DNA of 64,000 bases. It comes from Thermoanaerobacteraceae bacterium (GTDB taxonomy: Bacteria; Bacillota; Thermoanaerobacteria; Thermoanaerobacterales; UBA4877). The stretch covers positions 1 through 64,000 of the forward strand of contig JASEJQ010000005.1 of the NCBI GenBank assembly GCA_030016635.1, read 5' to 3'. The notes beneath the pieces are model-generated. The model searched no databases, had not been told where the DNA came from, and saw only the letters and a list, made by a program, of their open reading frames with translations. How positions within the stretch are numbered: the first letter of the stretch is position 1; every line of letters starts with the position of its first letter. Shown here piece by piece: positions 1 to 64,000 of this stretch. The position numbers and the translations under genes are program-made.

Positions 1-139
1 TCAATAAACTAAAAATAGCTATTATATATAATATCTTATTATACATATTTACTCCTCTTTCTAATTATACTAAATTATGATTTCGTACAATTACATTTTA
101 TATCATTTTGGCATCCTTTTTTATCTTCTGGAAAATATA

Positions 140-200
140 AAGGACTTTATTACTATATTACAAACTATGTATTCTGCATTAATCTACAAAATCCTTCTTT
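140..200. repeat. 61-bp imperfect direct repeat, copy 1
   Basis: This unit recurs with the same length at 235-295 and is clearly similar to it; both share the blocks AAGGACTTT, TATTCTGCAT and CAAAATCCTTCTTT. Each unit begins AAGGA and ends near TCCTT, so it can fold back on itself. The rest of 1-360 is AT-rich. I see no gene there that I can support: the 108-codon open frame at 77-403 has low-complexity composition and no ribosome binding site. Confidence 0.55.
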
Positions 201-234
201 ATCCATTACATTTTTCCTCTATAAATGTAATATT

Positions 235-295
235 AAGGACTTTTTTCCTATGTTCTGTAATATATATTCTGCATCACTCTGCAAAATCCTTCTTT
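235..295. repeat. 61-bp imperfect direct repeat, copy 2
   Basis: Second copy of the unit at 140-200, 95 bp downstream in the same orientation. The spacer between the copies holds a 9-bp inverted repeat (ATTACATTT and AAATGTAAT). With only two diverged units this is not a CRISPR. It more likely records an old local duplication. Confidence 0.55.
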
Positions 296-361
296 GACAA
301 TTATAATATTACTATAAATCAGTTAAAATCTGTGTTACACAGTATAACCAACAGGGTTGTC

Positions 362-428
362 CATAATAAAACAGCTTCCTATGATATTTTTATTTTATCA
401 TAGAAAGCTGCATTTTACAGGCTTTTAT
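362..428. repeat. 67-bp hairpin-bearing repeat, copy 1
   Basis: This is a near-identical direct repeat of 821-888. It contains a 15-bp stem (372-386 with 396-410) around a 9-nt AT loop. Read on the minus strand the stem is followed by TTTTATTATG, so it can act as a terminator for the gene remnant at 441-752. The two copies bracket that remnant exactly, which suggests the duplication arose with its insertion or decay. Confidence 0.7.
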
Positions 429-440
429 TCATAGGCTCGC

Positions 441-752
441 CTAAATCATTTTATATATCTCATCTATTGAATTACTCTTAATTACTGCTATTAGAAGCTC
501 ATCAAATTTTTCTTCATTGTCTATCTTTATCACTTTTTCTTTCAGATCATCGGGTATTGTATCAAACTTAGCCTTTATGGCATTTAGAACAGCTTCTTTC
601 CTGCCCTCAATTTTCCCTTCTATTCTGCCTTCTTCAATTAATGCTGCACCAATCCTGGTCATCCTTACCACCTCCTTCGGTCGATCTATATATTCCTTTC
701 TAACATACTTATCAGATAACCCAAGCACCGTAGCAATTACTACAGATTGCAT
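441..752 (-). pseudogene. C-terminal remnant of an Rpn/PD-(D/E)XK-transposase-like protein
   Basis: The 103-residue product has the Lys/Glu/Gly-rich tail usual at the C-terminus of Rpn-family recombination-promoting nuclease/putative transposase proteins (EEGRIEGKIEGRKEAVLNAI, then a helical end). Those proteins are normally near 300 residues, and the nuclease core is absent here. The frame continues only seven codons above the first ATG (752) before a stop, and no good ribosome binding site precedes that ATG. I therefore read it as a 5'-truncated relic. A short stand-alone protein remains possible. It lies between two copies of a 67-bp hairpin repeat. Confidence 0.6.
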
Positions 753-820
753 GCTTTCATCCTTTATTTCAATTCAAGAGATTATACTGATGTCGTAGAA
801 TAGCTAAAGACGTTTTCCCT

Positions 821-888
821 CATAATAAAACAGCCTCCTACGATATTTTTATTTTATCATAGAAAGCTGCATTTTACAGACTTTTATT
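821..888. repeat. 67-bp hairpin-bearing repeat, copy 2; terminator of the cps operon
   Basis: This direct repeat of 362-428 has a stem of 831-845 with 855-869 and three mismatched or wobble positions. On the minus strand the stem is followed by TTTTATTATG. Because it lies directly beyond the cpsD stop (892), it probably terminates the envelope operon that ends there. Confidence 0.65.
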
Positions 889-891
889 TAT

Positions 892-1617
892 TTAAGAATA
901 TGCATGACGTTTCTTTTTCCTTACTTTTTGGTTATCTTCTCCATAATAATAGTAGTAATAATAATACCCGCCTCTGGATTCTTTTACTTTATTTAAAATT
1001 ACTCCCAATATCCTGGCGTTTACCTTTTCTAATTGTTCTTTTGCTGCTTTTACAGCTTCTCTTTCTGTCTGATTGGCAGCAGTAACTATTATTGTACCAT
1101 CAACCATCGTGGATAGTATAGAAGCATCGGCAACACTGTTGACCGGTGGTGTATCAAATAACACAGTGTCATAGATTTCTTTGCATTTTTCTATAAACAG
1201 TCTCATCTTTTTAGAGCTTAATATCTCGGCTGGATTAGGTGGAACAGGTCCACTTGTTAATATATCAAGATTTGGTATCTCAGTGTGTACAACCACTGAT
1301 TCGATATCCTGGTCCGATGCTATCATAGTAGAAAGTCCTTTGTAGTTTTCCAGCATAAATACCTTTTGCAGTCTTGGCTTTCTCATATCTGCATCTACCA
1401 GAAGCACTTTATTGCCAACCTGTGACATCGTCACTGCAAGATTGGCTGCCACTGTGGTCTTCCCTTCCTGAGGGTTGCTGCTGGTAACCAATATGGCTTT
1501 CAGTGGTTTATCCAAACCTGTAAACTGCAAATTTGTACGCAGGACTCTGTATGCTTCTGAATATATTGATTTTGGATCCATGGCTACTACTATCTCCTGT
1601 GATAACTCATGCTTCAT
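892..1617 (-). CDS. cpsD: CpsD/CapB-family tyrosine kinase (BY-kinase)
   Basis: Cytoplasmic BY-kinase that autophosphorylates tyrosines and, with its membrane activator, controls polysaccharide synthesis or export. Seen in 241 aa: Walker A (SSNPQEGKTT, residues 46-55), Walker A' (VLLVDAD, 71-77) and Walker B (TVLFDTPP, 151-158). The C-terminal tyrosine cluster is an uninterrupted run of eight Tyr (218-225) followed by a basic tail. The activator gene stops 1 nt upstream, so the two are translationally linked, and a GGAG site precedes the ATG. An octa-tyrosine run is unusually compact, since relatives usually space their tyrosines, and its TAT/TAC codon tract could slip in length. Family call is firm; the substrate is unknown. 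Confidence 0.92.
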   Translation of the reverse strand: MKHELSQEIVVAMDPKSIYSEAYRVLRTNLQFTGLDKPLKAILVTSSNPQEGKTTVAANLAVTMSQVGNKVLLVDADMRKPRLQKVFMLENYKGLSTMIASDQDIESVVVHTEIPNLDILTSGPVPPNPAEILSSKKMRLFIEKCKEIYDTVLFDTPPVNSVADASILSTMVDGTIIVTAANQTEREAVKAAKEQLEKVNARILGVILNKVKESRGGYYYYYYYYGEDNQKVRKKKRHAYS

Positions 1618-1618
1618 T

Positions 1619-2314
1619 TTAAGCCTCTCCTTTGTTTTCTATATATGGGATAGTGCCTATGACAGGTAAACCAAGGTAACTGGATATATCTTCAGGACTT
1701 TTGAAGGTATTATCCATATACTCTATAACAAAAGCTAAAAATACGCTTATCATCATTCCAAGAAGAAAAGCAATAGCCATATTTAGTAAAGGTTTTGGAC
1801 TTACAGGCTCACTTTCAGGAAGTGCCCTGTCAATGACCTGGACATTTTCTACCTTCATTATACTGACTACCTGCGACATGAAGGAATCTGCTATAGCATT
1901 TGCCAGAGTTGCCGCCAAAATTGGATTCTTATCAGTGACCTTAATCTGTATTATTTCCGTATCTCCTACCAGGCTTACATCTACTTTATCCCTTAACTGT
2001 TCGGTGGTAATATTTAAACCCTGATCTTTTATGACGCTTTCAAGTACAGTACGGCTCCTGGCTAATTCTCTATACGTGGGTACCAGAAGCCTGTTTGTCT
2101 GTACCTCCTGGTAAGAGACTGGAGCATTTGGGTCCACATAATTCTGTCTTGGCTTTCCAACCATGAGGGTTGTGTACGACTCATATGTCGGTTCAATAAG
2201 AAAATAGCTTACAATACCACTGACAGCTACTGAAAGAGCTGTAATGAGCACTATCAGCCAGAGTCTTTTCCGTAATACCCCTATTATATCTTTTAATGAT
2301 ATCTCTTCTTCCAT
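1619..2314 (-). CDS. cpsC: Wzz/CpsC-family chain-length determinant and kinase activator
   Basis: Membrane adaptor that sets polysaccharide chain length and activates the CpsD kinase. The 231-aa protein has two membrane segments, near residues 16-36 and 175-197, flanking an extracytoplasmic domain. A conserved Pro-rich stretch (PESEPVSPKPLLN) precedes the second helix. The short cytoplasmic tail (SYLGLPVIGTIP) is the part that docks and activates the kinase in this family. A GGAGG site lies 8 nt before the ATG. It is followed at once by cpsD and preceded by a membrane protein of unknown function. Confidence 0.92.
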   Translation of the reverse strand: MEEEISLKDIIGVLRKRLWLIVLITALSVAVSGIVSYFLIEPTYESYTTLMVGKPRQNYVDPNAPVSYQEVQTNRLLVPTYRELARSRTVLESVIKDQGLNITTEQLRDKVDVSLVGDTEIIQIKVTDKNPILAATLANAIADSFMSQVVSIMKVENVQVIDRALPESEPVSPKPLLNMAIAFLLGMMISVFLAFVIEYMDNTFKSPEDISSYLGLPVIGTIPYIENKGEA

Positions 2315-2334
2315 GTTGATGTCCTCCTCGTTTT

Positions 2335-2970
2335 CTAATTGTCAAGTAAGAATATATATTTATTGTAAAGTGCCTTAATCTTATTTATCTCTTCTGGAGT
2401 AAACCGCTTATAAGCCAACTTTACAGCTTCATCCTTCTCCTTCCCGGTAAGGCCTCCCTTTGCAAGACTAATAAGAAATGAAATATCCTTATTGGTAAGC
2501 TTTGACATAACAAGCTTCAATGCTTCTCTCTTATCCTCAATGCTTACATTCTTTTCAATCTTTTCCTTAAGGGAACTGTCAGTGTTATTGTAACCATTTA
2601 TAAGACCAACGTCTTTTGCAGGCTTATTCTGGTATGTATTATCATTTTTCCTATCAGATTCGCTCTCTTGATGCTCATCAGTCGTTTCATTAATACTACT
2701 ATTTTTACCCTGTTTCCCGGAAACTGGGTCCATTATTTTCTCTTCTGAATTTTCAGTGTTATTATTTTCCACATAATTTTTGTCTAAGTTATTACTGATG
2801 TCCTGACTTTTACTATCCATGTCAGAAACAAATTCGTTTAATTTATCTGGATCAGATAATAACATTTCCGTCAAAAAATGAAACGAATAATTTATCAGAA
2901 AATAATATATTGCAAATAATAACACAACCACAATTAATACAATATACATTAATTTTTTATACTTTCTCAT
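2335..2970 (-). CDS. Membrane-anchored protein of unknown function in the cps operon
   Basis: I do not recognise a family. The 211-aa product has a basic N-terminus, one membrane helix (about residues 8-28), then a long low-complexity stretch rich in Asn, Ser, Asp, Glu and Lys (about 50-130) likely to be disordered. It ends in a compact charged helical domain (KDISFLISLAKGGLTG, FTPEEINKIKALYNKY). Topology suggests the linker and the end domain lie outside the cell. It sits between an SLH protein and cpsC in the same orientation. A role in envelope assembly or in sensing for the CpsC/D pair is inference from position only. The ribosome binding site is weak. Confidence 0.75.
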   Translation of the reverse strand: MRKYKKLMYIVLIVVVLLFAIYYFLINYSFHFLTEMLLSDPDKLNEFVSDMDSKSQDISNNLDKNYVENNNTENSEEKIMDPVSGKQGKNSSINETTDEHQESESDRKNDNTYQNKPAKDVGLINGYNNTDSSLKEKIEKNVSIEDKREALKLVMSKLTNKDISFLISLAKGGLTGKEKDEAVKLAYKRFTPEEINKIKALYNKYIFLLDN

Positions 2971-2984
2971 GATTTAACCCCATT

Positions 2985-3025
2985 TTTATTTCAGGTGTGG
3001 GGTAAACCCCCACACCTGAAATAAA
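2985..3025. other. Perfect 18-bp inverted repeat between two envelope genes
   Basis: The arms 2985-3002 and 3008-3025 are fully complementary around a 5-nt loop (TAAAC). The repeat begins 2 nt beyond the stop of the SLH gene at 3027. Neither strand has a U-tract after the stem, since the AT-rich part is inside the stem, so it is not a textbook terminator. It may act as an mRNA 3'-end stabiliser or attenuate expression of the downstream cps genes. Confidence 0.75.
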
Positions 3026-3026
3026 C

Positions 3027-5120
3027 TTAATAGTTGTATATGCCGTATATGACCTTTGCCACCTCTGCTCTGGTGGAGTTAGCCTGCGGCCTTAAGGTGT
3101 TGTCCTCATATCCTGAGACAATGCCTCTACCAACAAGGGCTGCCACATATCCCCTCGCATAATCAGATACAGAGCTTCCGTCTTTATATCCATTGAGCAC
3201 CATATATGCTGTATCCGGAGTCTCTGTCAGGGATATAGCCCTGCCTATCATGGTCATCATATCTTGCCTTGACAGGAGTTCATCAGGTGCAAATGTCTTT
3301 CCTGCCACCTTACCTTCTATGATGTGATTGTCATATGCAGCCTGTACATACTCCGCATACCATGCGTCATTTGCTACATCTTCAAATGTGCCCTTATAGG
3401 GGACCGGGTCTTTGCCAAGCGCAAGGACAAGCATCTTTGTAAATTCTGCTCTGGTAATCTTATCATCGGGTACAAACAGCTTATCTGTCCTCCCACCTAT
3501 GACGTGTTTGGATGCCATAGACTCCACATATACTTTTGCCCAGTGGCTCTGGATATCATCAAATGTCTTATTGTATTCTGAAAGTACATATATGCTGAAG
3601 TGGCCTGTCCAACCCTTTATCACATTGTTCTTTTTGTCTACCTTGCCGCCTACAAAGTCAAGCTTGCCGTTTTCCCTGTCTACATAATATATACCCAGCT
3701 TATCTGTGTTTGTAAGTAAACCTGATATGTCAAAACTTATTTCAGCTTTTTTATTTAATGAATTTACAGCTTTACCATCGACACTTAATGTTATATCCAG
3801 TGCATTACCCAGTGTGTTATAGCTGCTATCAACTTTTATATCTTTCAGGACTGTAGATAATGGGGTCACATTTATATCCAGTGTTATGACTTCTGCATTT
3901 TCTATGTCAAATGCAGCTGCTGGTAGCAAAATACTGGCTGAATCAAGGTTTATCCGCAGTGATGCATCGGCAGCAAATACTTCCTTTAAGAGACCCTGCG
4001 GTATTGCAAGCTCTATATTATTGCTGTCAACGCCAGAAAGATTGACCACTACAACTACAGGTGCACCTTTATACATGTCCTGTGCCTTTGTAAGAAGGTC
4101 TAATAGCTTAGCTATCGCATCATCGCTGAAACTGACTACGGCCTGACCATCAGTCATGCTCACACCAAGATAGCCAGACGGCAGTGTCACCGTCGCACTC
4201 TGTCCAGGAGCTGCCGGTGGGGTTATGTCAGGCTCACCCGGAGTTGTGCCACCTCCACTGGTACCACCGCTGGACCCGCCTCCTGGGGTACTACCGCCAT
4301 CGCCATTAGATGTACCTGTGTCAACGGTAAAACCGAGCTTCCCCATATATGACTTTAAATCATCCTTTTCGGTTGACGCTAGCTTACTATTAACCACATT
4401 TGCATAGGAGTCCAGTATATCCTGAATATTGTCCACATCGGCGTCGGTAATGGGATTTATTTTTTGATCCTTTTTAAATAACGTGAAGGTTTTGCCTTCA
4501 AGTATCCCATTAATTGTTGATTCAAATCCACTTTTATCGGTAATCTTGAAGCTGAAGCTATTATTGATGTACGAGACTTTCACGTAATCCAATAGCACAT
4601 CATCGAAAATCTTCCTTGCCATCTTAAAGGCATCAAGCTTGGTATCAAACTTTGTATGCAGTGTGTCATTGAATGTAGTGAATGTGTTATTAAATTCGGT
4701 ATTGAGGTCTTTTATCGCACTGACGGTGCCGTCACTCAAATCTTGACTATCAAATTCATCTATCAGATTGTCAAGATTATCTGATTTCCAGTCTCTTAAA
4801 TAGCTGTCAAATGAGGTTACTGTGCTCTCTGTAACCCCGAGGCTATTCAGCCTTTTGCCCAGACCATCTGCTGTGCCCAGGGCGTCAAAGGCTGCAGATA
4901 CAAGCTGATTAGAGTCATCCAATTTGTCAATAATATCAGACAACTCTCTTAGGTCATCTTTAGAAAATCCACTGAATCTGACCTTGAAATAATCAAATAT
5001 CTGCTGTATCTGGCTGTCTGTCAGGTCATCTTCTCCCTGGGCCAACGCTACAGGGGCCGGAATCATAATAGAAAACAGGAACATGATGGCCACAAGCATA
5101 GATAAAAACTTCCTTTTCAT
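3027..5120 (-). CDS. Secreted S-layer-homology (SLH) protein
   Basis: Exported, cell-wall-bound protein of 697 aa. It has a signal peptide (residues 1-27, ending ALA), an N-terminal helical region of about 240 residues, a Gly/Ser/Thr/Pro linker (about 270-300), a beta-rich domain, and three SLH modules over about 520-697. The SLH cores ITRAEF, LSRQDM and STRAEV are visible; the second departs most from the TRAE core. SLH modules bind pyruvylated secondary wall polymer. A GGGAGG site precedes the ATG. A shorter SLH protein lies just upstream in the same operon. The middle domain was not recognised, so enzymatic function cannot be claimed. Confidence 0.9.
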   Translation of the reverse strand: MKRKFLSMLVAIMFLFSIMIPAPVALAQGEDDLTDSQIQQIFDYFKVRFSGFSKDDLRELSDIIDKLDDSNQLVSAAFDALGTADGLGKRLNSLGVTESTVTSFDSYLRDWKSDNLDNLIDEFDSQDLSDGTVSAIKDLNTEFNNTFTTFNDTLHTKFDTKLDAFKMARKIFDDVLLDYVKVSYINNSFSFKITDKSGFESTINGILEGKTFTLFKKDQKINPITDADVDNIQDILDSYANVVNSKLASTEKDDLKSYMGKLGFTVDTGTSNGDGGSTPGGGSSGGTSGGGTTPGEPDITPPAAPGQSATVTLPSGYLGVSMTDGQAVVSFSDDAIAKLLDLLTKAQDMYKGAPVVVVVNLSGVDSNNIELAIPQGLLKEVFAADASLRINLDSASILLPAAAFDIENAEVITLDINVTPLSTVLKDIKVDSSYNTLGNALDITLSVDGKAVNSLNKKAEISFDISGLLTNTDKLGIYYVDRENGKLDFVGGKVDKKNNVIKGWTGHFSIYVLSEYNKTFDDIQSHWAKVYVESMASKHVIGGRTDKLFVPDDKITRAEFTKMLVLALGKDPVPYKGTFEDVANDAWYAEYVQAAYDNHIIEGKVAGKTFAPDELLSRQDMMTMIGRAISLTETPDTAYMVLNGYKDGSSVSDYARGYVAALVGRGIVSGYEDNTLRPQANSTRAEVAKVIYGIYNY

Positions 5121-5192
5121 TTTTTGAAACCCTCCCCTTTCATTGGTTCTTATATATAATATATTTTATAGACACAAACCACCCCTTCCCAT

Positions 5193-6269
5193 CTATTTTA
5201 TAGTTTGATACAGGTTATATATAACTGTGGCTGATTCAGCCCTTGTAGCCTTACCTTCAGGGTTAAATATACCATTACCCTGTCCTAACATTAAGCCTGA
5301 TTTTATAGCCGAGGCAACCCCTGTCTGTGCCCAATCATGTATGCGGCCACTGTCCTTATATTGTGACATGATGTTTTCGATCTCTACAGAATCCACTTGT
5401 ATGGCCTTATTCATGGAGGCTGCCGCCCTGGCTATGAGGACAGCCATCTCCTCCCTGGTGATGTTTTTATTGGGCTCAAAACTGTGCTCAGTTATACCCT
5501 TTACCAGACCCTTTTGATAGGCTGCGTACACAGCACTGTAAAACCAGTCCTCTGGTTTCACGTCATCAAATATATTCCCATTGGCTGATGTATTTTCAAG
5601 GCCCATCATCCTTACAAGAAGCGCTGTAAACTCTGCCCTCGTTATGTACCCGTCCGGGTCAAACTTATCCTGGCTCTTCCCTTTGACTATACCCATACCG
5701 GTGAGAAATGATACCACATCCTTAGCCCAGTGATTTTCCATATCCTTGAAGCCTACCTGGACAGCAGGGGTGCTGACTGCCGGAGTAGCTGCCGGTGTTG
5801 ATGTCTGTCCTGATGGTGATGCTGCACCTCCGGAGCTGCCTCCCGTACCCTCTCCGCTGCTTAGCATCTCATATTTTTCAAGGAGTCTAATCACTGCTTT
5901 CTCGTCCCCATCCTCTACATATGATATCAATTTCATTCTGTCGTCCTTCGACCATGACTTGAGCTCATCGATCATGTCATATACATCAGACATCGAAATC
6001 CCCTTATCTCTTAGCTCATCCTTATATTCTTCTGGTAAAAGTGAGTTTATATCATCTTTGAATTGTTCCAATCCCTCCTCATCCACAAAGTAGACCGTGC
6101 GGAGCAGGTCTAACGCTATATCCCTTGTGTCTGCATCAAGTTTATTGAACTGGTTAAAAAACACCTCTATAAGTGTCTCATCTATTGAGGCACTTGCCCG
6201 TGTCACAGACGGAAGGTTGAAAACCATTAGTGATATAATAAGAAACAGGATTAAAAAATTACGTCTCAT
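5193..6269 (-). CDS. Secreted S-layer-homology (SLH) protein, short form
   Basis: Exported 358-aa protein with a signal peptide (residues 1-26), an N-terminal all-helical region of about 110 residues resembling the start of the larger SLH protein downstream (short acidic helices such as DETLIEVFFNQF), an Ala/Ser/Thr/Pro linker (about 145-170), and three SLH modules to the C-terminus, two with TRAE and one with TREE. It has no extra catalytic domain, so it is likely structural. Its start overlaps the end of cpsB by 11 nt, which makes it part of the cps operon. A GGGAGG site lies ahead of the ATG, inside cpsB. Confidence 0.9.
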   Translation of the reverse strand: MRRNFLILFLIISLMVFNLPSVTRASASIDETLIEVFFNQFNKLDADTRDIALDLLRTVYFVDEEGLEQFKDDINSLLPEEYKDELRDKGISMSDVYDMIDELKSWSKDDRMKLISYVEDGDEKAVIRLLEKYEMLSSGEGTGGSSGGAASPSGQTSTPAATPAVSTPAVQVGFKDMENHWAKDVVSFLTGMGIVKGKSQDKFDPDGYITRAEFTALLVRMMGLENTSANGNIFDDVKPEDWFYSAVYAAYQKGLVKGITEHSFEPNKNITREEMAVLIARAAASMNKAIQVDSVEIENIMSQYKDSGRIHDWAQTGVASAIKSGLMLGQGNGIFNPEGKATRAESATVIYNLYQTIK

Positions 6270-7068
6270 CTTTAGCCTCCCTTTCTCCTTTGAATAAACT
6301 AAACAGATTTTTGATAATAGAGGTCTTGTTTTTGCCCTCCTCAGGAGCTTTTTCCTCTAACGGTAGATTTTCCCCAGCAAAGATGTAAGAGGGATTTGTC
6401 TCTGTGTATTTGAATAAATCTTTTTTATTTATTATATCATAGAGCCTTGCCATACGCGGGCTTCTCCCGCCGGCAGTATGGCAGTCTGTGGCAATAAAAT
6501 TTATCATACCCTTCTTGTACAGTTTCTGTGCAGTGTTTTTTGATTCTCTTCCGAATACACCAAAGAGGCTCAACGAGTTTATCTGCATCAGTGCTCCTGC
6601 CTCAATAAGATCACCTGCCCTGTCAATGTTCTGGTTTATTATTTTGTTCCTTTCCGGGTGGGCAATTATTGTCCTTACACCCATTACATTGAGCCTATAT
6701 ATAACATCGAATACATACTCAGGAAAACTCATTATTGGTAACTCAATTAATAGGTATCTGCCTGTATCTGCCAGTGTAAAGACATCTCCATGTACGTATC
6801 TATCGGGTATATCGGGGGTAAGGAATATCTCTTCTCCAGGATAAACCTTCAAATTAATTCCATTTTGCATAATTGCGTCATTTAATTCTTTGACTCTTTC
6901 AATTATAACATCCTTACGATCCTCTTTTTCCATCGATATGAAATGGGGCGTTGCTATCATCTGCGTTATGCCCTCTTCATATGCTATCCTGGCCATCCTT
7001 AGAGAGGTATCCAGATCCGGTGAACCATCGTCTATGCCAGGTAAAATATGAGTGTGTATGTCGATCAT
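6259..7068 (-). CDS. cpsB: CpsB/YwqE PHP-type tyrosine-protein phosphatase
   Basis: Metal-dependent phosphatase that removes phosphate from the CpsD tyrosine cluster. The PHP signatures are the N-terminal HTH metal site (MIDIHTHILPG), DDGSPD, ATPHF, the IIAHPERN loop and the late ATDCH motif. The reading frame can open 6 nt earlier at a TTG (7074), but GGAGG would then sit 1 nt from the start. From the ATG at 7068 the spacing is 7 nt and the protein begins MIDIH as in the family, so I chose that start. It is first in an operon that continues with two SLH proteins, cpsC and cpsD. Confidence 0.92.
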   Translation of the reverse strand: MIDIHTHILPGIDDGSPDLDTSLRMARIAYEEGITQMIATPHFISMEKEDRKDVIIERVKELNDAIMQNGINLKVYPGEEIFLTPDIPDRYVHGDVFTLADTGRYLLIELPIMSFPEYVFDVIYRLNVMGVRTIIAHPERNKIINQNIDRAGDLIEAGALMQINSLSLFGVFGRESKNTAQKLYKKGMINFIATDCHTAGGRSPRMARLYDIINKKDLFKYTETNPSYIFAGENLPLEEKAPEEGKNKTSIIKNLFSLFKGEREAKDET

Positions 7069-7197
7069 CTCCAAGCCTCCTGTGTATGATTATTAAGCCA
7101 TGCCCCTTATACCAAAAATGGATAATTCTTTCTCTTCTTGTGATATTCGACATTTTTAAATAAAATCCTGCCATAAGTTGATATAATATTTAATAAA

Positions 7198-7221
7198 AAA
7201 AGACAAGTTTCCCTGTCTTTT
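7198..7221 (-). terminator. Rho-independent terminator after pyk
   Basis: An 8-bp stem (AAAAGACA at 7198-7205 with TGTCTTTT at 7214-7221) is followed on the minus strand by TTTTTATTAA. It overlaps the pyk stop codon and closes the glycolysis/replication operon. The region 7075-7197 beyond it should carry the cps promoter; I see no convincing -35/-10 pair. Confidence 0.8.
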
Positions 7222-8974
7222 ATACTACATTTATCTTACCCTCATATATAAGCCCTCTTACAGGATCTATGGTAATGGTCATACCGTCAGTCAGTCTTTC
7301 TGTGGCTCCTGCTGCACCAACTATGACTGGTATTTTGAGCTCAAGCCCTACTATAGCGGCATGAGATGTGAGACCACCTTCCTCTGTGATAATGGCTGAT
7401 GCTTGTCTCATCAACTTTATGAAGTCTTCATCGGTGTATCTTGTAACAAGTACGTCACCCTTCTCAAACTTCTGTTTGTCTTCTTCAAGATTCCTTATAA
7501 TCGATACAGTGCCTGTAATAGGCTTACTGCCTATGCCCATTCCTTTTACTATGGCATTGCCCACTATATGGACCTTTATCAGGTTTGTTGTACCCATGAG
7601 CCCTACAGGTATCCCAGCAGTTATTACGACTACATCGCCGCTCTTTATAAGACCTCTTTCCTGAGCCACCTCCACGCTCTTATCTATCATCTCGTCGGTG
7701 GACTCCATCCTTGGAGCCAGAACGGGGTTTACTCCCCAGAGGATAGACAGCCTCTTTAGCACCCTCTCATCAGGAGTAATAGCTACTATATCTGAGGACG
7801 GTCTGTATCTGGAGACCATCCTGGCCGTATATCCTGACCGTGTGACGGTGATGATTGCATTGGCATTGAGGTCTTCTGCTATGGTGCATGTGGCGTGACT
7901 GATGGCATTGGTTATATTCACCGTGCTGCCCATGTCCACCGTGCGAAGTATATTTATGTAGTCTATGGAGGATTCGGTCTTTTCAGCTATCCTCGCCATG
8001 GTCTTTACCGATTCTACCGGATACTTGCCTGCTGCCGTCTCACCGGACAGCATTATGGCATCAGTACCGTCCAGTATGGCGTTAGCCACATCGGTGACCT
8101 CAGCCCTGGTGGGCCTGGGGTTTCTCATCATAGAATCCAGCATCTGGGTGGCTGTGATGACTGGTTTACCTGCTCTGTTGCACTTCTTTATTATCTGTTT
8201 CTGGACAAGGGGTACCTCTTCCACGGGTATCTCCACGCCCAGGTCACCCCTGGCCACCATAATGCCGTCTGATACCTTTATGATGTCATCTATGTTTTCT
8301 ACAGCTTCCTGGCTTTCTATCTTGGAGATTATTTGAATGTCTCCACCATCGTTTTCTTCCAGTATCCTCCTTATCTCCAGCACATCCGAGGCTTTCCTTA
8401 CAAATGAAGCAGCTATGAAGTCTATATCCTGCTGTATGCCAAAAATTATATCATCGATATCTCTATCAGTAATGGCCGGGATATTGAGCTTGGTGCCGGG
8501 GAGATTTACACCCTTATGGTCGCTGATTGTACCGGCGTTCTGTACATCGCATATGATGTTTTCTCCTTCAACCTTTACCACTTCAAGGGCCACGAGTCCG
8601 TCATCTATGAGTATTTTGCTGCCCTTTTTAACGTCTTTTGGCAGTTCTTTATAGTTTATGGAGACAATATTACTGTCACCTTCTATATCTCTGGCTGTTA
8701 GTGTGAAGGCCTGGCCTTTTTTCAGCTCTACAGGGCCATCCTTGAATTTGCCGAGCCTTATCTCAGGACCCCTTGTATCAAGCATCAGGGCAACATTGGC
8801 TCCAAGTTCACTGCTAATCTGCTTTACCCTGTCCATCCTGCCCTTATGTTCCTCATGGTCTCCATGAGAGAAGTTAAATCTGGCCACGTTCATACCAGCT
8901 GTTATTATCTCTTTGAGTATCTCAGGATTTTCACTGGCCGGGCCCATAGTACAGACAATTTTTGTCTTCCTCAA
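7220..8974 (-). CDS. pyk: Pyruvate kinase
   Basis: Last step of glycolysis: phosphoenolpyruvate + ADP to pyruvate + ATP. Visible motifs are LDTRGPEIRLG, KIESQEAVENID, VARGDLGVEI and the signature around GKPVITATQMLDSM. The C-terminus carries the extra PEP-utilising-type domain of Bacillus/Geobacillus enzymes (GGLTSHAAIVGLELKIPVIVG). The frame opens at GTG 8983, but no site is properly spaced there. GAGGTGG precedes TTG 8974 by about 5 nt, giving MRKTKIVCTMGPAS, the usual pyruvate kinase start, and a 584-aa protein matching B. subtilis length. I chose that TTG. It follows pfkA by 11 nt and is co-transcribed with it. Confidence 0.95.
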   Translation of the reverse strand: MRKTKIVCTMGPASENPEILKEIITAGMNVARFNFSHGDHEEHKGRMDRVKQISSELGANVALMLDTRGPEIRLGKFKDGPVELKKGQAFTLTARDIEGDSNIVSINYKELPKDVKKGSKILIDDGLVALEVVKVEGENIICDVQNAGTISDHKGVNLPGTKLNIPAITDRDIDDIIFGIQQDIDFIAASFVRKASDVLEIRRILEENDGGDIQIISKIESQEAVENIDDIIKVSDGIMVARGDLGVEIPVEEVPLVQKQIIKKCNRAGKPVITATQMLDSMMRNPRPTRAEVTDVANAILDGTDAIMLSGETAAGKYPVESVKTMARIAEKTESSIDYINILRTVDMGSTVNITNAISHATCTIAEDLNANAIITVTRSGYTARMVSRYRPSSDIVAITPDERVLKRLSILWGVNPVLAPRMESTDEMIDKSVEVAQERGLIKSGDVVVITAGIPVGLMGTTNLIKVHIVGNAIVKGMGIGSKPITGTVSIIRNLEEDKQKFEKGDVLVTRYTDEDFIKLMRQASAIITEEGGLTSHAAIVGLELKIPVIVGAAGATERLTDGMTITIDPVRGLIYEGKINVV

Positions 8975-8985
8975 TTTACCCACCT

Positions 8986-9951
8986 CTAAATAGAAAGGAT
9001 TTTGCTGAGGTTATACATATCCATGTCAAACTCTCTCTCCATAGCAAGCGCCTCATCTACGTCAAAGTCCACCAACTTATTCTTCTTCATACCTATAACC
9101 CTGCATGTCTTGCCCTGCAATAATAGTTCTACGGCCTTTGCTCCCATCTGGCTGGCAAGAACTCTGTCAAAAGCTGTGGGACTACCGCCTCTCTGGATGT
9201 GTCCCAGAATGGTTGCTCTGAAGTCTATCTCAGGAAGCCTATCTTTTATCTTGTCCAGAAGGTCATAGGCTGAACATACTCCTTCTGCAAGGACTATTAT
9301 ACTGTGGAGTTTCCCTCTGGCCTGGCCCTCCCTTATCCTATCCACCAGCTCATCCATATCCAGCGGTATCTCAGGTACGAGTATTATTTCGGCACCGCCG
9401 GCCAGGCCTGCATAGAGAGCTATGTTTCCACAGTGTCTTCCCATGACCTCAATAATGCTTCCCCTCTCGTGAGAGGTCATGGTGTCTCTTATCTTGTTTA
9501 TGGCATCTAACGCTGTGTTTACCGCAGTGGAAAAACCGATAGAATAGTCCGTGCTTGCTATGTCATTATCAATAGTCCCGGGGATGCCTATGGTATTTAT
9601 ACCCTCTTCCTGACTCAAAAGCTGTGCTCCTTTAAATGAACCATCTCCACCTATAACGACAAGCCCTTCTATACCATTGTCTTTCAAAACTTTAGCAGCC
9701 CTTGCCCGGCCCTCGGGCTTCAAAAATTCAGGGCACCTGGCAGTCCTCAGGATTGTTCCACCCCTCTGGATTATATCCGCCACAGATGAGAGTGTCATTT
9801 CTCTGAGCTCTCCATTTATGAGCCCCGAATAACCCCTCATTACACCCATTACATCCAGGCCATTGAATATGCCAGTCCTCACCACTGCCCTTATACAGGC
9901 ATTCATGCCGGGTGCATCTCCACCGCTTGTAAGTACCGCAATTTTTTTCAT
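8986..9951 (-). CDS. pfkA: ATP-dependent 6-phosphofructokinase
   Basis: Commits fructose-6-phosphate to glycolysis. The 321-aa protein shows the ATP-binding [11 protein letters not shown] near the N-terminus, GGDGSFKGA, the catalytic GTIDNDI loop, [15 protein letters not shown] and [15 protein letters not shown]. Length matches bacterial group A PfkA. The frame extends 14 codons further upstream (9993), but AGGAGG lies 7 nt before ATG 9951, which gives [11 protein letters not shown] as in the family. The order dnaE, small protein, pfkA, pyk resembles the dnaE-pfkA-pyk grouping of Firmicutes. Confidence 0.96.
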
Positions 9952-10016
9952 TGTTATCCTCCTAACCATCATGGACTTGATTTGTCCCGCCATATATAAA
10001 GTAGAGGGTAGAAACT

Positions 10017-10214
10017 CTACCCTATTCCTCTGCTGACGAGGGCATCCTGGGCATCCTCTGCTTCAGCTTCCGGAACCATGACCTCATAAAATTCCTCATC
10101 TTTGATGTTTTTGGAAAGAGGCTGCATTTTGACGAGGAATCCTTCCTGTATCAGTATATCCTTGACCTGCTCTGCTGTTTCTTTACTTGGTGCAACATAT
10201 ACAGCGGTCCACAT
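10017..10214 (-). CDS. Small DUF2007-like protein
   Basis: A 65-aa acidic protein with the look of DUF2007-type putative signal-transducing proteins: a short alpha/beta fold with [20 protein letters not shown] at the start and an [11 protein letters not shown] helix near the end. A GGAGG site sits 7 nt before the ATG. It lies between dnaE and pfkA with 54 and 65 nt gaps and no terminator, so it is probably co-transcribed. Homologues in this position are common in Clostridia, but no function is established. Confidence 0.75.
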
Positions 10215-10268
10215 AGTTTGCCTCCTCGAAGAAATGTACTACCTATTATTTTAAGCTATAATTAATTG

Positions 10269-13200
10269 TTATGCAACTGTCTTGATACAATTTTCGCCCA
10301 GTAGGTTTGCAAGCCTGTCATAGAGGTCCTTGGACGGGGTAACCCACAGGTTTCTCTCTGCTTGAAGCTTTTTATTATCCTTCTCAAAGTAGATAATCAC
10401 AGGTGTATTCCCCCTGTATTCTTTGAGGATGGTTTTTATTTCATTGAGAATGGTGCCATTAAAGCTGGCAGGCACTTTGATATAAAGCTTGCCCGCTGAT
10501 TTTGACATGGGGAATACCTCATCGCACAGTACCTTTGGTTCCTCCTCTTCCTTTATGCTTATCCTGCCCTTTATAAAGACGGGCCTGTCCTCAACCAACA
10601 TATGCCTGTACTCCTCATATATGGTTGGGAACACTATCACCTCTATGGTACCATAGTAATCCTCTATAGTTACAAAGGCCATCAGGTTGTTGCTTCGCGT
10701 GAATATAGTCTTGCACTCTATTATTATACCACCAATAGTGACCGGCTGACCATCCATGAAATTTGCAGTACGTCTTTCATCGTCATTTTTAAGATTCAGG
10801 CTGGTCATAGTGACAGTGGAGTTGATTTCCTGCTCATACTGGTCCAGTGGATGTCCGGAGATATATACACCCAGCATCTCCTTTTCAAAGTTTAAGAGGA
10901 CATCCCCGGGGTATTCCTTTATATCCGGATAACCCTCAGGGGGTGCAGCAACGGAAAAGAGGGATATCTGGCCCGAGATATTTTCTTTTTTCTGTTTCGT
11001 AGAGCCTTCCATAATGTCCTCATATACCGCCATAAGCTGAGACCTTTTTACCTGGAAGCTGTCAAAAGCGCCGGCTTTTATGAGGCTTTCTATAGTCTTT
11101 TTATTCACACAGGTGAGGTCTACCCTGGATATGAAGTCTTTAAATCCTTTATATGGACCCTCTTTTCTTACCTCAACTATGTTCTTTACTGCATTCCTTC
11201 CTACATTTTTTATGGCGGCCAGGCCAAACCTGATATTGCCCCCTACTACTGTAAACTCCTCATCGCTCTCATTTATATCCGGCGGCAGTACTCTAATCCC
11301 TTTCTTCCTGCAGGACTGGATATAGAAGGCCACCTTGTCCATGTTGTCCACAACGCTGTTCAATATGGCGGCCATAAACTCTACGGGATAGTAGCATTTG
11401 AGATATGCTGTCTGATAGGCCACCACCGCATAGGCAGCCGCATGGGACTTATTGAAGGCATAGTTGGCAAAGTCAATCATCTCGTCAAATATGTGGTTTG
11501 CAACGTTTTCGGGTACACCATTTTTGACTGCTCCTGGTACCTCGAAGCTGCCGTCCTCCCTCATTATGCCATATATGAAGTTCTGCCTCTCCTTCTGCAT
11601 GACATCCATTTTTTTCTTCGCCATGGCACGCCTTACCAGGTCCGACCGCCCCAGGGAATAGCCTGCCAGGTTTCTTACTATCTGCATGACTTGCTCCTGA
11701 TAGACCATGCAGCCGTAGGTCACCTCAAGTATGGGCTTCAAAAGCGGGTGCTCATAGGTGACCTCCTCAGGATGATTCTTGTTGTAGACATAGAGGGGTA
11801 TCTGGTCCATGGGGCCAGGCCTATACAGGGATATGCCAGCTATTATGTCTTCAAGGCAGCTAGGCTTTAAATCCCTCATGAACTGCCTCATCCCGCTGCT
11901 TTCCAGCTGAAATACCCCGTCGGTATCACCCGCTGATATCATTTCATATACCTTCGGGTCGTCATAGTCCATCCTGTCCAGGTCTATATCTACACTGCGG
12001 TATTTCCTGACATTTTCTATGGCATCCCTGATTACCGTAAGGGTCCTGAGGCCTAAAAAGTCCATCTTGAGCAGCCCCAGCTCCTCCAGCGTGCCCATAG
12101 GAAACTGTGTTATGACTGCATCCTCACTCTTCTGAAGGGGTACTATGTCAGTCAACGGAAACTTTGATATTACTACACCCGCCGCGTGGGTCGACGTATG
12201 TCTTGGCAGCCCCTCCAGCCTCTTGGCCATATCGATGAGGTTTTTGACGTTTTCATCAGATACATACCTCGCCTTGAGGTCCGGATTTAACTCCAGCGCC
12301 TTATCTATGGTCATATTGAGCTCAAAGGGTATCATTTTGGCTATGGAGTCTACCTCGCTATAGCTCATATTAAGAGCCCGTCCAACGTCCCTTATGGCTG
12401 CCCTGGCCGCCATGGTGCCAAATGTAGCTATCTGCGCCACCCTGTCCTGTCCGTATTTTTTGACCACGTAGTCTATGACCTCATTCCTGCGCTCATAGCA
12501 GAAGTCGCAGTCTATGTCCGGCATGCTGACCCTCTCCGGGTTTAAAAAGCGTTCAAAAAGGAGGTTGTATCTTATGGGGTCTATACGGGTGATGCCAAGG
12601 GTATAGGCCACTAAGCTGCCGGCTGCAGAGCCGCGGCCTGGCCCGGTTACTATATTATTTTCTCTGGCAAACCTGATAAAGTCCCAGACAATCAGGAAAT
12701 AGTCCACATAGCCCATCTTCTGGATAACGGAAAGTTCATAATCCAGCCTATCGGTTAGTTCCTTTGTCGCATGGTCATATCTAACGCTAAGGCCATCATA
12801 GCACAGCTTTTTAAGATATGAGAAGTTATCATAGCCTTCCGGTACGGGAAACTCGGGAAGATATACCCTGTCAAATTCGAAATTGACATTGCATTTCTCG
12901 GCAATTCTTGCTGTATTCTCTATGGCCTCAGGAATATAGTGGAAGAGTTCCGCCATTTCATCAGATGATTTCAAATAAAACTCTGGTGACTCAAAGCGGA
13001 GCCTGTCCTGGTCGTCTACCTTTTTGTTGGTCTGTATGCAGAGCAGTATATCCTGGGCCTGGGCGTCCTCCCTATATATATAATGGACATCGTTGGTGGC
13101 CACGAGGGGTATGCCTGTCTCTTTTGAAAGGTTAATGAGTTCTATTGTTACATTTTTTTCTACGGCCAGGCCATGGTCCTGTATCTCAAGGAAAAAATTC

Positions 13201-13712
13201 CCCTCTCCAAACATATCCCTGTACATCAGGGCAATCTCTTTGGCCCCTTTGTAGTCGCCGTAGGAGAGTCTCGATGGGATCTCACCAGCAACACAGGCTG
13301 AGAGGGCTATCAGCCCCTCGTGGTATTCCTTAAGCAGCTCATGGTCGACCCTGGGCTTATAGTAAAAGCCTTCCAAAGACGCCTTTGAAACCAGCTTTAC
13401 CAGATTTGAATAGCCTGTGTTGTCCTTCGCCAAGAGTATCAGGTGGTACTGGTCTCTATCCAACACGGGGTCGCAGTCTTTCATAGTGCGCTGTGCTACA
13501 TATACCTCACAGCCTATTATGGGTTTTATGCCCTGATTCTCACATTCTCTGTAAAAGTCTATAACACCATACATGGATCCGTGGTCTGTGATGGCAATGC
13601 TGTCAAAGCCCATGTCTTTTGCTGTCTTCACGAGCTCAGGTATCCTGCAGGCGCCATCTAAGAGGCTGTATTCCGTATGAAGATGTAAATGTGTAAACTT
13701 GGGCATACCCAT
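10269..13712 (-). CDS. dnaE: DNA polymerase III alpha subunit
   Basis: Replicative C-family polymerase. The 1147-aa protein starts with a PHP domain (HLHTEYSLLDGACR, ITDHGSMYG, ATNDVHYI). The polymerase core follows, with GPGRGSAAGSLVAY and the catalytic PDIDCDF aspartates near residues 400-410, then finger motifs around YQEQVMQI. Next come a helix-hairpin-helix region and an OB fold (PVTIGGIIIECKTIFTRSNNLMAFVTIED). The ATG at 13712 overlaps the stop of the upstream gene (TGATG), so translation is coupled; GTG 13715 and ATG 13706 are alternatives. Full family length with no sign of damage. Confidence 0.96.
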   Translation of the reverse strand: MGMPKFTHLHLHTEYSLLDGACRIPELVKTAKDMGFDSIAITDHGSMYGVIDFYRECENQGIKPIIGCEVYVAQRTMKDCDPVLDRDQYHLILLAKDNTGYSNLVKLVSKASLEGFYYKPRVDHELLKEYHEGLIALSACVAGEIPSRLSYGDYKGAKEIALMYRDMFGEGNFFLEIQDHGLAVEKNVTIELINLSKETGIPLVATNDVHYIYREDAQAQDILLCIQTNKKVDDQDRLRFESPEFYLKSSDEMAELFHYIPEAIENTARIAEKCNVNFEFDRVYLPEFPVPEGYDNFSYLKKLCYDGLSVRYDHATKELTDRLDYELSVIQKMGYVDYFLIVWDFIRFARENNIVTGPGRGSAAGSLVAYTLGITRIDPIRYNLLFERFLNPERVSMPDIDCDFCYERRNEVIDYVVKKYGQDRVAQIATFGTMAARAAIRDVGRALNMSYSEVDSIAKMIPFELNMTIDKALELNPDLKARYVSDENVKNLIDMAKRLEGLPRHTSTHAAGVVISKFPLTDIVPLQKSEDAVITQFPMGTLEELGLLKMDFLGLRTLTVIRDAIENVRKYRSVDIDLDRMDYDDPKVYEMISAGDTDGVFQLESSGMRQFMRDLKPSCLEDIIAGISLYRPGPMDQIPLYVYNKNHPEEVTYEHPLLKPILEVTYGCMVYQEQVMQIVRNLAGYSLGRSDLVRRAMAKKKMDVMQKERQNFIYGIMREDGSFEVPGAVKNGVPENVANHIFDEMIDFANYAFNKSHAAAYAVVAYQTAYLKCYYPVEFMAAILNSVVDNMDKVAFYIQSCRKKGIRVLPPDINESDEEFTVVGGNIRFGLAAIKNVGRNAVKNIVEVRKEGPYKGFKDFISRVDLTCVNKKTIESLIKAGAFDSFQVKRSQLMAVYEDIMEGSTKQKKENISGQISLFSVAAPPEGYPDIKEYPGDVLLNFEKEMLGVYISGHPLDQYEQEINSTVTMTSLNLKNDDERRTANFMDGQPVTIGGIIIECKTIFTRSNNLMAFVTIEDYYGTIEVIVFPTIYEEYRHMLVEDRPVFIKGRISIKEEEEPKVLCDEVFPMSKSAGKLYIKVPASFNGTILNEIKTILKEYRGNTPVIIYFEKDNKKLQAERNLWVTPSKDLYDRLANLLGENCIKTVA

Positions 13713-15013
13713 CACCTGCTCTTAAACATTCTTACAGATAAAATGCTCCTTGCCAGTATCTCTTCCTCAGATGAGACAGCTATCTCCACCTTGCTGAAGT
13801 TTCGGCTCATATCTATAACCTTCGCCTCTATGACAATCTTTAAGTCTATCTGGATAGGACGGGTATAAAATATATTAAAGTTTTCTACCTCAGCCTCATA
13901 GCGTTTGTTGCCGATAACAGCGGCCAGGCCTGCCGCCGCCATGAGCAGGGATAGCGATGGGAAACTGGCCATGCCCCCATGGCTCAGCATAAGCGCCGGT
14001 ACTGTGCCTATAAATGTCACCTTATTCTGTTCAAAGACTGCCTCAAAGTTCTTTAGGAGCAAATCTTCTATGGTCTCCTCCACCTGCGGTTGGTTGTACA
14101 TATATTGGAGGGCCTTTATAACATCTTCTCTTGAGATTATGCCCACCAGTTGTTTACCCTCGACCACAGGCATGAGCTCTATGCCCTGCCACACCATAGT
14201 ATGTGCTGCATAGGCTACTGTCATGTCTGAGGTGGCCGCTATAGGATTTTTTGTCATTATATTGCCAACAGACTCGTCAGGGCTTGAGTCTGCTACATCC
14301 CTTGTGGTAACTACCCCCAGAAGTTCACCCTTCTCATTTACCACAGGAAATCTGGTGTGGCCAGTTTCAAGTACAGTGTTTCGCCATGTCTCTACAGTAT
14401 CTTCAGGCTTTAAACACCTGGGTGACTTTATCATTACATCCCTGACAAAAAGTATCTCCTTTTTTCTCATTTTAAAGTATATGGCGCGGTTTATCAAGGT
14501 GGCTGTGGTAAAGGTATCATAATCAGTAAGTATCACCGGCAGCTTAAGGTCATTAGCTTTTTCTTCTATCTCAAATGAGCATTTAAATCCGCCGGTTATC
14601 AGGAGACCGCACTCCTTTAAAAGTCCAATCCTCTGCGCATCCTCTCTGTTTCCTATTATAAGCATATCACCAGGCGATATGTACTTTTCTATCACATCAG
14701 GGGTCATGGCACCAATAAAGAGCTTGTTTACCCTCTTATACAGGCCATCTTTACCGGCTACGCATATACCCCCAACTATGTTTACTATCTCGGAATATGT
14801 AAATTTCTCTATGTTTTTATCTTCATTATCTTCGACCCTTACTGTGCCAACCCTGGGTATGGTGTTTACATAACCCTGGGTTTCCGCCTCTTTAATGGCA
14901 CGGTAAGCAGTACCTTCGCTTACCCCAAGGTCAATGGATATGCCTCTTACAGAAATTTTAGTGCCAGGCTCCAATTCCTTTATGTAGCTAATAATCTCAT
15001 TGTGTTTTGTCAT
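13712..15013 (-). CDS. ytoI: YtoI-like regulator: HTH, DRTGG, CBS pair, hotdog
   Basis: Predicted cytosolic ligand-responsive transcription regulator. The 433 residues read, in order, as a winged helix-turn-helix of GntR type (about 1-65, ISVRGISIDLGVSEGTAYRAI), a DRTGG domain (about 70-180), two CBS motifs (about 190-305, VTTRDVA and IISREDVI) and a C-terminal hotdog/thioesterase-like domain (about 325-433). This is the architecture of B. subtilis YtoI, which is also near dnaE. CBS pairs usually bind adenosine nucleotides; the ligand here is unknown. It starts 8 nt after the HD-GYP gene stop, and its own stop overlaps the dnaE start. Confidence 0.88.
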   Translation of the reverse strand: MTKHNEIISYIKELEPGTKISVRGISIDLGVSEGTAYRAIKEAETQGYVNTIPRVGTVRVEDNEDKNIEKFTYSEIVNIVGGICVAGKDGLYKRVNKLFIGAMTPDVIEKYISPGDMLIIGNREDAQRIGLLKECGLLITGGFKCSFEIEEKANDLKLPVILTDYDTFTTATLINRAIYFKMRKKEILFVRDVMIKSPRCLKPEDTVETWRNTVLETGHTRFPVVNEKGELLGVVTTRDVADSSPDESVGNIMTKNPIAATSDMTVAYAAHTMVWQGIELMPVVEGKQLVGIISREDVIKALQYMYNQPQVEETIEDLLLKNFEAVFEQNKVTFIGTVPALMLSHGGMASFPSLSLLMAAAGLAAVIGNKRYEAEVENFNIFYTRPIQIDLKIVIEAKVIDMSRNFSKVEIAVSSEEEILARSILSVRMFKSR

Positions 15014-15021
15014 ATAATCAC

Positions 15022-16083
15022 CTATTCCATATCCTCTATTATAAAAAGGGTTGGTTCCTTCATTAAATCAACTACTTTACCCATATCAACCCTGTCGCCG
15101 TTGCAGTCATAAAGCAACTTCACCACTGGCCTTGTTGGCATATACCTGTTGACCGAGACCACCAGACCGACGGAGCTATCCGAGAGTTTCACCGTAGTAC
15201 CTACGGGATATATGGCAACTCTCTCTAAGAACTTCGGCACCAGTTTTGCATCAAACTGATGGCCTCCCATGGATATTAAGTATTCCACGGCGTTGTTTGG
15301 GTTATCCCTTTTTTTGTATGGTCTATTGGATGTAATAGCATCAAACACGTCCGCAATACTTACTATCCTGGCAAATTCATGTATTTCCTCACCCTTTTTG
15401 CCGAGGGGATATCCTGTACCATCATATCGCTCGTGATGGGCCAGAGCCACATAGGCGGCCAGGCTGCTTATGTTGTTATTTTCTTTCAATATCTCAAAGC
15501 CATATGTGGTGTGTTTTTTTACAAGTTCATACTCTTCCGGGGTGAGAGGCCCCTGCTTATTTATTATATCATTGGGTATCATGTTTTTACCTATGTCATG
15601 GAGCAATGCACCCATGCCGAGTTCCCGAAGCCTGAGCTGATTATAACCAAGGGATGTGCCAAGTACCAGCGAAAGCACACATACATTGACAGAATGGGCA
15701 AAGGTATAATCATTTACACTGCGTATATCTGTCAGGTTTACCATCACATCAGGATTGGAAAGGATATCATCCATGATGCTGTCTACAACCTTCATGGCCT
15801 CATAAGCATCTACAGTCCTGCTGAGCTTTATCATCTCCATTGTCTCAGCCATATATTTTCTCGCCCTTATCCTTGTCTCCTCGCCTATGACGTCCTCTAT
15901 AATTATATCCTTTGACATTTCGTCATCTATATAGATATCGCATATGCCCAGTTCTTGTAGCCTCTCAATATACTTATTTGTTAGCTTCATCCCGGCAGAT
16001 AGAAGTATATTGCCGTTGGAAGAATATATATTCCGGGCTATCATATCTCCTTCCTTCGCATGCTCTAAAAGTATTTTTCGCAT
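15022..16083 (-). CDS. HD-GYP domain phosphodiesterase
   Basis: Probable cyclic-di-GMP phosphodiesterase. The 353-aa protein has an N-terminal domain of about 110 residues, then a complete HD-GYP domain: GALLHDIGKNMIP, HHERYDGTGYP and DVFDAITSNRPYKK. The metal ligands and the GYP triplet are all present, so it should be active. A short beta-rich tail follows (TTVKLSDSSVGLVV). There is no membrane segment. The ATG (GGGGG site, 7 nt) lies directly after the whiA stop, which places it in the whiA-dnaE-pyk operon. No GGDEF protein is present in this window. Confidence 0.9.
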   Translation of the reverse strand: MRKILLEHAKEGDMIARNIYSSNGNILLSAGMKLTNKYIERLQELGICDIYIDDEMSKDIIIEDVIGEETRIRARKYMAETMEMIKLSRTVDAYEAMKVVDSIMDDILSNPDVMVNLTDIRSVNDYTFAHSVNVCVLSLVLGTSLGYNQLRLRELGMGALLHDIGKNMIPNDIINKQGPLTPEEYELVKKHTTYGFEILKENNNISSLAAYVALAHHERYDGTGYPLGKKGEEIHEFARIVSIADVFDAITSNRPYKKRDNPNNAVEYLISMGGHQFDAKLVPKFLERVAIYPVGTTVKLSDSSVGLVVSVNRYMPTRPVVKLLYDCNGDRVDMGKVVDLMKEPTLFIIEDME

Positions 16084-17052
16084 TCATATCCCCCTGTCTA
16101 AGGTTGTATCCCCACCCCTTAAAGATTCAGCAATTTCATCCAGTTTTCTAAGTCTATGGTTTATCCCCGATTTACCCATCTTGGGAGTTAGCATTTCTCC
16201 CAGCTCTTTTAAACTGGCATTTTCATATTTCAACCTGAGCTCTGCCACCTCCCTCAGGCTGTCAGGAAGGCTCTCCAAACCTATGTTTTCTTTTATATAG
16301 TTTATGTTCTCTATCTGCCTTACTGCTGCATTTACTGTTTTATCCAGGTTTGCCGTCTCACAATTTACAAGCCTGTTTATATTATTCCTTATTTCTTTGA
16401 ATGCCCTTATATTCTCCAGGGATAGCAGAGACTGAAACGCACCCATTATATTGAGCGCATCTGATATCTTGTCCCCTTCCTTTAAGTATACAACATAATT
16501 ATTTTTTCTTTCAATTATTTTCGAACTTAATCTGTAATGATTTAAAAGCTGCTTTAAAGATGCGGCATAGTTGAAGTTGTCAGTCACAAACTCCATATGA
16601 TAGTTCTTTTCAGGGTCTGTTAAAGAACCGCACCCCATGAATGCCCCTCTTATATAAGCCTTTTTGCAGCAGTTTTTGCGGACTATATTTTTGTCAATGT
16701 TGTAGTTTATATTAGCATTGCCGTTTTCATCCATATTGATGATCCCTAAGTCTGAAAGGATGCTTTTTGTATCCGTACCAAGGTTTATGGTATAGGTATT
16801 GTTTTTCTTTAAATGATGATTTTTCGTCACAATAATATCCGGTTTAATACTATACTGTTTCTTAAAAAGCACATATAAAAGCCGGGCTATTGCTGCGTTT
16901 TCAGTTTTTATATGAAATCCTATATTCATGTTTCCCAATAAAATTATACTGCCTGAACAATGCAGAAGAGCGGAAAGTTCTGCCTTTATACAGCATGTCT
17001 TATCCGGTATGATTCTGACCAGCTCTTCCTTTACATTCATTGAGAAAGACAT
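16084..17052 (-). CDS. whiA: WhiA family DNA-binding regulator
   Basis: WhiA combines a LAGLIDADG-homing-endonuclease-like N-terminal fold without catalysis and a C-terminal helix-turn-helix; in Firmicutes it affects cell division and chromosome segregation. The 322-aa protein shows the family's N-terminal KEELVRI start, CKKAYIRGAFMGCGSL in the LAGLIDADG part, and SLRELAELR-like and KSGINHRLRKLDEIAE motifs in the C-terminal domain. AGGTGAT sits 5 nt before ATG 17052, so I set the start there rather than at GTG 17061. Usually whiA directly follows yvcK; here about 4 kb of other genes separate them. Confidence 0.93.
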   Translation of the reverse strand: MSFSMNVKEELVRIIPDKTCCIKAELSALLHCSGSIILLGNMNIGFHIKTENAAIARLLYVLFKKQYSIKPDIIVTKNHHLKKNNTYTINLGTDTKSILSDLGIINMDENGNANINYNIDKNIVRKNCCKKAYIRGAFMGCGSLTDPEKNYHMEFVTDNFNYAASLKQLLNHYRLSSKIIERKNNYVVYLKEGDKISDALNIMGAFQSLLSLENIRAFKEIRNNINRLVNCETANLDKTVNAAVRQIENINYIKENIGLESLPDSLREVAELRLKYENASLKELGEMLTPKMGKSGINHRLRKLDEIAESLRGGDTTLDRGI

Positions 17053-17135
17053 AAAAATCACCTCTTATATAAGTAGAAACACATCTGTTTTGCAACAAAG
17101 ATGTAAATTTCATTTTGGTTAGGAAGTCTATTTAC

Positions 17136-17175
17136 GAATGATAGCAACATCCATGCACCTTATCGCTCGTCTGAT
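17136..17175 (+). repeat. Left-end fragment of the structured intergenic repeat (copy A)
   Basis: This copy begins GAATGATAGC and continues through CATCCATGCACC to CGCTCGTC, matching the left end of the full copies at 44530, 57665 and 60461. It then diverges, with no core or right end nearby. It lies between the activase gene and whiA. Confidence 0.85.
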
Positions 17176-17209
17176 ATCTATTATATAACAAAAATTTATA
17201 AAAATAAAA

Positions 17210-17229
17210 AGCCGCTCTTTTAAGCGGCT
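17210..17229 (-). terminator. Rho-independent terminator after the activase gene
   Basis: A 7-bp stem, AGCCGCT (17210-17216) with AGCGGCT (17223-17229), is followed on the minus strand by TTTTTATTTTTATAA. It overlaps the 3' end of the gene at 17228. Confidence 0.85.
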
Positions 17230-18214
17230 AAGCCCTTTTAAGGGTATTTCCCTTATCATAGATACTGTTTGTCCATTTGTTGCACTTGTCACCCCATCTG
17301 GCCAGGACTATACCACTCTGTATAAATTCCACCACCTCGCACATATTGGCACAGCCATCGCAGTCAAAACCATTGGTTTCAAACTTCATTTCTGATACTT
17401 CAAACCCCTTAAAGTCTGTGCTGCCTTTTTTCTCTACGGCCTCCTTGGCAAGCAGAGCTGATCCTATGGCACCCATAACCCCATGGTATTTTGGGACAAT
17501 GACCTTCTTGCCTAGAGCTCTTTCAAAGGCCGCCTTTATTCCCTTATTGGCCGCCACTCCGCCCTGGAAAAGTATGGGTTCTAAAATTTCTTTGCCTTTT
17601 CCTATGTTATTGAGATAGTTTCTCACCAGTGCTTCGCATAGGCCGTTAATTATATCCGCTATGGAATAGCCGAGCTGCTGCTTGTGTATCATGTCTGATT
17701 CGGCAAATACCGTACACCTGCCCGCTATCCTTACAGCAGTGGTTGATTTTAATGCTATATCGCCAAACTCCTCTATGGGTATATCCAGCCTATATGCCTG
17801 CTGGTCCAAAAAAGACCCTGTACCTGCAGCGCAGACCGTATTCATGGCAAAATCAGTGACAATACCCTTCCTGAGGATTATTATCTTTGAGTCCTGGCCG
17901 CCTATCTCCAGGATGGTCTGAACATCAGGTACTATATGTGTGGCTGCCACCGCGTGGGCCGTAATCTCATTCTTTATTATATCAGCGCCCACAATAAGGC
18001 CGGCAAGCTGCCTGCCGCTGCCGGTAGTGCCTGCGCCGCATATGGTAACGTTTTTGCCTATCCTCTCTCCTATCTGCTTCATGCCCTCCTGGACCGCTTT
18101 AATGGGCTGGCCCTGGGTCCTTAAATATACGGAGTCTATTACCTCTCCGTCCTCATCTATCAAAGCAATGTCTGTACTTACAGAACCTACATCAACTCCA
18201 AGATATGCTTTCAT
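17228..18214 (-). CDS. BadF/BadG-type acyl-CoA dehydratase activase
   Basis: ASKHA-fold ATPase of the BadF/BadG/BcrA/HgdC family; these carry an Fe-S cluster and drive one electron into 2-hydroxyacyl-CoA dehydratases. The 328-aa product shows the phosphate loops (YLGVDVGSVSTDIALID, EIGGQDSKIIIL), a cluster-binding CAAGTGSFLD motif and a late CxxC pair (DGCANMC). GGAGG lies 7 nt before ATG 18214; a frame 10 codons longer has no site. Two dehydratase-component-like genes lie upstream in the same direction. No full dehydratase pathway is nearby, so the role may be the poorly understood housekeeping set found in many Clostridia. Confidence 0.88.
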   Translation of the reverse strand: MKAYLGVDVGSVSTDIALIDEDGEVIDSVYLRTQGQPIKAVQEGMKQIGERIGKNVTICGAGTTGSGRQLAGLIVGADIIKNEITAHAVAATHIVPDVQTILEIGGQDSKIIILRKGIVTDFAMNTVCAAGTGSFLDQQAYRLDIPIEEFGDIALKSTTAVRIAGRCTVFAESDMIHKQQLGYSIADIINGLCEALVRNYLNNIGKGKEILEPILFQGGVAANKGIKAAFERALGKKVIVPKYHGVMGAIGSALLAKEAVEKKGSTDFKGFEVSEMKFETNGFDCDGCANMCEVVEFIQSGIVLARWGDKCNKWTNSIYDKGNTLKRA

Positions 18215-18280
18215 ATTCAAGCCTCCAGATAAAATATATATCAATTATTAATGATTCCACTGTACAAAGTAGTATTCTAC

Positions 18281-18333
18281 GAATGATAGCAACATCCATG
18301 CACCTGATCGCTTGTCCTGATACTCTAATGATT
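18281..18333 (+). repeat. Left-end fragment of the structured intergenic repeat (copy B)
   Basis: This runs from GAATGATAGC through CACCTGATCG to GATACTCTAATGATT, the left about 53 nt of the family with no core or right end. Together with copy A it flanks the activase gene as direct repeats about 1.1 kb apart. Confidence 0.88.
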
Positions 18334-18376
18334 TCAGTAATGCAAAATGCCCTAAAATCCGAGCAAAACATTGGAA

Positions 18377-19456
18377 TCATATATGTGCGGAGCCCATTTC
18401 CCGTCTCCTTAAGAGAAGGTCCACAAAGGCCTCTATTCGCGTCTGATATCCGACCTGGCCGGTATTCTCATCATAGCTTAACGACATTATGGGTATATCA
18501 AGGTCTTTGCTCATTCTGCTCAGTATGCCCTGAGCTACAATCTCCGGTGTACAGGTAAATGGGAATATCTGGATAATTCCATCATAACCCTTATCAGCAA
18601 ACTCCCTGGTATTGCCAATGGTATTTACGGCATGCCCACCTATTACCCTGTTCAGGTATGGCCTGGCCTCTTTTTTTATTCTGTTTAATTTCCAGGGAAA
18701 TATATTTGAGAGCACGTAATCGCTGATATACTCTGTCTTGTCCACCTCAACCCCAAGTTCATTGAGTTCTTTAAATATATCCTGACTGGGGAATGGTTCT
18801 ATAAGAAAATATATCTCCCCCACCACAGCAATCCGCAGGGGTTCCTCTACAGGTGGTACAGTAAGAGACCTCATCTCCTCAATAACTTTAAGTCCAAGTG
18901 CCTTGACCTCTTTGGGATCCTTAGATTCATCTATGTAGTCTCTGTATTCATTGTATTTATTCGTTACCGCCCCTCTATATGCCTCATGGGCACGGAATAC
19001 AAGCAAGGCTCTTTCCATCTGGTCGAGATAGGCCATCTTTTCCCAGGCTAGTTTCACCGCATCGACAACCTTTCCAACGGTTAGACCTGGAAAAAGCGAA
19101 GCCAGATCCCTTAAGAAGTCCTTAAACCTGCCCTGAGGCGGCTCAACAATCACCATCTTTGGATTATATCCTAAGTCTTTCAGTATCTCCCTCTGCACCT
19201 GACCATAGTATCCAAACCTGCAAGGGCCCACACCACCGAGCATTAATATGGTATCTGCCCCCATCTCCAGAGCCTCAATAAAATTCCCCACATTAATTTT
19301 AAGAGGTAGGCATGCAAACTCAGGAGAATACTGTACACCTAAAGAAAGAGTCCTCTCTGTAATAGGCGGGGGTACTATTACATCTCCGCCGAGACCTTCA
19401 AACAAGGCCTTCAGGATAATGCCCAGATTTCCCATATGGGGATAAGTAAGCCTCAT
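18377..19456 (-). CDS. 2-Hydroxyacyl-CoA dehydratase/activase-related protein (HgdB/DUF2229-like) 1
   Basis: A 359-aa cytosolic protein related to the D component of 2-hydroxyglutaryl-CoA dehydratase and to DUF2229. Cysteines that could bind an Fe-S cluster lie in FACLPLK, VGPCRFGYYGQ and PFTCTPE. The C-terminal pattern PIMSLSYDENTGQVGYQTRIEAF matches that of its upstream neighbour. GGAGG lies 9 nt before the ATG, and the preceding gene stops 1 nt upstream. These two plus the activase form a three-gene cassette seen in many anaerobic Firmicutes. The true substrate is unknown. Confidence 0.8.
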   Translation of the reverse strand: MRLTYPHMGNLGIILKALFEGLGGDVIVPPPITERTLSLGVQYSPEFACLPLKINVGNFIEALEMGADTILMLGGVGPCRFGYYGQVQREILKDLGYNPKMVIVEPPQGRFKDFLRDLASLFPGLTVGKVVDAVKLAWEKMAYLDQMERALLVFRAHEAYRGAVTNKYNEYRDYIDESKDPKEVKALGLKVIEEMRSLTVPPVEEPLRIAVVGEIYFLIEPFPSQDIFKELNELGVEVDKTEYISDYVLSNIFPWKLNRIKKEARPYLNRVIGGHAVNTIGNTREFADKGYDGIIQIFPFTCTPEIVAQGILSRMSKDLDIPIMSLSYDENTGQVGYQTRIEAFVDLLLRRREMGSAHI

Positions 19457-19457
19457 A

Positions 19458-20438
19458 TCATACTACCTCCTTCCACCTCAGCAAATCCATAAAAGCCTCA
19501 AGCCGGGTTATAATCCCTGCTTCGCCGGTATGCTCATCAATAGTTAGTGAAAGAATCGGTATTGTATTTCGTCTTTTGTATTCTTTCTCTACCATTTCTT
19601 TAATAAGGGAATCAGGGCCGCATCCAAATGCAGTGACTATGACAACCCCGTCCACTATCCCGCTGTCCAGCATATATCGCCCTGCACCCAGCATTTCCCT
19701 GCCATATGTCCAGAACATATCCTTGGGGTAGCATGATGCTCCGTATTCAATATCACTCTCTTTCAGCATATCAGCCGTAATTACTGTCCCACCGAAATCA
19801 TTTATCTTTTTTATAATATCCATGTTTATATATTCGTCCATAATATTGTAATTATGCCCGAGAAGTCCAATCTTAAGCAAACCACTGTCTGGTGCCTTTA
19901 CCACCTTTGCACCCTCCATTATTCTGATTGCCTCTCTGGGTATAAGCCCTGACTTTAGATGTTTCTCATAGTTGTTCTGCGCTATGATAGCAGCTTCTTT
20001 CGCCTTCCTTATTTTTCTCATATCTTTTGTAAAAATCATACCGACCCTATCTATTTCCCTATCAACATTCCTGTTATATCCCCTGTATAGATCTATCTCC
20101 ATATCTATGATAGGCGGAATGTCTCTGATGGACGCCCTTATCAAGTCAGGAAGCCCAAGAAATTTAGCGCATAGATACCTTCTTTTCTCTACGCTCACTA
20201 TCCTTGGAACAAAGATGTAGTCTACTCCCCTGTCTTTTAAATTTATGACGTGCCCAAAAAACACCTTTACCGGCAGGCATGCCTCATCGACTGTATTTAA
20301 GACCCCATCATCTACAATTTTTTTGTTGGTTTTCTGCGAAAGTATCACCTTAGCACCCAACTCATTAAAAAAAACCTTCCATGCCGGATAAAAATTATAG
20401 TAGAGCAATGCCCTTGGAATACCTACTTTTATATCCAT
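19458..20438 (-). CDS. 2-Hydroxyacyl-CoA dehydratase/activase-related protein (DUF2229-like) 2
   Basis: This 326-aa protein is a paralogue of the gene just downstream. It shares the N-terminal IGIPRALLYYNFYPAW-type opening typical of the DUF2229/CoA-activase family, conserved cysteines (EACLPVK, GCGPD), and a late PILSLTIDEHTGEAGIITRLEAF matching its neighbour. It is the first gene of the three-gene cassette, with GGGGGTGA 6 nt before the ATG. It diverges from a phosphoribosyltransferase across 137 bp that should hold both promoters. Confidence 0.8.
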   Translation of the reverse strand: MDIKVGIPRALLYYNFYPAWKVFFNELGAKVILSQKTNKKIVDDGVLNTVDEACLPVKVFFGHVINLKDRGVDYIFVPRIVSVEKRRYLCAKFLGLPDLIRASIRDIPPIIDMEIDLYRGYNRNVDREIDRVGMIFTKDMRKIRKAKEAAIIAQNNYEKHLKSGLIPREAIRIMEGAKVVKAPDSGLLKIGLLGHNYNIMDEYINMDIIKKINDFGGTVITADMLKESDIEYGASCYPKDMFWTYGREMLGAGRYMLDSGIVDGVVIVTAFGCGPDSLIKEMVEKEYKRRNTIPILSLTIDEHTGEAGIITRLEAFMDLLRWKEVV

Positions 20439-20575
20439 ATTGTCACCCCCTATGCATCGTATTCTTTTAAAGTATTTACATATTTTATTTCAATTATTCA
20501 CATTTAAAAGCTATAACTTCGATTATAAAGAATTATAATACTTCCATTTTAAAATTTAAAGAACGGCTGAAAGAA

Positions 20576-21175
20576 ATGGACATAGAAAAACCTTTTGTAT
20601 TGGGAATACCGCGTGGTGGTGCAGTAGTTGCACATTATGCAGCTTATGTACTAAAGTGTCCATGGGACTTTATCTTTACTCATAAGCTGCGTTCGCCCAT
20701 GGACCCTGAACTATCTATAGGAGCAGTTACTCAGGATGGCTGTGTCACCCTGGACCACACCTTAATTTACAGCATTGGGGTAAATGAAAAATATCTCGAA
20801 GAAGAGGCATCGGAAGAGTACAATATGATGAAGGAATATATTAAGAAATACCGTGACAGCAATACCCAGCCAGTATTAAATGGGAAAAATATAATTGTTG
20901 TTGACGATGGCATAGCCACAGGCTACACAGCCCGTGCAGCCCTTATGAGCCTTTCCAGACACGATGTCAGGGGCCTTTATATGGCTGCACCCGTGGCTTC
21001 AAAGGATGCGGTCGAACAGCTAAAAAAACTGTCTACGGTAATAATCTTGCAAATACCAGAGGTATTCTATTCCGTAAGCCAGTTTTATAGAGATTTCAGT
21101 GACGTAAGGGAAGATGAGATAATAAACCTCTACCGTTCTCAGGCTTTTTTTCTCATAAGAATACTTTTTGTATAA
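20576..21175 (+). CDS. COG1926-type phosphoribosyltransferase, N-terminally short
   Basis: Predicted PRPP-dependent phosphoribosyltransferase of unknown substrate. The 199-aa protein shows VLGIPRGGAVV, HKLRSPMDPELSIGAV, the PRPP loop IIVVDDGIATGYTARAA, and the family ending FYSVSQFYRDFSDV. Relatives carry about 25 more residues with an FxDRxxAGxxLA motif before this start. The upstream frame is open (LKFKERLKE) but has no ATG, GTG or TTG in a useful place, so the gene is N-terminally shortened or uses a non-standard start. A TATAAT lies at 20534-20539. It is the only plus-strand gene in the first 47 kb, and its 3' end overlaps yvcK by 37 bp in convergent orientation. Confidence 0.78.
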   Translation: MDIEKPFVLGIPRGGAVVAHYAAYVLKCPWDFIFTHKLRSPMDPELSIGAVTQDGCVTLDHTLIYSIGVNEKYLEEEASEEYNMMKEYIKKYRDSNTQPVLNGKNIIVVDDGIATGYTARAALMSLSRHDVRGLYMAAPVASKDAVEQLKKLSTVIILQIPEVFYSVSQFYRDFSDVREDEIINLYRSQAFFLIRILFV

Positions 21176-22368
21176 TAATATTCAAGTATTCTTGTGCGGT
21201 CATTTTTGAGCATATTATTTAATATTAGTTCCATGATAATATATGCCAGTTTTTTTTCATCGTGTCTTACATAATCCTTTTTAAGTTTTATTAAGTCCTC
21301 GTAAATAATCTTCGGCCCGGAATGAATCTTTTTTATTTCTTTTACAAGTTCAGCACCATCTTCATTATATTTCATCTCTATATCTTCAGGTATTGTCCCG
21401 GTATTAGCAATGATATAGTCGATCTTTTCTACACCGCCAAGTCTTCTTATTGCATCATAATGGTCAAAGAGGTCATACCCCTCTGTTTCACCCGGCTGGG
21501 TCATTATGTTTGCTATATATATCTTTACGGCATTAGATTCATTTACGGCTTTATTCATTCCTGACACGCAGAAATTTGGCAGTAAACTTGTATATAGGCT
21601 TCCGGGCCCTATCACAATCACATCCGCTTCTCTTACAGCATCTATGGCTCTTTCATATGCATGTGGATTTTGAGGCTTTAAATAAATGTTTTTAATAGCG
21701 GCACGGAGATTATGAGCCACAACTGGTATCCTGGATTCTCCCTCTACTACCGCTCCATTGGAAAGCTCAGCTACAAGGCGGACATCTTCCAGAGTGACGG
21801 GCAATACCTTCCCAGCTATGGATAATACCTCACTCATCTTTTCTATGCCCTTTTCAAAACTCCCCGTTATGTCGCTCATGGCTGCAAGGAACAGGTTGCC
21901 AAAACTTTGCCCCTTCAAAGACCCATCCTTAAACCTATAATTTAAAAGTTTATCCATTTCCGGCTCGGTATTTGCCAGAGCAAGAATGCAGTTCCTTATA
22001 TCACCAGGTGGTAAAAGACCCATTTCCTCTCTTATCATGCCGGAGCCACCACCATCGTCTGCCACAGTGACTATAGCCACAATATTTGAGGTATACTCTT
22101 TAAGGCCGCGAAGGAGTGTAGAGAGCCCGGAGCCACCGCCTATGACTGCTATTTTGGGACCTCTCTGGAGGACATGGTATTTAAAAACTCCATCATGACG
22201 GGTAATGGATTTCAGACTTTCATAGTATCCTATATCTATATACATAACAATGAATACAGCTGCAATCAATGCACTACCATATATGAGAAACCCCTTCTCA
22301 AAAAAATATGAGCAAAAAATAAGAGCTATACCCACAAGAAAACCAAGGAGATATAAGAAACGCTTCAT
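21139..22368 (-). CDS. yvcK: YvcK/GluK gluconeogenesis factor with N-terminal membrane anchor
   Basis: CofD-like Rossmann protein needed for growth on gluconeogenic carbon and for cell-wall homeostasis; family members bind UDP-sugars. Core motifs are IAVIGGGSGLSTLLRGLKEY, VADDGGGSG, LLPPGDIRNC and VIGPGSLYTSLLPN. Two hydrophobic helices (about residues 1-45) precede the domain; B. subtilis YvcK (317 aa) lacks these, so this 409-aa form is probably membrane-tethered. A start at 22374 would abut GGAGGG directly, whereas ATG 22368 has a 7-nt spacer, so I chose it. The rapZ stop at 22371 lies just upstream. Confidence 0.92.
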   Translation of the reverse strand: MKRFLYLLGFLVGIALIFCSYFFEKGFLIYGSALIAAVFIVMYIDIGYYESLKSITRHDGVFKYHVLQRGPKIAVIGGGSGLSTLLRGLKEYTSNIVAIVTVADDGGGSGMIREEMGLLPPGDIRNCILALANTEPEMDKLLNYRFKDGSLKGQSFGNLFLAAMSDITGSFEKGIEKMSEVLSIAGKVLPVTLEDVRLVAELSNGAVVEGESRIPVVAHNLRAAIKNIYLKPQNPHAYERAIDAVREADVIVIGPGSLYTSLLPNFCVSGMNKAVNESNAVKIYIANIMTQPGETEGYDLFDHYDAIRRLGGVEKIDYIIANTGTIPEDIEMKYNEDGAELVKEIKKIHSGPKIIYEDLIKLKKDYVRHDEKKLAYIIMELILNNMLKNDRTRILEYYYTKSILMRKKA

Positions 22369-22370
22369 CC

Positions 22371-23225
22371 TCATCCCTCCTCTATGTCTCTGTGGGTGAT
22401 ATATACGTTATAGTCTTTCTTTTTTAATCTATCGTATAGCAGATTGGCGATGGTTATAGAACGGTGCCTCCCGCCAGTACACCCTATGGCAATAACCAGC
22501 TGACTCTTGCCTTCCCTGATGTAGAAGGGTATAAGAAATTCAATCATGTCCTCAAGCTTCTCCAGGAATTCAACCGCTTCTTTATTCTGCATGACATATT
22601 TCCTTACCGCTTCATCGTTTCCTGTGAGTGGTTTGAGCTCCTCAATATAAAAAGGATTGGGAAGAAATCTGACATCAAACACCAGATCCGCATCCAGCGG
22701 CAAACCGTATTTATAGCCAAAAGATACCACATTAACGATCAGACCGCTAAATTTTCTATTCTCTACATAGATATCGTAAAGCTGCTCCTTTAACTGTGCA
22801 GAAGTAAGCATGGTGGTATCTATAACAATATTTGCATTCTTTTTTATCTCTTCGAGCAGCTCCCTTTCCCTTTTTATACCATCCAGAATATTCCCTTCAT
22901 TGTTTAAAGGATGTTTTCTTCTTGTCTCTTTATATCTGCGTACCAGTACCGCATCAGAGGCTTCAAGGAATATGATTTCATAGGGGTAGTTTGCTCCTTT
23001 GAGATATTTCAAGCCGTTAAAAAAGTCATTAAAAAATTCTCCGCCGCGGATATCTATCACCAGAGCTACGTTGGAAATCCTCTGGGAATCATAACAGAGG
23101 TCGGCCAGCTTAGGTATAAGGGCCGGCGGCAGATTGTCTATGCAGAAATATCCTATATCCTCCATTGCATTCATTGCCTGGGACTTCCCTGCTCCGGAAA
23201 GTCCCGTAATGATGACAAATCTCAT
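22371..23225 (-). CDS. rapZ: RapZ/YvcJ nucleotide-binding protein
   Basis: P-loop nucleotide-binding protein; the E. coli relative is the RNA adaptor controlling glmS mRNA, and the Bacillus one (YvcJ) hydrolyses GTP. The 284-aa protein has Walker [11 protein letters not shown] near the N-terminus, [26 protein letters not shown], and the C-terminal signature [21 protein letters not shown] lies 7 nt before ATG 23225; the six-codon-longer frame lacks a site. It sits between murB and yvcK, in the standard rapZ-yvcK order. Confidence 0.94.
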
Positions 23226-23236
23226 ATAAATTCCTC

Positions 23237-24166
23237 CTACCAATCTTCTCCAATAATTTTTATCTCAGGATACATGTCAACCCCGAACTTTTCTTTTACA
23301 GTCTTCTGGACAAGCTCTATAAGTCTTATGACATCTGATGCAGTTGCATTGCCCAGGTTTATTATAAACCCGGTGTGCTTTTCTGACACCTGGGCATCCC
23401 CCACCCTGACCCCTCTTAGTCCAGAGTCTTCAATAAGCTTGCCAGCATAGTATCCTGGCGGCCTCTTAAAGACGCTGCCTGCTGAAGGATACTCCAAAGG
23501 CTGTTTTTCCTGCCTCCTCCTGTTCAGGTCATCCATGGTGAACTTTATAGCATCCTTCTCACCCTTTTTTAATGCAAAACAGGCCTCGAGGACTATAAAA
23601 CCCTTTTTCTGGACAATACTGGTCCTGTATTCAAACTCCATTTCATTATTATATAATATGTATTGCTTTATATCTTTCCTATCCACAACCTTGCACCACT
23701 CAAGGACATCTTTTATTTCACCGCCATAGGCTCCTGCATTCATGTATACCGCTCCACCAACTGTACCCGGAATACCGCAGGCAAATTCAATTCCTGCAAG
23801 TGAATTTCCCAGAGCAGTATCACAGACATCCTTGAGCGATGCCCCTGCCTCGGCGATTATTTTGTTTTCATCCACTTTTATACTGTTCAGGGCAGTAGTA
23901 TCAACAACGGCACCCCTTATTCCTCCATCTCTAACCAGAAGGTCAGTGCCCCTACCTATAATTATATATGGATAGTCGTGAATGGTAAGAACCTTAAGTA
24001 CATTAATGAATTCCTCTTTGCTTTGAGGGACTGCATATAAGTCTGCCGGGCCGCCTATCTTAAATGAGGTATGGCGTGACATGGGTTCGTCTCTCATTAT
24101 GTTTTCTTTTTTTACACAGTAAAGCAGATCATTATATATCATATCGGTTATATCTGCTATAGCCAT
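23237..24166 (-). CDS. murB: UDP-N-acetylenolpyruvoylglucosamine reductase
   Basis: FAD enzyme reducing UDP-GlcNAc-enolpyruvate to UDP-MurNAc in peptidoglycan synthesis. The 309-aa protein shows [16 protein letters not shown], the FAD-binding [21 protein letters not shown], and the proton-donor serine region [23 protein letters not shown]. It lacks the tyrosine-loop insertion of type I MurB, which matches Firmicutes type II enzymes. It is first gene of murB-rapZ-yvcK. AGGGGA precedes the ATG by 8 nt. Confidence 0.94.
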
Positions 24167-24316
24167 TATTCTGTCCCCTTTTTTAGTATTTTTTATATTT
24201 TATGCAGAAATTTTATTTTAAAGCACAGTTTTAATCTATGTATCCATAATCTCTTTAAAAATCATCTGCACCAATATTAAGTATAGCATAACTACAGTAA
24301 CATGAATAAAAAAATT

Positions 24317-24336
24317 AAGGGCCTCTACAGACCCTT
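24317..24336 (-). terminator. Rho-independent terminator after the zinc-ribbon gene
   Basis: A short stem, AAGGG (24317-24321) with CCCTT (24332-24336), is followed on the minus strand by AATTTTTTTATTC. It overlaps the stop codon of the 56-aa gene and would end the copA transcript. Confidence 0.6.
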
Positions 24337-24506
24337 TATTCATTGATACATACCTTTATCTTCTTGTCAATGCAACCCTCGCTGTCATATTCAAATACAT
24401 ATGCCCCCCATTTTTCTACCCTGAACTCACAGCTGCAATCCCTGCAAAAGTACTTTTTCTTTCCTATTTTCCCTATGTTAGTACTTTTGCATATTGGACA
24501 ACGCAC
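24336..24506 (-). CDS. 56-aa zinc-ribbon peptide downstream of copA
   Basis: A small gene opening at GTG 24506 with AGGTGA 5 nt upstream. The product has a CPIC ... CRDC pair of knuckles (residues 3-6 and 21-24) with a further Cys at 26, then an acidic WGAYVFEYDSEG segment. The knuckles form a rubredoxin-like zinc ribbon similar to small TFIIS/DUF-type zinc ribbons. The gene starts 17 nt after the copA stop and is followed by a terminator, so it is co-transcribed with copA. Function unknown; metal binding is inferred from the cysteines. Confidence 0.75.
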   Translation of the reverse strand: MRCPICKSTNIGKIGKKKYFCRDCSCEFRVEKWGAYVFEYDSEGCIDKKIKVCINE

Positions 24507-24523
24507 TTAAATCACCTCGCAAT

Positions 24524-26932
24524 TTAAGGCTTAAACCGCCTCAATCTTAAAGCGTTGGTCACCACAGATACTGAGCTGAAGGCCATGGCAGCGCCTGCAA
24601 TGGCTGGATTCAATAGTCCTGCTGCTGCGAGAGGTATACCTGCTGTGTTATATCCAAATGCCCAGAATAGGTTCTGTTTTATATTCCTCATCGTAGCCCT
24701 GCTCAGCTTTATTGCAGTCACAATACCTCTGAGATCTCCACTCATAAGGGTTATATCCGCTGCCTCCATTGCTACGTCAGTGCCTGTGCCTATTGCTATC
24801 CCCACATCTGCTGCAGCCAAAGCTGGAGCATCATTAATGCCATCACCTACCATTGCAACAATTTTACCTGACTCCCTTAGCTTTGCTACCTCCTCTGCTT
24901 TATTCTCAGGTAGTACCTCAGCAAGTACGTGGTCTATGCTAACCTGTTTTGCTATAGCTTCGGCAGTACGCCTGTTGTCACCTGTTATCATCCATACCTC
25001 TATACCCATATCCTTAAGCGCCTTAATTGCTTCTTTTGAGCCATCTTTGACTGTGTCAGCTACAGCTACTATACCTTTAATCCTGTCTTTCTCTGCTAAT
25101 ATCATAGCTGTTTTGCCTTCGCTTTCCAGTCGGTCCAGTATGGATACAATTTCGTCAGATATTTCAATATTTTTGATATTTATTAATCTCCTGTTACCTA
25201 AATATAACTCTTTTCTGTCTATTTCTGCAACCACACCATGCCCCGGTATTGCTTCAAATTTTGCCGGATCTGCCATTTGCAGCTGGTTTTCCTTGGCTTT
25301 GTTCACAATTGCTTCACCTAACGGGTGCTCAGAATTTTTTTCTGCTATAGCTGCAAGTCGCAATACCTCGTTCTCCTCTGTACCGTCTATGCTGATAACA
25401 TCTGTAACCTCAGGTTTACCTTTTGTTATAGTGCCAGTCTTATCCAGAATTATGGCATTTATCCTGTGGGCCCTCTCTAAGTGCTCACCGCCTTTTATCA
25501 GCACCCCGTTTTCTGCACCCTTGCCTGTTCCCACCATGATGGATGTTGGAGTGGCCAGGCCGAGGGCGCATGGACAGGCTATGACCAGTACTGATACTGC
25601 AGCTACCAATCCTACAGTAGCATTGCCAAAGCCAAAGGTCCATACTAAGAATGTGGCTAATGCTATAAGTATAACCGTTGGTACAAATATACCTGATATC
25701 TGGTCTGCCAGTTTCTGAATGGGTGCCTTTGAACCCTGGGCATCCTCTACCATCTTTATAATCTGGGCCAGGGCTGTATCCTTGCCTACCTTTGTAGCCC
25801 GGAACTTGAACGATCCAGTCTTGTTTATCGTGGCTCCAATGACCTCATCTCCTTCTTTCTTCTCTACAGGAATGCTCTCGCCTGTGAGCATTGATTCATC
25901 CACTGAGGAATAACCCTCTATTATCACTCCATCCACCGGTATCTTTTCGCCGGGCCTCACTACCACTATATCTTCTACCTCAACATCCTCTACAGGAATA
26001 TCCTGTTCCACACCGTCTCTTATCACTCTTGCGGTCTTTGCCCTAAGCCCCATGAGTTTTTTTATCGCCTCGGATGTCCTGCCTTTAGCTGATGATTCCA
26101 GGTACTTCCCGAGGAGTATTAAAGTAATTATCACTGCTGCTGCCTCAAAATAAAGCTGATGGTAATGGCCAAGTATGACATTGGCTAAGCTATAAAAATA
26201 CGCTACTGAAGTACCCATAACTATGAGTACATCCATGTTGGCGCTGCGGCCTCTTAATGCGTGATAGGCATTTTTATAGTATCTTGACCCTATCCAGAAC
26301 TGTATCGGAGTATCTATGACAAGCTGAAAATATGGGTTTGACAAAAAGGTCATAATGCCAAAACCTATCTCCAGTATCATATTTAAGACCAAAGGGACTG
26401 TAAGTATAGCAGATATTACAAACGATGTCCAGAGACTCTTTGCCTCTCTCTCCCTTTCCTGTCTTTCTATATCTACCCCTTCTTCTTTTTCTCTGGCATC
26501 ATATCCGACTTTCCTTATGGCCTTTATCATGTCCTGGACAGTGACTTCACTGCTGTTGAAGTCAACCGTGGCTGTCTCTGTTGCAAAGTTTACAGTGGCC
26601 TTGACTACGCCATTCAACCTGTTTAAAGTCTTCTCTATAGTATTGGCACATGAGGCGCATGACATGCTGATAAGCATAAGCTGTGCCCTGTCAAATACAA
26701 CATCATAGCCTAAATCCCGCACCTTATTAACCATGTCGTCCATGCTGACCTGGGCAGGGTCGTATATAACTGTGCCTCTCTCTATGCTAAAGTTGACATT
26801 GGCCTCCTTCACTCCAGGTAGTTTCGATAGGCCACGCTCTATAGTATTGGCACAGGAAGCGCATGACATACCCTTTAATTTCAAGGTTATCTTCTTTTCG
26901 TTCCCCTTTGCCTCTCTATTTATTGTCTCCAT
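24524..26932 (-). CDS. copA: Copper-exporting P1B-type ATPase
   Basis: Membrane pump exporting Cu(I). The 802-aa protein carries two N-terminal heavy-metal-associated domains, each with MSCASCANT (CxxC), and eight predicted membrane helices. It has the CPC motif in [20 protein letters not shown] in the actuator, the phosphorylation site [13 protein letters not shown], the SEHPLGEAI motif of metal ATPases, and [24 protein letters not shown] precedes ATG 26932 by 7-8 nt; the eight-codon-longer frame has no site. A promoter and a perfect CsoR-type palindrome lie just upstream. Confidence 0.96.
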
Positions 26933-26954
26933 TTTTCTTCCTCCTTCCAACCTC

Positions 26955-26971
26955 ATACCCCCTGGGGGTAT
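26955..26971 (-). promoter_or_regulatory. CsoR-type operator at the copA promoter
   Basis: The perfect palindrome ATACCCCCTGGGGGTAT lies between the copA -10 and the start codon. It matches the GC-rich pseudo-palindrome bound by the copper repressor CsoR, which releases DNA when it binds Cu(I). No csoR gene is in this window. Confidence 0.82.
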
Positions 26972-26982
26972 TTTGTAGTTAT

Positions 26983-27011
26983 ATTTTATACCTTATTCTG
27001 CTGTATGTCAA
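26983..27011 (-). promoter_or_regulatory. copA promoter
   Basis: On the minus strand TTGACA (27006-27011) is followed after 17 bp by TAAAAT (26983-26988), or by TATAAA 2 bp earlier. The CsoR-like operator begins 11 bp further down, where a repressor would block initiation. Confidence 0.75.
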
Positions 27012-27163
27012 TACTCTTTTAGAAATTTCTTCTATGCTTATATAGGTCTGATGTGCTTTAGCATATTTTCCACAGAAACCAGAAATATTACTGCAAAATT
27101 TTAGAGAAATAACCTTTTGGTATGAAGAAAAAAGTACTTTTCCGATTTATAACCACAAATAGA

Positions 27164-27197
27164 AAAATGATGAGTGCCTATGGCCTCTCATCATTTT
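27164..27197 (-). terminator. Terminator after the 49-aa His-rich gene
   Basis: An 11-bp perfect stem, AAAATGATGAG (27164-27174) with CTCATCATTTT (27187-27197), overlaps the end of the small gene. On the minus strand the 3' arm ends in a T run, as in intrinsic terminators. It separates this gene from copA. Confidence 0.65.
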
Positions 27198-27327
27198 CGT
27201 CATTTTTGTGGCTTCCATGACATCCACCGCCGTGGTTATGCCCAAACATCCCGAACGTCATAAGTATCATCATCAATGGGCAAATTAATGCCGCAAGCAA
27301 TGGTAAAAGCCCTATTATCCAGCTCAT
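27178..27327 (-). CDS. 49-aa membrane peptide with His/Cys tail (DUF2933-like)
   Basis: A small gene with GGGAGG 9 nt before ATG 27327. The product is a single hydrophobic helix (residues 3-27, with a Cys-Pro inside) followed by a metal-binding-looking tail (HNHGGGCHGSH) and an acidic end. It resembles DUF2933 small membrane proteins often found with copper or other metal transporters. It lies between copZ and copA. TATAAT upstream and an ATACGGGTATAGGGTAT stretch before the start suggest its own promoter. A copper role is inferred from composition and context. Confidence 0.72.
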   Translation of the reverse strand: MSWIIGLLPLLAALICPLMMILMTFGMFGHNHGGGCHGSHKNDENDERP

Positions 27328-27426
27328 ATATTCATCCTCCCTTTTGTAAATACCCTATACCCGTATTATAATATACTTTTCCCGAAAAAGTGTGATGGAG
27401 GTATGATATATTTGTGAACATAATAA

Positions 27427-27450
27427 AGACACCGGAAAGATCCGGTGTCT
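27427..27450 (-). terminator. Terminator after the copZ operon
   Basis: A perfect 10-bp stem, AGACACCGGA with TCCGGTGTCT around an AAGA loop, is followed on the minus strand by TTATTATGTT. It ends the copZ/54-aa transcript. Confidence 0.85.
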
Positions 27451-27456
27451 GAATAT

Positions 27457-27621
27457 TTATAGAATATTAAGAGCAAGTACAGCTACCACAGCAGCAACTG
27501 TAAGTCCAATTATATAGGGGGTATAATTTACTTTACTGGCGGTCTCTTCATTGCTTATTACTCCAGCCTCTTTTGTCTTTGGCTTCTTCGGATCAAACTC
27601 TTCACCACAGCATCCTGCCAT
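27457..27621 (-). CDS. 54-aa single-pass membrane peptide with N-terminal Cys-Cys
   Basis: A small gene opening at ATG 27621, 27 nt after the copZ stop, with only a weak GGGAA site. The product starts MAGCCGEEFDPKKPK and ends in one membrane helix (about residues 34-53). The paired cysteines face the cytoplasm if the C-terminus is embedded, and could accept Cu(I) from CopZ; this is inference. Its start is set by the frame and by the strong terminator after its stop. I know no family name for it. Confidence 0.6.
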   Translation of the reverse strand: MAGCCGEEFDPKKPKTKEAGVISNEETASKVNYTPYIIGLTVAAVVAVLALNIL

Positions 27622-27648
27622 TCCGTACACTTCCCTTTAGGTTTAATT

Positions 27649-27858
27649 TTAAGCTACTACTTCATATCCGGCGTCATCAACAACAGCCTTTATGTCATCC
27701 AATGTAACCTTTGCAGGATCGTATGTTATATCTGCCTTACCTTCTTCCAGGCTTACTTTCACATCTGACACGCCATTTAGAGACTTAATGGCATTTTCCA
27801 CATGCATCTTGCAGTGGTTGCATGTCATGCCTTTTACGTTTACTGTAATCTTTTTCAA
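27649..27858 (-). CDS. copZ: CopZ-like copper chaperone
   Basis: A 69-aa heavy-metal-associated domain with MTCNHC near the N-terminus, the Cu(I)-binding CxxC loop, and the ferredoxin-like HMA fold (VSLEEGKADITYDPAKVTLDDIKAVVDDAGYEV). It carries Cu(I) to CopA. GGAGGTGAT precedes the ATG. A CsoR-like half-palindrome lies in its promoter. Confidence 0.95.
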   Translation of the reverse strand: MKKITVNVKGMTCNHCKMHVENAIKSLNGVSDVKVSLEEGKADITYDPAKVTLDDIKAVVDDAGYEVVA

Positions 27859-27881
27859 AATATCACCTCCAGAAACATTAT

Positions 27882-27898
27882 ATACGGTAGGGGGGTAT
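27882..27898 (-). promoter_or_regulatory. CsoR-like operator and -10 at the copZ promoter
   Basis: On the minus strand ATACCCCCCTACCGTAT overlaps a TATAAT -10 box just before the ribosome binding site. The C-rich half matches the copA operator, while the other half is degenerate. The untranslated leader would be very short. Confidence 0.55.
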
Positions 27899-27948
27899 CC
27901 TATCTATTTTTATTTTACACCTCTACGTGATTAAAATCAATAATTATT

Positions 27949-28356
27949 TTAAAAGGCCACATCATCTATATTATTTTTCTTTTCAACTGAATTAATTGAT
28001 ACCATTATTTTATTGGGGAGGCAGACAATGTTTTTATATGGCTTGTCTATCCAGCCTGTATCTGAGCAGATACCTTCCGGGCAAATATCTCTCGGCATTG
28101 GCAGCATCCTCACTTTACCGTCTTTAGTTTCTATAGCGGCCTGGCCTTTTTTAAAAGTATAGATATACAGCTTTGATTCACCGGAGAAATTTAACGGTAC
28201 GATTTCAACTACCTCATTATCAATCTGGACGGTAATGATACTGCCGGTTGTGGCATTGGTTGCAACATATATATCATACCCCATTCCCAAAATGCTAACC
28301 ACAATTATCACATATATCAGGAACTTATCATATTTAGTCATTAGCATCACTAACAT
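27949..28356 (-). CDS. NusG domain II-containing membrane-anchored protein
   Basis: About 135 aa with one N-terminal membrane helix (FLIYVIIVVSILGMGYDIYV) and a small beta domain of the NusG domain II type, including the conserved PRDICPEGICSDTGWI Cys pair and IVCLPNKIMVSI. Such proteins are common in Clostridia, often near heptaprenyl-diphosphate or electron-transport genes, and are not transcription factors. Several in-frame ATGs exist (28356, 28347, 28341) and none has a good site; I took the first. It is downstream of an orphan solute-binding protein. Confidence 0.78.
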   Translation of the reverse strand: MLVMLMTKYDKFLIYVIIVVSILGMGYDIYVATNATTGSIITVQIDNEVVEIVPLNFSGESKLYIYTFKKGQAAIETKDGKVRMLPMPRDICPEGICSDTGWIDKPYKNIVCLPNKIMVSINSVEKKNNIDDVAF

Positions 28357-28394
28357 CAATTATATCTCAAAGGGATACAGGTAATAAAGTGGAT

Positions 28395-29687
28395 TTATGT
28401 ACCTTCCGATGTATATTCGTTATACTCTCTTTCCACTTCCGCTGCAGCTTCATCAACTGTCTCATATCCAAGCAATATTTGTCTGAGATGAGTCTTTATT
28501 ATCTCATCCAGTATTTCCAAATGCTCATTTTGAGGCAGATACTCTGTGTTATCCACTATCTTCGCTACCTTTTCCATGAGTTCATCATTTTTATATAAAG
28601 CCTCAGAGCCTTGATACACAGGCATTAAGCAAAAATAGCGTATCCTTTCCTGTTTATCCTTTGATGTAATCTGATTCATAAATTTCATTATTATCTCCAT
28701 CTTTTTGGGATCGTTCTGTTTAAATACAGAATAAGCTATGACCCTTTTCGAAGCTGGAGATTGTACGGGATATGAAACTACGTCATACTGCATGGATGCT
28801 TTACTTTTCAATTTGAGTATTCCCGACAGGCTGTACGGCATAACAGCAATTTTTCTATCTTCTATAAACCTATCCCATGCCCTGGTTTTATCTATAGTGC
28901 CAAAGTCCTGTGTTAAGAGTTTCCTCTTGTTTAAATCAGCAAAAAATGCAAATCCTTCTTTTATCTCATCAAATGCAGGTGTACCATCATCATTAAATAT
29001 CTTCCCGTTTTTAAACAGGAATGGCATCAGTGTATAATCGTCTATGTCTATATAACCACCCAAAGCATAGATCTTTACATTTTTCTTGGATATATTTCCC
29101 TTTTCAATGGGACCTAAAAAATCCTCAAGATCTGAGATATTAAGGTTTCCTGTATTGTTTAACCCATAGCTGCTTAATATATCCCTATTTACAAATAGTA
29201 CATCTGAAGTAATAGCCCATGGTAATCCATAAACATTGCCATCTTTACTTACCTGCTCTATGACACCCTGCCTATAATCATTTATATTATTTATGTATTC
29301 ATCCAGCGGTTCCAATACACCTCTAGATATATACCAGTAATTTCCTCCCACAGGGGCTATATCAGGATAGACCCCCGTCCTTGCAGCTGACTCAAGCCTG
29401 GCATAACCGTCCCTGTAGTTTAAAGGGACAAGGTCTATCACCACCCCCGGGTTTTGCTTCTGGAACCTTGAGATTTCCTCTCTTATCCATGAAAAACCAC
29501 CGGGGTCATCCGCTGTAGGATAAGGAAAATCCATCATTGTTATGACGCCTTTATATTCCTGTTCTTCCTCCTGTGGATTTTCAATACTTTCTCTGTACTG
29601 GCTGTAGTAAGAAGGCCAATATATAAGGAAGGCTATGAGCAATAAAGAAAAAAATAGGATAAAAGGACGTTTCCACATAATCATCAT
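28395..29687 (-). CDS. Family 1 extracellular solute-binding protein, membrane-anchored
   Basis: A 430-aa sugar-type (MalE-like) binding protein. It has an N-terminal hydrophobic segment (about residues 8-27) with no lipobox Cys, so it is held by an uncleaved helix or processed by signal peptidase. SBP features include WIREEISRFQKQNPGVVIDLV, YGLPWAITSDVLFVNRDIL and a late FMNQITSKDKQERIRYF. No permease or ATPase gene is adjacent. The only ATPase of the matching type, MsmX-like, is 19 kb away. ATG 29687 is used; ATG 29678 has the better-spaced GAGGG and may be the true start. Confidence 0.82.
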   Translation of the reverse strand: MMIMWKRPFILFFSLLLIAFLIYWPSYYSQYRESIENPQEEEQEYKGVITMMDFPYPTADDPGGFSWIREEISRFQKQNPGVVIDLVPLNYRDGYARLESAARTGVYPDIAPVGGNYWYISRGVLEPLDEYINNINDYRQGVIEQVSKDGNVYGLPWAITSDVLFVNRDILSSYGLNNTGNLNISDLEDFLGPIEKGNISKKNVKIYALGGYIDIDDYTLMPFLFKNGKIFNDDGTPAFDEIKEGFAFFADLNKRKLLTQDFGTIDKTRAWDRFIEDRKIAVMPYSLSGILKLKSKASMQYDVVSYPVQSPASKRVIAYSVFKQNDPKKMEIIMKFMNQITSKDKQERIRYFCLMPVYQGSEALYKNDELMEKVAKIVDNTEYLPQNEHLEILDEIIKTHLRQILLGYETVDEAAAEVEREYNEYTSEGT

Positions 29688-29851
29688 CCCTCTATCCTAT
29701 TTATATTTTTGCATGTAAATATTATTCAATCAAGTTCTATTACTATAAGTCTATAACGGTATTAATCTTACCAAAGTGTCTAAACCAGAGAAGATGGTTT
29801 GCAGTCAATAATTTGAAGCCACAAGAACCGTCTCCGTGGTTCGCCATCCTT

Positions 29852-30907
29852 CTACTTTGCCAGCTGGTCTTTGAGATAGTTTATCCTCTCTACAGGAGAT
29901 GGGTCTGTGCCATTAAGAAAGGCAAGGTAGACACTGGCATAGTCGCCTACATATATAAGGGAAAACAGCCTGGCCAGCCTTGTACCGCCGACAGCCTGGA
30001 CCTCATCCACCTTATATACAGCATCCTCTATAATCTCTCTTGTAATTTCCATACGTCTCTTTATCCTTGGATGGTCCTCATCGTCCTGCAGGTATACAAT
30101 GACAAATTTCTTTAAGAGTTCCTTTGGAAACTCAAAGCCCACCACCTCATTATGGTTAAGCTCTGAAAATACATTGTAGTAAGCTATAGCCTTTCCGTTT
30201 TCACTCATCTGGCCTTTCCATCTCTGTGCCACTATTTCTGTAGTGCCTGCACTTCCGTAGATTACCGGTAATCTGCCATAGAAGTCATCAGCTAATTGTT
30301 TTGCATTGTTGTCCTCAAACATGACCTCCGGATTTAGCTGTTCCCTGAGGTCTCTTATGGTGGCTATGGCGTCCTTTATCTCCTCTGAAGGGTCACCGAT
30401 TATGCCCGCCTTATAGAGGGTCATAATGGTTGTGACAAAGGAATAGCCAATGGCTGCCCTGGGCTGATAACCGCCAGGTATTGTAAGTACAGGATATCCG
30501 TCGGATAGAGCCATTTCCTTTAATTTCCCACCTGTAGTAATGGCAACTATCTGGGCACCCTTTTGTTTTGCCTCTGCATATGTAGAGAGTGTCTCCTCTG
30601 TATTACCAGAGTAGCTGCTGGCTATGAACAGGGTACTGCTGTCAACAAAAGCCGGGACATTATAGGACCTGTTGACCATGATCGGTACAAGCACCTTATC
30701 CATAAGGTACACCCTGACCAGATCTCCGCCGATGGCAGAGCCGCCCATGCCTGAAATAACTACATTCTTTACATCGGATACTTTAAAATTAAATTTCTCT
30801 GAGATTGAGAGGGCCTCCTCCATCTGTTCAGGAAGATGATAGACTGCATCCAGCATACCCTCCCTGTCAAGCTCCTGAAGTTTGTTTAAATCATCCAATA
30901 TGTTCAT
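29852..30907 (-). CDS. Bifunctional phosphoglucose/phosphomannose isomerase
   Basis: A SIS-domain isomerase interconverting fructose-6-phosphate with glucose-6- and mannose-6-phosphate. The 351-aa protein has two SIS halves: GMGGSAIGGDLVR, SSYSGNTEETLSTYAEA, and the bifunctional PGI/PMI-type end with SELNHNEVVGFEFP and LYVGDYASVYLAFLNGTDPSPVERINYLK. The frame can start three codons earlier, but AGGA is spaced 8 nt from ATG 30907 (MNILDDL), so I chose that. It follows hprK by 14 nt. Confidence 0.92.
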   Translation of the reverse strand: MNILDDLNKLQELDREGMLDAVYHLPEQMEEALSISEKFNFKVSDVKNVVISGMGGSAIGGDLVRVYLMDKVLVPIMVNRSYNVPAFVDSSTLFIASSYSGNTEETLSTYAEAKQKGAQIVAITTGGKLKEMALSDGYPVLTIPGGYQPRAAIGYSFVTTIMTLYKAGIIGDPSEEIKDAIATIRDLREQLNPEVMFEDNNAKQLADDFYGRLPVIYGSAGTTEIVAQRWKGQMSENGKAIAYYNVFSELNHNEVVGFEFPKELLKKFVIVYLQDDEDHPRIKRRMEITREIIEDAVYKVDEVQAVGGTRLARLFSLIYVGDYASVYLAFLNGTDPSPVERINYLKDQLAK

Positions 30908-30921
30908 ACACCTCATCCTTT

Positions 30922-31842
30922 CTATTGTTGTGTTAATCTTTTTAAAAGCCGTTCGTCAAATTCCTTTGCGGCATTGTAACCCATATCCTTCTGCCTCTGA
31001 TTCATGGCCGCTACCTCTACTATTATGGCCAGGTTGCGGCCAGGCCTTACGGGAATTGTGACTTTAGGCTTTTTCACACCCAGGATTTCCATATACTCAT
31101 CATCCATGCCTACCCTCTCGTAAAACTTACCATCATTCCAGGGTTCAAGCTGTATGACCAGGTCTATATCTTTTGACTGCCTTATGGCACCCACGCCGTA
31201 TAAAGTCCTGATATCCAGTATGCCTATGCCCCTGATTTCTATATAATATCTGATGAGGTCTGGTGCGGTACCGGTGAGGGTGTGTTCGTCAGTGAGTTTA
31301 ATCTCCACGGCATCATCGGCAACCAGCCTGTGGCCCCTCTTTATGAGCTCTAAGGATGTCTCACTCTTGCCTATGCCGCTCTGCCCTAATAGCAGTATGC
31401 CCACGCCGTAGACATCTACCAGATCTCCATGGATAGTAATGGAGGGGGCAAGCATATCATTTAAATAGTTATAAAGGCTGTATATGAGCCGTGTAGTTGC
31501 CTCCTTCGACCGGAAGAGGGGCCTCCTGTATCTTACAGCGGCATCATATATCTCCTGTGGGACATCCAGATTTCTGGAGACTATGGCACAGGGAAAGGCA
31601 AATTTAAAAAGTTCGTCGGCCCTCTTTTTCCTAGTGGCAGGGTCTAATGTCATGAAATAGGTGACCTCCACCTTCCCTATGACCTGGACCCTTTCATAGC
31701 CGAAGTATTCGTAAAACCCTGCCAGCTCCAGGCCTGGCCTGTTGACATCGGCAGACTCTATATATATATCCTCATCATAGTTGTCGTTAATTACCTCCAG
31801 CTTAAAGTCTTCTGCCAGCTTTGTTACAGGTATCCTGTTCAT
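30922..31842 (-). CDS. hprK: HPr kinase/phosphorylase
   Basis: Phosphorylates HPr of the sugar phosphotransferase system on a serine and so signals carbon catabolite control. The 306-aa protein has the Walker A GQSGIGKSETSLELIKRGHRLVADD and the family signature EIRGIGILDIRTLYGVGAIR, with an N-terminal regulatory domain. GGAGGG precedes the ATG. It lies downstream of uvrC and upstream of the sugar-phosphate isomerase. No ptsH is in this window. Confidence 0.95.
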   Translation of the reverse strand: MNRIPVTKLAEDFKLEVINDNYDEDIYIESADVNRPGLELAGFYEYFGYERVQVIGKVEVTYFMTLDPATRKKRADELFKFAFPCAIVSRNLDVPQEIYDAAVRYRRPLFRSKEATTRLIYSLYNYLNDMLAPSITIHGDLVDVYGVGILLLGQSGIGKSETSLELIKRGHRLVADDAVEIKLTDEHTLTGTAPDLIRYYIEIRGIGILDIRTLYGVGAIRQSKDIDLVIQLEPWNDGKFYERVGMDDEYMEILGVKKPKVTIPVRPGRNLAIIVEVAAMNQRQKDMGYNAAKEFDERLLKRLTQQ

Positions 31843-31894
31843 CTTAACCCTCCCTGGACAAATTCAGAACATATGGTCATAAAATGTCCCACAT

Positions 31895-33772
31895 CTATTT
31901 CATTCCTCTGAAATAATTATACACCTGTTCTGCCGCTTTTGCATTCATTGAAGGAACTTTTTTTAATTCCTCTATACTGGCTTTACCCACAGCCTCCGCA
32001 GAACCAAAATATTTTAAAAGCTCCTTTCTTCTGGTCTTACCAACACCGGGAATCTCATCAAGCAAAGACTTAACAGCCTGTTTCTGCCGCAGGTCTCTAT
32101 GATAGTTTATGGCAAACCTGTGAGCTTCATTCTGAATGGCTGTAATTAACCTGAAGGCATTACTGTTTATAGGTATATGGATTTCTCTGTTATTATAAAT
32201 AAGTCCCCTGGTCTTGTGTCTGTCATCCTTAACCATGCCGCATACCGGTATATCAAAACCCACGGCATTTAAAACCTGTTCACAGGCATTCACATGACCC
32301 CTTCCACCGTCCACCATAATAAGGTCAGGCAGGGATGTGAATTTCCCCTCCTCCGGGTCTATACCTTCACTTTTTAGCTTTTCTGCCTCCTCTATGCTGT
32401 GGACAAACCTTCTCTCTATGACCTCCCTCATGCTGGAATAATCATTGGGGCCTGAAACTGTCTTTATTTTAAAACGCCTGTAATCGCTGTTTTTTGGCTG
32501 GCCATTTTCAAATACAATCATGGAAGCCACAGAGTTGGTACCCTGTATATTGGAAATGTCATATGCCTCAATGCGATAGGGTTTATCGCTCAGGTCCAGG
32601 TACTCCATGAGCTCCTTGAGGGCCTCACAGGAGGACTGCATCTCATTTTTCAACCTGTCCCTGTAGTTCTCCAGCATGTCCCGGGCATTCTTCGTGACCA
32701 TATTTACAAAGTCTTTTTTTTCAGCCCTCTTCGGGACGGTGAGTTTCACCTTGGACCCTCTCTTACCAGACAGCCAATCCTGAATCAGTTCCTTTTCATC
32801 TATCTCGTCCTGGATAACCACCTCTGCAGGTACATGGGATATGTTGGAATAAAACTGTTCTACAAACTGTGCCATTGTCTCTTTTATATTTTCCTCATCT
32901 ATCCTGCTGAAGAAAAAGTGCTCCCTATCCACTAACTTGCCTTCCCTGACGAAGAACACCTGTATGCAGAGGTCGCCCTCAGACAAATAGTAGCCTATGA
33001 CATCCATATCTTTCTCCTGGGTCTTTAAGACCTTCTGTCCATAGCTTATTTTCTTTATGGACTCTATCTGGTCCCTTAATTCCACGGCCTTTTCGAACTC
33101 CAGGTTTTTCACGTGGTTTTCCATCTTCTCCTGCAGTATGGCTATGAGCCTGTCCTGATGCCCATCTAAAAACTCACATATCTCCTCGCACATCTTCCTG
33201 TGCTCTTCCTTGCTTATCCTGCCGGTACATGGGGCCTTGCATTCGCCTATATAATAATAGAGGCATTCCCTTACCTTACCCATACGCTCTTCAATATTTA
33301 TGTTGCAAGTCCTCACGGGATGCATACGCCTTAGGATGTTTACAGTCTCCCTGGTAGCATATGCGCTGGAGTATGGGCCAAAATACCTGGCCCCGTCATG
33401 GCTTACCTTGCGTGTGACAAAAACTCTGGGATAGTCCTCATTCATTGTTATCTTGATATATGGATAGCTCTTATCATCCTTCAGGGAAATATTGTATTTG
33501 GGCCTGTATTTTTTTATGAGGTTGCATTCTAAGATAAGGGCTTCCATCTCATTGTCCGTAATGATATACTCCAGGTCTGCTATATGGTTTACCATAGACC
33601 TTACCTTGGGCATCTGGTTCTTAGTATTGTGGAAGTACTGCCTCACCCTGTTCTTGAGGACCTTGGCCTTGCCTATATATATTATATCTCCCCGCTCGTC
33701 CCTCATTATATATACCCCAGGCTGCGCAGGGAGGGACTTTAGTCGTTCTTCAATCTGTGGAGATAATTCCAT
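31895..33772 (-). CDS. uvrC: Excinuclease ABC subunit C
   Basis: Nuclease of nucleotide-excision repair, cutting on both sides of the lesion loaded by UvrA/B. The 625-aa protein shows the GIY-YIG domain (PGVYIMRD, IIYIGKAK), a Cys cluster (CNINIEERM, CLYYYIGECKAPC), a UVR motif (EFEKAVELRDQIESI-like), the RNase-H-like domain (EAYDISNIQGTNSVASMIVFENG, MVDGGRGHV) and C-terminal helix-hairpin-helix repeats (LLDEIPGVGKTRRKELLKYFGS). A fragment of its 5' end and promoter is duplicated upstream. Confidence 0.96.
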   Translation of the reverse strand: MELSPQIEERLKSLPAQPGVYIMRDERGDIIYIGKAKVLKNRVRQYFHNTKNQMPKVRSMVNHIADLEYIITDNEMEALILECNLIKKYRPKYNISLKDDKSYPYIKITMNEDYPRVFVTRKVSHDGARYFGPYSSAYATRETVNILRRMHPVRTCNINIEERMGKVRECLYYYIGECKAPCTGRISKEEHRKMCEEICEFLDGHQDRLIAILQEKMENHVKNLEFEKAVELRDQIESIKKISYGQKVLKTQEKDMDVIGYYLSEGDLCIQVFFVREGKLVDREHFFFSRIDEENIKETMAQFVEQFYSNISHVPAEVVIQDEIDEKELIQDWLSGKRGSKVKLTVPKRAEKKDFVNMVTKNARDMLENYRDRLKNEMQSSCEALKELMEYLDLSDKPYRIEAYDISNIQGTNSVASMIVFENGQPKNSDYRRFKIKTVSGPNDYSSMREVIERRFVHSIEEAEKLKSEGIDPEEGKFTSLPDLIMVDGGRGHVNACEQVLNAVGFDIPVCGMVKDDRHKTRGLIYNNREIHIPINSNAFRLITAIQNEAHRFAINYHRDLRQKQAVKSLLDEIPGVGKTRRKELLKYFGSAEAVGKASIEELKKVPSMNAKAAEQVYNYFRGMK

Positions 33773-33791
33773 GTATCATCACCTTGTATAC

Positions 33792-33820
33792 ATTATAGCA
33801 TATTCTGATTTAGGTGTAAG
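33792..33820 (-). promoter_or_regulatory. uvrC promoter
   Basis: On the minus strand CTTACA (33815-33820) is followed after 17 bp by an extended -10, TGCTATAAT with TATAAT at 33792-33797. Transcription would start just before uvrC at 33772. Confidence 0.65.
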
Positions 33821-33832
33821 AAGCCGCATTAC

Positions 33833-33893
33833 AAATGATAGCAACATCCATGCACCTGATCGCTTGTCTTGATACTCTATGAATTCGTGGCTA
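33833..33893 (+). repeat. Left-end fragment of the structured intergenic repeat (copy C)
   Basis: This copy runs from AAATGATAGC through CATCCATGCACCTGATCG and GATACTCT to ATTCGTGGCT, then diverges. It sits between the uvrC promoter and a decayed duplicate of the uvrC 5' end. Confidence 0.87.
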
Positions 33894-33896
33894 CGT

Positions 33897-33962
33897 TCTA
33901 TATTATATCTTCCCGCTCGTCTCTCATTATATATATGCCATAGCATATTCTGATTTAACTGT
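33897..33962. repeat. Degenerate duplicate of the uvrC 5' end and promoter region
   Basis: The stretch 33897-33935 closely matches uvrC codons at 33675-33715 (shared CCCGCTCGTC and CATTATATATA blocks). It is joined directly to a second copy of the uvrC promoter block (AGCATATTCTGATTTA, first copy 33798-33813); the intervening 75 bp are missing. Repeat copy C separates the two versions. From here to 34113 I see only weak inverted repeats and no gene. Confidence 0.7.
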
Positions 33963-34113
33963 ACTAAAGTAGGAAAAGGCGGCATGTAAAGGCCGGAGGT
34001 ACCTTAACACGAAAATAGACTACTCATGGTAAGATTTACAACGCATCATCCTATTTTCATTATTGGTTGTGCTTAAAATAAGCATGGACGGTTAAAGTGA
34101 GATTTAGCTGCTC

Positions 34114-35514
34114 TTAGTCTCGAAACAAGCGAGGCAGGTACTTATTCAAGACCTGTCGTGCTATCGGGGCGGCCACCTGTCCACCGCTGCCTCCATTTTC
34201 CACTATCACAGCCACTACAATTTTTGGGTCGTCAGCAGGTGCAAATCCTATAAACCAGGCATGGGACTTTTTGCCTTGCACCTCAGCAGTGCCGGTCTTG
34301 CCGGCCACGTCTATCCCTGATATACGGGCAGCTGTACCAGTCCCTCTATTTACTACACCTATCATCATTTCCTTAATTTTATCTGCTGTGGCCCCGGATA
34401 TTGGAGACAGGTATGCTTCATCCTGCCGGCTATAGCGTATCCTGCCTTCCGAGTCCGCTATGCCCTTTACTATATATGGGTGCATTATAGTGCCATCATT
34501 GGCGACAGCAGAGGCAACCATGGCCATCTGGAGTGGTGTTGCCAGGATATCGGCCTGGCCGATAGATGACAGCGCCAGCTCTCTTTTGCTGGTGGGATTG
34601 GGAAACAGACTCATCTTTACAGGCAAATCAAAGTCCAGATTTCTATTGAACCCAAAACTATCAGCATATGCACCCATACCTTGGGCGCCTATCTCCAGCC
34701 CCAGGTTTATAAATGTGGAATTGCAGGATAACTCCACTGCCCTTTCTATGTCAATTTCCCCATGGGCAGTGCCATTGTAGTCCTTTATAATAAGGCCATC
34801 CACATCAGTAGCGCCGGTGCAGTTGAATGTCCTTTCATCCAATCCTTCAATGTTTTCCAGTGCTGCTGATAGTGGTATTATCTTAAAGACAGACCCAGGT
34901 GGATATAACCCCTGGATAGCCCTGTTTATGAGAGGGCTTTCTTTATCCGCCTTTATCTTTTCCCAATCTCTTTCTATATTGTTAGGATTAAAGCCCGGTG
35001 ATGAGGCCATGGCCAGTATCTCTCCTGTCCTGGGGTTCAAGGCAACGACTGCTCCCCTGCGTCCACCCAGTGCCTCATAGGCTGTCTTCTGCAAACCGCT
35101 GTCTATGGTGAGTATGACATCGTATCCCCTGTCTTTAATCCCTAGTATATTCTGCCTGAAGAGAATGAATGGGTTTTTTGTCTCCATACCAAGAAGTTCC
35201 TTATTGTATGCAGCTTCAATGCCCGACCTCCCATACTGCCTGCTGTTGTAGCCAACCAGAGGACCGACTGAGGCATCGCCATAATACACTCTCTTTTTCT
35301 GGTCTCCATCAACCACTGTTTCTGCCAGGACAGTGCCATTCCTGTCAATTATACTTCCCCTGACTACCCTGTTTTCCTCTTCCCAAAGCCTCCTGTTGTA
35401 GTCCGATGCGAGAAGGGTATCCCTCATGAAGAACTCAAAATACAAGAGGTAGCCTATCAGGGAGGAGAACATCAACACTACAGCAATCAGTACATTACGT
35501 ATATTTTTCTTCAT
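34114..35514 (-). CDS. Penicillin-binding protein (transpeptidase, PbpA type)
   Basis: A class B-like peptidoglycan transpeptidase of 466 aa with one N-terminal membrane anchor (about residues 8-28). The three active-site motifs are present: PPGSVFKIIP (SxxK), SCNSTF (SxN) and GKTGTAE (KTG). The dimerisation region is short, as in the small PbpA partner of SEDS proteins in Clostridia and actinobacteria. Its ATG overlaps the stop of the FtsW/RodA-like gene by 4 nt, so the polymerase and crosslinker are translationally coupled. Confidence 0.93.
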   Translation of the reverse strand: MKKNIRNVLIAVVLMFSSLIGYLLYFEFFMRDTLLASDYNRRLWEEENRVVRGSIIDRNGTVLAETVVDGDQKKRVYYGDASVGPLVGYNSRQYGRSGIEAAYNKELLGMETKNPFILFRQNILGIKDRGYDVILTIDSGLQKTAYEALGGRRGAVVALNPRTGEILAMASSPGFNPNNIERDWEKIKADKESPLINRAIQGLYPPGSVFKIIPLSAALENIEGLDERTFNCTGATDVDGLIIKDYNGTAHGEIDIERAVELSCNSTFINLGLEIGAQGMGAYADSFGFNRNLDFDLPVKMSLFPNPTSKRELALSSIGQADILATPLQMAMVASAVANDGTIMHPYIVKGIADSEGRIRYSRQDEAYLSPISGATADKIKEMMIGVVNRGTGTAARISGIDVAGKTGTAEVQGKKSHAWFIGFAPADDPKIVVAVIVENGGSGGQVAAPIARQVLNKYLPRLFRD

Positions 35515-36722
35515 CTTTCTACCTCCTCAATGCTGAGGGAATTCATGATGCCCAGGAGGCAGAAGGTGGTAACTATGGAACTTCCGCCGTAGCTTATAAA
35601 AGGCAGGGTAACCCCGGTAAGAGGTATAAACTTGGTAACCCCTCCTATGATTATGAAGGTCTGAAAAGCCAGCATTGAGGCTATACCGGTGAGCAGGAGT
35701 TCCTTGAGGCTGTCGTCGGATGCCATAGCACTCAGATATGCCCTCACAAATATCAGGAGGTATATTACAATCACGGCCAGGCCGACCAGGAGTCCAAATT
35801 CCTCTACCATAATGGAAAATATCAGGTCTGTGGACACTGCCGGGATATACTCAGGATGGCCGAGGCCAAGCCCCGACCCAAAAAGCCCGCCGGCCCCTAT
35901 GGCAAAGAGAGACTGTACAATCTGATATCCCTTACCGGGCACGTCCATCCAGGGGTTCAGCCATGCCTCAAACCTCACCCTCACATGGCTGAATACAAGA
36001 TAGCTTATTACAGCGCCAACTGCAAACATGGTCAGTCCTATGAGGGGATAACGCAGCTTTCCCGTAGCTGTATATACAAACACTATCCCCGTAAGAAAGA
36101 AAATAATGGCTGTGCCCAGATCCTTCTGAATAAAAAGCAGTAGAACTATAGCGACCACAAAACCGCTATAGTAAAGTATATCCTTTGGTTCTCTGCGTTC
36201 TCTCAGAAAAGAGGCTGATGTCAGGCAGAAAAGTATCTTCACAAACTCTGAGGGCTGAAATGAGTAGCCTGCAATGATAATCCAGTTGGTTGAACCGCCG
36301 ATTTCTTTACCAAAGATTATTGTGACAGCAAGCAATAGAAGCGAAGCTATTCCGAAATACCAGTAATATTTTATTAAGTGGCCATAATATTTAAATAAAA
36401 ATGTAAATACTATGAATGCAGCTACACCGCCGGTTATCCATATAAACTGGCGGTAGGCCAGGCCCTCATTAACCCTGTATATCATCACGAGTCCAATGCC
36501 GCATAGAAAATTGCTTAATAAAAACAGCATAGCATCGCCATTTAAAGCAAATATGCGCATCGTGATAAAGCCAATGGTGATTATGGCCATAAATCCAAGA
36601 CCCATATAAAGTGGTTTTGGGTTTATTGGTGTATTACTTAAAGAGAGCAGGGAAAAACAAATAATCAAAAACAGATACAGGGACAAAAGCATAGCTCTGT
36701 AATATCTGGAAGCCTTTACCAT
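35511..36722 (-). CDS. FtsW/RodA/SpoVE-family peptidoglycan polymerase (SEDS)
   Basis: An integral membrane glycan polymerase of 403 aa with about ten to twelve helices. SEDS signatures are GGSTNWIIIAGYSFQPSEFVKI, QKDLGTAIIFF, GLGHPEYIPAVSTDLIFSIMVEEFGL and LPFISYGGSSIVTTF. It pairs with the downstream penicillin-binding protein. Whether it serves division or another growth mode cannot be told from sequence alone. It follows an FHA-domain gene by 4 nt. Confidence 0.93.
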   Translation of the reverse strand: MVKASRYYRAMLLSLYLFLIICFSLLSLSNTPINPKPLYMGLGFMAIITIGFITMRIFALNGDAMLFLLSNFLCGIGLVMIYRVNEGLAYRQFIWITGGVAAFIVFTFLFKYYGHLIKYYWYFGIASLLLLAVTIIFGKEIGGSTNWIIIAGYSFQPSEFVKILFCLTSASFLRERREPKDILYYSGFVVAIVLLLFIQKDLGTAIIFFLTGIVFVYTATGKLRYPLIGLTMFAVGAVISYLVFSHVRVRFEAWLNPWMDVPGKGYQIVQSLFAIGAGGLFGSGLGLGHPEYIPAVSTDLIFSIMVEEFGLLVGLAVIVIYLLIFVRAYLSAMASDDSLKELLLTGIASMLAFQTFIIIGGVTKFIPLTGVTLPFISYGGSSIVTTFCLLGIMNSLSIEEVER

Positions 36723-36726
36723 ATAA

Positions 36727-37119
36727 TCAGCTCCTATATGTCAGTTTTACCGGGCCAATCATAATTACGTCTCCATCCCTCAATCTTGCCTTTCCTTTGA
36801 TTTTTTTACCGTTGATTATAGTGCCGTTGGAACTTTTGAGGTCTTCTATATAATATCCTCTCCAGCTTTTTATAATACTGGCATGTCTACTGGATATAAA
36901 CGGATTGTTCAGGACTATATCACAGTCCTCGCCCCTGCCTATTATGGTATTCTCCTTTAATTCATACCTTATAGCAGGGTCATCGTTAGAAACCAGATAG
37001 GCCCCCAATTTTTCCCCGTACCATCCCGTAAGCCTTATGATCTGGATGGTGTTGAACAGGAAATAATATACTAAGGACATCAATATCCACTTAAACAGAC
37101 CTGCCAGAAATTCATACAT
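36727..37119 (-). CDS. FHA-domain protein with N-terminal membrane helix
   Basis: A 130-aa protein with a membrane segment (about residues 8-30) and a cytoplasmic FHA domain that binds phosphothreonine peptides. FHA marks are TIIGRGEDCDIVLNNPFISSRHASI and SSNGTIINGKKI, with the core Arg, Ser and Asn present. It lies upstream of a SEDS polymerase and a PBP. In related bacteria FHA proteins link Ser/Thr kinase signals to wall synthesis. No such kinase is in this window. Confidence 0.9.
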   Translation of the reverse strand: MYEFLAGLFKWILMSLVYYFLFNTIQIIRLTGWYGEKLGAYLVSNDDPAIRYELKENTIIGRGEDCDIVLNNPFISSRHASIIKSWRGYYIEDLKSSNGTIINGKKIKGKARLRDGDVIMIGPVKLTYRS

Positions 37120-37122
37120 AAG

Positions 37123-39903
37123 CTACACAACCTCCAAGCCCACCTTTAAGTATGGCCTCAAATACTGACCTGTATAAGAATTATCCATCATGCTGACCTC
37201 TTCAGGGGTACCCATAGCTATTATTTCTCCACCCCTATCCCCACCTTCTGGTCCAAGGTCTATAATGTAGTCAGCGGTCTTTATTACATCCATATTATGC
37301 TCTATCACTATTACAGTATTACCGCCTTCCACCAGTCTGCCCAGCACATTAAGGAGCATGTGCACATCTGCTATATGCAGACCTGTTGTAGGTTCATCCA
37401 GTATATACAGCGTCTTGCCGGTAGGTCTTCTGGAAAGCTCTGTGGCCAGCTTTACCCTCTGCGCCTCTCCTCCAGATAGCTGCGTTGAAGGCTGGCCCAG
37501 CTTGATATAACCAAGCCCTACATCATAAAGTGTCTGAAGCTTAGCCTTGATCCTTGGAATATTTTCAAAAAACTCCAGCGCCTCCTCCACAGTCATATCC
37601 AGTACATCTGCAATATTTTTCCCCTTGTACTTCACCTCTAAGGTTTCCCTGTTGTACCTCTTGCCTTTGCATACCTCACATGGTACATAAACGTCAGAAA
37701 GGAAGTGCATCTCTATCCTGATTATACCGTCACCACCGCATGCTTCGCAGCGGCCCCCCTTTACATTGAAACTGAAGCGCCCCGGCTTATATCCCCTCAT
37801 TTTGGAATCAGGAGTCTGGGAAAATATTTCCCTTATCAGGTCAAAAACTCCGGTATATGTTGCCGGATTTGACCGTGGGGTCCGTCCTATGGGGGATTGA
37901 TCTATATTTATTACCTTATCCAGGTATTCTATTCCTTCTATAGTGTCGTGTAGTCCAGCCTCTTCTCTGGCACCATTTAGTCTCTTGGCCAGGGCTTTAT
38001 ATAGTATCTCATTTACCAGGGTGCTCTTTCCCGAGCCTGACACGCCCGTAACGCATGTAAATACTCCCAGTGGGAATGACACGTCGATATCCTTTAAGTT
38101 GTTCTCCCTTGCCCCTCTTACCGTCAGCCAGTTTCCATTGGGTTTTTTCCTTTCCAAAGGTACAGGGATACTCCTCCTGCCGCTTAAATACTGGCCGGTT
38201 ATGGATCTTTCGCATTTCTTTATATCTTCGATGGTGCCGCAGGCCACAATCTCACCCCCATGGGAACCGGGCCCCGGCCCAACATCTATGATATAGTCTG
38301 CTGCATACATTGTTTCCTCATCATGTTCCACCACTATTAAGGTATTTCCAAGGTCCCTAAGATTTAGCAGGGTCTTTAAAAGCTTGCCGTTATCTTTCTG
38401 ATGAAGTCCTATGCTGGGTTCATCAAGTATATAAAGCACACCTACCAGACCAGAACCTATCTGGCTTGCCAGTCTTATCCTCTGAGATTCACCTCCGGAT
38501 AATGTGGCTGCAGCCCTGGAAAGGGTAAGGTAGTCCAATCCAACATCTATCAAAAACCCAAGTCTGGCTTTAATCTCTTTGAGTATCTGAGATGCAATAA
38601 TCTTTTCCCTTTCGGTGAGTACCAGCTCATCCAGGAATTTCACGAGGTCTCTTATAGAAATGTTGGTCATCTCGGATATATTGATGCCGCCCACTGTAAC
38701 AGCTAAGCTTTCAGGCTTCAACCTGTCCCCATGGCATGCAGGGCAGGGGGTGGTCCTCAAGAAATTATATATTTCCTCTCTTACGAAGCTGGACTTGGTA
38801 TTTTTAAATCTTGTTTCCAATTCATTCAGTACTCCTTCGTAGTGTTCACCATCACCGTAAAGAAATTTATTGTACTCCTCTTCTTCCATATTCTCAATAG
38901 GTACATAGACATCTATGCCCATTTTTCTCATGCTGGTAATCATATTGTGGTATGCCATGGTATCCTTAGCATAAAGCCATGAGTCTATGGCTCCCGAGGT
39001 TATTGCTTTGGATTTATCGGGTATCAACAGATCAGGGTCTACCTTCAGGTCTGTGCCGAGCCCGCTGCATACAGGACATGCTCCAAAGGGGCTGTTAAAG
39101 GAGAACATCCTGGGGCTTAACTCCTCAAGGCTGATGCCGCAGTCAGGGCATGCATAGTTCTCACTGAAAAGCCATTCCTCACCATCCACTATCTCTATTA
39201 TTACCAACCCTTCTGAATGTTTAAGGGCTGTTTCTATGGAGTCTGTGAGCCTGCCCTTTATACCCGGCCTTACCACAAGCCTATCCACTATCACCTCTAT
39301 GGAGTGCTTTTTGTTCTTCTCCAGTTTTACATCCTGGTTTACCTCCATAACAGAGCCATCGACACGCATGCGGACAAATCCACTCTTCTTAATAAAGTCA
39401 AATATCTTTGCGAACTCCCCCTTTCTGCCCCTCACCAGCGGTGATAAGATCTGTATCTTTGTCCCCTCATGGAGAGACATAACCTTATCCACCATCTGGT
39501 CTACTGTCTGCTGGCTTATCTCCCTGCCACAGTTCGGGCAATGTGGAATTCCTATGCGTGCATAGAGAAGCCTCATGTAGTCGTATATCTCTGTCACAGT
39601 CCCTACTGTGGAACGGGGGTTCTTGCTGGTAGTCTTCTGGTCGATGGATATGGCCGGGGATAGTCCCTCTATATAGTCTACGTCGGGCTTGTTGGCCTGG
39701 CCAAGGAACTGCCTAGCGTAAGCCGACAAGGACTCCACGTACCTCCTCTGTCCCTCAGCATAAATTGTGTCAAATGCTAAGGATGACTTTCCTGACCCGC
39801 TCAGGCCAGTGATTACCACCAGTTTATCTCTGGGTATGGATACATCTATATTTTTCAGGTTGTGTTCTCTGGCGCCTTTCACAAAAATTTCATCTTTGGC
39901 CAT
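37123..39903 (-). CDS. uvrA: Excinuclease ABC subunit A
   Basis: Damage-recognition ATPase of nucleotide-excision repair, 926 aa. Both ABC halves are complete: Walker [15 protein letters not shown] and [15 protein letters not shown], signatures [18 protein letters not shown] and [16 protein letters not shown]. Zinc-finger cysteines appear at CPNCG, CPDCG/CPVCSG and CEACGG/CEVCKG. It starts 29 nt after the uvrB stop with AGGTGAT ahead of ATG 39903. It is shorter than the usual 940 or so, but I see no missing motif. Confidence 0.96.
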
Positions 39904-39932
39904 CTATATTATCACCTCAGTTTTAAAGTCAC

Positions 39933-41930
39933 CTATTGTTTCGCAAGAAGTTTCTTCAGGTCCATCATTTTATCCCGCAATTCTATGGCCTTCTCAAACT
40001 GCAGTTCTCTTGCTGCAGCCATCATCTGGTCCTCTAAGAAACTTATGGTCACCATCAATTCTTCTTTATTTATAGGCTTTTTACCTCCTGTCTTTACCTT
40101 ATCCGCTTTATACTCACCCTTTGATTCGCTCACTTTTGTCATGGCTAATATGTCCCTTACCGATTTCTGGACGGTGGTCGGTGTTATGTTATGCTCAATG
40201 TTATACCGTATCTGTATTTCTCTCCTCCTGTTGGTCTCATCAATAGCCCTTTTCATAGAATCTGTTATTGCGTCGGCATACATTATCACCCGGCCATCCA
40301 CATTTCTGGCTGCCCTGCCGACTGTCTGAATAAGAGAAATCTCAGACCTTAAGAAACCTTCTTTATCTGCATCCAGTATAGCTACCAACTCCACCTCAGG
40401 AAGGTCCAAACCCTCCCTCAAAAGGTTTATACCCACCAGTACATCAAACTCACCGAGCCTGAGGTCTCTTATTATCTCCATCCTTTCTAAGGCATCTATG
40501 TCCGAGTGCATATATCTAACTTTGATACCTATGTCCTTGAGATAGTCCGTAAGGTCTTCGGCCATTCTCTTGGTCAATGTGGTTACAAGTACCCTATGGC
40601 CTCTTTCGGCTGTTTTCCTTATTTCGGCTATCAAATCGTCTATCTGACCGGTTACAGGCCTGACCTCTATAGCCGGGTCTATCAGCCCGGTAGGTCTGAT
40701 TATCTGCTCGACTACCTGTTCAGAATGCTCCAGCTCAAATGGCCCTGGAGTGGCCGAAACAAATACTACCTGATTTATCTTCTTTATAAACTCATCAAAC
40801 TTAAACGGCCTGTTGTCGTAACAGGAAGGCAGCCTGAAGCCATGCTCCACAAGGGCATCCTTCCTCGACCTATCTCCATTGTACATAGCCCTGAGCTGCG
40901 GTATTGTCTCATGGGACTCATCTATAAAAAGCAGAAAATCTTCAGGGAAATAATCTATAAGGGTATATGGGGCGCTGCCAGGCGGCCTTCCCGAAAGGTG
41001 CCTGGAATAATTTTCTATACCCTTGCAATAACCCATCTCCTGGAGCATCTCCAGGTCAAACATGGTCCTCTGTTTTAATCTTTCCGCCTCCAGTATCTTA
41101 CCATCATCCTTGAGCTTTTTATACCACCATTCAAACTCCTCCTGAATGCTGTTTATGGCCCTTTTTAATTTTTCCTGAGTGGTAGCATAATGGGATGCTG
41201 GAAGTATCGAAACATGACGCAGTTCTCCCAGTATCTCTCCTGTCAGTACATCTATCTCGGTTATCCTGTCTATCTCATCGCCAAAAAACTCAATCCTGAC
41301 AGCCTTATTGGTAGAGGAAGCTGGAAATACCTCTATGGTATCCCCCTTAACTCTAAACTTACCCCTGGAAAAGTCGATGTCATTCCTGTCATAATGTATA
41401 TCCACAAGATGTCTTAATACATCATCCCTATCCTTATTCATGCCAGGTCTTAAGGAGAGCACAAGATTTCTGTAGTCGATAGGATCTCCCAATCCATATA
41501 TGCAGGATACACTGGCCACTATGATTACATCTCTCCTCTCGAATAACGCTGCAGTGGCTGAGTGTCTCATCTTATCTATCTCATCATTTATGGATGCATC
41601 TTTCTCTATATAAAGGTCAGACTCAGGTACATAAGCCTCCGGCTGATAGTAGTCATAATAGCTTACAAAGTATTCTACAGCATTTTCAGGGAAAAACTCC
41701 TTAAATTCACTGCATAACTGTGCAGCAAGGGTCTTGTTGTGTGCAATAACGAGGGTGGGTTTCTGTACCCGCTGTATGATATTAGCCATGGTAAACGTCT
41801 TGCCAGAGCCGGTTACGCCCAGCATGGTCTGATATTTCATTCCCTCCATTATACCCCTTGACAGCTTATCTATGGCACGAGGCTGGTCTCCTCCTGGTAT
41901 ATAATCACTTTTCAGTTTAAATTCTCCCAT
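39933..41930 (-). CDS. uvrB: Excinuclease ABC subunit B
   Basis: Helicase-like damage verifier that hands DNA from UvrA to UvrC. The 665-aa protein shows Walker [15 protein letters not shown], the beta-hairpin [12 protein letters not shown], helicase motifs ([51 protein letters not shown]) and the C-terminal UVR motif ([16 protein letters not shown]). GGTGGTGAT precedes ATG 41930 by 4 nt, so the four-codon-longer frame is rejected. It is first gene of the uvrB-uvrA-FHA-SEDS-PBP run. Confidence 0.96.
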
Positions 41931-41966
41931 TATAATCACCACCGGTTTAAATTAACCCATTATTTT

Positions 41967-41975
41967 ATTATACCA
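41967..41975 (-). promoter_or_regulatory. Extended -10 element of the uvrB operon promoter
   Basis: The minus strand reads TGGTATAAT here, 36 bp before the uvrB start. No good -35 box lies 17 bp upstream, which is usual for extended -10 promoters. Confidence 0.45.
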
Positions 41976-42010
41976 TATAAGACAACCACATATAAAACCG
42001 AAAGGAAAAA

Positions 42011-42032
42011 GGCCCCCATATCAATGGCGGCC
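42011..42032 (-). terminator. Terminator after the MinJ-like gene
   Basis: A 9-bp stem with one mismatch (42011-42019 with 42024-42032, loop ATCA) is followed on the minus strand by TTTTTCC. It overlaps the stop codon at 42021. Confidence 0.7.
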
Positions 42033-43265
42033 CCATTTATCCATAATATTCTTATATATCCTTTCTAAAATTGACGGTGCTTCGGAAACTATAAAACCAG
42101 GGTTGGTATTCTTAGGTACAAAAAGTATACCAAGTTGGGTTATCCCATTTTTATAATCACTGTACTCGCATGTTTTCCTGGTCCCCTCCGTATTGACGAC
42201 ATCCACCCATATGTGTGATGCCATCTCATGAAGGATATCCCTTATATTCTCCTCACTATCCACTTCTCTACCATTTATGCTCAAGATGACATCTCCCGGA
42301 CTCAAACCCATCCTATCGGCCGGACCTCCCCTTTTTACCTCTAATACCCTCATTCCCTTCTCTGGCGGCACATAAAGAGGCTTACCTTTATCCTCTATAT
42401 ATCTGCCATATATTATAAGGGCCTCATGGCCTATAGGAGCAAACAGAGCTGCTACATATTTCATAATGACGCTGTATGGGGCGAGCAGAGATAGGATAAT
42501 GAGTATGATACTGAATCCGAGCAGCCTTAATGCAGAGCTTTTGCTCCTTTTCTCTGGCGTCTCTGTAAGCACAATATCACCATATCCAAGGGCAGCAATT
42601 CCGTTAAGTATTATAAATACAGAGCTTTCTGTAACCCCCGGCATCTTTATAAGCGGCCACCAGTCCGGGGTAGCAACCGTCCCGCTGTTCAGGAATGGTC
42701 CTGTGTAAAGGACAAGTATCAGTATTGGGATTGGCCAAAACCTCTGCATGTTAAAACCACCTACAACACTGCCGTCTTTACGTTCTATAAATATAGGCAG
42801 CCTATCCCTATGGCCATCAAGCCATATAAGAAGGCTCTCCATAAGGTGCAAAATACCAACCAGTGCCATAAGACCGGCTACGTTTATATGGGGGTATCCA
42901 AAGATAAGGCTTACGAGTGATACTATACCACCAGCATAGGAAAAACATATATAACGTGGATTTATGAGCATTAAGAGTATGGCTAGGGGCCAGACATACT
43001 CCAGCCCCGACTGGTCCATGGTTATGCCCAGAAATACCATTATAAAGCTACCTATAAGTCCGCCCAGCAGTCCAAAGAATATGGAGTCCAGCACCCTTTC
43101 TCTTATAGGATACTGGACATCACCCAATATTTCTACCTCCATCCTGGCAATCCTGCGGTACTGCATATACACTATAAGGACAACTACCCAGAATACAGGT
43201 TGAATAACTGAAAGCGAATAAGATTTTATTATAAGCCATGACATATCAATAAAATTTGACATCAT
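42021..43265 (-). CDS. MinJ-like multi-pass membrane protein with C-terminal PDZ domain
   Basis: A 414-aa protein with about seven or eight membrane helices over residues 10-290 and a PDZ domain near 300-380 (VLEVKRGGPADRMGLSPGDVILSINGREV). In B. subtilis MinJ has the same layout and bridges DivIVA and MinD at division sites, and its gene also lies beside ctpB and ftsEX. The match in architecture and neighbourhood makes a MinJ-like topological role likely. Sequence identity could not be measured here. It follows ctpA by 6 nt. Confidence 0.78.
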   Translation of the reverse strand: MMSNFIDMSWLIIKSYSLSVIQPVFWVVVLIVYMQYRRIARMEVEILGDVQYPIRERVLDSIFFGLLGGLIGSFIMVFLGITMDQSGLEYVWPLAILLMLINPRYICFSYAGGIVSLVSLIFGYPHINVAGLMALVGILHLMESLLIWLDGHRDRLPIFIERKDGSVVGGFNMQRFWPIPILILVLYTGPFLNSGTVATPDWWPLIKMPGVTESSVFIILNGIAALGYGDIVLTETPEKRSKSSALRLLGFSIILIILSLLAPYSVIMKYVAALFAPIGHEALIIYGRYIEDKGKPLYVPPEKGMRVLEVKRGGPADRMGLSPGDVILSINGREVDSEENIRDILHEMASHIWVDVVNTEGTRKTCEYSDYKNGITQLGILFVPKNTNPGFIVSEAPSILERIYKNIMDKWGRH

Positions 43266-43271
43266 TAATTA

Positions 43272-44480
43272 TCACCTGCTGTTTATTTTCTGTTCTAACA
43301 CCTCTATCGCCTTTTTCAACTGCGTATCTTTATCCTTTGGAACAGTCACCATCTGAGCAACATCTTCCGGAAGTTCAACCACAATATCAGGCAATATCCC
43401 TTTGCCCTGTATATCAGTACCTTTAGGAGTATAGTATTTCGCAATGGTATATTTCAAACCCGAGCCATCCTCAAATTTGTACATGGTCTGGACAAGTCCC
43501 TTCCCAAACGTCTTTGTTCCAACTAAAGTACCAGCCCCATTATCCCTTATAGCACCCGACAGTATTTCCGAAGCGCTGGCACTGCCTCCGTTTACCAAAA
43601 CCACCAGCGGAAGTCCCAGTGCCCTCCCATCGGAGTAGCTATATTCTCTCTTGCCGTTCCTATCCTCTGTATAGACGATGGTACCTTTTGGAAGAATTTC
43701 ATCGGCTATGTTTACACATACATCAAGTAGTCCGCCCGGATTATCCCTGAGGTCTATTATTATTCCCTTAACGTCTTGAGCTTTAAGGTCTTTGACTGCA
43801 TTTTTAAAGTCTTCATCGGTATGTTCATCGAACATGGTAAGCCTTATATATCCGATATCATTGCTGAGTTTTTCATAGCTCACTGTTTCCAGCTTTATGA
43901 CATCTCTTTTTATATTAAAGTTGAGAGGCTGGTCTACACCTTCTCTTGTAATTGTCACCTTAACCATAGTGCCGGCCTGGCCTTTCATCATAGCAACCGC
44001 AGCATCGAGGTCTTTTCCCGACACAGGCTTGTCATCTACTGCTATTATAATATCATTTGCCTTTATGCCCACCGTCTCGGCAGGTGAACCTTTTATTGGA
44101 GAGACCACACGTATATTCCCCTCATCATCAGCAGATACCACCAGGCCGATGCCTGCATAGTTGCCCGTGGTTTCTGTCATAAAATCATTGTACTCTTTCT
44201 GTGTCATATAAACTGTATATGGGTCATTCAAAGATGCTGCCATACCCTTGAAGGCCCCATCGTACAATGTTTTTGGATCCACATCGGTCAGATATCTTTG
44301 AGTCAGGATGGACTTTATCTCCATTAATTTTCTAAATTCCATAAAATCATCATATTGTTTGCCTGAAAGCACAATAGAACCACCTGGCAGTGGAACCGGT
44401 ACAAAACTTATTAAGGCAACGGCTACAGCAAAACCTACTAAAACCAGTGCAATGTCTTTAATGAAATTTTTATTTCGCAC
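43272..44480 (-). CDS. ctpA: S41 C-terminal processing peptidase (CtpA/CtpB)
   Basis: A secreted or membrane-tethered serine protease of 402 aa with an N-terminal hydrophobic segment (about residues 10-28), a PDZ domain (IRVVSPIKGSPAETVGIKANDIIIAVDDKPV) and the S41 core. The catalytic Ser lies in GGSASASEILSGAIRDNG and the Lys in GTKTFGKGLVQ. The start is GTG 44480 with AGGTG 7 nt upstream; an ATG 2 nt before it opens a frame that ends after four codons. It may cut envelope or sporulation signalling proteins as CtpB does. Confidence 0.93.
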   Translation of the reverse strand: MRNKNFIKDIALVLVGFAVAVALISFVPVPLPGGSIVLSGKQYDDFMEFRKLMEIKSILTQRYLTDVDPKTLYDGAFKGMAASLNDPYTVYMTQKEYNDFMTETTGNYAGIGLVVSADDEGNIRVVSPIKGSPAETVGIKANDIIIAVDDKPVSGKDLDAAVAMMKGQAGTMVKVTITREGVDQPLNFNIKRDVIKLETVSYEKLSNDIGYIRLTMFDEHTDEDFKNAVKDLKAQDVKGIIIDLRDNPGGLLDVCVNIADEILPKGTIVYTEDRNGKREYSYSDGRALGLPLVVLVNGGSASASEILSGAIRDNGAGTLVGTKTFGKGLVQTMYKFEDGSGLKYTIAKYYTPKGTDIQGKGILPDIVVELPEDVAQMVTVPKDKDTQLKKAIEVLEQKINSR

Positions 44481-44529
44481 ACATAATCACCTCTAAAAAT
44501 GTATAATTTGGGTGTAAAAAGCATTCTAT

Positions 44530-44737
44530 GAATGATAGCAGCATCCATGTACCTGGTCGCTCGTCTTGATACTCTAATGATTCGTGGCTGCTATTTGGCC
44601 GGGTGCGCCTCCATTCGGCGTCCTTGCCTTAAGGTCGGCTCATCTGGCGTCCATGCCAGATGCCCCGGCTACACTTGCCACTTATCAAGGGTATCATAGA
44701 CTCTCTTTAAGGTTGCATTTGATGCTCGCTATCATTC
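44530..44737 (+). repeat. Structured intergenic repeat, full copy D
   Basis: A 208-bp element filling most of the 343-bp gap between ctpA and the M23 peptidase gene. Its ends are inverted: GAATGATAGC...GCATC at the left, GATGC...GCTATCATTC at the right. Inside are a second stem (GATACTCT with a partner near 44690), GTGGC/GCCAC, a GCGCC/GGCGT hairpin and an ATCTGGC/GCCAGAT hairpin. It has no open frame. The same architecture recurs at 57665 and 60461. No other feature was seen in this gap apart from the terminator at 44807. Confidence 0.9.
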
Positions 44738-44806
44738 TTTTCAGACTTCTTGCAGTGTAATCACGATAAGCTTACTATAAAATTATACAATAATATCAAT
44801 AAAAAA

Positions 44807-44829
44807 AATAGGTATCAGCTGTACCTATT
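44807..44829 (-). terminator. Terminator after the M23 peptidase gene
   Basis: An 8-bp stem, AATAGGTA (44807-44814) with TACCTATT (44822-44829), is followed on the minus strand by TTTTTTATTG. It overlaps the stop codon. Confidence 0.85.
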
Positions 44830-45961
44830 TAAAATATGGCATCGGGTCTACCGGTGTACCGTTCTTTCTTACCTCAAAATGCAGATGAGAACCGGTAGAT
44901 AGTCCTGTACTTCCTGCCTTTGCTATCTGCTGACCTTTTGTTACCTTGTCTCCAACCTTTACAAGCAGTTTTGAGTTGTGCCCATACAGAGTGGAAATCC
45001 CGCTTCCATGGTCTATTATAACGGCGTTTCCATATCCGCCATATACACCTGCAAATATGACCTCTCCGTCAGCAGCAGCTAAGACCCTGCTGCCCATGGG
45101 TGTGGCCATGTCTACTCCTGTATGCATTTTCTCTGTCTTTAATATTGGATGAACCCTCCATCCATATGGGTCGGAAATTTTTGTATAGTCCGGCGCTGGC
45201 CAGGCAAATACTCCACCGTCATACTTTAACTTAGATTTTTCCTGCAGTTTCTTGATCATATTGCCTATCTCAATAGACTCCTGCTCCGCCTCATCAAGAG
45301 CAGCCTCAAGCTGTTCTCTCTGTGACTCCAGCCTTTTAACAAGCAAACTCCTGTTGGTCTCTTGATTTTTAAGGTCCCTCTTTCTCGAATCTATCTGGTT
45401 TTTTGTAGCAAGCAGCTGTGCCTTCTGATCAAGGAGTTTCTGCTTTTCAGCCTCAATAGCATCCCTATTTGACTTCATTTCATACAGCAGTTTGTTGTCA
45501 TAATCAATAATACGCTGTATCATATCCAGTCTGGATATGAAGTCGCTGAAATCAGTTGAATCAAGAAGGACCTCCACGTAACCGGTGGGGCCATTTATGT
45601 ACATTGCCTTGATCCTTTCTTTATAGAGGTTATTTTCCCTCTCCAGCGTTTCTTGAGCCTCCTCTAAATCTTTTTGCGTCTGATCATAGTTCTTCTGAAT
45701 CTGGTTAAGTTGAACCTGCAGAGTTTCAAGCTGGGAATTGGTCTCGTTTATTTTCCTGTCAAGATCTTCTAATTCTTTAAGATATTGACTTTTCTGCTTC
45801 TCAACGGTGTTTATCTGAGTTTTTGTTTCTTTAATCTTTTTGTCAACCGCCTGCTTTTGCTTTAGATAATCATTCAATGTGTCCGCACTGGCTGTGCCGA
45901 AAAAAATGGTTGCAGCAATGGCAGGAACCAGAACAACGGCAGCTAATCTTTTATACCTCAT
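44825..45961 (-). CDS. EnvC-like M23 murein hydrolase with coiled coil
   Basis: A secreted 378-aa peptidoglycan hydrolase. It has a signal peptide (to about residue 26, ASA), a long coiled coil (about 30-235, rich in Lys, Glu, Gln, Leu heptads) and a C-terminal LytM/M23 domain (about 265-375). The zinc ligands are present: HTGVDMATP and HLHFEV, with YGNAVIIDHGSGISTLYGH between. Unlike E. coli EnvC it should therefore be catalytic. It lies directly after ftsX. FtsEX drives such coiled-coil hydrolases or their activators in division, so it is probably the FtsEX-controlled enzyme. Confidence 0.92.
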   Translation of the reverse strand: MRYKRLAAVVLVPAIAATIFFGTASADTLNDYLKQKQAVDKKIKETKTQINTVEKQKSQYLKELEDLDRKINETNSQLETLQVQLNQIQKNYDQTQKDLEEAQETLERENNLYKERIKAMYINGPTGYVEVLLDSTDFSDFISRLDMIQRIIDYDNKLLYEMKSNRDAIEAEKQKLLDQKAQLLATKNQIDSRKRDLKNQETNRSLLVKRLESQREQLEAALDEAEQESIEIGNMIKKLQEKSKLKYDGGVFAWPAPDYTKISDPYGWRVHPILKTEKMHTGVDMATPMGSRVLAAADGEVIFAGVYGGYGNAVIIDHGSGISTLYGHNSKLLVKVGDKVTKGQQIAKAGSTGLSTGSHLHFEVRKNGTPVDPMPYFK

Positions 45962-45979
45962 TCGTCAATACCTCCTGGA

Positions 45980-46867
45980 TTAAACCTTAAGAAATCTGTG
46001 TATTGAAAGTGTGCTCCCCATAATCCCGATAATTAAACCTATGGAAAGAAGCATCAGGAAAATATTATCTATAACCACAGAGGCAGGAAGAAGGCCGAAG
46101 ACAAAGAAACTGCGTGTCAGATACTCCACCGCATAGCTATAGCTTATCCTCAATATTGCCAGAGCAGCGATAGTACCTGCGAATCCCAGAACCGCCCCTT
46201 CAATGATAAACGGCCATCGGATAAACCAGTCGGTGGCGCCTACATACCTCATTATGGTTATCTCTCTTCGCCTGGCATACACTGTTATCCTTATAGTGTT
46301 ATATATAATTACCACAGAAATAATAATAAGTATAACTATAAGCACAAGACTTATTATCCGTATTACATAGGTAAGATTCAATATCTTCTCCACTATGTCC
46401 TTGCCATACCTTACCTGATCAATCCCTTCCATACCCTTGATTGCATTTACCACGCTTTCTATTACCTGTGGCGAAGTGGTTTTAATGATAAATGATGCCG
46501 GCATAGGATTATCTCCCTCAAGACCAGCTAAAAGGTCGCTTCTATCACCCAGCTGTTTTTTAAAGTTCTCAAGTGCCTGTTCTTTTGATTCATACGTTAC
46601 CTCTTTTATGCCCTCTACAGATTTTATCCCGGCATCCAGAAGCTTTATATTTTCCTCACTTAAATCATCTTTTAGGAATGCCCTTATTTCAATCTGAGAT
46701 TCTATTTGTGAGACTATGTTGTCCACATTAAGAATCATGGCACTGAATATTCCAAGCATAAAGAGGGCGGCTATAACCGAAGAGATAGACGCTATGGTCA
46801 TGACTCTGTTGTGCCAGAGATTTGAAAAGCCCTCTTTAAAGTAATATCTGATATTACTTAACGACAT
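45980..46867 (-). CDS. ftsX: Cell-division ABC transporter permease FtsX
   Basis: A membrane subunit of FtsEX, 295 aa, with four helices: one near the N-terminus (MTIASISSVIAALFMLGIFSA), a large extracellular loop that contacts the hydrolase, and three near residues 170-290. The conserved ARRREITIMRYVGATDWFIRWPFIIEG stretch marks the family. The longer frame starts at GTG 46879, but AGAGGTG is spaced for ATG 46867 (MSLSNIRYYFKEG, typical of FtsX). It overlaps the ftsE end by 14 nt. Confidence 0.94.
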   Translation of the reverse strand: MSLSNIRYYFKEGFSNLWHNRVMTIASISSVIAALFMLGIFSAMILNVDNIVSQIESQIEIRAFLKDDLSEENIKLLDAGIKSVEGIKEVTYESKEQALENFKKQLGDRSDLLAGLEGDNPMPASFIIKTTSPQVIESVVNAIKGMEGIDQVRYGKDIVEKILNLTYVIRIISLVLIVILIIISVVIIYNTIRITVYARRREITIMRYVGATDWFIRWPFIIEGAVLGFAGTIAALAILRISYSYAVEYLTRSFFVFGLLPASVVIDNIFLMLLSIGLIIGIMGSTLSIHRFLKV

Positions 46868-47543
46868 CGCTGTATACACCTCTCGTCTGGTCTCTCACTA
46901 TATTGCCCTTGTGAAGAGAAATGACCCGTTTTTTCATATTTGTAACTATCTCTTTAGCATGGGTTGCTACCAGCACTGTGGTACCCCTCCTGTTTATCTC
47001 ACTGATAAGCTCCATAATTCCCCACGCTGTATCAGGGTCTAAGTTGCCAGTAGGTTCATCAGCTATAAGGATGGTAGGGTTATTGACAAGAGCTCTGGCT
47101 ATTGCAGCCCTCTGCTGCTCACCCCCTGATAATTCCCTGGGATACCTGTATGCCTTATCGGAAAGTCCCACCAGGGACAACACCATTGGCACCTGTTTTC
47201 TTATGGCACTCCCCTGTGCACCTGTTACTATAAGTGCGAAAGCAACGTTATCATATACAGTCTTTTCAGGTAAAAGTTTATAGTCCTGAAAGACAACCCC
47301 TAACTTTCTTCTGTAGTAAGGAATGTCCCCCGGCTTCATATGCGTAACATCATACCCATTTACCAGGATTTCACCGCTGGATGGGCCTTCTTCTTTCAAT
47401 ATGAGTTTTAGTATGGTTGATTTTCCAGCCCCGCTTGGTCCAACCAGAAATACAAATTCGCCCTTGTCGATAAAAAAGTTTATATTACTTAAAGCAATCA
47501 TATTTCCAGAATATTTTTTAGATACGCCTTTAAATTCAATCAT
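46854..47543 (-). CDS. ftsE: Cell-division ATP-binding protein FtsE
   Basis: A cytoplasmic ATPase of 229 aa with Walker A GPSGAGKST, Q-loop VFQDYKLLPEKTVYDNVAFAL, signature LSGGEQQRAAIARALVNNP and Walker B ILIADEPTGNLDP. With FtsX it relays ATP hydrolysis to a wall hydrolase outside the cell. GGAGG precedes ATG 47543 by 7 nt. It starts the ftsE-ftsX-M23-ctpA-minJ-like series. Confidence 0.95.
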   Translation of the reverse strand: MIEFKGVSKKYSGNMIALSNINFFIDKGEFVFLVGPSGAGKSTILKLILKEEGPSSGEILVNGYDVTHMKPGDIPYYRRKLGVVFQDYKLLPEKTVYDNVAFALIVTGAQGSAIRKQVPMVLSLVGLSDKAYRYPRELSGGEQQRAAIARALVNNPTILIADEPTGNLDPDTAWGIMELISEINRRGTTVLVATHAKEIVTNMKKRVISLHKGNIVRDQTRGVYSDVVK

Positions 47544-47741
47544 CAACGAACCTCCAAAAACGCATAATTACATGTATATACATATTTCTTCTTTTTTTAT
47601 CAAATTCCTGCTAAAATTAATAAAAAATATGTTGGTAATTGTTGGAAAGTAGTTGTGGATAAATCTGTTTAAATTGTTAATAACTACCATAGAATAAAGT
47701 ATTTATATGTTTGGGAAATTATATAATAGAGGTGAGATTAT

Positions 47742-47899
47742 ATGGTAAAAAAGAGGATTTCAGTATCACAGATGACTTCCCTTCTAATGATTCTTGTGAT
47801 ATCCACTGCAGATATATCGTCCCTGCAATAGTTGCAAAGCAGGCTGGAAGAGACTCCTGGATGTTTAGTGCCCTTATCATTACTGCCTTTTACCATTAA
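47742..47899 (+). pseudogene. N-terminal remnant of a GerAB/GerKB-type spore germination permease
   Basis: An ATG with GAGGTGA 8 nt upstream opens MVKKRISVSQMTSLLMILV and stops at TAG 47829. In the frame one base back the text continues IVAKQAGRDSWMFSALIITAF and stops again. The two pieces joined read like the first 50 residues of Spore_permease-family proteins, in which the first helix is followed by AK..GRD.W. So this is a frameshifted, truncated relic with an intact ribosome binding site. The rest of 47544-48112 shows nothing I can support. Confidence 0.62.
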
Positions 47900-48116
47900 C
47901 ACCAGTGGTATTCCTGGTTACTGTAATAATTTTGTCTATATCGTTATCTTTTAACCTATATCTTCATTAAAATCACTCTCTTGATTTATTATTGTAAAAA
48001 ACGTAGATTTTTATTAATAATCATTGTACAACATGTCAATATACATCTTTATCAACATTGTTTATAATTAAGACAAAGATTTGTTCCAACTACATAATTT
48101 TGCAGGCATATCAATA

Positions 48117-48170
48117 TATGTCAATAACATCCCGGCACCTGATCGCTCGTTTTGATACTCTAAAGAATTT
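48117..48170 (+). repeat. Left-end fragment of the structured intergenic repeat (copy E)
   Basis: This copy runs TATGTCAATAACATCC, then CACCTGATCGCTCG, then GATACTCTAAAGAATT. Its first 16 bases follow the variant seen in copy F (57665) rather than D, so at least two left-end subtypes exist. No core or right end follows. It lies just upstream of the MsmX-like ATPase gene. Confidence 0.85.
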
Positions 48171-48228
48171 GTTGCTGTATACTCATATTTAACTTTAACT
48201 AACTGAACATAATAAGGGAGTGGATTAA

Positions 48229-49338
48229 ATGGCTGATGTGGTATTCAAGAATATATCAAAAATATATACCGGTGGAGTAAAAGCTGTAGATGATTTCAAC
48301 CTGGAAATCAAAGATAAGGAGTTCATTGTACTGGTAGGACCTTCAGGATGTGGTAAATCCACGACTCTCCGCATGGTTGCCGGTTTGGAAGAGATAAGTT
48401 CCGGCGAACTGTATATAGATGGACGTCTGGTCAATGACGTACCACCTAAGGATAGGGATATAGCAATGGTCTTTCAGAACTATGCCCTTTACCCACATAT
48501 GAATGTCTATGAAAACATGGCCTTCGGGCTTAAACTGAGGAAAACACCAAAAGATGAGATAGACAGAAGGGTAAAAGAGGCTGCAAAAATACTTGAAATT
48601 GAAGGCCTGCTAAACAGAAAGCCAAAGGCCTTATCAGGCGGTCAGAGACAGAGGGTCGCATTAGGTAGGGCTATAGTAAGAAATCCAAAGGTATTCCTTA
48701 TGGATGAGCCATTATCCAACCTGGATGCAAAACTCAGAGTCCAGATGAGGACAGAGCTTGCAAAGCTGCATGATAGGCTGCAAACCACATTTATATATGT
48801 CACACATGACCAGACAGAGGCCATGACCATGGGAGATAGGATAGTTGTAATGAAGGACGGAGTAATACAGCAGGTAGCTTCTCCACAGGAGATATACAAT
48901 AAACCATCCAATATATTTGTAGCCGGATTTATTGGAAGTCCTGAAATGAACTTCATAGATGGACACATCACTGTAAAGAATGGCAAATACTTTATCAATT
49001 TCAAAGATATAAATCTCGCCCTGCCTGAGGGCATCGCCAAGACAATCAATCCCGATTTCATAAATAAAGATATCGTTATAGGTATAAGGCCGGAGGATAT
49101 TCATGATGAAGAAATGTTTTTAGAGACATTCCCCGAATATACTTTCAATGCAAAGGTAGAGGTTGTGGAGCTCTTAGGTTCAGAGACATATCTGTATCTG
49201 CAGTATGATGGAATTCCACTCACAGCCAGGGTAGACCCGAGGAGTGTTGCCAGAAGTGGTGATATGGTAAAAATCGGCTTTGACATGAATAAGATACACA
49301 TATTTGATAAAGAAACCACAAAACGTGTAATGGATTAG
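48229..49338 (+). CDS. msmX: MsmX/UgpC-type sugar ABC transporter ATPase
   Basis: A 369-aa ATP-binding subunit for carbohydrate uptake. Walker A is GPSGCGKST, signature LSGGQRQRVALGRAIVRNP, Walker B VFLMDEPLSNLDAKLR, with the H-loop in YVTHDQTEAMTMGD, followed by a C-terminal TOBE/MalK-type regulatory domain (about residues 240-369). No permease or binding protein is adjacent. In Firmicutes such lone MsmX ATPases serve several sugar transporters. GGGAG precedes the ATG, and a strong terminator follows. Confidence 0.93.
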   Translation: MADVVFKNISKIYTGGVKAVDDFNLEIKDKEFIVLVGPSGCGKSTTLRMVAGLEEISSGELYIDGRLVNDVPPKDRDIAMVFQNYALYPHMNVYENMAFGLKLRKTPKDEIDRRVKEAAKILEIEGLLNRKPKALSGGQRQRVALGRAIVRNPKVFLMDEPLSNLDAKLRVQMRTELAKLHDRLQTTFIYVTHDQTEAMTMGDRIVVMKDGVIQQVASPQEIYNKPSNIFVAGFIGSPEMNFIDGHITVKNGKYFINFKDINLALPEGIAKTINPDFINKDIVIGIRPEDIHDEEMFLETFPEYTFNAKVEVVELLGSETYLYLQYDGIPLTARVDPRSVARSGDMVKIGFDMNKIHIFDKETTKRVMD

Positions 49339-49387
49339 AAATAAAAAGCAGGGAAGGCGTACCCCTCCTATTCCCTGTTTTTTATTT
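49339..49387 (+). terminator. Rho-independent terminator after the MsmX-like gene
   Basis: CAGGGAA (49349-49355) pairs with TTCCCTG (49371-49377). Outside this, an A-rich 5' flank pairs with TTTTTTATTT on the 3' side, which is also the U-tract. The loop is 15 nt. Confidence 0.88.
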
Positions 49388-49388
49388 T

Positions 49389-49397
49389 TGGTATACT
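49389..49397 (+). promoter_or_regulatory. Extended -10 element for the CdaR-type regulator
   Basis: TGGTATACT lies right after the terminator and 17 bp before the regulator start, so the leader would be very short. No clear -35 is seen. Confidence 0.35.
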
Positions 49398-49414
49398 ATA
49401 ATTGGTGATTGATG

Positions 49415-50287
49415 ATGAATGATTATTTAACCCAATTTATTAATGAACTATCTTCTAAAACAGCAAATATGAAAATCCAGTGTAAAGACGTACCGTTCGA
49501 GGGAGCTGCAGAGGAACGTTTTGGTTTTGACAGGTGCTATGTTGCTGCAGATTTTGAAAATGGTGACCGCAAAAGATTTTTAACCCTGATAAGGGAACTT
49601 TATGAGGAAAGACTGAAAAATAAAATAGATAGGGCTATTATGGGTATAGAGCACGGCATAGACCTGCCTTTTCCATTGGCTGTCCTTTCTATCGAGAGCA
49701 GCAGTTATAATGATATGCAGGACCTTTTATACACACTTTTTGAATCAGTATTCAGCTATATCAGCAATAATACGCTCAATGTGTTTCTGCCTATAGATAC
49801 TGTAGAAAACCTCGAGGAATCAGTCTCGGCGGTACATGAAAGCATAACAGAGGACCTGTATCTCAAAGCAAGAATAGGTGTTGGAATGCTGTCTAAGTCC
49901 GATATTGATTTGAAACTGAGCTTTCAGACATCCCGAGCGGCTTTAAAACTCTGCAGCGAATTTAAAAAAGATGTGGTATTTTACCATAAAGAGTGGCTTG
50001 AAATGCTCATTTTGTCCATACCTGAAAGGGCCAGGACGGAATTTGTGAGAGAAAATTTTAAAAACCCGGATATATTAAGCGACAATGAGACATTAAAGAC
50101 CATAACAACATTTTTAAATTGCAGTCTGAACCTCTCCAAGGCTTCTCGACTGCTCTTTATCCACCGAAATACCCTGTCATACCGTCTGGATAAAATCCAT
50201 AGTGAAACCGGTCTGGATATAAGGAATTTTGAAGACGCCATGAAGATGAAGCTTTGCCTTGAAATCTTAGATTTGGGGCAAATATAG
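49415..50287 (+). CDS. CdaR/PucR-type transcriptional regulator
   Basis: A 290-aa cytosolic regulator with the C-terminal helix-turn-helix of the PucR/CdaR family (LNCSLNLSKASRLLFIHRNTLSYRLDKIHSETGLDIRNFEDAMKMKLCLEI). The N-terminal two-thirds is a GGDEF-like or PucR-type middle domain without a recognised ligand pocket. It follows the MsmX-like ATPase in the same direction, so control of sugar uptake is plausible. GGTGAT is spaced 5 nt from ATG 49415; TTG 49409 and ATG 49412 are less well placed. Confidence 0.82.
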   Translation: MNDYLTQFINELSSKTANMKIQCKDVPFEGAAEERFGFDRCYVAADFENGDRKRFLTLIRELYEERLKNKIDRAIMGIEHGIDLPFPLAVLSIESSSYNDMQDLLYTLFESVFSYISNNTLNVFLPIDTVENLEESVSAVHESITEDLYLKARIGVGMLSKSDIDLKLSFQTSRAALKLCSEFKKDVVFYHKEWLEMLILSIPERARTEFVRENFKNPDILSDNETLKTITTFLNCSLNLSKASRLLFIHRNTLSYRLDKIHSETGLDIRNFEDAMKMKLCLEILDLGQI

Positions 50288-50355
50288 CCGGGACATCCGG
50301 CATGGACGCTTGATGTCCCGAGTCGTAGGCGCGGACGTCGCATGGAGGCGTACCC
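50288..50355 (-). repeat. Core-only, inverted fragment of the structured repeat (copy H)
   Basis: Read on the minus strand this matches the central part of the full copies: CGGGTACGCCTCCAT, then a hairpin, then GTCCATGCC..ATGTCCCGG. It fits copy F best. The stem GGGACATC/GATGTCCC is intact. It fills the 75 bp between two convergent genes and may act as their shared transcript end. Confidence 0.75.
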
Positions 50356-50362
50356 GAATATC

Positions 50363-51148
50363 CTATTTTATTGAAGTCAACATGTCCTTATTTTTTTCGA
50401 ATATCAATCTCAAACCCTCCATGGTAAGGAGGCTATTTACCTCATCAATCTCTTCAGATTCATCGGATATAAGCCTGGCCAGGCCGCCCGTAGCTACCAC
50501 AAAGGCATCCCTGCCCAGTTCTTTCTTCATCCTCTTCACTACATAATCCACCAATCCCACATAACCGTATATAATGCCTGCCTGCATTCCCGCCACAGTA
50601 TTTCTTGCTATCACCCTATCAGGCTTTTCCAGTTCTATCTTGGGAAGTTTTGCCGTCCTCTGGAATAAGGCATCGGCTGAAATAACAACACCAGGAGCTA
50701 TGGCACCGCCCAGGTATTCGGCCTTCTCTGTTACAGCACAGAATGTAGTAGCTGTACCAAAATCTATAATAATAACCGGCCCACCATATATTTCATATGC
50801 AGCCACAGCGTTGACTATCCTGTCTGCACCCACCTCTTTGGGGTTATCATATTTGATATTCAGTCCTGTCTTTATACCAGGACCTATAAAAATAGGCTGA
50901 ATCCTGAGGTACTTTATGCACATGCTGAAAAGAGCATGATTTACAGGTGGTACCACAGAGGATATAATTACTGAATCTATGGAATTAATGGGTATACTTG
51001 ACCAATCCAGCATTTCTTTTACCAGAAGTCCATATTCATCAGATGATTTATCCCTGTCGGTAGAATACCTCCAGGAGTGAAGCAGTTTATTTCCATCAAA
51101 AACACCCATTACAATGTTCGTATTTCCCACATCAAATGCCAGCAGCAT
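50363..51148 (-). CDS. coaX: Type III pantothenate kinase
   Basis: First step of CoA synthesis, phosphorylating pantothenate. The 261-aa ASKHA-fold protein shows [17 protein letters not shown] at the N-terminus, [37 protein letters not shown], and [32 protein letters not shown] is spaced 6 nt from ATG 51148, so the nine-codon-longer frame is dropped. It follows the S58 peptidase gene by 4 nt. Confidence 0.95.
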
Positions 51149-51152
51149 ATAA

Positions 51153-52112
51153 TCATCCTCTCTTAGCAATCTCACTATATGATGGAAGTCCCATGATACC
51201 CTCTGCAGCTTTCAAAGCATTTATGATAGCCTTTTCCACCACCTCTGCAGCAGCTTCACACAGGGTTAAAATATCAAATTCTATATCACCCGTCGACATA
51301 GTAAAAACACAATCCCCATCGTAAACCGTATGTACAGGTTTAATAACGCGAGAATAGCCATCGTGGGCTACCTGCGCCATCTTATTAGCTTCTTCTTTGG
51401 AAAGAGAAGCATTGGTAGCAACCACTGAAAGGGTTGTATTTTTGCCCCATGGTTTACTATTTAATATATGACTTTTTAAATATTCGTATGTATTTAGAAA
51501 ACTGCCATCCTCATTTCTTGCTCCAGCTATAATACACCCGTCTTCATATATATCGCCCAGAGCATTTACCACACTCAATGCACCTATGATTACACCATTG
51601 CCAAGCTCTATGGAATAGCTTCCAATACCGCTCTTCATGGCCCATTCCATTCCACGTATTTTGCCGACACTGGCGCCGGTACCAACTCCTACAGACCCTT
51701 GCTCTACCTTGCAGTCCGAGGAGTTTCTTGCAGCCATGTATCCCATTTTTTTATCTGGCCTGACACTCGGGTCTCCTACGTCAAGGTCATATATGACGGC
51801 TGCAGGTACGATGGGTACTATGGCACTCCCTGTATGAAAGCCAATACCCTTTTCTTCCAGATACTGCATAACACCGCCAGCAGCATCAATGCCAAAGGCA
51901 CTGCCGCCTGTCAGAAGGACTGCATGTATTTTTTTGACAAGATTGGTCGGGTGGAGGAGGTCTGTCTCTCTGGTACCGGGTGACGAACCCCTTACATCCA
52001 CACCAGCTACAGCACCACTCTCTGCAATCACTACAGTACAACCTGTAAATGCCTTATAGTCGCTGAAATGTCCTACTTTTATACCAGGAACATCTGTTAT
52101 CGTACCATTCAT
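51153..52112 (-). CDS. S58-family P1 aminopeptidase (DmpA-like)
   Basis: A 319-aa Ntn-type self-processing peptidase of the DmpA/BapA family. Motifs are [55 protein letters not shown] and the region of the autocleavage Ser/Thr near residues 230-245 ([27 protein letters not shown]). The natural substrate is unknown; relatives release N-terminal D-Ala or beta-amino acids. It is transcribed with coaX. GGAGGGG precedes the ATG. Confidence 0.9.
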
Positions 52113-52141
52113 TTTTATCCCCTCCCCAAAAATCTAATAAT

Positions 52142-52150
52142 ATTATACCA
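52142..52150 (-). promoter_or_regulatory. Extended -10 for the S58/coaX operon
   Basis: The minus strand reads TGGTATAAT, 30 bp before the S58 peptidase start. The remainder of the 216-bp divergent region to lysA shows no recognisable lysine riboswitch or T-box. Confidence 0.45.
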
Positions 52151-52328
52151 CATGTTAACATTTTACGTATCTATTTCATATGCATCATCAGGCAGTGCTA
52201 AAATATATACTTCACAAAATATGTCCAGGATAGTAATATATAAAATATAAAATTAATTTTCGGCAGATGGTAAGTTACATGCCTTGTAAGATATTAGCAG
52301 TTAATCAAAATTAATTGGGGGAGATCTA

Positions 52329-53606
52329 ATGATAATAAATGCAAAAGGACATCTGGAAATAGGGGGAATTGATGCGGTAGATCTGGCAAGAGAATTTGGT
52401 ACACCCCTTTACTGCATTGATGAAAAAATATTGAGAAGCAATATAAATGAATATAAATTGGGTTTTAAAGACATAAATTCCGATATAGCTTATGCCGGCA
52501 AGGCATTTCTTACTGTTGCTATGTGTCAAATAATAAAAGAAGAAAACCTTAGCTTAGACGTGGTATCCGGTGGAGAGCTATACACTGCAATGAAGGCAAG
52601 TTTTGATATGAAACGCATATTTTTCCACGGAAATAATAAGGACATTGCTGAGCTTGATATGGCAGTCCGGAATAGAGTTGGGAGAATTGTAGTAGATAAC
52701 TATCATGAGCTTGATTTGCTTGAAATAATAACACAAAACAGCGGGAAGCAGCAGGATATATTGCTCAGGCTCTCACCCGGTATTGAAGCTCATACTCATT
52801 CATATATAAGTACCGGTCAGATAGACTCGAAATTTGGTTTTGGCATAAACGACGGTAGCGCCATGGAGGCAATCAAGAAGATATTAAGCATCAAGGGGTT
52901 GAATTTGAAAGGCATACATGCTCATATCGGTTCGCAGATATTTACACTTGATTCATTCAGTGAAGAAATAAAAGTGCTGTGTCAGTTCTTAAATAGGATA
53001 AAAGAAGAAACTGGCTGGGAGGCTGAAGACCTGGATATAGGCGGAGGTCTCGGAATAAGGTATAACGGCCTGGATAGTCCGCCAACCATCAGTGAATACT
53101 CCAGGATTATTGTAGAAAGTTTCAATGAATCTATTGCTGAATCTCAGATAAGAAAACCCAGGCTCATTGTGGAACCAGGCCGTTCGATAATAGGAGACGC
53201 TGGATATACCCTTTATACAGTGGGAGCAATAAAAAATATACCGGGCATAAGAAAATATGTGTCAGTAGATGGAGGCATGACGGACAACCCCAGGACAGCA
53301 CTTTACGGTGCAAAGTACCATGCAGTAATTGCCAATAAAGCCGGATTGGAACCTGCAGAGACCGTATCTATAGCAGGAAAATGCTGTGAGTCAGGCGATA
53401 TGCTGATATGGGATATTGATATGCCCATTATAGAGTCAGGGGATATACTAACAGTATTCTCTACGGGGGCATACAACTACTCCATGTCCAGCAACTACAA
53501 CAGGCTGCCAAGACCGGCCGTTGTACTGGTAAAAGACGGCCAGGCCAGGATAATAGTGAAGAGAGAGACCTATGAGGATATTATAAGAAATGATATCATG
53601 ATTTAA
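52329..53606 (+). CDS. lysA: Diaminopimelate decarboxylase
   Basis: A PLP enzyme making lysine from meso-diaminopimelate. The 425-aa protein shows the PLP lysine in AYAGKAFLT (Lys58), HAHIGSQI, DIGGGLGIRY, VEPGRSIIG, and the active-site CCESGD contributed across the dimer, then GAYNYSMSSNYNRLPRPAVVLV. GGGGGAG is 5 nt ahead of ATG 52329. It is a single gene ending in a shared terminator. Confidence 0.95.
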   Translation: MIINAKGHLEIGGIDAVDLAREFGTPLYCIDEKILRSNINEYKLGFKDINSDIAYAGKAFLTVAMCQIIKEENLSLDVVSGGELYTAMKASFDMKRIFFHGNNKDIAELDMAVRNRVGRIVVDNYHELDLLEIITQNSGKQQDILLRLSPGIEAHTHSYISTGQIDSKFGFGINDGSAMEAIKKILSIKGLNLKGIHAHIGSQIFTLDSFSEEIKVLCQFLNRIKEETGWEAEDLDIGGGLGIRYNGLDSPPTISEYSRIIVESFNESIAESQIRKPRLIVEPGRSIIGDAGYTLYTVGAIKNIPGIRKYVSVDGGMTDNPRTALYGAKYHAVIANKAGLEPAETVSIAGKCCESGDMLIWDIDMPIIESGDILTVFSTGAYNYSMSSNYNRLPRPAVVLVKDGQARIIVKRETYEDIIRNDIMI

Positions 53607-53607
53607 A

Positions 53608-53629
53608 AAGGAGGCATCTCTGCCTCCTT
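53608..53629. terminator. Bidirectional terminator between lysA and the NhaC-type gene
   Basis: A perfect 9-bp stem, AAGGAGGCA (53608-53616) with TGCCTCCTT (53621-53629), has a TCTC loop. T-rich tracts follow in both directions (TAAATTTATTTATT on plus, TTTAAATC on minus). Confidence 0.88.
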
Positions 53630-53633
53630 AAAT

Positions 53634-55283
53634 TTATTTATTGCTTTCAACCTTTAAATCCAATGGATTTGTGCTCTTACCTACAAACCTCACAACTAAG
53701 TACGTAACTACAGCACCCAAAATAAGTGAAAGCCAGACTGGAAAGCCAAAGCCTGCAGGTATATAGCCAAATATGCCTGCTATGACAGCCACCGTTATTG
53801 CATATGGCATCTGAGTAGTGACATGGTCCATATGGTCACATGCAGAAGCCATGGAAGAGAGTATGGTCGTATCTGAAATCGGTGAGCAGTGGTCTCCAAA
53901 TATTGCACCTGCCATAACTGAACCCAGTGTGGGAAGTAGTGGAGCGCCAAGGCCATGGGCCAAAGGCAGAGCAAGAGGCATCACAATAGCCATAGTTCCC
54001 CATGAGGTACCAGTAGCAAAAGATATCAGACATCCAGTTACAAAAACCAGCGAAGGAATAAAACCAGGATCTAAATTGCCTGATAGAGCACCTATAAGAA
54101 AATCGGCTGCCTTTACATCCTGAGTGACCGACCCCAGTGACCAGGCTAAGGTTAGTATTATGGCTGTAATCATCAAAGACTTAGTACCTTCAACAAAAGT
54201 GTCAAAGGCCTCGCCTATGGTAAATATTTTTTGAGATATACCCATTATCATAGAGACACCTGTAGCTACAACTGCTGCCCAGAGTAGAGCCACACTGGCA
54301 TCAGCATTTCCAAGGGCCTCACGTATATTGTCAGCTGTAAACGGCATTTCTGCTCCGCCACCGCTGTACCATAGCCCCCAAAGTCCAACTACAACTAAAA
54401 CTAAAATAGGAATAACTGCATTGGATATACGAGGTTTTACTTTATAATCATTTGTTTCTTCTATATCCATCATCGGTTTAGCATTATCAGAAATTACCTT
54501 CCCTGTGGTCCTTGCTCTGACCTCTGCTCTGTACATTGGACCGAAGTCCCGCATCAGGTAAGCCACCAAAAATACAAATAAAAGCATAAACAATCCGTAA
54601 AATCTGTATGGTATACTTGCGACAAATGTGGTATAGGCATTTGCCTCTATTCCTAATGATTGAAAACTGTCATTGATAAGACCAAGCTCATAACCTATCC
54701 ATGTGGAAATAAAAGCAATGTCCGCCACTGGAGCAGCTGTGGCATCCACAATAAAGGAAAGCTTTTCTCTCGAAACCTTCATCTTATCATTTAAAGGTCG
54801 CATAGTTGGTCCCACAATTAAAGAGTTAGCATAATCATCGAAAAATACCAGAATACCCGCAGCCCATGTAACTATCTGGGCACTGCTAACATTTCTGGCC
54901 AGCCTGCTCAATGCATCAGCTATAGCTTTCATGCCGCCCATCTTTTCTATAATAGCTACCATACCGCCTATGGTCAGTGTAAAGACTAGGATGCCTCCAT
55001 GCCATGGGTCTGCCACAGCACTTATCACGTACTTATCCAGCGAATGTAAGAAGCCCTGAAATGGATTCCAGTTGCTCATCATGGTAGCTCCTAAGAATAC
55101 ACCAAGAAAAAGCGACAGGACCACCTGCTTTGTTAAAAAAGCGAGCACAATTGCAACTAAAGGTGGTAAAAGGGACAATACCCCAAAATTAACGGTAGCA
55201 GCCTCCTCACCCTGTGCAAACACTGGTGTAGCTACTAAGACAAAAATAAGGACCGTGATTAATAAATACAGCTTTTTCTCCAA
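53634..55283 (-). CDS. nhaC: NhaC-family Na+/H+ antiporter
   Basis: A membrane antiporter of 549 aa with eleven to thirteen helices. The first segment (residues 5-24) looks like a cleavable or anchor signal. Family marks are IVGPTMRPLNDK, GTSWGTMAIVMPLALPLA and GAIFGDHCSPISDTTILSSMASACDHMDHVTTQMPYA. The start is TTG 55283 with GGAGGG 7 nt upstream; no ATG is suitably placed. The substrate could be Na+ or an organic anion coupled to Na+, since this family includes malate/lactate antiporters. Transcribed alone. Confidence 0.85.
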   Translation of the reverse strand: MEKKLYLLITVLIFVLVATPVFAQGEEAATVNFGVLSLLPPLVAIVLAFLTKQVVLSLFLGVFLGATMMSNWNPFQGFLHSLDKYVISAVADPWHGGILVFTLTIGGMVAIIEKMGGMKAIADALSRLARNVSSAQIVTWAAGILVFFDDYANSLIVGPTMRPLNDKMKVSREKLSFIVDATAAPVADIAFISTWIGYELGLINDSFQSLGIEANAYTTFVASIPYRFYGLFMLLFVFLVAYLMRDFGPMYRAEVRARTTGKVISDNAKPMMDIEETNDYKVKPRISNAVIPILVLVVVGLWGLWYSGGGAEMPFTADNIREALGNADASVALLWAAVVATGVSMIMGISQKIFTIGEAFDTFVEGTKSLMITAIILTLAWSLGSVTQDVKAADFLIGALSGNLDPGFIPSLVFVTGCLISFATGTSWGTMAIVMPLALPLAHGLGAPLLPTLGSVMAGAIFGDHCSPISDTTILSSMASACDHMDHVTTQMPYAITVAVIAGIFGYIPAGFGFPVWLSLILGAVVTYLVVRFVGKSTNPLDLKVESNK

Positions 55284-55384
55284 AACTTTCCCTCCTTTAA
55301 TCTTAATATAATAACATTCTAAGATAAATTCTACATGAAATGGTTAATTCCTCCTCATTGAACAAAATTTTAATATATTAAAAA

Positions 55385-55406
55385 CCCTCCAGCATTTGAT
55401 GGAGGG
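55385..55406. terminator. Terminator after rplY
   Basis: CCCTCCA (55385-55391) pairs with TGGAGGG (55400-55406). On the minus strand TTTTTAATAT follows, and CTTTTTT follows on plus. It ends rplY. Confidence 0.85.
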
Positions 55407-55412
55407 CTTTTT

Positions 55413-55994
55413 TCAAGCTTCATTCTGTTCTTCTTCTGACACCTCGGAGGCTCTGGTATATATAACACTTAGTATAACCTCATCAGGGTCTTCCTTTGTT
55501 TCAATTCCTTCAGGCAATCTAATATCTCTTACAAAAAGCGTATCGCCTATCTTCAGGTTGGAAACATCTACATTTATTTCTTCAGGAAGATTTTGTGGGT
55601 AACCAACCAATAAAAGCTCTCTCAGTTGATGCTGTATTATTCCCCCTTTGCTCTCCACAAGACCCTCACCTGTTACTACTATAGGAACATCCTTTTCAAT
55701 CTTTTCATTAAATGAGACCTGTTGAAAATCCATATGCAAGATCTCTCCTGATACCGGGTCCCTCTGTATTTCCTTTATAATCGCAGAAAATGTAGAACCA
55801 TTAATTATCAGGTTGCATATTGAGCTTCCACCATGGCGCGCCAGTATGTTGGTAGCATCTTTCTCGCTTACACAGATTGGCGTACTGCTAACATTTTTGC
55901 CGTATAGTACAGCAGGTATTTTTCCTTCCCTTCTGAGGTTTAAATTGTAATTCTTTCCCGGTTTCCTGGTATAGGCATTAATATCAACCGCCAT
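55413..55994 (-). CDS. rplY: Ribosomal protein L25/general stress protein Ctc
   Basis: A 193-aa two-domain L25/TL5/Ctc protein binding 5S rRNA. The N-terminal L25 domain (about residues 1-90, RKPGKNYNLNLRREGKIPAVLYGK) and C-terminal beta domain (about 95-185, VPIVVTGEGLVESKGGIIQHQLRELLLVGYP) are complete. A short acidic tail ends the protein. GGGAGG precedes the ATG. It is monocistronic, as is usual for a stress-linked ctc gene, though no SigB-type promoter was seen. Confidence 0.93.
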   Translation of the reverse strand: MAVDINAYTRKPGKNYNLNLRREGKIPAVLYGKNVSSTPICVSEKDATNILARHGGSSICNLIINGSTFSAIIKEIQRDPVSGEILHMDFQQVSFNEKIEKDVPIVVTGEGLVESKGGIIQHQLRELLLVGYPQNLPEEINVDVSNLKIGDTLFVRDIRLPEGIETKEDPDEVILSVIYTRASEVSEEEQNEA

Positions 55995-56198
55995 ATGTAT
56001 CCCTCCCTTGTTTTTCTTTTATATATAATTATAACACTTTATCTATTATTTCTACAAATAATATTCTGTAACAATAATTTTTAAATTATAGCTCCATTAA
56101 AATTTTTTAATAAAAAATTTCTAATTTTTTCAGAAGGATTTTTTATATCTATATCGAATAATAATTAATCAAATGTGTATATACCTTAATCAGTTCAC

Positions 56199-56293
56199 GT
56201 GGAAGGATACCTAGGGTTCCGGCATGTATTGCGTCTGTGACCGAGCGGTATCATAATACACCGTAGGTACAAAAGACCATCGGCAAGTTCCAC
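56199..56293 (+). promoter_or_regulatory. ykkC-family riboswitch aptamer, probably ppGpp-responsive (subtype 2a)
   Basis: The outer helix is GTGGAA (56199-56204) with TTCCAC (56288-56293). Inside lie the hallmark CTAGGGTTCCG, then GACCGAGCG, ACCGTAGG and AAAAGACCATCGG, all ykkC-class features. Guanidine-I, PRPP and ppGpp subtypes share this fold. The ppGpp subtype is known to control branched-chain amino-acid synthesis and transport genes, and the next gene is livK. The 3' strand of the outer helix also forms the 5' arm of the terminator, so ligand binding should switch expression ON. The region 55995-56198 upstream is AT-rich and presumably holds the promoter. Confidence 0.8.
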
Positions 56294-56315
56294 TCATAGT
56301 GGGGCTTGTTTTTTT
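56284..56315 (+). terminator. Riboswitch-controlled intrinsic terminator before livK
   Basis: CAAGTTCCAC (56284-56293) pairs with GTGGGGCTTG (56299-56308), including two G-U pairs, around a TCATA loop. Seven T residues follow. It shares 56288-56293 with the aptamer's closing helix, so the two are mutually exclusive. Confidence 0.85.
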
Positions 56316-56407
56316 ATACTTTAAAGGGGGTGATTGCCAAAATCGACATTTATATTATTAAAGTGCTTTTACTTAATATTAAATCAAAAAAAATTGGGGG
56401 AATAAGA

Positions 56408-57583
56408 ATGGGTAAAAGATTTTATCTTGCTCTGGCAATGGTTTTGGTAGTCGCCTTGCTCGTGAGTGCATGCGGAGGCAGTCAAACTCAGCAGAGTTCG
56501 CAGCCGGCGCAACAGAACAGCAGTAGTCAGAAATCAGAAAGTAAAGGACCTTTAAAGCTTGGTATGGTAGGCCCGTTGACAGGCAATACAGCCACGTACG
56601 GTACCAGCGTAAAAAATGGTGTTGAGATAGCAGTAGATGAGTTTAACGCCAATGGCGGATATAACGGTCAGACAGTAGAACTTGTTGCAGAGGACAGCCG
56701 TGGTGATCAGACAGAAGCCAGCAACGCAACAAGGAAGCTCATAGAACAGGATAAGGTGTTTGCCATTGTTGGTGCGGTTTTAAGCAGTGAGACACTAACT
56801 GCGGCACCAACAGCCAATGATGCCGGTATACCAATGATAAGCCCTTCAGCTACAGCTCCAGGGGTACCAGAGGTAGGACCATATATTTTCAGAAACTGTA
56901 TTGCAGATAATGTCCAGGCAGCTCAGATGGCTGAATATGCGGCTAAAGAGCTTGGTTTAAAGAAATTTGCAGTTATGTATACAAACAATGACTACGGCCT
57001 GGCCCTTAAGAACGCCTTTACAAATACAGCTCAAAACCTGGGTGAGGTAGTGGGTGTAGAAGCATATATGGATGGTGACAACGACTTCAGGGCCCAGCTT
57101 TCAAAACTGAAGCAGCAAAACCCCGATGCCCTCTATATAGGTGGCTACTATACAGAGGCAGCCAAGATAGCACAGCAGGCAAAGCAGCAGGGACTTGACA
57201 AGGTTGTAATACTGGGTGGTGACGGTTTCTATTCACCACAACTTGTTGAGCTGGGTGGAGATGCGGTAGAAGGTGCTGTATTTACCGCAGGGTTCTTCTC
57301 TGGTGACACTGCAGATCCTGTGCAGAGATTCGTGTCAGCTTACAAGGCCAAGTTCAATGCTGAACCTGATATGTTTGCAGCTCAGGCCTATGATGCTGCA
57401 AATATAGTATTAACCGCTTTAAAGGCAGCTGGTCCTGATTCAAAGGCTATTATGGAAAAAATGGCTGCTACCAAGGATTTCCCTGGCATCACCGGTACCA
57501 CATCCTTTGATGAGCAGGGCGATGCTGTAAAACAGGTATTAATCCTGAAGGTTGAAAACGGCAAATTCAATAAGTTGAGATAA
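56408..57583 (+). CDS. livK: Branched-chain amino-acid ABC transporter binding lipoprotein
   Basis: A 391-aa LivK/LivJ-type periplasmic-binding-fold protein tethered as a lipoprotein: signal with lipobox VSAC and Cys22, then a Gln/Ser-rich linker and two lobes (LKLGMVGPLTGNTATYGTSVKNGVEIAVDEFN, IPMISPSATAP). GGGGGA is 7 nt before ATG 56408. The frame is open back to 56306, but that would begin inside the riboswitch terminator, so it is rejected. Expression is probably controlled by the upstream aptamer. Confidence 0.94.
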   Translation: MGKRFYLALAMVLVVALLVSACGGSQTQQSSQPAQQNSSSQKSESKGPLKLGMVGPLTGNTATYGTSVKNGVEIAVDEFNANGGYNGQTVELVAEDSRGDQTEASNATRKLIEQDKVFAIVGAVLSSETLTAAPTANDAGIPMISPSATAPGVPEVGPYIFRNCIADNVQAAQMAEYAAKELGLKKFAVMYTNNDYGLALKNAFTNTAQNLGEVVGVEAYMDGDNDFRAQLSKLKQQNPDALYIGGYYTEAAKIAQQAKQQGLDKVVILGGDGFYSPQLVELGGDAVEGAVFTAGFFSGDTADPVQRFVSAYKAKFNAEPDMFAAQAYDAANIVLTALKAAGPDSKAIMEKMAATKDFPGITGTTSFDEQGDAVKQVLILKVENGKFNKLR

Positions 57584-57596
57584 AATATATGATTTA

Positions 57597-57628
57597 TTAT
57601 GGACAGGGGCATCCATCTCTGTCCATAA
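57597..57628 (+). terminator. Hairpin after livK
   Basis: A 10-bp stem, TTATGGACAG (57597-57606) with CTGTCCATAA (57619-57628), is followed by AATCATTTTT. It may be a partial terminator giving more binding protein than permease, a common arrangement in ABC operons. Confidence 0.7.
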
Positions 57629-57664
57629 AATCATTTTTGAACCCGCTGTAAAAGTTTATTACAT

Positions 57665-57868
57665 GTATGACAATAACATCCCGGCCCCTGAGCGCTCGTC
57701 TTGATACTCTAAAATTCGTGTCTTCATTCCGCCGGGTACGCCTCCATTCGGCGTCCTTGCCTTAAGGTCGGCCTCTTAAGTCCATGCCAGATGTTCCGGC
57801 TGCATTTGCCACTCATTAAGAGCATCATGGACTCACTATAAGGATGCTCTGGATGTTATATGCCATAC
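57665..57868 (+). repeat. Structured intergenic repeat, full copy F
   Basis: A 204-bp element between livK and livH. The left end GTATGACAATAACATCC pairs with the right end GGATGTTATATGCCATAC. These arms differ from those of copies D and G but remain complementary. The second stem GATACTCT/AGAGCATC and the core ACGCC/GGCGT hairpin are present. It occupies most of the 328-bp gap, and nothing else was seen there. Confidence 0.9.
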
Positions 57869-57911
57869 TTAGTAATTTATTTCAGTTAAACCATTTTTAA
57901 GAGGTGATTTA

Positions 57912-58781
57912 ATGTTCTTCGATCAGTTGATAAACAGCCTTACACTGGGCAGCACCTATGCCCTGATAGCACTGGGATATACCATGGTATATGGGATACT
58001 TCAATTGATAAATTTTGCTCATGGTGAGATATACATGACAGGGGCGTTTATAGGACTTATCATGGTGAGTTATTTTCATCTTCCCTTTTATATAGCATTC
58101 ATCATAGCCATGGCTGGCTCTGCTGCTTTAGGGGTATGCGTGGAAAAGATAGCCTATAAGCCGCTCAGGGAATCTCCCCGGCTTACCCTGCTTATAAGTG
58201 CCATAGGCATGTCAATATTCTTGCAAAACTCAGCACTTATTATAGCCGGTCCTGCGGCCAGGCCGTTTTCCAAGAATATAGACTACAGCAGCTTTACCAT
58301 AGGCAGCATACACATATCTATGCTGCAAATAACCATAATAGCTGTCTCTATACTTATGATGCTTGGCCTTCATTTTCTCATAATGAGGACAAAGATAGGC
58401 AAGGCCATGAGAGCCACATCCTATGACCAATCTGCAGCTAAACTCATGGGAATAGACATAGATAATGTTATCTCGGCTACCTTTGCACTTGGGTCTGCCC
58501 TTGGTGCAGCCGCTGGTGTATTGATAGGTCTCTATTTCAACTCTGTAGACCCAATGATGGGTGCCATGCCGGGCCTGAAGGGTTTTATAGCAGCTGTGGT
58601 AGGCGGTATAGGCAATATACCCGGCGCTGTACTGGGCGGTCTTCTCCTTGGTGGCGCAGAGGTATTTGGCACCATATATCTATCATCATATAAAGATGCT
58701 ATTGCATTTACCCTCCTGATTGTAATACTGCTTTTAAAGCCTTCCGGTCTGATGGGCAGTACAGTCAGAGAAAAGGTATAG
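57912..58781 (+). CDS. livH: Branched-chain amino-acid ABC permease LivH
   Basis: A membrane permease of 289 aa with about eight helices. The family opening is LINSLTLGSTYALIALGYTMVYGILQLINFAHGEIYM. The cytoplasmic coupling loop RTKIGKAMRATSYDQSAAKLMGID and the later GLKGFIAAVVGGIGNIPGAVLGGLLLG are clear. GAGGTGA precedes the ATG. livM follows after 13 nt. Confidence 0.95.
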   Translation: MFFDQLINSLTLGSTYALIALGYTMVYGILQLINFAHGEIYMTGAFIGLIMVSYFHLPFYIAFIIAMAGSAALGVCVEKIAYKPLRESPRLTLLISAIGMSIFLQNSALIIAGPAARPFSKNIDYSSFTIGSIHISMLQITIIAVSILMMLGLHFLIMRTKIGKAMRATSYDQSAAKLMGIDIDNVISATFALGSALGAAAGVLIGLYFNSVDPMMGAMPGLKGFIAAVVGGIGNIPGAVLGGLLLGGAEVFGTIYLSSYKDAIAFTLLIVILLLKPSGLMGSTVREKV

Positions 58782-58794
58782 GAGGGGCTGAGTA

Positions 58795-59691
58795 ATGAGT
58801 GGTTATTATTCACAGATTATTATTATAACGGGCATAAATATACTGCTGGCCATGGGGTTAAACCTGATAACCGGATATACAGGCCAGCTTTCTTTGGGTC
58901 ATGCCACATTTATGGGCATAGGTGCCTATACCTCATCCCTTTTGACAAAGGCCGGACTTCCATTTTATATCTCCCTCTTAGCAGGAGTTCTTATTGCATC
59001 CCTCTTTGGCCTGGCCATAGGCATGCCTACCCTAAGGCTCAGAGGCGACTACCTTGCCATTGCCACTCTTGGGTTCGGTGAAATAGTAAGGACTTTCTTA
59101 AACAACCTGAGTATAACCGGTGGACCCAATGGTATAAGGGCCATACCATTAAAGACAGACCTTACAACTGTTATCATACTCACAGCGGTATGTTTTTATC
59201 TTTTATACAGGCTCCAATCATCAAGGCTTGGAAAGGTGATGAGGGCAATAGGCCAGGATGAGATTGCCTCTGAGGCTACCGGCGTAAACTCCTCCTATTA
59301 TAAAATCATGGCATTCGTAATAGGAGCTGGCCTGGCAGGTATGGCAGGAGGCCTCTATGCCCATTATTTCAGGTATATAAACCCTGCGAACTTTACATTT
59401 AATAAGTCTATAGAAATACTTTGTATGGTCGTATTAGGAGGTCTGGGTAACCCATTCGGGCCGGTTGTGGGCGGAGTAATCATCAGTATCCTTCCCGAGG
59501 CTTTGAGGAACATATCTCCCGTGGTTTCTCAATACAGGATGGTACTCTATGGGGTGATATTGATTGTGATGATGATAATAAGGCCGCAAGGCATACTTGG
59601 CGGGAACGGCTTATTCATCAACGCAAATCGTAAAGGAAATTTTAAAATCTTCAGATCGGTCAAGGGAGCTGTCAAAAATGCGGATTCTTAA
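58795..59691 (+). CDS. livM: Branched-chain amino-acid ABC permease LivM
   Basis: The second permease, 298 aa and multi-pass: GLNLITGYTGQLSLGHATFMGIGAYTSSLL, PTLRLRGDYLAIATLGFGEIVR, the coupling loop SSRLGKVMRAIGQDEIASEATGVN, and GGLGNPFGPVVGGVII. It is slightly short at the N-terminus against many LivM proteins, which have extra helices, but the core is complete. GGAGG precedes the ATG. The 3' end overlaps livG by 14 nt. Confidence 0.95.
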   Translation: MSGYYSQIIIITGINILLAMGLNLITGYTGQLSLGHATFMGIGAYTSSLLTKAGLPFYISLLAGVLIASLFGLAIGMPTLRLRGDYLAIATLGFGEIVRTFLNNLSITGGPNGIRAIPLKTDLTTVIILTAVCFYLLYRLQSSRLGKVMRAIGQDEIASEATGVNSSYYKIMAFVIGAGLAGMAGGLYAHYFRYINPANFTFNKSIEILCMVVLGGLGNPFGPVVGGVIISILPEALRNISPVVSQYRMVLYGVILIVMMIIRPQGILGGNGLFINANRKGNFKIFRSVKGAVKNADS

Positions 59692-60430
59692 AGGAAGTAA
59701 ATTAACCATGAAATTTGGTGGGCTTAAGGCGGTAAACAGTGTTGACTTCCACCTGGACAATGGCGAAATATTAAGCCTCATAGGCCCCAATGGTGCCGGC
59801 AAGACTACCCTCTTTAATCTCTTAACCGGCATCTATACTCCTACTGAAGGAAATATCTATATGGACGAAAAGGATATAACCGGCTCAAAACCTTATAGTA
59901 TTGCCTCCATGGGCATCACCAGGACATTTCAGAATATCAGGCTGTTTTCAGATATGAGCGTGGAAGATAATATAATGATGGGGCTTCACAGCAGGATAGG
60001 CGCGCCGTTTTTGGGGAGTATTATACCTACCCCATCCTCCATTAAGGCAAACCGATTCGCAAAGGAAAGGTTGGACTGGGTTTTAAACTATCTTGGACTA
60101 TACAGCCTGCGGAAAGAAAAGGCAAAAAACCTTCCCTATGGCCTTCAGAGGAGGCTGGAAATAGGGCGAGCTATAGCCCCAGAGCCAGAGGTACTCCTCC
60201 TGGATGAGCCTGCTGCTGGTATGAACCCCCAGGAAACCAATGAACTCATGGGACTTATCCATGACCTGAGAAATAAAGGCATTACAATCCTGCTGATTGA
60301 GCATGACATGAAGCTGGTCATGGGTATATCCGATAGGGTCATGGTATTGAATTATGGTGAAAAGATTGCTGATGGGAAACCGGAAGAGGTAAAGCAAAAT
60401 CCGGAGGTAATAAAGGCTTACCTGGGCTAA
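59678..60430 (+). CDS. livG: Branched-chain amino-acid ABC ATPase LivG
   Basis: An ATPase of 250 aa with Walker A GPNGAGKTTLFNLLTG, the LivG-type insert (TGSKPYSIASMGITRTFQNIRLFSDMSVEDNIMMGLH), signature LPYGLQRRLEIGRAIAPEP and Walker B VLLLDEPAAGMNPQE. GGGAG is spaced for ATG 59678; the 27-codon-longer frame would lie deep in livM. The partner ATPase gene livF, which normally follows, is absent here. A repeat element and an unrelated gene come next. Confidence 0.94.
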   Translation: MRILKGSKLTMKFGGLKAVNSVDFHLDNGEILSLIGPNGAGKTTLFNLLTGIYTPTEGNIYMDEKDITGSKPYSIASMGITRTFQNIRLFSDMSVEDNIMMGLHSRIGAPFLGSIIPTPSSIKANRFAKERLDWVLNYLGLYSLRKEKAKNLPYGLQRRLEIGRAIAPEPEVLLLDEPAAGMNPQETNELMGLIHDLRNKGITILLIEHDMKLVMGISDRVMVLNYGEKIADGKPEEVKQNPEVIKAYLG

Positions 60431-60460
60431 AATTAATTTGGATTTAAGAAGTCTTTATTA

Positions 60461-60668
60461 GCATGCAAGCAGCATCCATGTGCCTGATCGCTCGTCCTGA
60501 TACTCTAATATTTGCCACTGCATTTCGCAGGGTACGCCTCCATTCGGCGTCACAAGCCTTAAGATCGGCTCATCTGGCGTCCTTGCCAGATGCCCCTGCT
60601 CCACTTGTTGCAAATCCAAGAGTATCATGGACTCTCTTTAAGGCCACATTTGATGCTGCATGTCATGC
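60461..60668 (+). repeat. Structured intergenic repeat, full copy G
   Basis: A 208-bp element in the 344-bp gap after livG. Ends: GCATG..AGCAGCATC at left, GATGCTGCATGTCATGC at right. The second stem GATACTCT/AGAGTATC is perfect, ATTTGC pairs with GCAAAT, and the core carries ACGCC/GGCGT and CATCTGGC/GCCAGATG hairpins. No gene lies in this gap. Confidence 0.92.
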
Positions 60669-60774
60669 TCTAAAGTCTAAATTTGTTAAAAACATATTCA
60701 TCTCGTAATATATTTTCGTTACTCTAAGAAGGATTTTATCAATTTTTGTCAAAATATATAACGAGGTGAATTTC

Positions 60775-61263
60775 ATGATAAAGGTCGGAATAATAACAAT
60801 AAGCGATAAGGGTTCAAAGGGTGAAAGGGTGGACGAGAGCGGCCCTGCTATAAGGGAAATGGTTTCATCCATTAGCGGGGAGGTCTTAGACTATATAATA
60901 GTACCGGATGAGGTAGATAGGATACAGGCTGAGATAATACGTATGGTGGATGGGAAGCATCTGGACCTGGTACTTACAACCGGTGGGACCGGCCTTTCCC
61001 CAAGGGATGTCACACCGGAGGCCACAAGGGGTGTGATAGAAAAAGAGATACCCGGCCTTACTGAAGCCATGAGGATGAAGACCATGGAGAAGGCACCCAC
61101 TGCAATCCTGTCGAGGGCTGTGGCTGGGACGAGGAATGGGTCTATTATTGTAAACCTGCCTGGAAGTGTAAGGGCTGTAAGAGAAAATCTTGAAATTATA
61201 TTGCCTGTACTTCCTCACGGTTTAGAAATACTGCAGGGCAGGATGGGAGACCATACAAAATGA
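60775..61263 (+). CDS. MogA/MoaB-family molybdenum cofactor protein
   Basis: A 162-aa MoCF-fold protein with VGIITISDKGSKGERVDESGP, LVLTTGGTGLSPRDVTPEATR and a NLPGSVRAVRENLEIILPVLPHGLEIL ending. In molybdopterin synthesis this fold adenylylates molybdopterin. GAGGTGA is 5 nt before ATG 60775, so GTG 60766 is not used. No other cofactor gene is near. Its stop overlaps the start of an FtsA-like gene (ATGA), so the two are translationally coupled. Confidence 0.9.
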   Translation: MIKVGIITISDKGSKGERVDESGPAIREMVSSISGEVLDYIIVPDEVDRIQAEIIRMVDGKHLDLVLTTGGTGLSPRDVTPEATRGVIEKEIPGLTEAMRMKTMEKAPTAILSRAVAGTRNGSIIVNLPGSVRAVRENLEIILPVLPHGLEILQGRMGDHTK

Positions 61264-63035
61264 GTACGGAAATCTTCTCTCTCGATATAGGTACCAGGAC
61301 CGTCAAGGCTGTAGTTGCTGAAATAGATAATGAAAAACTATGCATCAAGGCATCTGCGGTAAGGGAACACAGGAGCAGAAGCATGTTTGATGGCCAGGTC
61401 CATGATATAGAAATGGTGTCTGGGGTAGTAAAAGAGGTAAAACAGGACCTTGAAAAGTCCCTCGGCTATGGGCTGAGGAGTGCAGCTATAGCTGCTGCCG
61501 GGCGTTCCCTCATAACCATCAAGACCCGCATAGACCTTGACATAGATGATAACACGGAAATTGATAAGGAGTTTATAAATACCTTAGAGTTGGACTGCAT
61601 CAAAAAAGCAGAAGATGAGGTTAAACATGCCACTGGCAATCAGGATTTGTACTGTGTTGGCTACAGTACAACTGCTTACTACCTGAATGACAGCTTTATC
61701 ACCAACCTTGCAGGACATAAGGGCAAAAAGGCGGGTGTAGAGGTTATAGCCACATTCCTGCCCAAGATGGTGGTGGATAGTCTCTTTACTGTGGTGGAAA
61801 AATCAGGTCTTGCAGTAAGCTTTATCACCTTAGAGCCAATAGCAGCCATTAATATGGCTATACCCTCTGAACTCAGGCTTTTGAACCTGGGCCTTGTGGA
61901 CATCGGGGCAGGGACATCGGATATTGCGATAACTAAGGATGGCAGCGTATTTGCATATGGAATGGTCCCCATGGCAGGGGATGAGGTCACAGAGGCTATT
62001 GAAAAACATTATCTTATTGATTTTAATACTGCTGAAAATATTAAGCTCAGCTTGGGTAGCAAGAAGTCTGTAAGTTTTAAGGATATCCTTGGCAATAAAA
62101 TAAAGGTGAGCAGGGATGATGTATATGAGGTAATAAAGCCTGTAATTAATAACCTTGCACATGAGATTGCCAAGGTCATCATTGAATACAACAAGAAGGC
62201 ACCCTCTGCCCTATTCTTAGTTGGTGGGAGCAGCCAGTTGCCGTTTATAAAAGAGCTGCTGGCAGATGAGCTTAAGATGCCTGCCCAGAGAATAACCGTC
62301 AAAAAGAGGACGGACCTTTCCAATGTCATATTTGATGGAAAGATACTATCTGGACCTGATGCTATAACTCCTCTTGGTATAGCCATAACAGCGGCAACAG
62401 GTATGAGACATAACTTCTTAAGGGTCACCGTGAATGACAGGGGTGTTAAATTGTTAAATACAAAGAGTCTTAAGGTAAAGGATGCTGTAATAGAGGCAGG
62501 TATAGGACCTGAAGAACTCTTTGGTGCACGCCCTAAGGGGCTTCAATTTTATTTCAACGAGGAGCTTATTATTTTGCGTGGCGAGCCAGCCAGGCCAGGC
62601 CAGATAATACTTAACGGAAATCCCGCCTCACTGGAAAGTCCAATAAGTGACGGGGATGAAATAAATATAATACCGGCCAGGCCAGGCAAAGAACCTATAA
62701 TAACTGTTAAAGAATTTGCCAACATGAAAAATCTCCCCAAAGGCGGGAAGATTTTAATTAATGGTGCTGAAAATTCTCTTGATAGAATTATACAGGATGG
62801 TGACCGCATTACATATAAACCCAAAGAAGAGTATGGCATAAATGTAATCATAAACGGTAAAACCGTAAAGATCCCAGGAGATAAAGGTCTGATATTTGTC
62901 GATATATTCAAGTACTATCCCTTTAACCTGGATAACCCTAAGGGCAATAAAATTGTATTGAAGCTTAACGGGATGGATGCAAGTTATACTGATGCCGTAA
63001 GGGATGGAGATAACATAGAAATATACTGGGAATGA
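61260..63035 (+). CDS. FtsA/PilM-like actin-fold ATPase with C-terminal beta-grasp-like extension
   Basis: A 591-aa protein. Residues 1 to about 370 form an ASKHA/actin fold of the FtsA type: FSLDIGTRTVKAVVAE, the SHS2-like insert, LGLVDIGAGTSDIAITKDG (phosphate 2) and ALFLVGGSSQLPFIKELLADEL (adenosine). The remaining 220 or so residues are beta-rich with repeated ends of the form DGDEINIIP, DGDRITYKP and DGDNIEIYW. Those endings resemble ThiS/MoaD ubiquitin-like folds, giving perhaps three such modules. Canonical FtsA ends in a membrane helix, and none is seen here. Its start overlaps the MogA-like gene by 4 nt. Division and envelope roles are both possible. Confidence 0.8.
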   Translation: MSTEIFSLDIGTRTVKAVVAEIDNEKLCIKASAVREHRSRSMFDGQVHDIEMVSGVVKEVKQDLEKSLGYGLRSAAIAAAGRSLITIKTRIDLDIDDNTEIDKEFINTLELDCIKKAEDEVKHATGNQDLYCVGYSTTAYYLNDSFITNLAGHKGKKAGVEVIATFLPKMVVDSLFTVVEKSGLAVSFITLEPIAAINMAIPSELRLLNLGLVDIGAGTSDIAITKDGSVFAYGMVPMAGDEVTEAIEKHYLIDFNTAENIKLSLGSKKSVSFKDILGNKIKVSRDDVYEVIKPVINNLAHEIAKVIIEYNKKAPSALFLVGGSSQLPFIKELLADELKMPAQRITVKKRTDLSNVIFDGKILSGPDAITPLGIAITAATGMRHNFLRVTVNDRGVKLLNTKSLKVKDAVIEAGIGPEELFGARPKGLQFYFNEELIILRGEPARPGQIILNGNPASLESPISDGDEINIIPARPGKEPIITVKEFANMKNLPKGGKILINGAENSLDRIIQDGDRITYKPKEEYGINVIINGKTVKIPGDKGLIFVDIFKYYPFNLDNPKGNKIVLKLNGMDASYTDAVRDGDNIEIYWE

Positions 63036-63037
63036 AT

Positions 63038-63919
63038 TTAAGCCTTGAATCTCTCCTGTTTGAATTCATCTGAAAGAAGGTCCACAAATAAGGTAGCGGC
63101 CATGAGGTCTGCTGATCCGCCTGGGCTTATGCCCCTCCTCTTAAACTCCTCATCAAGCTGGTAAATCATACATCTTCCTTCCTCTGTGAGCATACCACCC
63201 CTGTCTATTGCCTCACAGGCCAGGCTCCTCACCTCCTCAAGAACCTCCATAGAAAATCTGCCGGCTATATTGGTATCCTCTGCTACTCTCATAATGGAGA
63301 TCAATACATGTACCATGCAGTCATTTTCATCAAGCCCTTTCATTCGAGCTTCGTATAAGGAGGGTAGCCCGTAATTTATCACTGCAGGGAGGCCTTTCTC
63401 TACCTCACCCCGTATACCAGTCATGCCATGCTTTAGATAAAGAATCTCACCCCTGGTAAACATTTTCTTATTATCAAGGCAATCAAAGTCTATCTTTATT
63501 AAGCCTTTGCATATCTTACTTACTGTTTCAGAAATAACCATGGGATTTAAGCTGATACCTGATGACAGTGCATTACCTGCCGCAGAGGAAATAATCCCCT
63601 CTAAAAATAGTAACCCTTTTTGAGTATTGACACCGGATGTGACCTCGTACATCCTCTTTTCAGCCTTTAAACCGATTTCCCGAATTTCAGAAAATATATG
63701 CTCCGTATCAGTTTTAGAACCAATCTCCGCGCAGAGGGCTATTGGGAATGCCAGGGCTGAGGAACTCCTCAAGAATGTGAAAAAATCCATATCCATATGG
63801 GCACCTGAAGAAAAAGGGGAGACAAGGCCAGGTGAAGGATATGATGCAACCTCATAAAGCATGGACCTTAAGGCCAGCTCACCAATCCTCATAGATGTTT
63901 CACTCAGTTCATAGACCAT
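63038..63919 (-). CDS. citG: CitG-type triphosphoribosyl-dephospho-CoA synthase
   Basis: Makes the prosthetic-group precursor of citrate/malonate-type lyase acyl carrier proteins from ATP and dephospho-CoA. The 293-aa protein has ELALRSMLYEVASYPSPGLVSPFSSGAHMDMDFFTF, TPKG-like VNTQKGLLFLEG, HGMTGIRGEVEKG and the C-terminal GISPGGSADLMAATLFVDLL. GGAGGAG precedes the ATG. It is convergent with the FtsA-like gene, with only 2 nt between stops. No citrate lyase subunits are in the window. Confidence 0.9.
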   Translation of the reverse strand: MVYELSETSMRIGELALRSMLYEVASYPSPGLVSPFSSGAHMDMDFFTFLRSSSALAFPIALCAEIGSKTDTEHIFSEIREIGLKAEKRMYEVTSGVNTQKGLLFLEGIISSAAGNALSSGISLNPMVISETVSKICKGLIKIDFDCLDNKKMFTRGEILYLKHGMTGIRGEVEKGLPAVINYGLPSLYEARMKGLDENDCMVHVLISIMRVAEDTNIAGRFSMEVLEEVRSLACEAIDRGGMLTEEGRCMIYQLDEEFKRRGISPGGSADLMAATLFVDLLSDEFKQERFKA

Positions 63920-64000
63920 TTATACTCCTCCACCATCTGATTAATCTTTTCTAAAACCTCAGCCGTTGTATGCCTCCCCATCAATATGCAGTCCTTAGTA
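63904..64000 (-). CDS. 3' end of an unidentified gene upstream of citG (partial)
   Basis: A frame open from the window edge encodes a C-terminus including CILMGRHTTAEVLEKINQMV and stops at TGA 63904-63906, overlapping the citG start by 16 nt. The overlap and the carried ribosome binding site suggest a coupled upstream operon gene. Too little is visible to name a family. Confidence 0.45.
   Translation of the reverse strand, partial: TKDCILMGRHTTAEVLEKINQMVEEYKWSMN

Follow-up and report, generated by a model that had tools for sequence, protein, structure and literature searches.

Organization of the operon

The window, by which we mean the whole 64,000-nucleotide stretch of Thermoanaerobacteraceae DNA analyzed here, contains an operon in which the three genes of a tyrosine-phosphorylation system are found together with two genes for SLH surface proteins and one for a membrane protein, referred to as the TM protein. 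The order, as the preliminary description of this DNA had claimed, is cpsB, SLH1, SLH2, the TM gene, cpsC and cpsD; all are on the minus strand, and the features located below lie on that strand as well. The genes cpsB and SLH1 overlap by 11 bp, and the subsequent gaps are 72, 56, 20 and 1 bp. The operon sits after pyk, whose terminator-like hairpin (7198-7221) is situated before cpsB, and no glycosyltransferase gene adjoins it; the contig ends 891 bases beyond cpsD. Terminator-like hairpins are no more frequent in this DNA than in shuffles.

The cpsB gene (6259-7068), with an ATG start preceded by AGGAGG, encodes a PHP-type tyrosine phosphatase of 269 amino acids. The protein matches PF19567 at 205.7 bits, above the Pfam cut-off, aligns with the sequences of two solved structures, YwqE (3qy6, E 6e-38) and CpsB (2wjd, E 1e-26), and carries HTH, HPER and DCH motifs, which we take to be the metal ligands. 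The product of cpsC (1619-2314) is a Wzz-type polysaccharide co-polymerase and kinase activator of 231 amino acids; it matches PF02706 and PF13807 above their cut-offs, has no kinase domain, and scores 181 bits against TIGR01006, under that model's cut-off of 296. The BY-kinase itself is encoded by cpsD (892-1617). CpsD matches TIGR01007 above cut-off (238 bits), aligns with the CapA1-CapB1 fusion 4jlv (E 2e-53), and harbors the motifs QEGKT, VDADMR and DTPP together with a run of eight tyrosines (YYYYYYYY) near its C-terminus.

The SLH proteins and the membrane protein

SLH1 (5193-6269; 358 amino acids) consists of a signal-peptide-like start, an N-region, a Gly/Ser/Pro linker and three SLH domains. 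SLH2 (3027-5120; 697 amino acids) also has a signal-peptide-like start, followed by a helical N-region of about 240 residues, a Gly-rich linker, a predicted GAIN/ZU5-like domain and three SLH domains. Both starts were judged by eye, whereas the SLH domains of both proteins score above Pfam cut-offs, and all six of the Arg residues that bind wall polymer are retained in the two triplets. SLH1 displays the motifs TRAE/TREE/TRAE and G-x-x-x-G, and can be aligned from end to end with its counterparts at four other cassette loci. In the AF2 model of SLH2 (pLDDT 79) the SLH part gives a Z of 22.9 to Sap, and the N-region, barely covered by the fold search, is assigned no fold. The N-termini of the two proteins had been described as looking alike, a resemblance that goes no further than the signal-peptide-like starts: the N-regions give no significant alignment with each other (BLASTP E 0.59; profile-profile probability 1.5%). 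Across lineages the SLH N-regions are unlike, or marginally alike at most (47% profile-profile probability, one pair), and sequence and profile comparison found no homology between the N-terminus of SLH1 or SLH2 and the C-terminal domain of the TM protein.

The TM protein (gene at 2335-2970; 211 amino acids) is made up of an N-terminal hydrophobic helix preceded by a few residues only, a polar linker of about 90 residues, and a conserved C-terminal domain (2356-2562; residues ~137-205). The last of these is defined by alignments A2 and A3 and comes out helical in a model of low confidence (overall pLDDT 53). The protein matches nothing in Pfam or NCBIfam, and a fold search with the model was uninformative (best E 2.2). 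A PDB profile search with alignment A6 produced three weak matches, the strongest of which (E 0.0016) aligns a nucleolar protein to the linker; we do not rely on them.

The co-location of these genes could be taken to mean that CpsD directly phosphorylates the SLH proteins, thereby controlling S-layer assembly. BY-kinases act in the cytoplasm, however, and the signal-peptide-like starts of the SLH proteins point to action outside the membrane, so direct phosphorylation is very unlikely; that the TM protein has so few residues before its hydrophobic helix also speaks against this reading.

Recurrence of the cassette

Gene order, recurrence, linkage, the presence or absence of the cassette, the junction hairpin and domain make-up were all computed. 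The exact gene order is found in six distinct loci (the window, L109, which is the same as L131, L110, which is the same as L134, L111, L128 and L132), and nine families are represented when rearranged versions are counted along with the exact ones. The gene-order survey thus shows that the company of SLH and TM genes with cpsBCD reaches well past this strain; uniqueness to a single strain, the first outcome that would have spoken against the preliminary description, did not materialize. In the sole genome of the same family that was searched, G001, a CpsB match is absent. With 34 SLH-domain matches in the window genome, it might be supposed that unrelated SLH genes had been inserted by accident into the cps operon of this strain, but this is contradicted by the recurrence of the order across loci and families, as well as by the junction hairpins described below, and is extremely improbable.

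Linkage is closest for the TM protein. In a search of 398 genomes, all 14 matches with E<=1e-13, from 8 families, share their locus with a cps gene and an SLH gene; these comprise 4 seeds, 2 loci already known and 8 new ones, and the new ones are linked without exception (8/8). A scan of named genomes gave 8 linked loci of 9, and at L136, from the same scan, SLH genes lie within 10 kb while a cps gene is absent. Weaker matches (E 7e-9 to 9e-4) fill 19 rows, 12 of which were fetched, giving 3 that are cps-linked, one without an SLH gene (G107) and two with one (G166 and G243), and 9 that are unlinked; the remaining 7 rows were left out of the linkage count. At L067, L156, L179 and L209 the TM slot is occupied by a second family, termed type II (alignment A7). 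The notion that type II is a functional replacement was weakened by the 398-genome search, and the family is not counted as linkage evidence: its top 6 rows are the loci used as seeds, whose cps linkage is built in, and none of the other 13 rows comes closer than 10 kb to any of the CpsB matches listed, one being about 12 kb off.

SLH genes are also enriched near CpsB in a further set of loci. We looked at 76 further CpsB loci, a non-random set picked down the E-value list with omission of already-fetched loci (the cassette loci included) and of several near contig ends. An SLH gene is present in 14 of them against about 3.1 expected (nominal P 1e-6), where the expectation uses SLH densities from first-look counts (candidates divided by 2.5 per gene) and sets genomes not shown positive to zero. 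A strict caller found no cpsB ORF in 8 of these loci, although all 76 were used in the enrichment figure; among the remaining 68, an SLH gene lies within seven ORFs in 11. The other 62 of the 76 lack an SLH gene over a distance of about 7 kb, and SLH partners are therefore dispensable.

The same is apparent from two loci of one bacterial family. The cassette is present in L111 and cleanly absent in L158, while the flanks are common to both, with identities of 90% for a 466-aa transferase, 72% for CpsB, 80% for CpsC, 80% for CpsD, 82% for a 519-aa transferase and 88% for a UDP-glucose dehydrogenase. A polysaccharide locus can therefore do without the cassette, and this clean presence or absence between relatives fits a reading of simple co-expression, in which SLH1, SLH2 and the TM protein are matrix or adhesion proteins made alongside the polysaccharide but take no physical part in exporting or anchoring it. 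Surface proteins that correlate with EPS genes are known elsewhere, as in the PEP-CTERM/EpsH system described in PMC1569441. Yet the 14 strongest matches of the TM family, whose members would lie in the membrane with CpsC, all come with cps loci, and the exact-order loci place the cassette between cpsB and cpsC rather than at the end of the operon. We regard simple co-expression as possible but rather doubtful.

A further recurring feature is a hairpin between SLH2 and the TM gene (2985-3025), which in the window is 41 nt long with an 18-bp stem (-33.7 kcal/mol, z -6.7). The SLH-TM junction folds better than shuffles in 15 of 16 loci (median z -4.1), some of which are related to one another, although the hairpin sequence varies; L060, L133 and L119 were left out of this test. 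In L119 the gap is 4 bp, too short for a hairpin, and its relative L122 is likewise, whereas the junctions of L112 and L113 are long (365 and 135 bp). A z below -3 is reached at SLH1-SLH2 junctions as well, in two of the seven examined.

Neighboring polymer genes

The nature of the polymer is suggested by the genes around the cassette. Pfam was used to check the neighbors of five cassette loci, the exact-order L110, L111, L131 and L132 together with L108, and all lie among genes for a sugar polymer of the exopolysaccharide or capsule type; the sets vary and draw on an initiating transferase, a Wzy-type polymerase, a glycosyltransferase, UDP-glucose dehydrogenase and UDP-GlcNAc 2-epimerase. The preliminary description had proposed that tyrosine phosphorylation controls S-layer or wall-polymer assembly "rather than a capsule". 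The association of SLH and TM genes with cpsBCD, on which that proposal was built, holds, but such neighbors tell against its last clause.

An alternative close to that proposal is that this operon makes, or controls, the secondary cell-wall polymer that serves as the ligand of SLH proteins, with CpsBCD pacing the polymer and the SLH proteins co-expressed with what they bind. SLH domains attach to pyruvylated wall polymer, according to PMC6081394, and no glycosyltransferase genes adjoin the window operon. No obvious polymer cluster stands beside the window operon, L119 or L122. The related locus L209 contains a LytR-CpsA-Psr protein, SLH, SLH, TM, cpsB, cpsC, cpsD and a CsaB-like pyruvyl transferase, with a Glycos_transf_4 enzyme further along, and since it looks like a wall-polymer locus this reading remains a rival. 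Against it, besides the EPS- and capsule-type neighbors, the TM protein of L209 comes from the different, mostly not cps-linked family. The window genome, moreover, has its one PF04230 (CsaB-like pyruvyl transferase) match on contig C37 (E 2.7e-52), adjoining a WecG/TagA-family gene and away from the operon. On balance, a wall-polymer operon seems unlikely.

A candidate self-cleaving domain in SLH2

Residues 310-518 of SLH2 (3567-4193) are predicted, by comparison of the modeled structure, to form a GAIN/ZU5-like domain. VIA gives Z values of 9.5 to the GAIN domain of BAI3, 9.4 to CD97 and 8.1 to rat NLRP1, and Foldseek an E of 6e-4 to the ZU5 domain of ankyrin; the overall range of Z 7-9.5 to GAIN/ZU5/FIIND structures is only modestly above the best Z of 7-8 reached by models without a clear match. 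No significant Pfam match was found for this segment. In the model, H507-F508-S509 (3594-3602) falls between the final two strands, and it fits the H-(F/L)-(S/T) or F-S pattern. In the nine-row alignment A4 the Ser is kept in 9/9 rows and the His in 7/9, and several relatives are without the His. S509 would be equivalent to S969 of NLRP1 if the last nine residues are ungapped, as judged from the ends of the aligned ranges (978 versus 518); in CD97 the cleavage site is L530|S531. The H-F-S of SLH2 is accordingly placed, in the model, at about the position where GAIN/ZU5-like domains self-cut, and as a candidate cleavage motif it is the boldest lead of this analysis.

Proposed function

Our preferred reading, which we hold tentatively, is that SLH1, SLH2 and the TM protein constitute an accessory cassette of Wzy-dependent surface-polysaccharide systems that would anchor the polymer or guide it through the wall and S-layer. 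Polymer neighbors were checked in five cassette loci only, and for this reason we have weighted this reading slightly down, and simple co-expression slightly up. In its favor, besides the recurrence, the linkage and the polymer neighbors, are the retained Arg residues of the SLH triplets, the CsaB-like match of the window genome and the reduced EPS of an slhA mutant of P. alvei. Against it are the lack of a glycosyltransferase gene beside the window operon, the location of the genome's Bac_transf gene, Wzz-Wzy pair and CsaB-like gene on other contigs, the lack of a CpsB match in G001, the many CpsB loci that do without an SLH gene, and the wall-polymer look of L209. All physical contacts, the identity of the polymer and the function of the hairpin are inferred. 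CpsC, CpsD and CpsB would run their usual phosphorylation cycle, which sets the pace at which polymer is made and exported at the membrane. Both SLH proteins would be secreted and their SLH triplets would clamp pyruvylated wall polymer, so keeping the N-domains within the wall or over it. In the membrane near CpsC, the TM protein would extend its small helical domain out through the wall on a flexible linker, and the three proteins may jointly take up the newly made polysaccharide, direct it or keep it at the wall and S-layer. Because of the hairpin upstream of the TM gene, more SLH protein could be produced for each copy of the membrane machinery.

A bolder and improbable version is that the cassette makes up an outlet by which Wzy-type polysaccharide crosses both wall and S-layer in bacteria that have no outer membrane, a job that falls to OPX/Wza proteins in Gram-negatives, and that SLH2 in addition cuts itself at F508|S509 within its GAIN/ZU5-like domain, leaving a polymer-facing head non-covalently held on its SLH anchor and releasable with the polymer by force or signal.

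To our knowledge, little is understood of how a long polysaccharide, once it leaves the Wzy/CpsCD complex, passes or is retained at the thick wall and S-layer of bacteria that have no outer membrane. The cassette provides concrete candidate parts for this process, among them a family of membrane proteins that in its strongest members goes with cps loci. L111 and L158 supply a natural comparison between a locus that has the cassette and one that lacks it, and with SLH2 simple biochemistry could tell whether self-cleavage of the kind known from adhesion GPCRs and NLRP1 occurs in an SLH surface protein.

Relation to known systems

The cassette was not described in the literature found, consisting of top-ranked, largely non-subscription papers on SLH proteins with cpsBCD or EPS clusters and on GAIN/ZU5 domains combined with S-layers. 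The available text on the pep clusters of P. polymyxa (PMC7911366) makes no mention of an S-layer, and that of an adhesion-GPCR review (PMC13197933) none of ZU5 or prokaryotes.

SLH2 resembles the autoproteolytic ZU5/GPS/GAIN/FIIND domains, as described in PMC3482391 and PMC8081665, in its predicted fold and in having H-F-S at about the equivalent place; it differs in the lack of a significant Pfam match and in the relatives without the His, and its self-cleavage is a prediction. ChiW, a cell-surface chitinase of Paenibacillus, is likewise an SLH surface protein cleaved before a Ser (Asn282-Ser283), with both pieces remaining together, but there the cut is in a beta-helix CBM-54 domain, and PMC5132251 leaves undecided whether it is self-made. 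SlhA of Paenibacillus alvei, likened here by description, is an SLH-anchored surface protein whose mutant makes about half the EPS (49% of wild-type, PMC3776848), although slhA has its own promoter and is flanked by a predicted wall-polymer locus on one side and by the S-layer gene on the other. The PEP-CTERM/EpsH proteins differ, according to PMC1569441, in having been described in outer-membrane bacteria and in using a C-terminal sorting signal, whereas the window proteins are anchored by SLH triplets.

Elsewhere, the OPX/Wza outer-membrane exporters carry polymer received from a Wzc/CpsCD-type complex across the outer envelope. The SLH proteins of the cassette are wall-anchored and are not membrane channels, and the likeness drawn here is one of proposed job. 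The nearest counterparts are the CpsBCD and YwqE-CapAB systems of Gram-positive capsules, to which the window operon is alike in that all three proteins match their families, with the catalytic motifs and tyrosine tail present, and from which it is distinguished by the two SLH genes and the TM gene between cpsB and cpsC.

Organization of the operon

The operon lies on the minus strand of contig C70 of the window genome, the first base of which is window base 1, and is transcribed in the order cpsB (6259-7068), SLH1 (5193-6269), SLH2 (3027-5120), the gene for a single-pass membrane protein, termed the TM protein (2335-2970), cpsC (1619-2314) and cpsD (892-1617). CpsB, CpsC and CpsD each match their families with motifs kept, and CpsD has eight consecutive tyrosines close to its C-terminal end. 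SLH1 and SLH2 harbor three SLH domains apiece, each with the binding-motif arginine. The preliminary description considered their N-termini alike; both do have starts that, by eye, resemble signal peptides, but comparison revealed no further likeness. Searches of Pfam and NCBIfam gave no match for the TM protein. Upstream of the operon, a terminator-like hairpin is found 3' of pyk. Just downstream of cpsD is a 103-aa ORF (441-752) without a family match, and around and beyond it, near the contig end, are two direct-repeat families, at 362-432 and 821-891 (71 nt, 94%) and at 134-221 and 229-316 (88 nt, 76%).

Distribution of the cassette

The association of SLH and TM genes with cpsBCD extends beyond one strain, and the exact order of the window is found in six distinct loci. 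Besides the window, these are from Thermosediminibacter litoriperuensis (L131, on the same contig as L109, with a short cpsB ORF of 188 aa), G073 of the same genus (L111), a Thermosediminibacteraceae MAG (L132) and two Tepidanaerobacteraceae MAGs (L134, which shares its contig with L110, and L128, whose cpsD extends to the contig end). Variant orders include SLH-SLH-TM-cpsC-cpsD-cpsB (L112), SLH-TM-cpsB-cpsC-cpsD (L119, L122), cpsB-SLH-cpsC-cpsD-capD-TM (L108) and cpsC-cpsD-cpsB-SLH-TM (L077, L126 and L125, the last with no cpsD ORF called). SLH-TM pairs also occur on the opposite strand to nearby cpsBCD in Thermoanaerobacterium (L129, L130) and near cpsD in L113, and in L067 an SLH1-like gene and a second SLH gene lie 3' of cpsD with a different TM protein. 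L108 and L074 may be Paenibacillus-like, and L077, L125 and L126 may be Caldicellulosiruptor-like. The SLH neighbor of the TM gene is a single 652-aa ORF in Thermoanaerobacterium butyriciformans (L129), whereas in T. saccharolyticum NTOU1 (L130 7689-9595, the L059 locus) it is apparently split into 75-aa and 541-aa ORFs.

When the TM family was searched against 398 genomes of the phylum, 14 matches were obtained at E<=1e-13, in eight families (four seeds, two previously known and eight new). All of them, including 8/8 of the new ones, share their locus with at least one cps gene and at least one SLH gene. Weaker matches in G166 and G243 bring the families to nine; three of the 12 weaker matches fetched, out of 19, are cps-linked. 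A scan of named genomes found nine loci, of which eight are linked; one MAG accounts for two of the eight. From the window's own family one further genome, G001, was searched, and it gave no CpsB match. A distant relative of the TM C-domain adjoins a NAGPA protein (PF09992, phosphodiester glycosidase) in the window genome (C60; L115 508-3666) and in one relative (L127 9329-12352), constituting a second, cps-unlinked family. A protein adjoining the TM gene in L108 (5253-6269), which aligns with its homologue in L074 (1481-2509), combines Cu_amine_oxidN1 domains with the C-domain of another TM-protein family, the second or "type II" family.

G073 (L111) and G149 (L158), of the same family but different genera, share the order sugar transferase-cpsB-cpsC-cpsD-sugar transferase-UDP-glucose dehydrogenase, with flanks 72-90% identical at the protein level. 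Between cpsB and cpsC, L111 has SLH1-SLH2-TM and L158 a 40-bp gap; gain or loss thus involved all three genes at once, and the polysaccharide locus also occurs without them. Plain co-expression of the cassette with the polysaccharide genes is a rival reading, in our estimation a rather improbable one.

An SLH gene lies within ~7 kb in 14 of 76 further CpsB loci, a non-random sample excluding cassette loci; the density of SLH genes across the genomes predicts ~3.1 (nominal P 1e-6, ignoring relatedness). Several have a different arrangement, in which genes for an SLH protein (567-593 aa), a Wzy_C polymerase and a Wzz-like protein stand side by side (L151, L205, L211, L217).

The SLH-TM junction

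Between SLH2 and the TM gene is a hairpin (2985-3025) with an 18-bp perfect stem (z -6.7). Among 16 partly related loci, the junction between the TM gene and the final SLH gene before it folds more stably than its shuffles in 15 (at most 6/200 equally stable), with differing stem sequences: the window, L128-L132, L134, L135, L111-L113, L077, L125, L126 and L065. The sole exception, L122, has a 6-bp gap. The median z is -4.1, with 10/16 below -3, compared with 0.1 for SLH1-SLH2 (seven loci, two below -3), -0.15 for TM-cpsC (seven, none) and -1.4 for cpsB-SLH1 (three, none). Since none of 12 junction sequences inspected has a run of five U directly 3' of the stem, a role in RNA processing or stability, which would yield more SLH than membrane protein, is tentatively favored over a full terminator.

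A predicted GAIN/ZU5-like domain in SLH2

In the AlphaFold2 model of SLH2 (pLDDT 79), a helical N-region is followed by a disordered linker, then by a beta-rich domain (~310-518) and finally by the SLH triplet. The beta-rich domain resembles GAIN/ZU5/FIIND structures (Z 9.5 for BAI3, 9.4 for CD97 and 8.1 for rat NLRP1; Foldseek E 6e-4 for ankyrin ZU5), but only modestly above background, since a best Z of 7-8 is typical of models that have no clear match. Rat NLRP1 cleaves itself between F968 and S969 (PMC8081665). By aligned range ends, and given no gap in the last nine residues, S509 is level with S969; the SLH2 sequence at this point is H507-F508-S509, a candidate self-cleavage motif. In aligned relatives the Ser is present in 9/9 and the His in 7/9; other lineages have GFS, SFS, TFS or SLS. 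A similar motif precedes the SLH domains of other SLH proteins, two of them elsewhere in the window genome, and is therefore not specific to the cps operon. Earlier work has proposed ZU5 autopeptidases in bacterial surface proteins and has described a radiation of proteins with fusions to SLH and to ZU5 domains (PMC3482391, PMC11488536). The SLH chitinase ChiW is cut before a Ser, in another fold (PMC5132251).

The polymer and the role of the cassette

It had been suggested that the phosphorylation system controls the S-layer or a wall polymer rather than a capsule. Five cassette loci checked by Pfam (L108, L110, L111, L131, L132) speak against this exclusion: in varying sets, their neighbors encode initiating transferases (Bac_transf), Polysacc_synt_2, glycosyltransferases, UDP-glucose dehydrogenase, UDP-GlcNAc 2-epimerase and DegT aminotransferase, and a Wzy_C polymerase gene stands immediately 3' of cpsD in L131. 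Judged by predicted gene content, this is an exopolysaccharide/capsule context. Such neighbors count against the alternative that wall-polymer synthesis is coupled to its own SLH binders, whereas L209 supports it, with the order LytR-CpsA-Psr, SLH, SLH, a different TM protein, cpsB, cpsC, cpsD and a CsaB-like gene, and Glycos_transf_4 further along; unlike the five, L209 is, from its annotated genes, a wall-polymer context. Overall we regard this alternative as improbable. L119, L122 and the window have no obvious polymer cluster alongside. In the window genome, C75 carries one Bac_transf, C26 a Wzz-Wzy_C pair, and C37 one CsaB-like gene together with WecG/TagA, so the window by itself does not specify the polymer. 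The C26 pair (L142) adjoins a 1433-aa subtilase with SLH domains.

Tentatively, and with somewhat less than even confidence, we interpret the cassette as an accessory module: CpsBCD would control synthesis of a Wzy-type polymer, and SLH1, SLH2 and the TM protein, anchored at the wall and S-layer, would receive, guide or retain it. No description of the cassette emerged from the literature searched. There is a precedent in P. alvei, where the EPS of an slhA mutant was 49% of wild type (PMC3776848).

Follow-up and report, generated by a model that had tools for sequence, protein, structure and literature searches.

The leader of livK is very probably a ppGpp-class riboswitch (ykkC subtype 2a) that switches transcription on and has no P2 helix, and its sequence and position suggest that it controls livKHMG. 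This ykkC subtype-2 RNA lies at 56199-56315 (+ strand), directly 5' of livK-livH-livM-livG, in the 64,000-nucleotide stretch of DNA analysed here (the window). To judge from the subtype-marking bases and the gene context, its ligand is most likely ppGpp. What is new is the helix loss in this leader and in its counterpart in a related genus. The class and its link to livK were already known, since in vivo work with B. subtilis reporters has made use of a (p)ppGpp aptamer of Oxobacter pfennigii livK (PMC12373219) and ykkC-2 RNAs precede six other LivK-like genes.

Class and architecture of the livK leader

The preliminary description of this DNA had assigned the leader to the ykkC family on the basis of two motifs and a closing helix. 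In support of this, both motifs were found exactly, CTAGGGTTCCG at 56211-56221 and GACCGAGCG at 56239-56247, as was the closing helix P0 (GTGGAA, 56199-56204, with TTCCAC, 56288-56293). Note that the 11-mer CTAGGGTTCCG is not significant alone, with 0.42 chance matches expected per window at up to one mismatch. The core sequence and the helices P1, P1a, P1b and P3 of ykkC subtype 2 are all present as well. We built a covariance model, R1, from 74 aligned ykkC subtype-2 RNAs that were gathered by DNA pattern from named genomes. The window RNA scored 75.6 bits at full length (1-120; E 8e-19 per genome), which, like the 91.7 bits of the single paralogue in the same genome (G000:C20:22266-22386), is partly by construction, since both RNAs are in the training alignment; the Rfam match described below is independent. 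Across the 74 RNAs, the 27-pair structure is paired in 87.8% of cells, with changes on both sides in 21 pairs, and its covariation score is 0.50, whereas shuffling gave 0.21 and sliding the structure gave no more than 0.22. P0 itself is paired in 90.1% of cells, with double changes in five of its six pairs.

The elements of the RNA follow each other on the + strand (single bases and short helices are given by the last three digits of their window position). The 5' strand of P0 pairs with 56288-56293 in the minimum free energy (MFE) structure of transcripts ending at 56293-56300. The segment 56206-56252, which contains CTAGGGTTCCG and GACCGAGCG, forms P1 (206-211/247-252), P1a (214-215/241-242) and the P1b hairpin (222-224/230-232), and carries C246, identified by alignment as the subtype-2 marker. 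The linker ATAAT (56253-56257) occupies the usual place of the P2 hairpin, whose absence was established by linker-length comparison and from the orthologue described below. The segment 56258-56287 includes ACACCG (56258-56263), P3 (266-268/276-278), AAAAG (56271-56275), U280 and CGGCAAG, placed with two alignments (A1 and A2), and numbering and roles were taken from PMC6031431 and PMC10687018; aligned within it is C259, the predicted pairing partner of the ppGpp guanine.

An orthologous leader and operon (L153) are present in another genus of the family (genome G001), where LivK is 89% identical. The ATAAT linker is the same and the terminator arms are largely conserved. The P1 pair C210-G248 is replaced by U-A in this orthologue, a double compensatory change, and with A292G a G-U pair is retained in P0 as well as in the terminator.

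Terminator, switching and the liv operon

The preliminary description had also proposed that TTCCAC is common to the closing helix and a terminator, and that ligand binding would prevent termination; the sharing was found, and the alternative pairings and the order of the folding energies agree with the ON-type logic. The intrinsic terminator (56284-56315, + strand) has a stem at 56284-56293/56299-56308, whose 5' arm includes the 3' strand of P0 (56288-56293), followed by a U-tract (seven T in the DNA) at 56309-56315. No other terminator-like site was found in 55990-56430 (0.2 expected), and 92 bases separate the end of this one from the start of livK (56408). For transcripts ending at 56293-56300 the MFE structure is the aptamer with P0 (-27.3 to -28.4 kcal/mol, with no ligand terms); in the transcript ending at 56308 the terminator wins (-38.1 kcal/mol). 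The full leader reaches -40.6 kcal/mol, and the terminator hairpin alone -16.1. The terminator is favoured once its second arm is made, as in an ON switch, where the ligand must hold P0.

We propose that the aptamer would fold first and be closed by P0. When no ligand is bound, the later-made arm GTGGGGCTTG would invade TTCCAC, the terminator would form and transcription would stop at 56309-56315. Under amino-acid shortage, RelA/SpoT would make ppGpp, whose guanine is predicted to pair with C259, in the space filled by G96 in PRPP aptamers, and whose pyrophosphate would sit on A204, G205 and G287 at the P3-P0 junction. The ligand would thereby keep P0 shut, and the polymerase would read through into livK. 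Competition between the closing helix and a terminator is the published mechanism of a ppGpp riboswitch (PMC10687018).

Between the terminator and the livK start we noticed a Shine-Dalgarno-like AAAGGGGGTGAT at 56323-56334. A block of 24 nucleotides, GGGGTGATTGCCAAAATCGACATT (56327-56350), is identical in the second genus (L153:2096-2180), with a diverging downstream flank, and within 56323-56405 there is a possible short Leu/Ile-rich frame from TTG at 56334 to TAA at 56405. Downstream of the terminators of L014, L107, L004, L154 and L169 there are similar sites (GGNGGTGAT), and that of L014 comes with an ATG frame, MVVIFSFVYSVNLLTL.

The operon encodes amino-acid transport proteins, as is expected downstream of subtype 2a RNAs. 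On the + strand, livK (56408-57583; Pfam Peripla_BP_6, E 2.9e-77) encodes a lipoprotein-type branched-chain amino acid (BCAA) binding protein, and it is followed by the permease genes livH (57912-58781) and livM (58795-59691) and the ATPase gene livG (59678-60430), identified with Pfam and NCBIfam. No livF is present in the operon (57912-60763), either here or in G001; the next gene is mogA-like, and LivF-like ATPases are encoded on other contigs (C20, C59 and C114).

The genome encodes a RelA/SpoT protein (866 bits). Moreover, ilvC was undetected in the source genome, which is 100% complete by estimate, and in G001, while it was found in all 14 control genomes. Thus, the cell probably depends on branched-chain amino acids from outside, and it would make sense for their uptake to be increased by a starvation signal. 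The presence of RelA/SpoT, the undetected ilvC and the downstream livKHMG are all consistent with the starvation-activated uptake suggested in the preliminary description.

Subtype-marking bases and the probable ligand

At gathering thresholds, Rfam gave no match at the livK leader, and Rfam 15 queries at these loci returned no subtype-2 family. At relaxed thresholds the sole credible match was Guanidine-I (RF00442), with 34.3 bits (E 1e-4 over 321 bases) against a gathering score of 63. In the terms of the preliminary description, which held a best score for guanidine-I against the ppGpp reading, this match is nominally a refutation; it is not one because the pocket adenine is a C. Thus, the window RNA shares with the Guanidine-I riboswitch the CUAGGGUUCCG core, the CAC-G element and the AAAAG loop, but it has C246 in place of the required pocket adenine, A46. 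Guanidine-I RNAs carry adenine where subtypes 2a and 2b carry a pyrimidine, and P0, missing from guanidine-I, is an addition in subtypes 2a and 2b (PMC6031431; PMC5912903). Taking the RNA for guanidine-I because this is its only Rfam match was rejected on account of C246 and the score below the cut-off. A guanidine-I riboswitch in front of an importer of guanidine or urea has, in our judgement, a negligible chance of being correct, since the same RNA differs in base, helix and score and the transporter does not fit either: LivK scores 171 bits with NCBIfam PRK15404 versus 75 bits with UrtA, and it matches solved BCAA-binding proteins, the best PDB match being 3td9. A urea or guanidine transporter was rejected for the same two reasons. 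Most of the subtype-2 RNAs checked also fall below the 63-bit cut-off. There is thus a gap in annotation: the window RNA is left uncalled by Rfam 15, whose only ykkC model cuts off at that score.

The bases that mark the subtypes point to ppGpp. Position 49 is a pyrimidine (C246), and P0 is shared with the expression platform. G96 is present in >97% of PRPP RNAs and not in ppGpp RNAs (PMC6031431; PMC5912903); its counterpart is U280 in the register A279-U280-C281, and also U in the orthologue, an assignment that depends on the register of P3. The guanine-pairing C75 (C69 in Cba) corresponds to C259, and the ligand-contact bases A5, G6, G48 and G105 are kept as A204, G205, G245 and G287. The counterpart of G104 is A286, likewise an A in 12 of the 26 RNAs found in BCAA context. 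At the base of P3, A265 faces A279, which is the arrangement in most purine-context RNAs; all 26 BCAA-context RNAs have G-C there.

We also scored the RNA with a position profile whose labels are downstream genes (26 BCAA biosynthesis, 16 purine), not ligand data; the downstream proteins were grouped by mutual BLAST and the families named from their sequences. The profile ignores the P2 and P1b columns, and the window RNA and the livK-type leaders are outside the labelled set. In leave-one-out scoring the 26 BCAA and 16 purine RNAs were split without error, the BCAA RNAs scoring +23.8 or more and the purine RNAs -16.1 or less. The window RNA scored +27.7, within the BCAA range, which measures likeness to BCAA-context RNAs, not binding; its strongest negative votes came from the columns of A265 and A279. 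Seven held-out leaders of livK or similar binding-protein genes scored from +1.4 to +52.0, the outlier among the livK leaders being L033 at +1.4. We noticed two exceptions to the simple PRPP/ppGpp rule, L091 and L023 (ilvB-like and ilvE-like context), in which position 96 or the one beside it appears to be G.

In the seven loci with PRPP-type RNAs that were checked (L077, L108, L124, L162 and L175-L177), a guanine aptamer lies directly 5' of these RNAs, twice each in L077 and L108. With Rfam, neither a Purine (guanine) aptamer upstream of the livK leader nor a T-box in front of livK was found in the window. The choice of ppGpp over PRPP and guanidine, made in the preliminary description, is therefore favoured by C246, P0, U280, C259, the profile score and the lack of an upstream guanine aptamer.

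The ppGpp riboswitch (ykkC subtype 2a) was reportedly described by Sherlock, Sudarsan and Breaker in 2018. Like the ppGpp riboswitch of Cba (PMC10687018) and the O. pfennigii livK aptamer (PMC12373219), the window RNA combines the conserved core, C at position 49 and P0 with the lack of G96, the guanine-pairing C, a terminator sharing the closing helix and a BCAA transport gene downstream. It differs from them in having no P2 hairpin and A-A, not G-C, at the base of P3; moreover, it has A286 where the T. mathranii RNA has G104.

Absence of P2 and the alternative readings

The preliminary description was right about the class and helices of the element but overlooked the absence of P2. In PMC5912903, P1, P2 and P3 are called characteristic of ykkC RNAs, and the published description gives these RNAs a four-way junction and three hairpins. 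The P2 hairpin and the four-way junction, a consensus feature and not a listed ligand contact, are missing from the window RNA. Only ATAAT is present between P1 and ACACCG. GAGCG and ACACCG are separated by 10 nt, whereas the separation is 17 nt or more in every other recognisable ykkC-2 RNA from the named set. Two further short-linker rows of that set, L032 and L119, were discarded because on inspection they are not ykkC RNAs. The window RNA is thus a P2-less variant, not a canonical 2a member, and loss of P2 would leave a three-way junction. The leader of L107, whose LivK is one of the six LivK-like proteins mentioned above and is 61% identical to that of the window, has its P2 intact. A text search of the literature for P2-less or three-way-junction ykkC RNAs gave nothing relevant, although P2 may have been described as optional elsewhere.

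We then scanned 399 genomes of the phylum with an exact pattern, and found the short linker in four genomes and the long one in 47. The other three short-linker genomes, all of one other family (f43), have PRPP-type RNAs before purine operons (L175, L176 and L177). Like the window RNA these have lost P2, with a GAGCG-ACACCG linker of 11-14 nt, but they carry G96, form tandems with guanine aptamers and precede purD-purE or purD-purK-purE. Little or no P2 is present also in a fourth f43 genome (G075) and in G210, of another family. With the wider R1 scan, subtype-2 RNAs were found in 232 of the 399 genomes, and linkers were measured in part of these, which gives no more than a rough estimate of how often P2 is lost. 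From these comparisons, two or more losses of P2 are probable, affecting two ligand subtypes. It is likely that ykkC RNAs can do without a four-way junction, and the P2-less form would offer a smaller aptamer for (p)ppGpp sensors. P2 is also missing or tiny in the PRPP-type RNAs L183 and L186, and in another PRPP-type RNA (L156:4835-4943) P1b is shortened instead (AGGGCAAGATTGTCCGAG), so a further helix appears reducible.

Could the leader be a PRPP riboswitch (subtype 2b) that switches the operon on as PRPP accumulates? The window RNA resembles the T. mathranii structure (PMC6031431) in fold, P0, A-A at the base of P3 and a similar core, and the P2-less form is known here from the PRPP-type RNAs of f43. 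However, it has U280 for G96, scores +27.7 where purine-context RNAs reach at most -16.1, precedes BCAA genes and not genes for purine biosynthesis or transport, and has no tandem guanine aptamer, which makes this reading highly improbable. Another nucleotide ligand, either that of the NDP type (subtype 2c) or, with a selectivity not described so far, one preferred to ppGpp (for instance pppGpp or pGpp), is also improbable, if less so. Among the RNAs compared, only the window RNA and its G001 orthologue join the PRPP-like A-A with U96 and P2 loss, and natural aptamers vary in their preference for pppGpp versus ppGpp (PMC12373219); against this, the guanine-pairing C259 is retained, and 2c RNAs precede NUDIX and HAD hydrolase genes, not amino-acid transporters, with livKHMG found here. 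The loss of P2 and an R1 score below that of the paralogue could also mean decay, the leader now being a constitutive terminator or attenuator with no ligand. We consider this very improbable, since the pocket bases are kept, the change in P1 is compensatory between the genera, that at 292 is compatible with both structures, and P2-less RNAs also precede intact purine operons in another family.

A riboswitch of the ppGpp class therefore remains the preferred reading. The P2-less leader with A-A at the base of P3 and U96 might even represent a ykkC sub-lineage of its own, with a minimal aptamer built on a three-way junction. Such an RNA would parallel in nature the engineered G96A PRPP-to-ppGpp switch and have a selectivity or speed unlike that of standard ppGpp riboswitches, but we regard this as rather unlikely.

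Several other RNAs were noticed. The second ykkC-2 RNA of the same genome (L001; L169:3267-5903) is located before genes for a multi-pass membrane protein and an M20-type amidohydrolase. The membrane protein, with no Pfam or NCBIfam match at 1e-5, follows ykkC-2 RNAs also in G001 (L154) and L082, and is a candidate amino-acid or peptide transporter under ppGpp control. In L076:5946-6360 (- strand) a ykkC-2 RNA and then a T-box leader precede a livK-like gene, and T-boxes are also found upstream of ykkC-2 RNAs in L018 and L041. Finally, the window contains a TwoAYGGAY RNA at 44554-44710 (- strand; 47.3 bits, cut-off 43), between genes for an M23-type peptidase and a ctpA-like protease.
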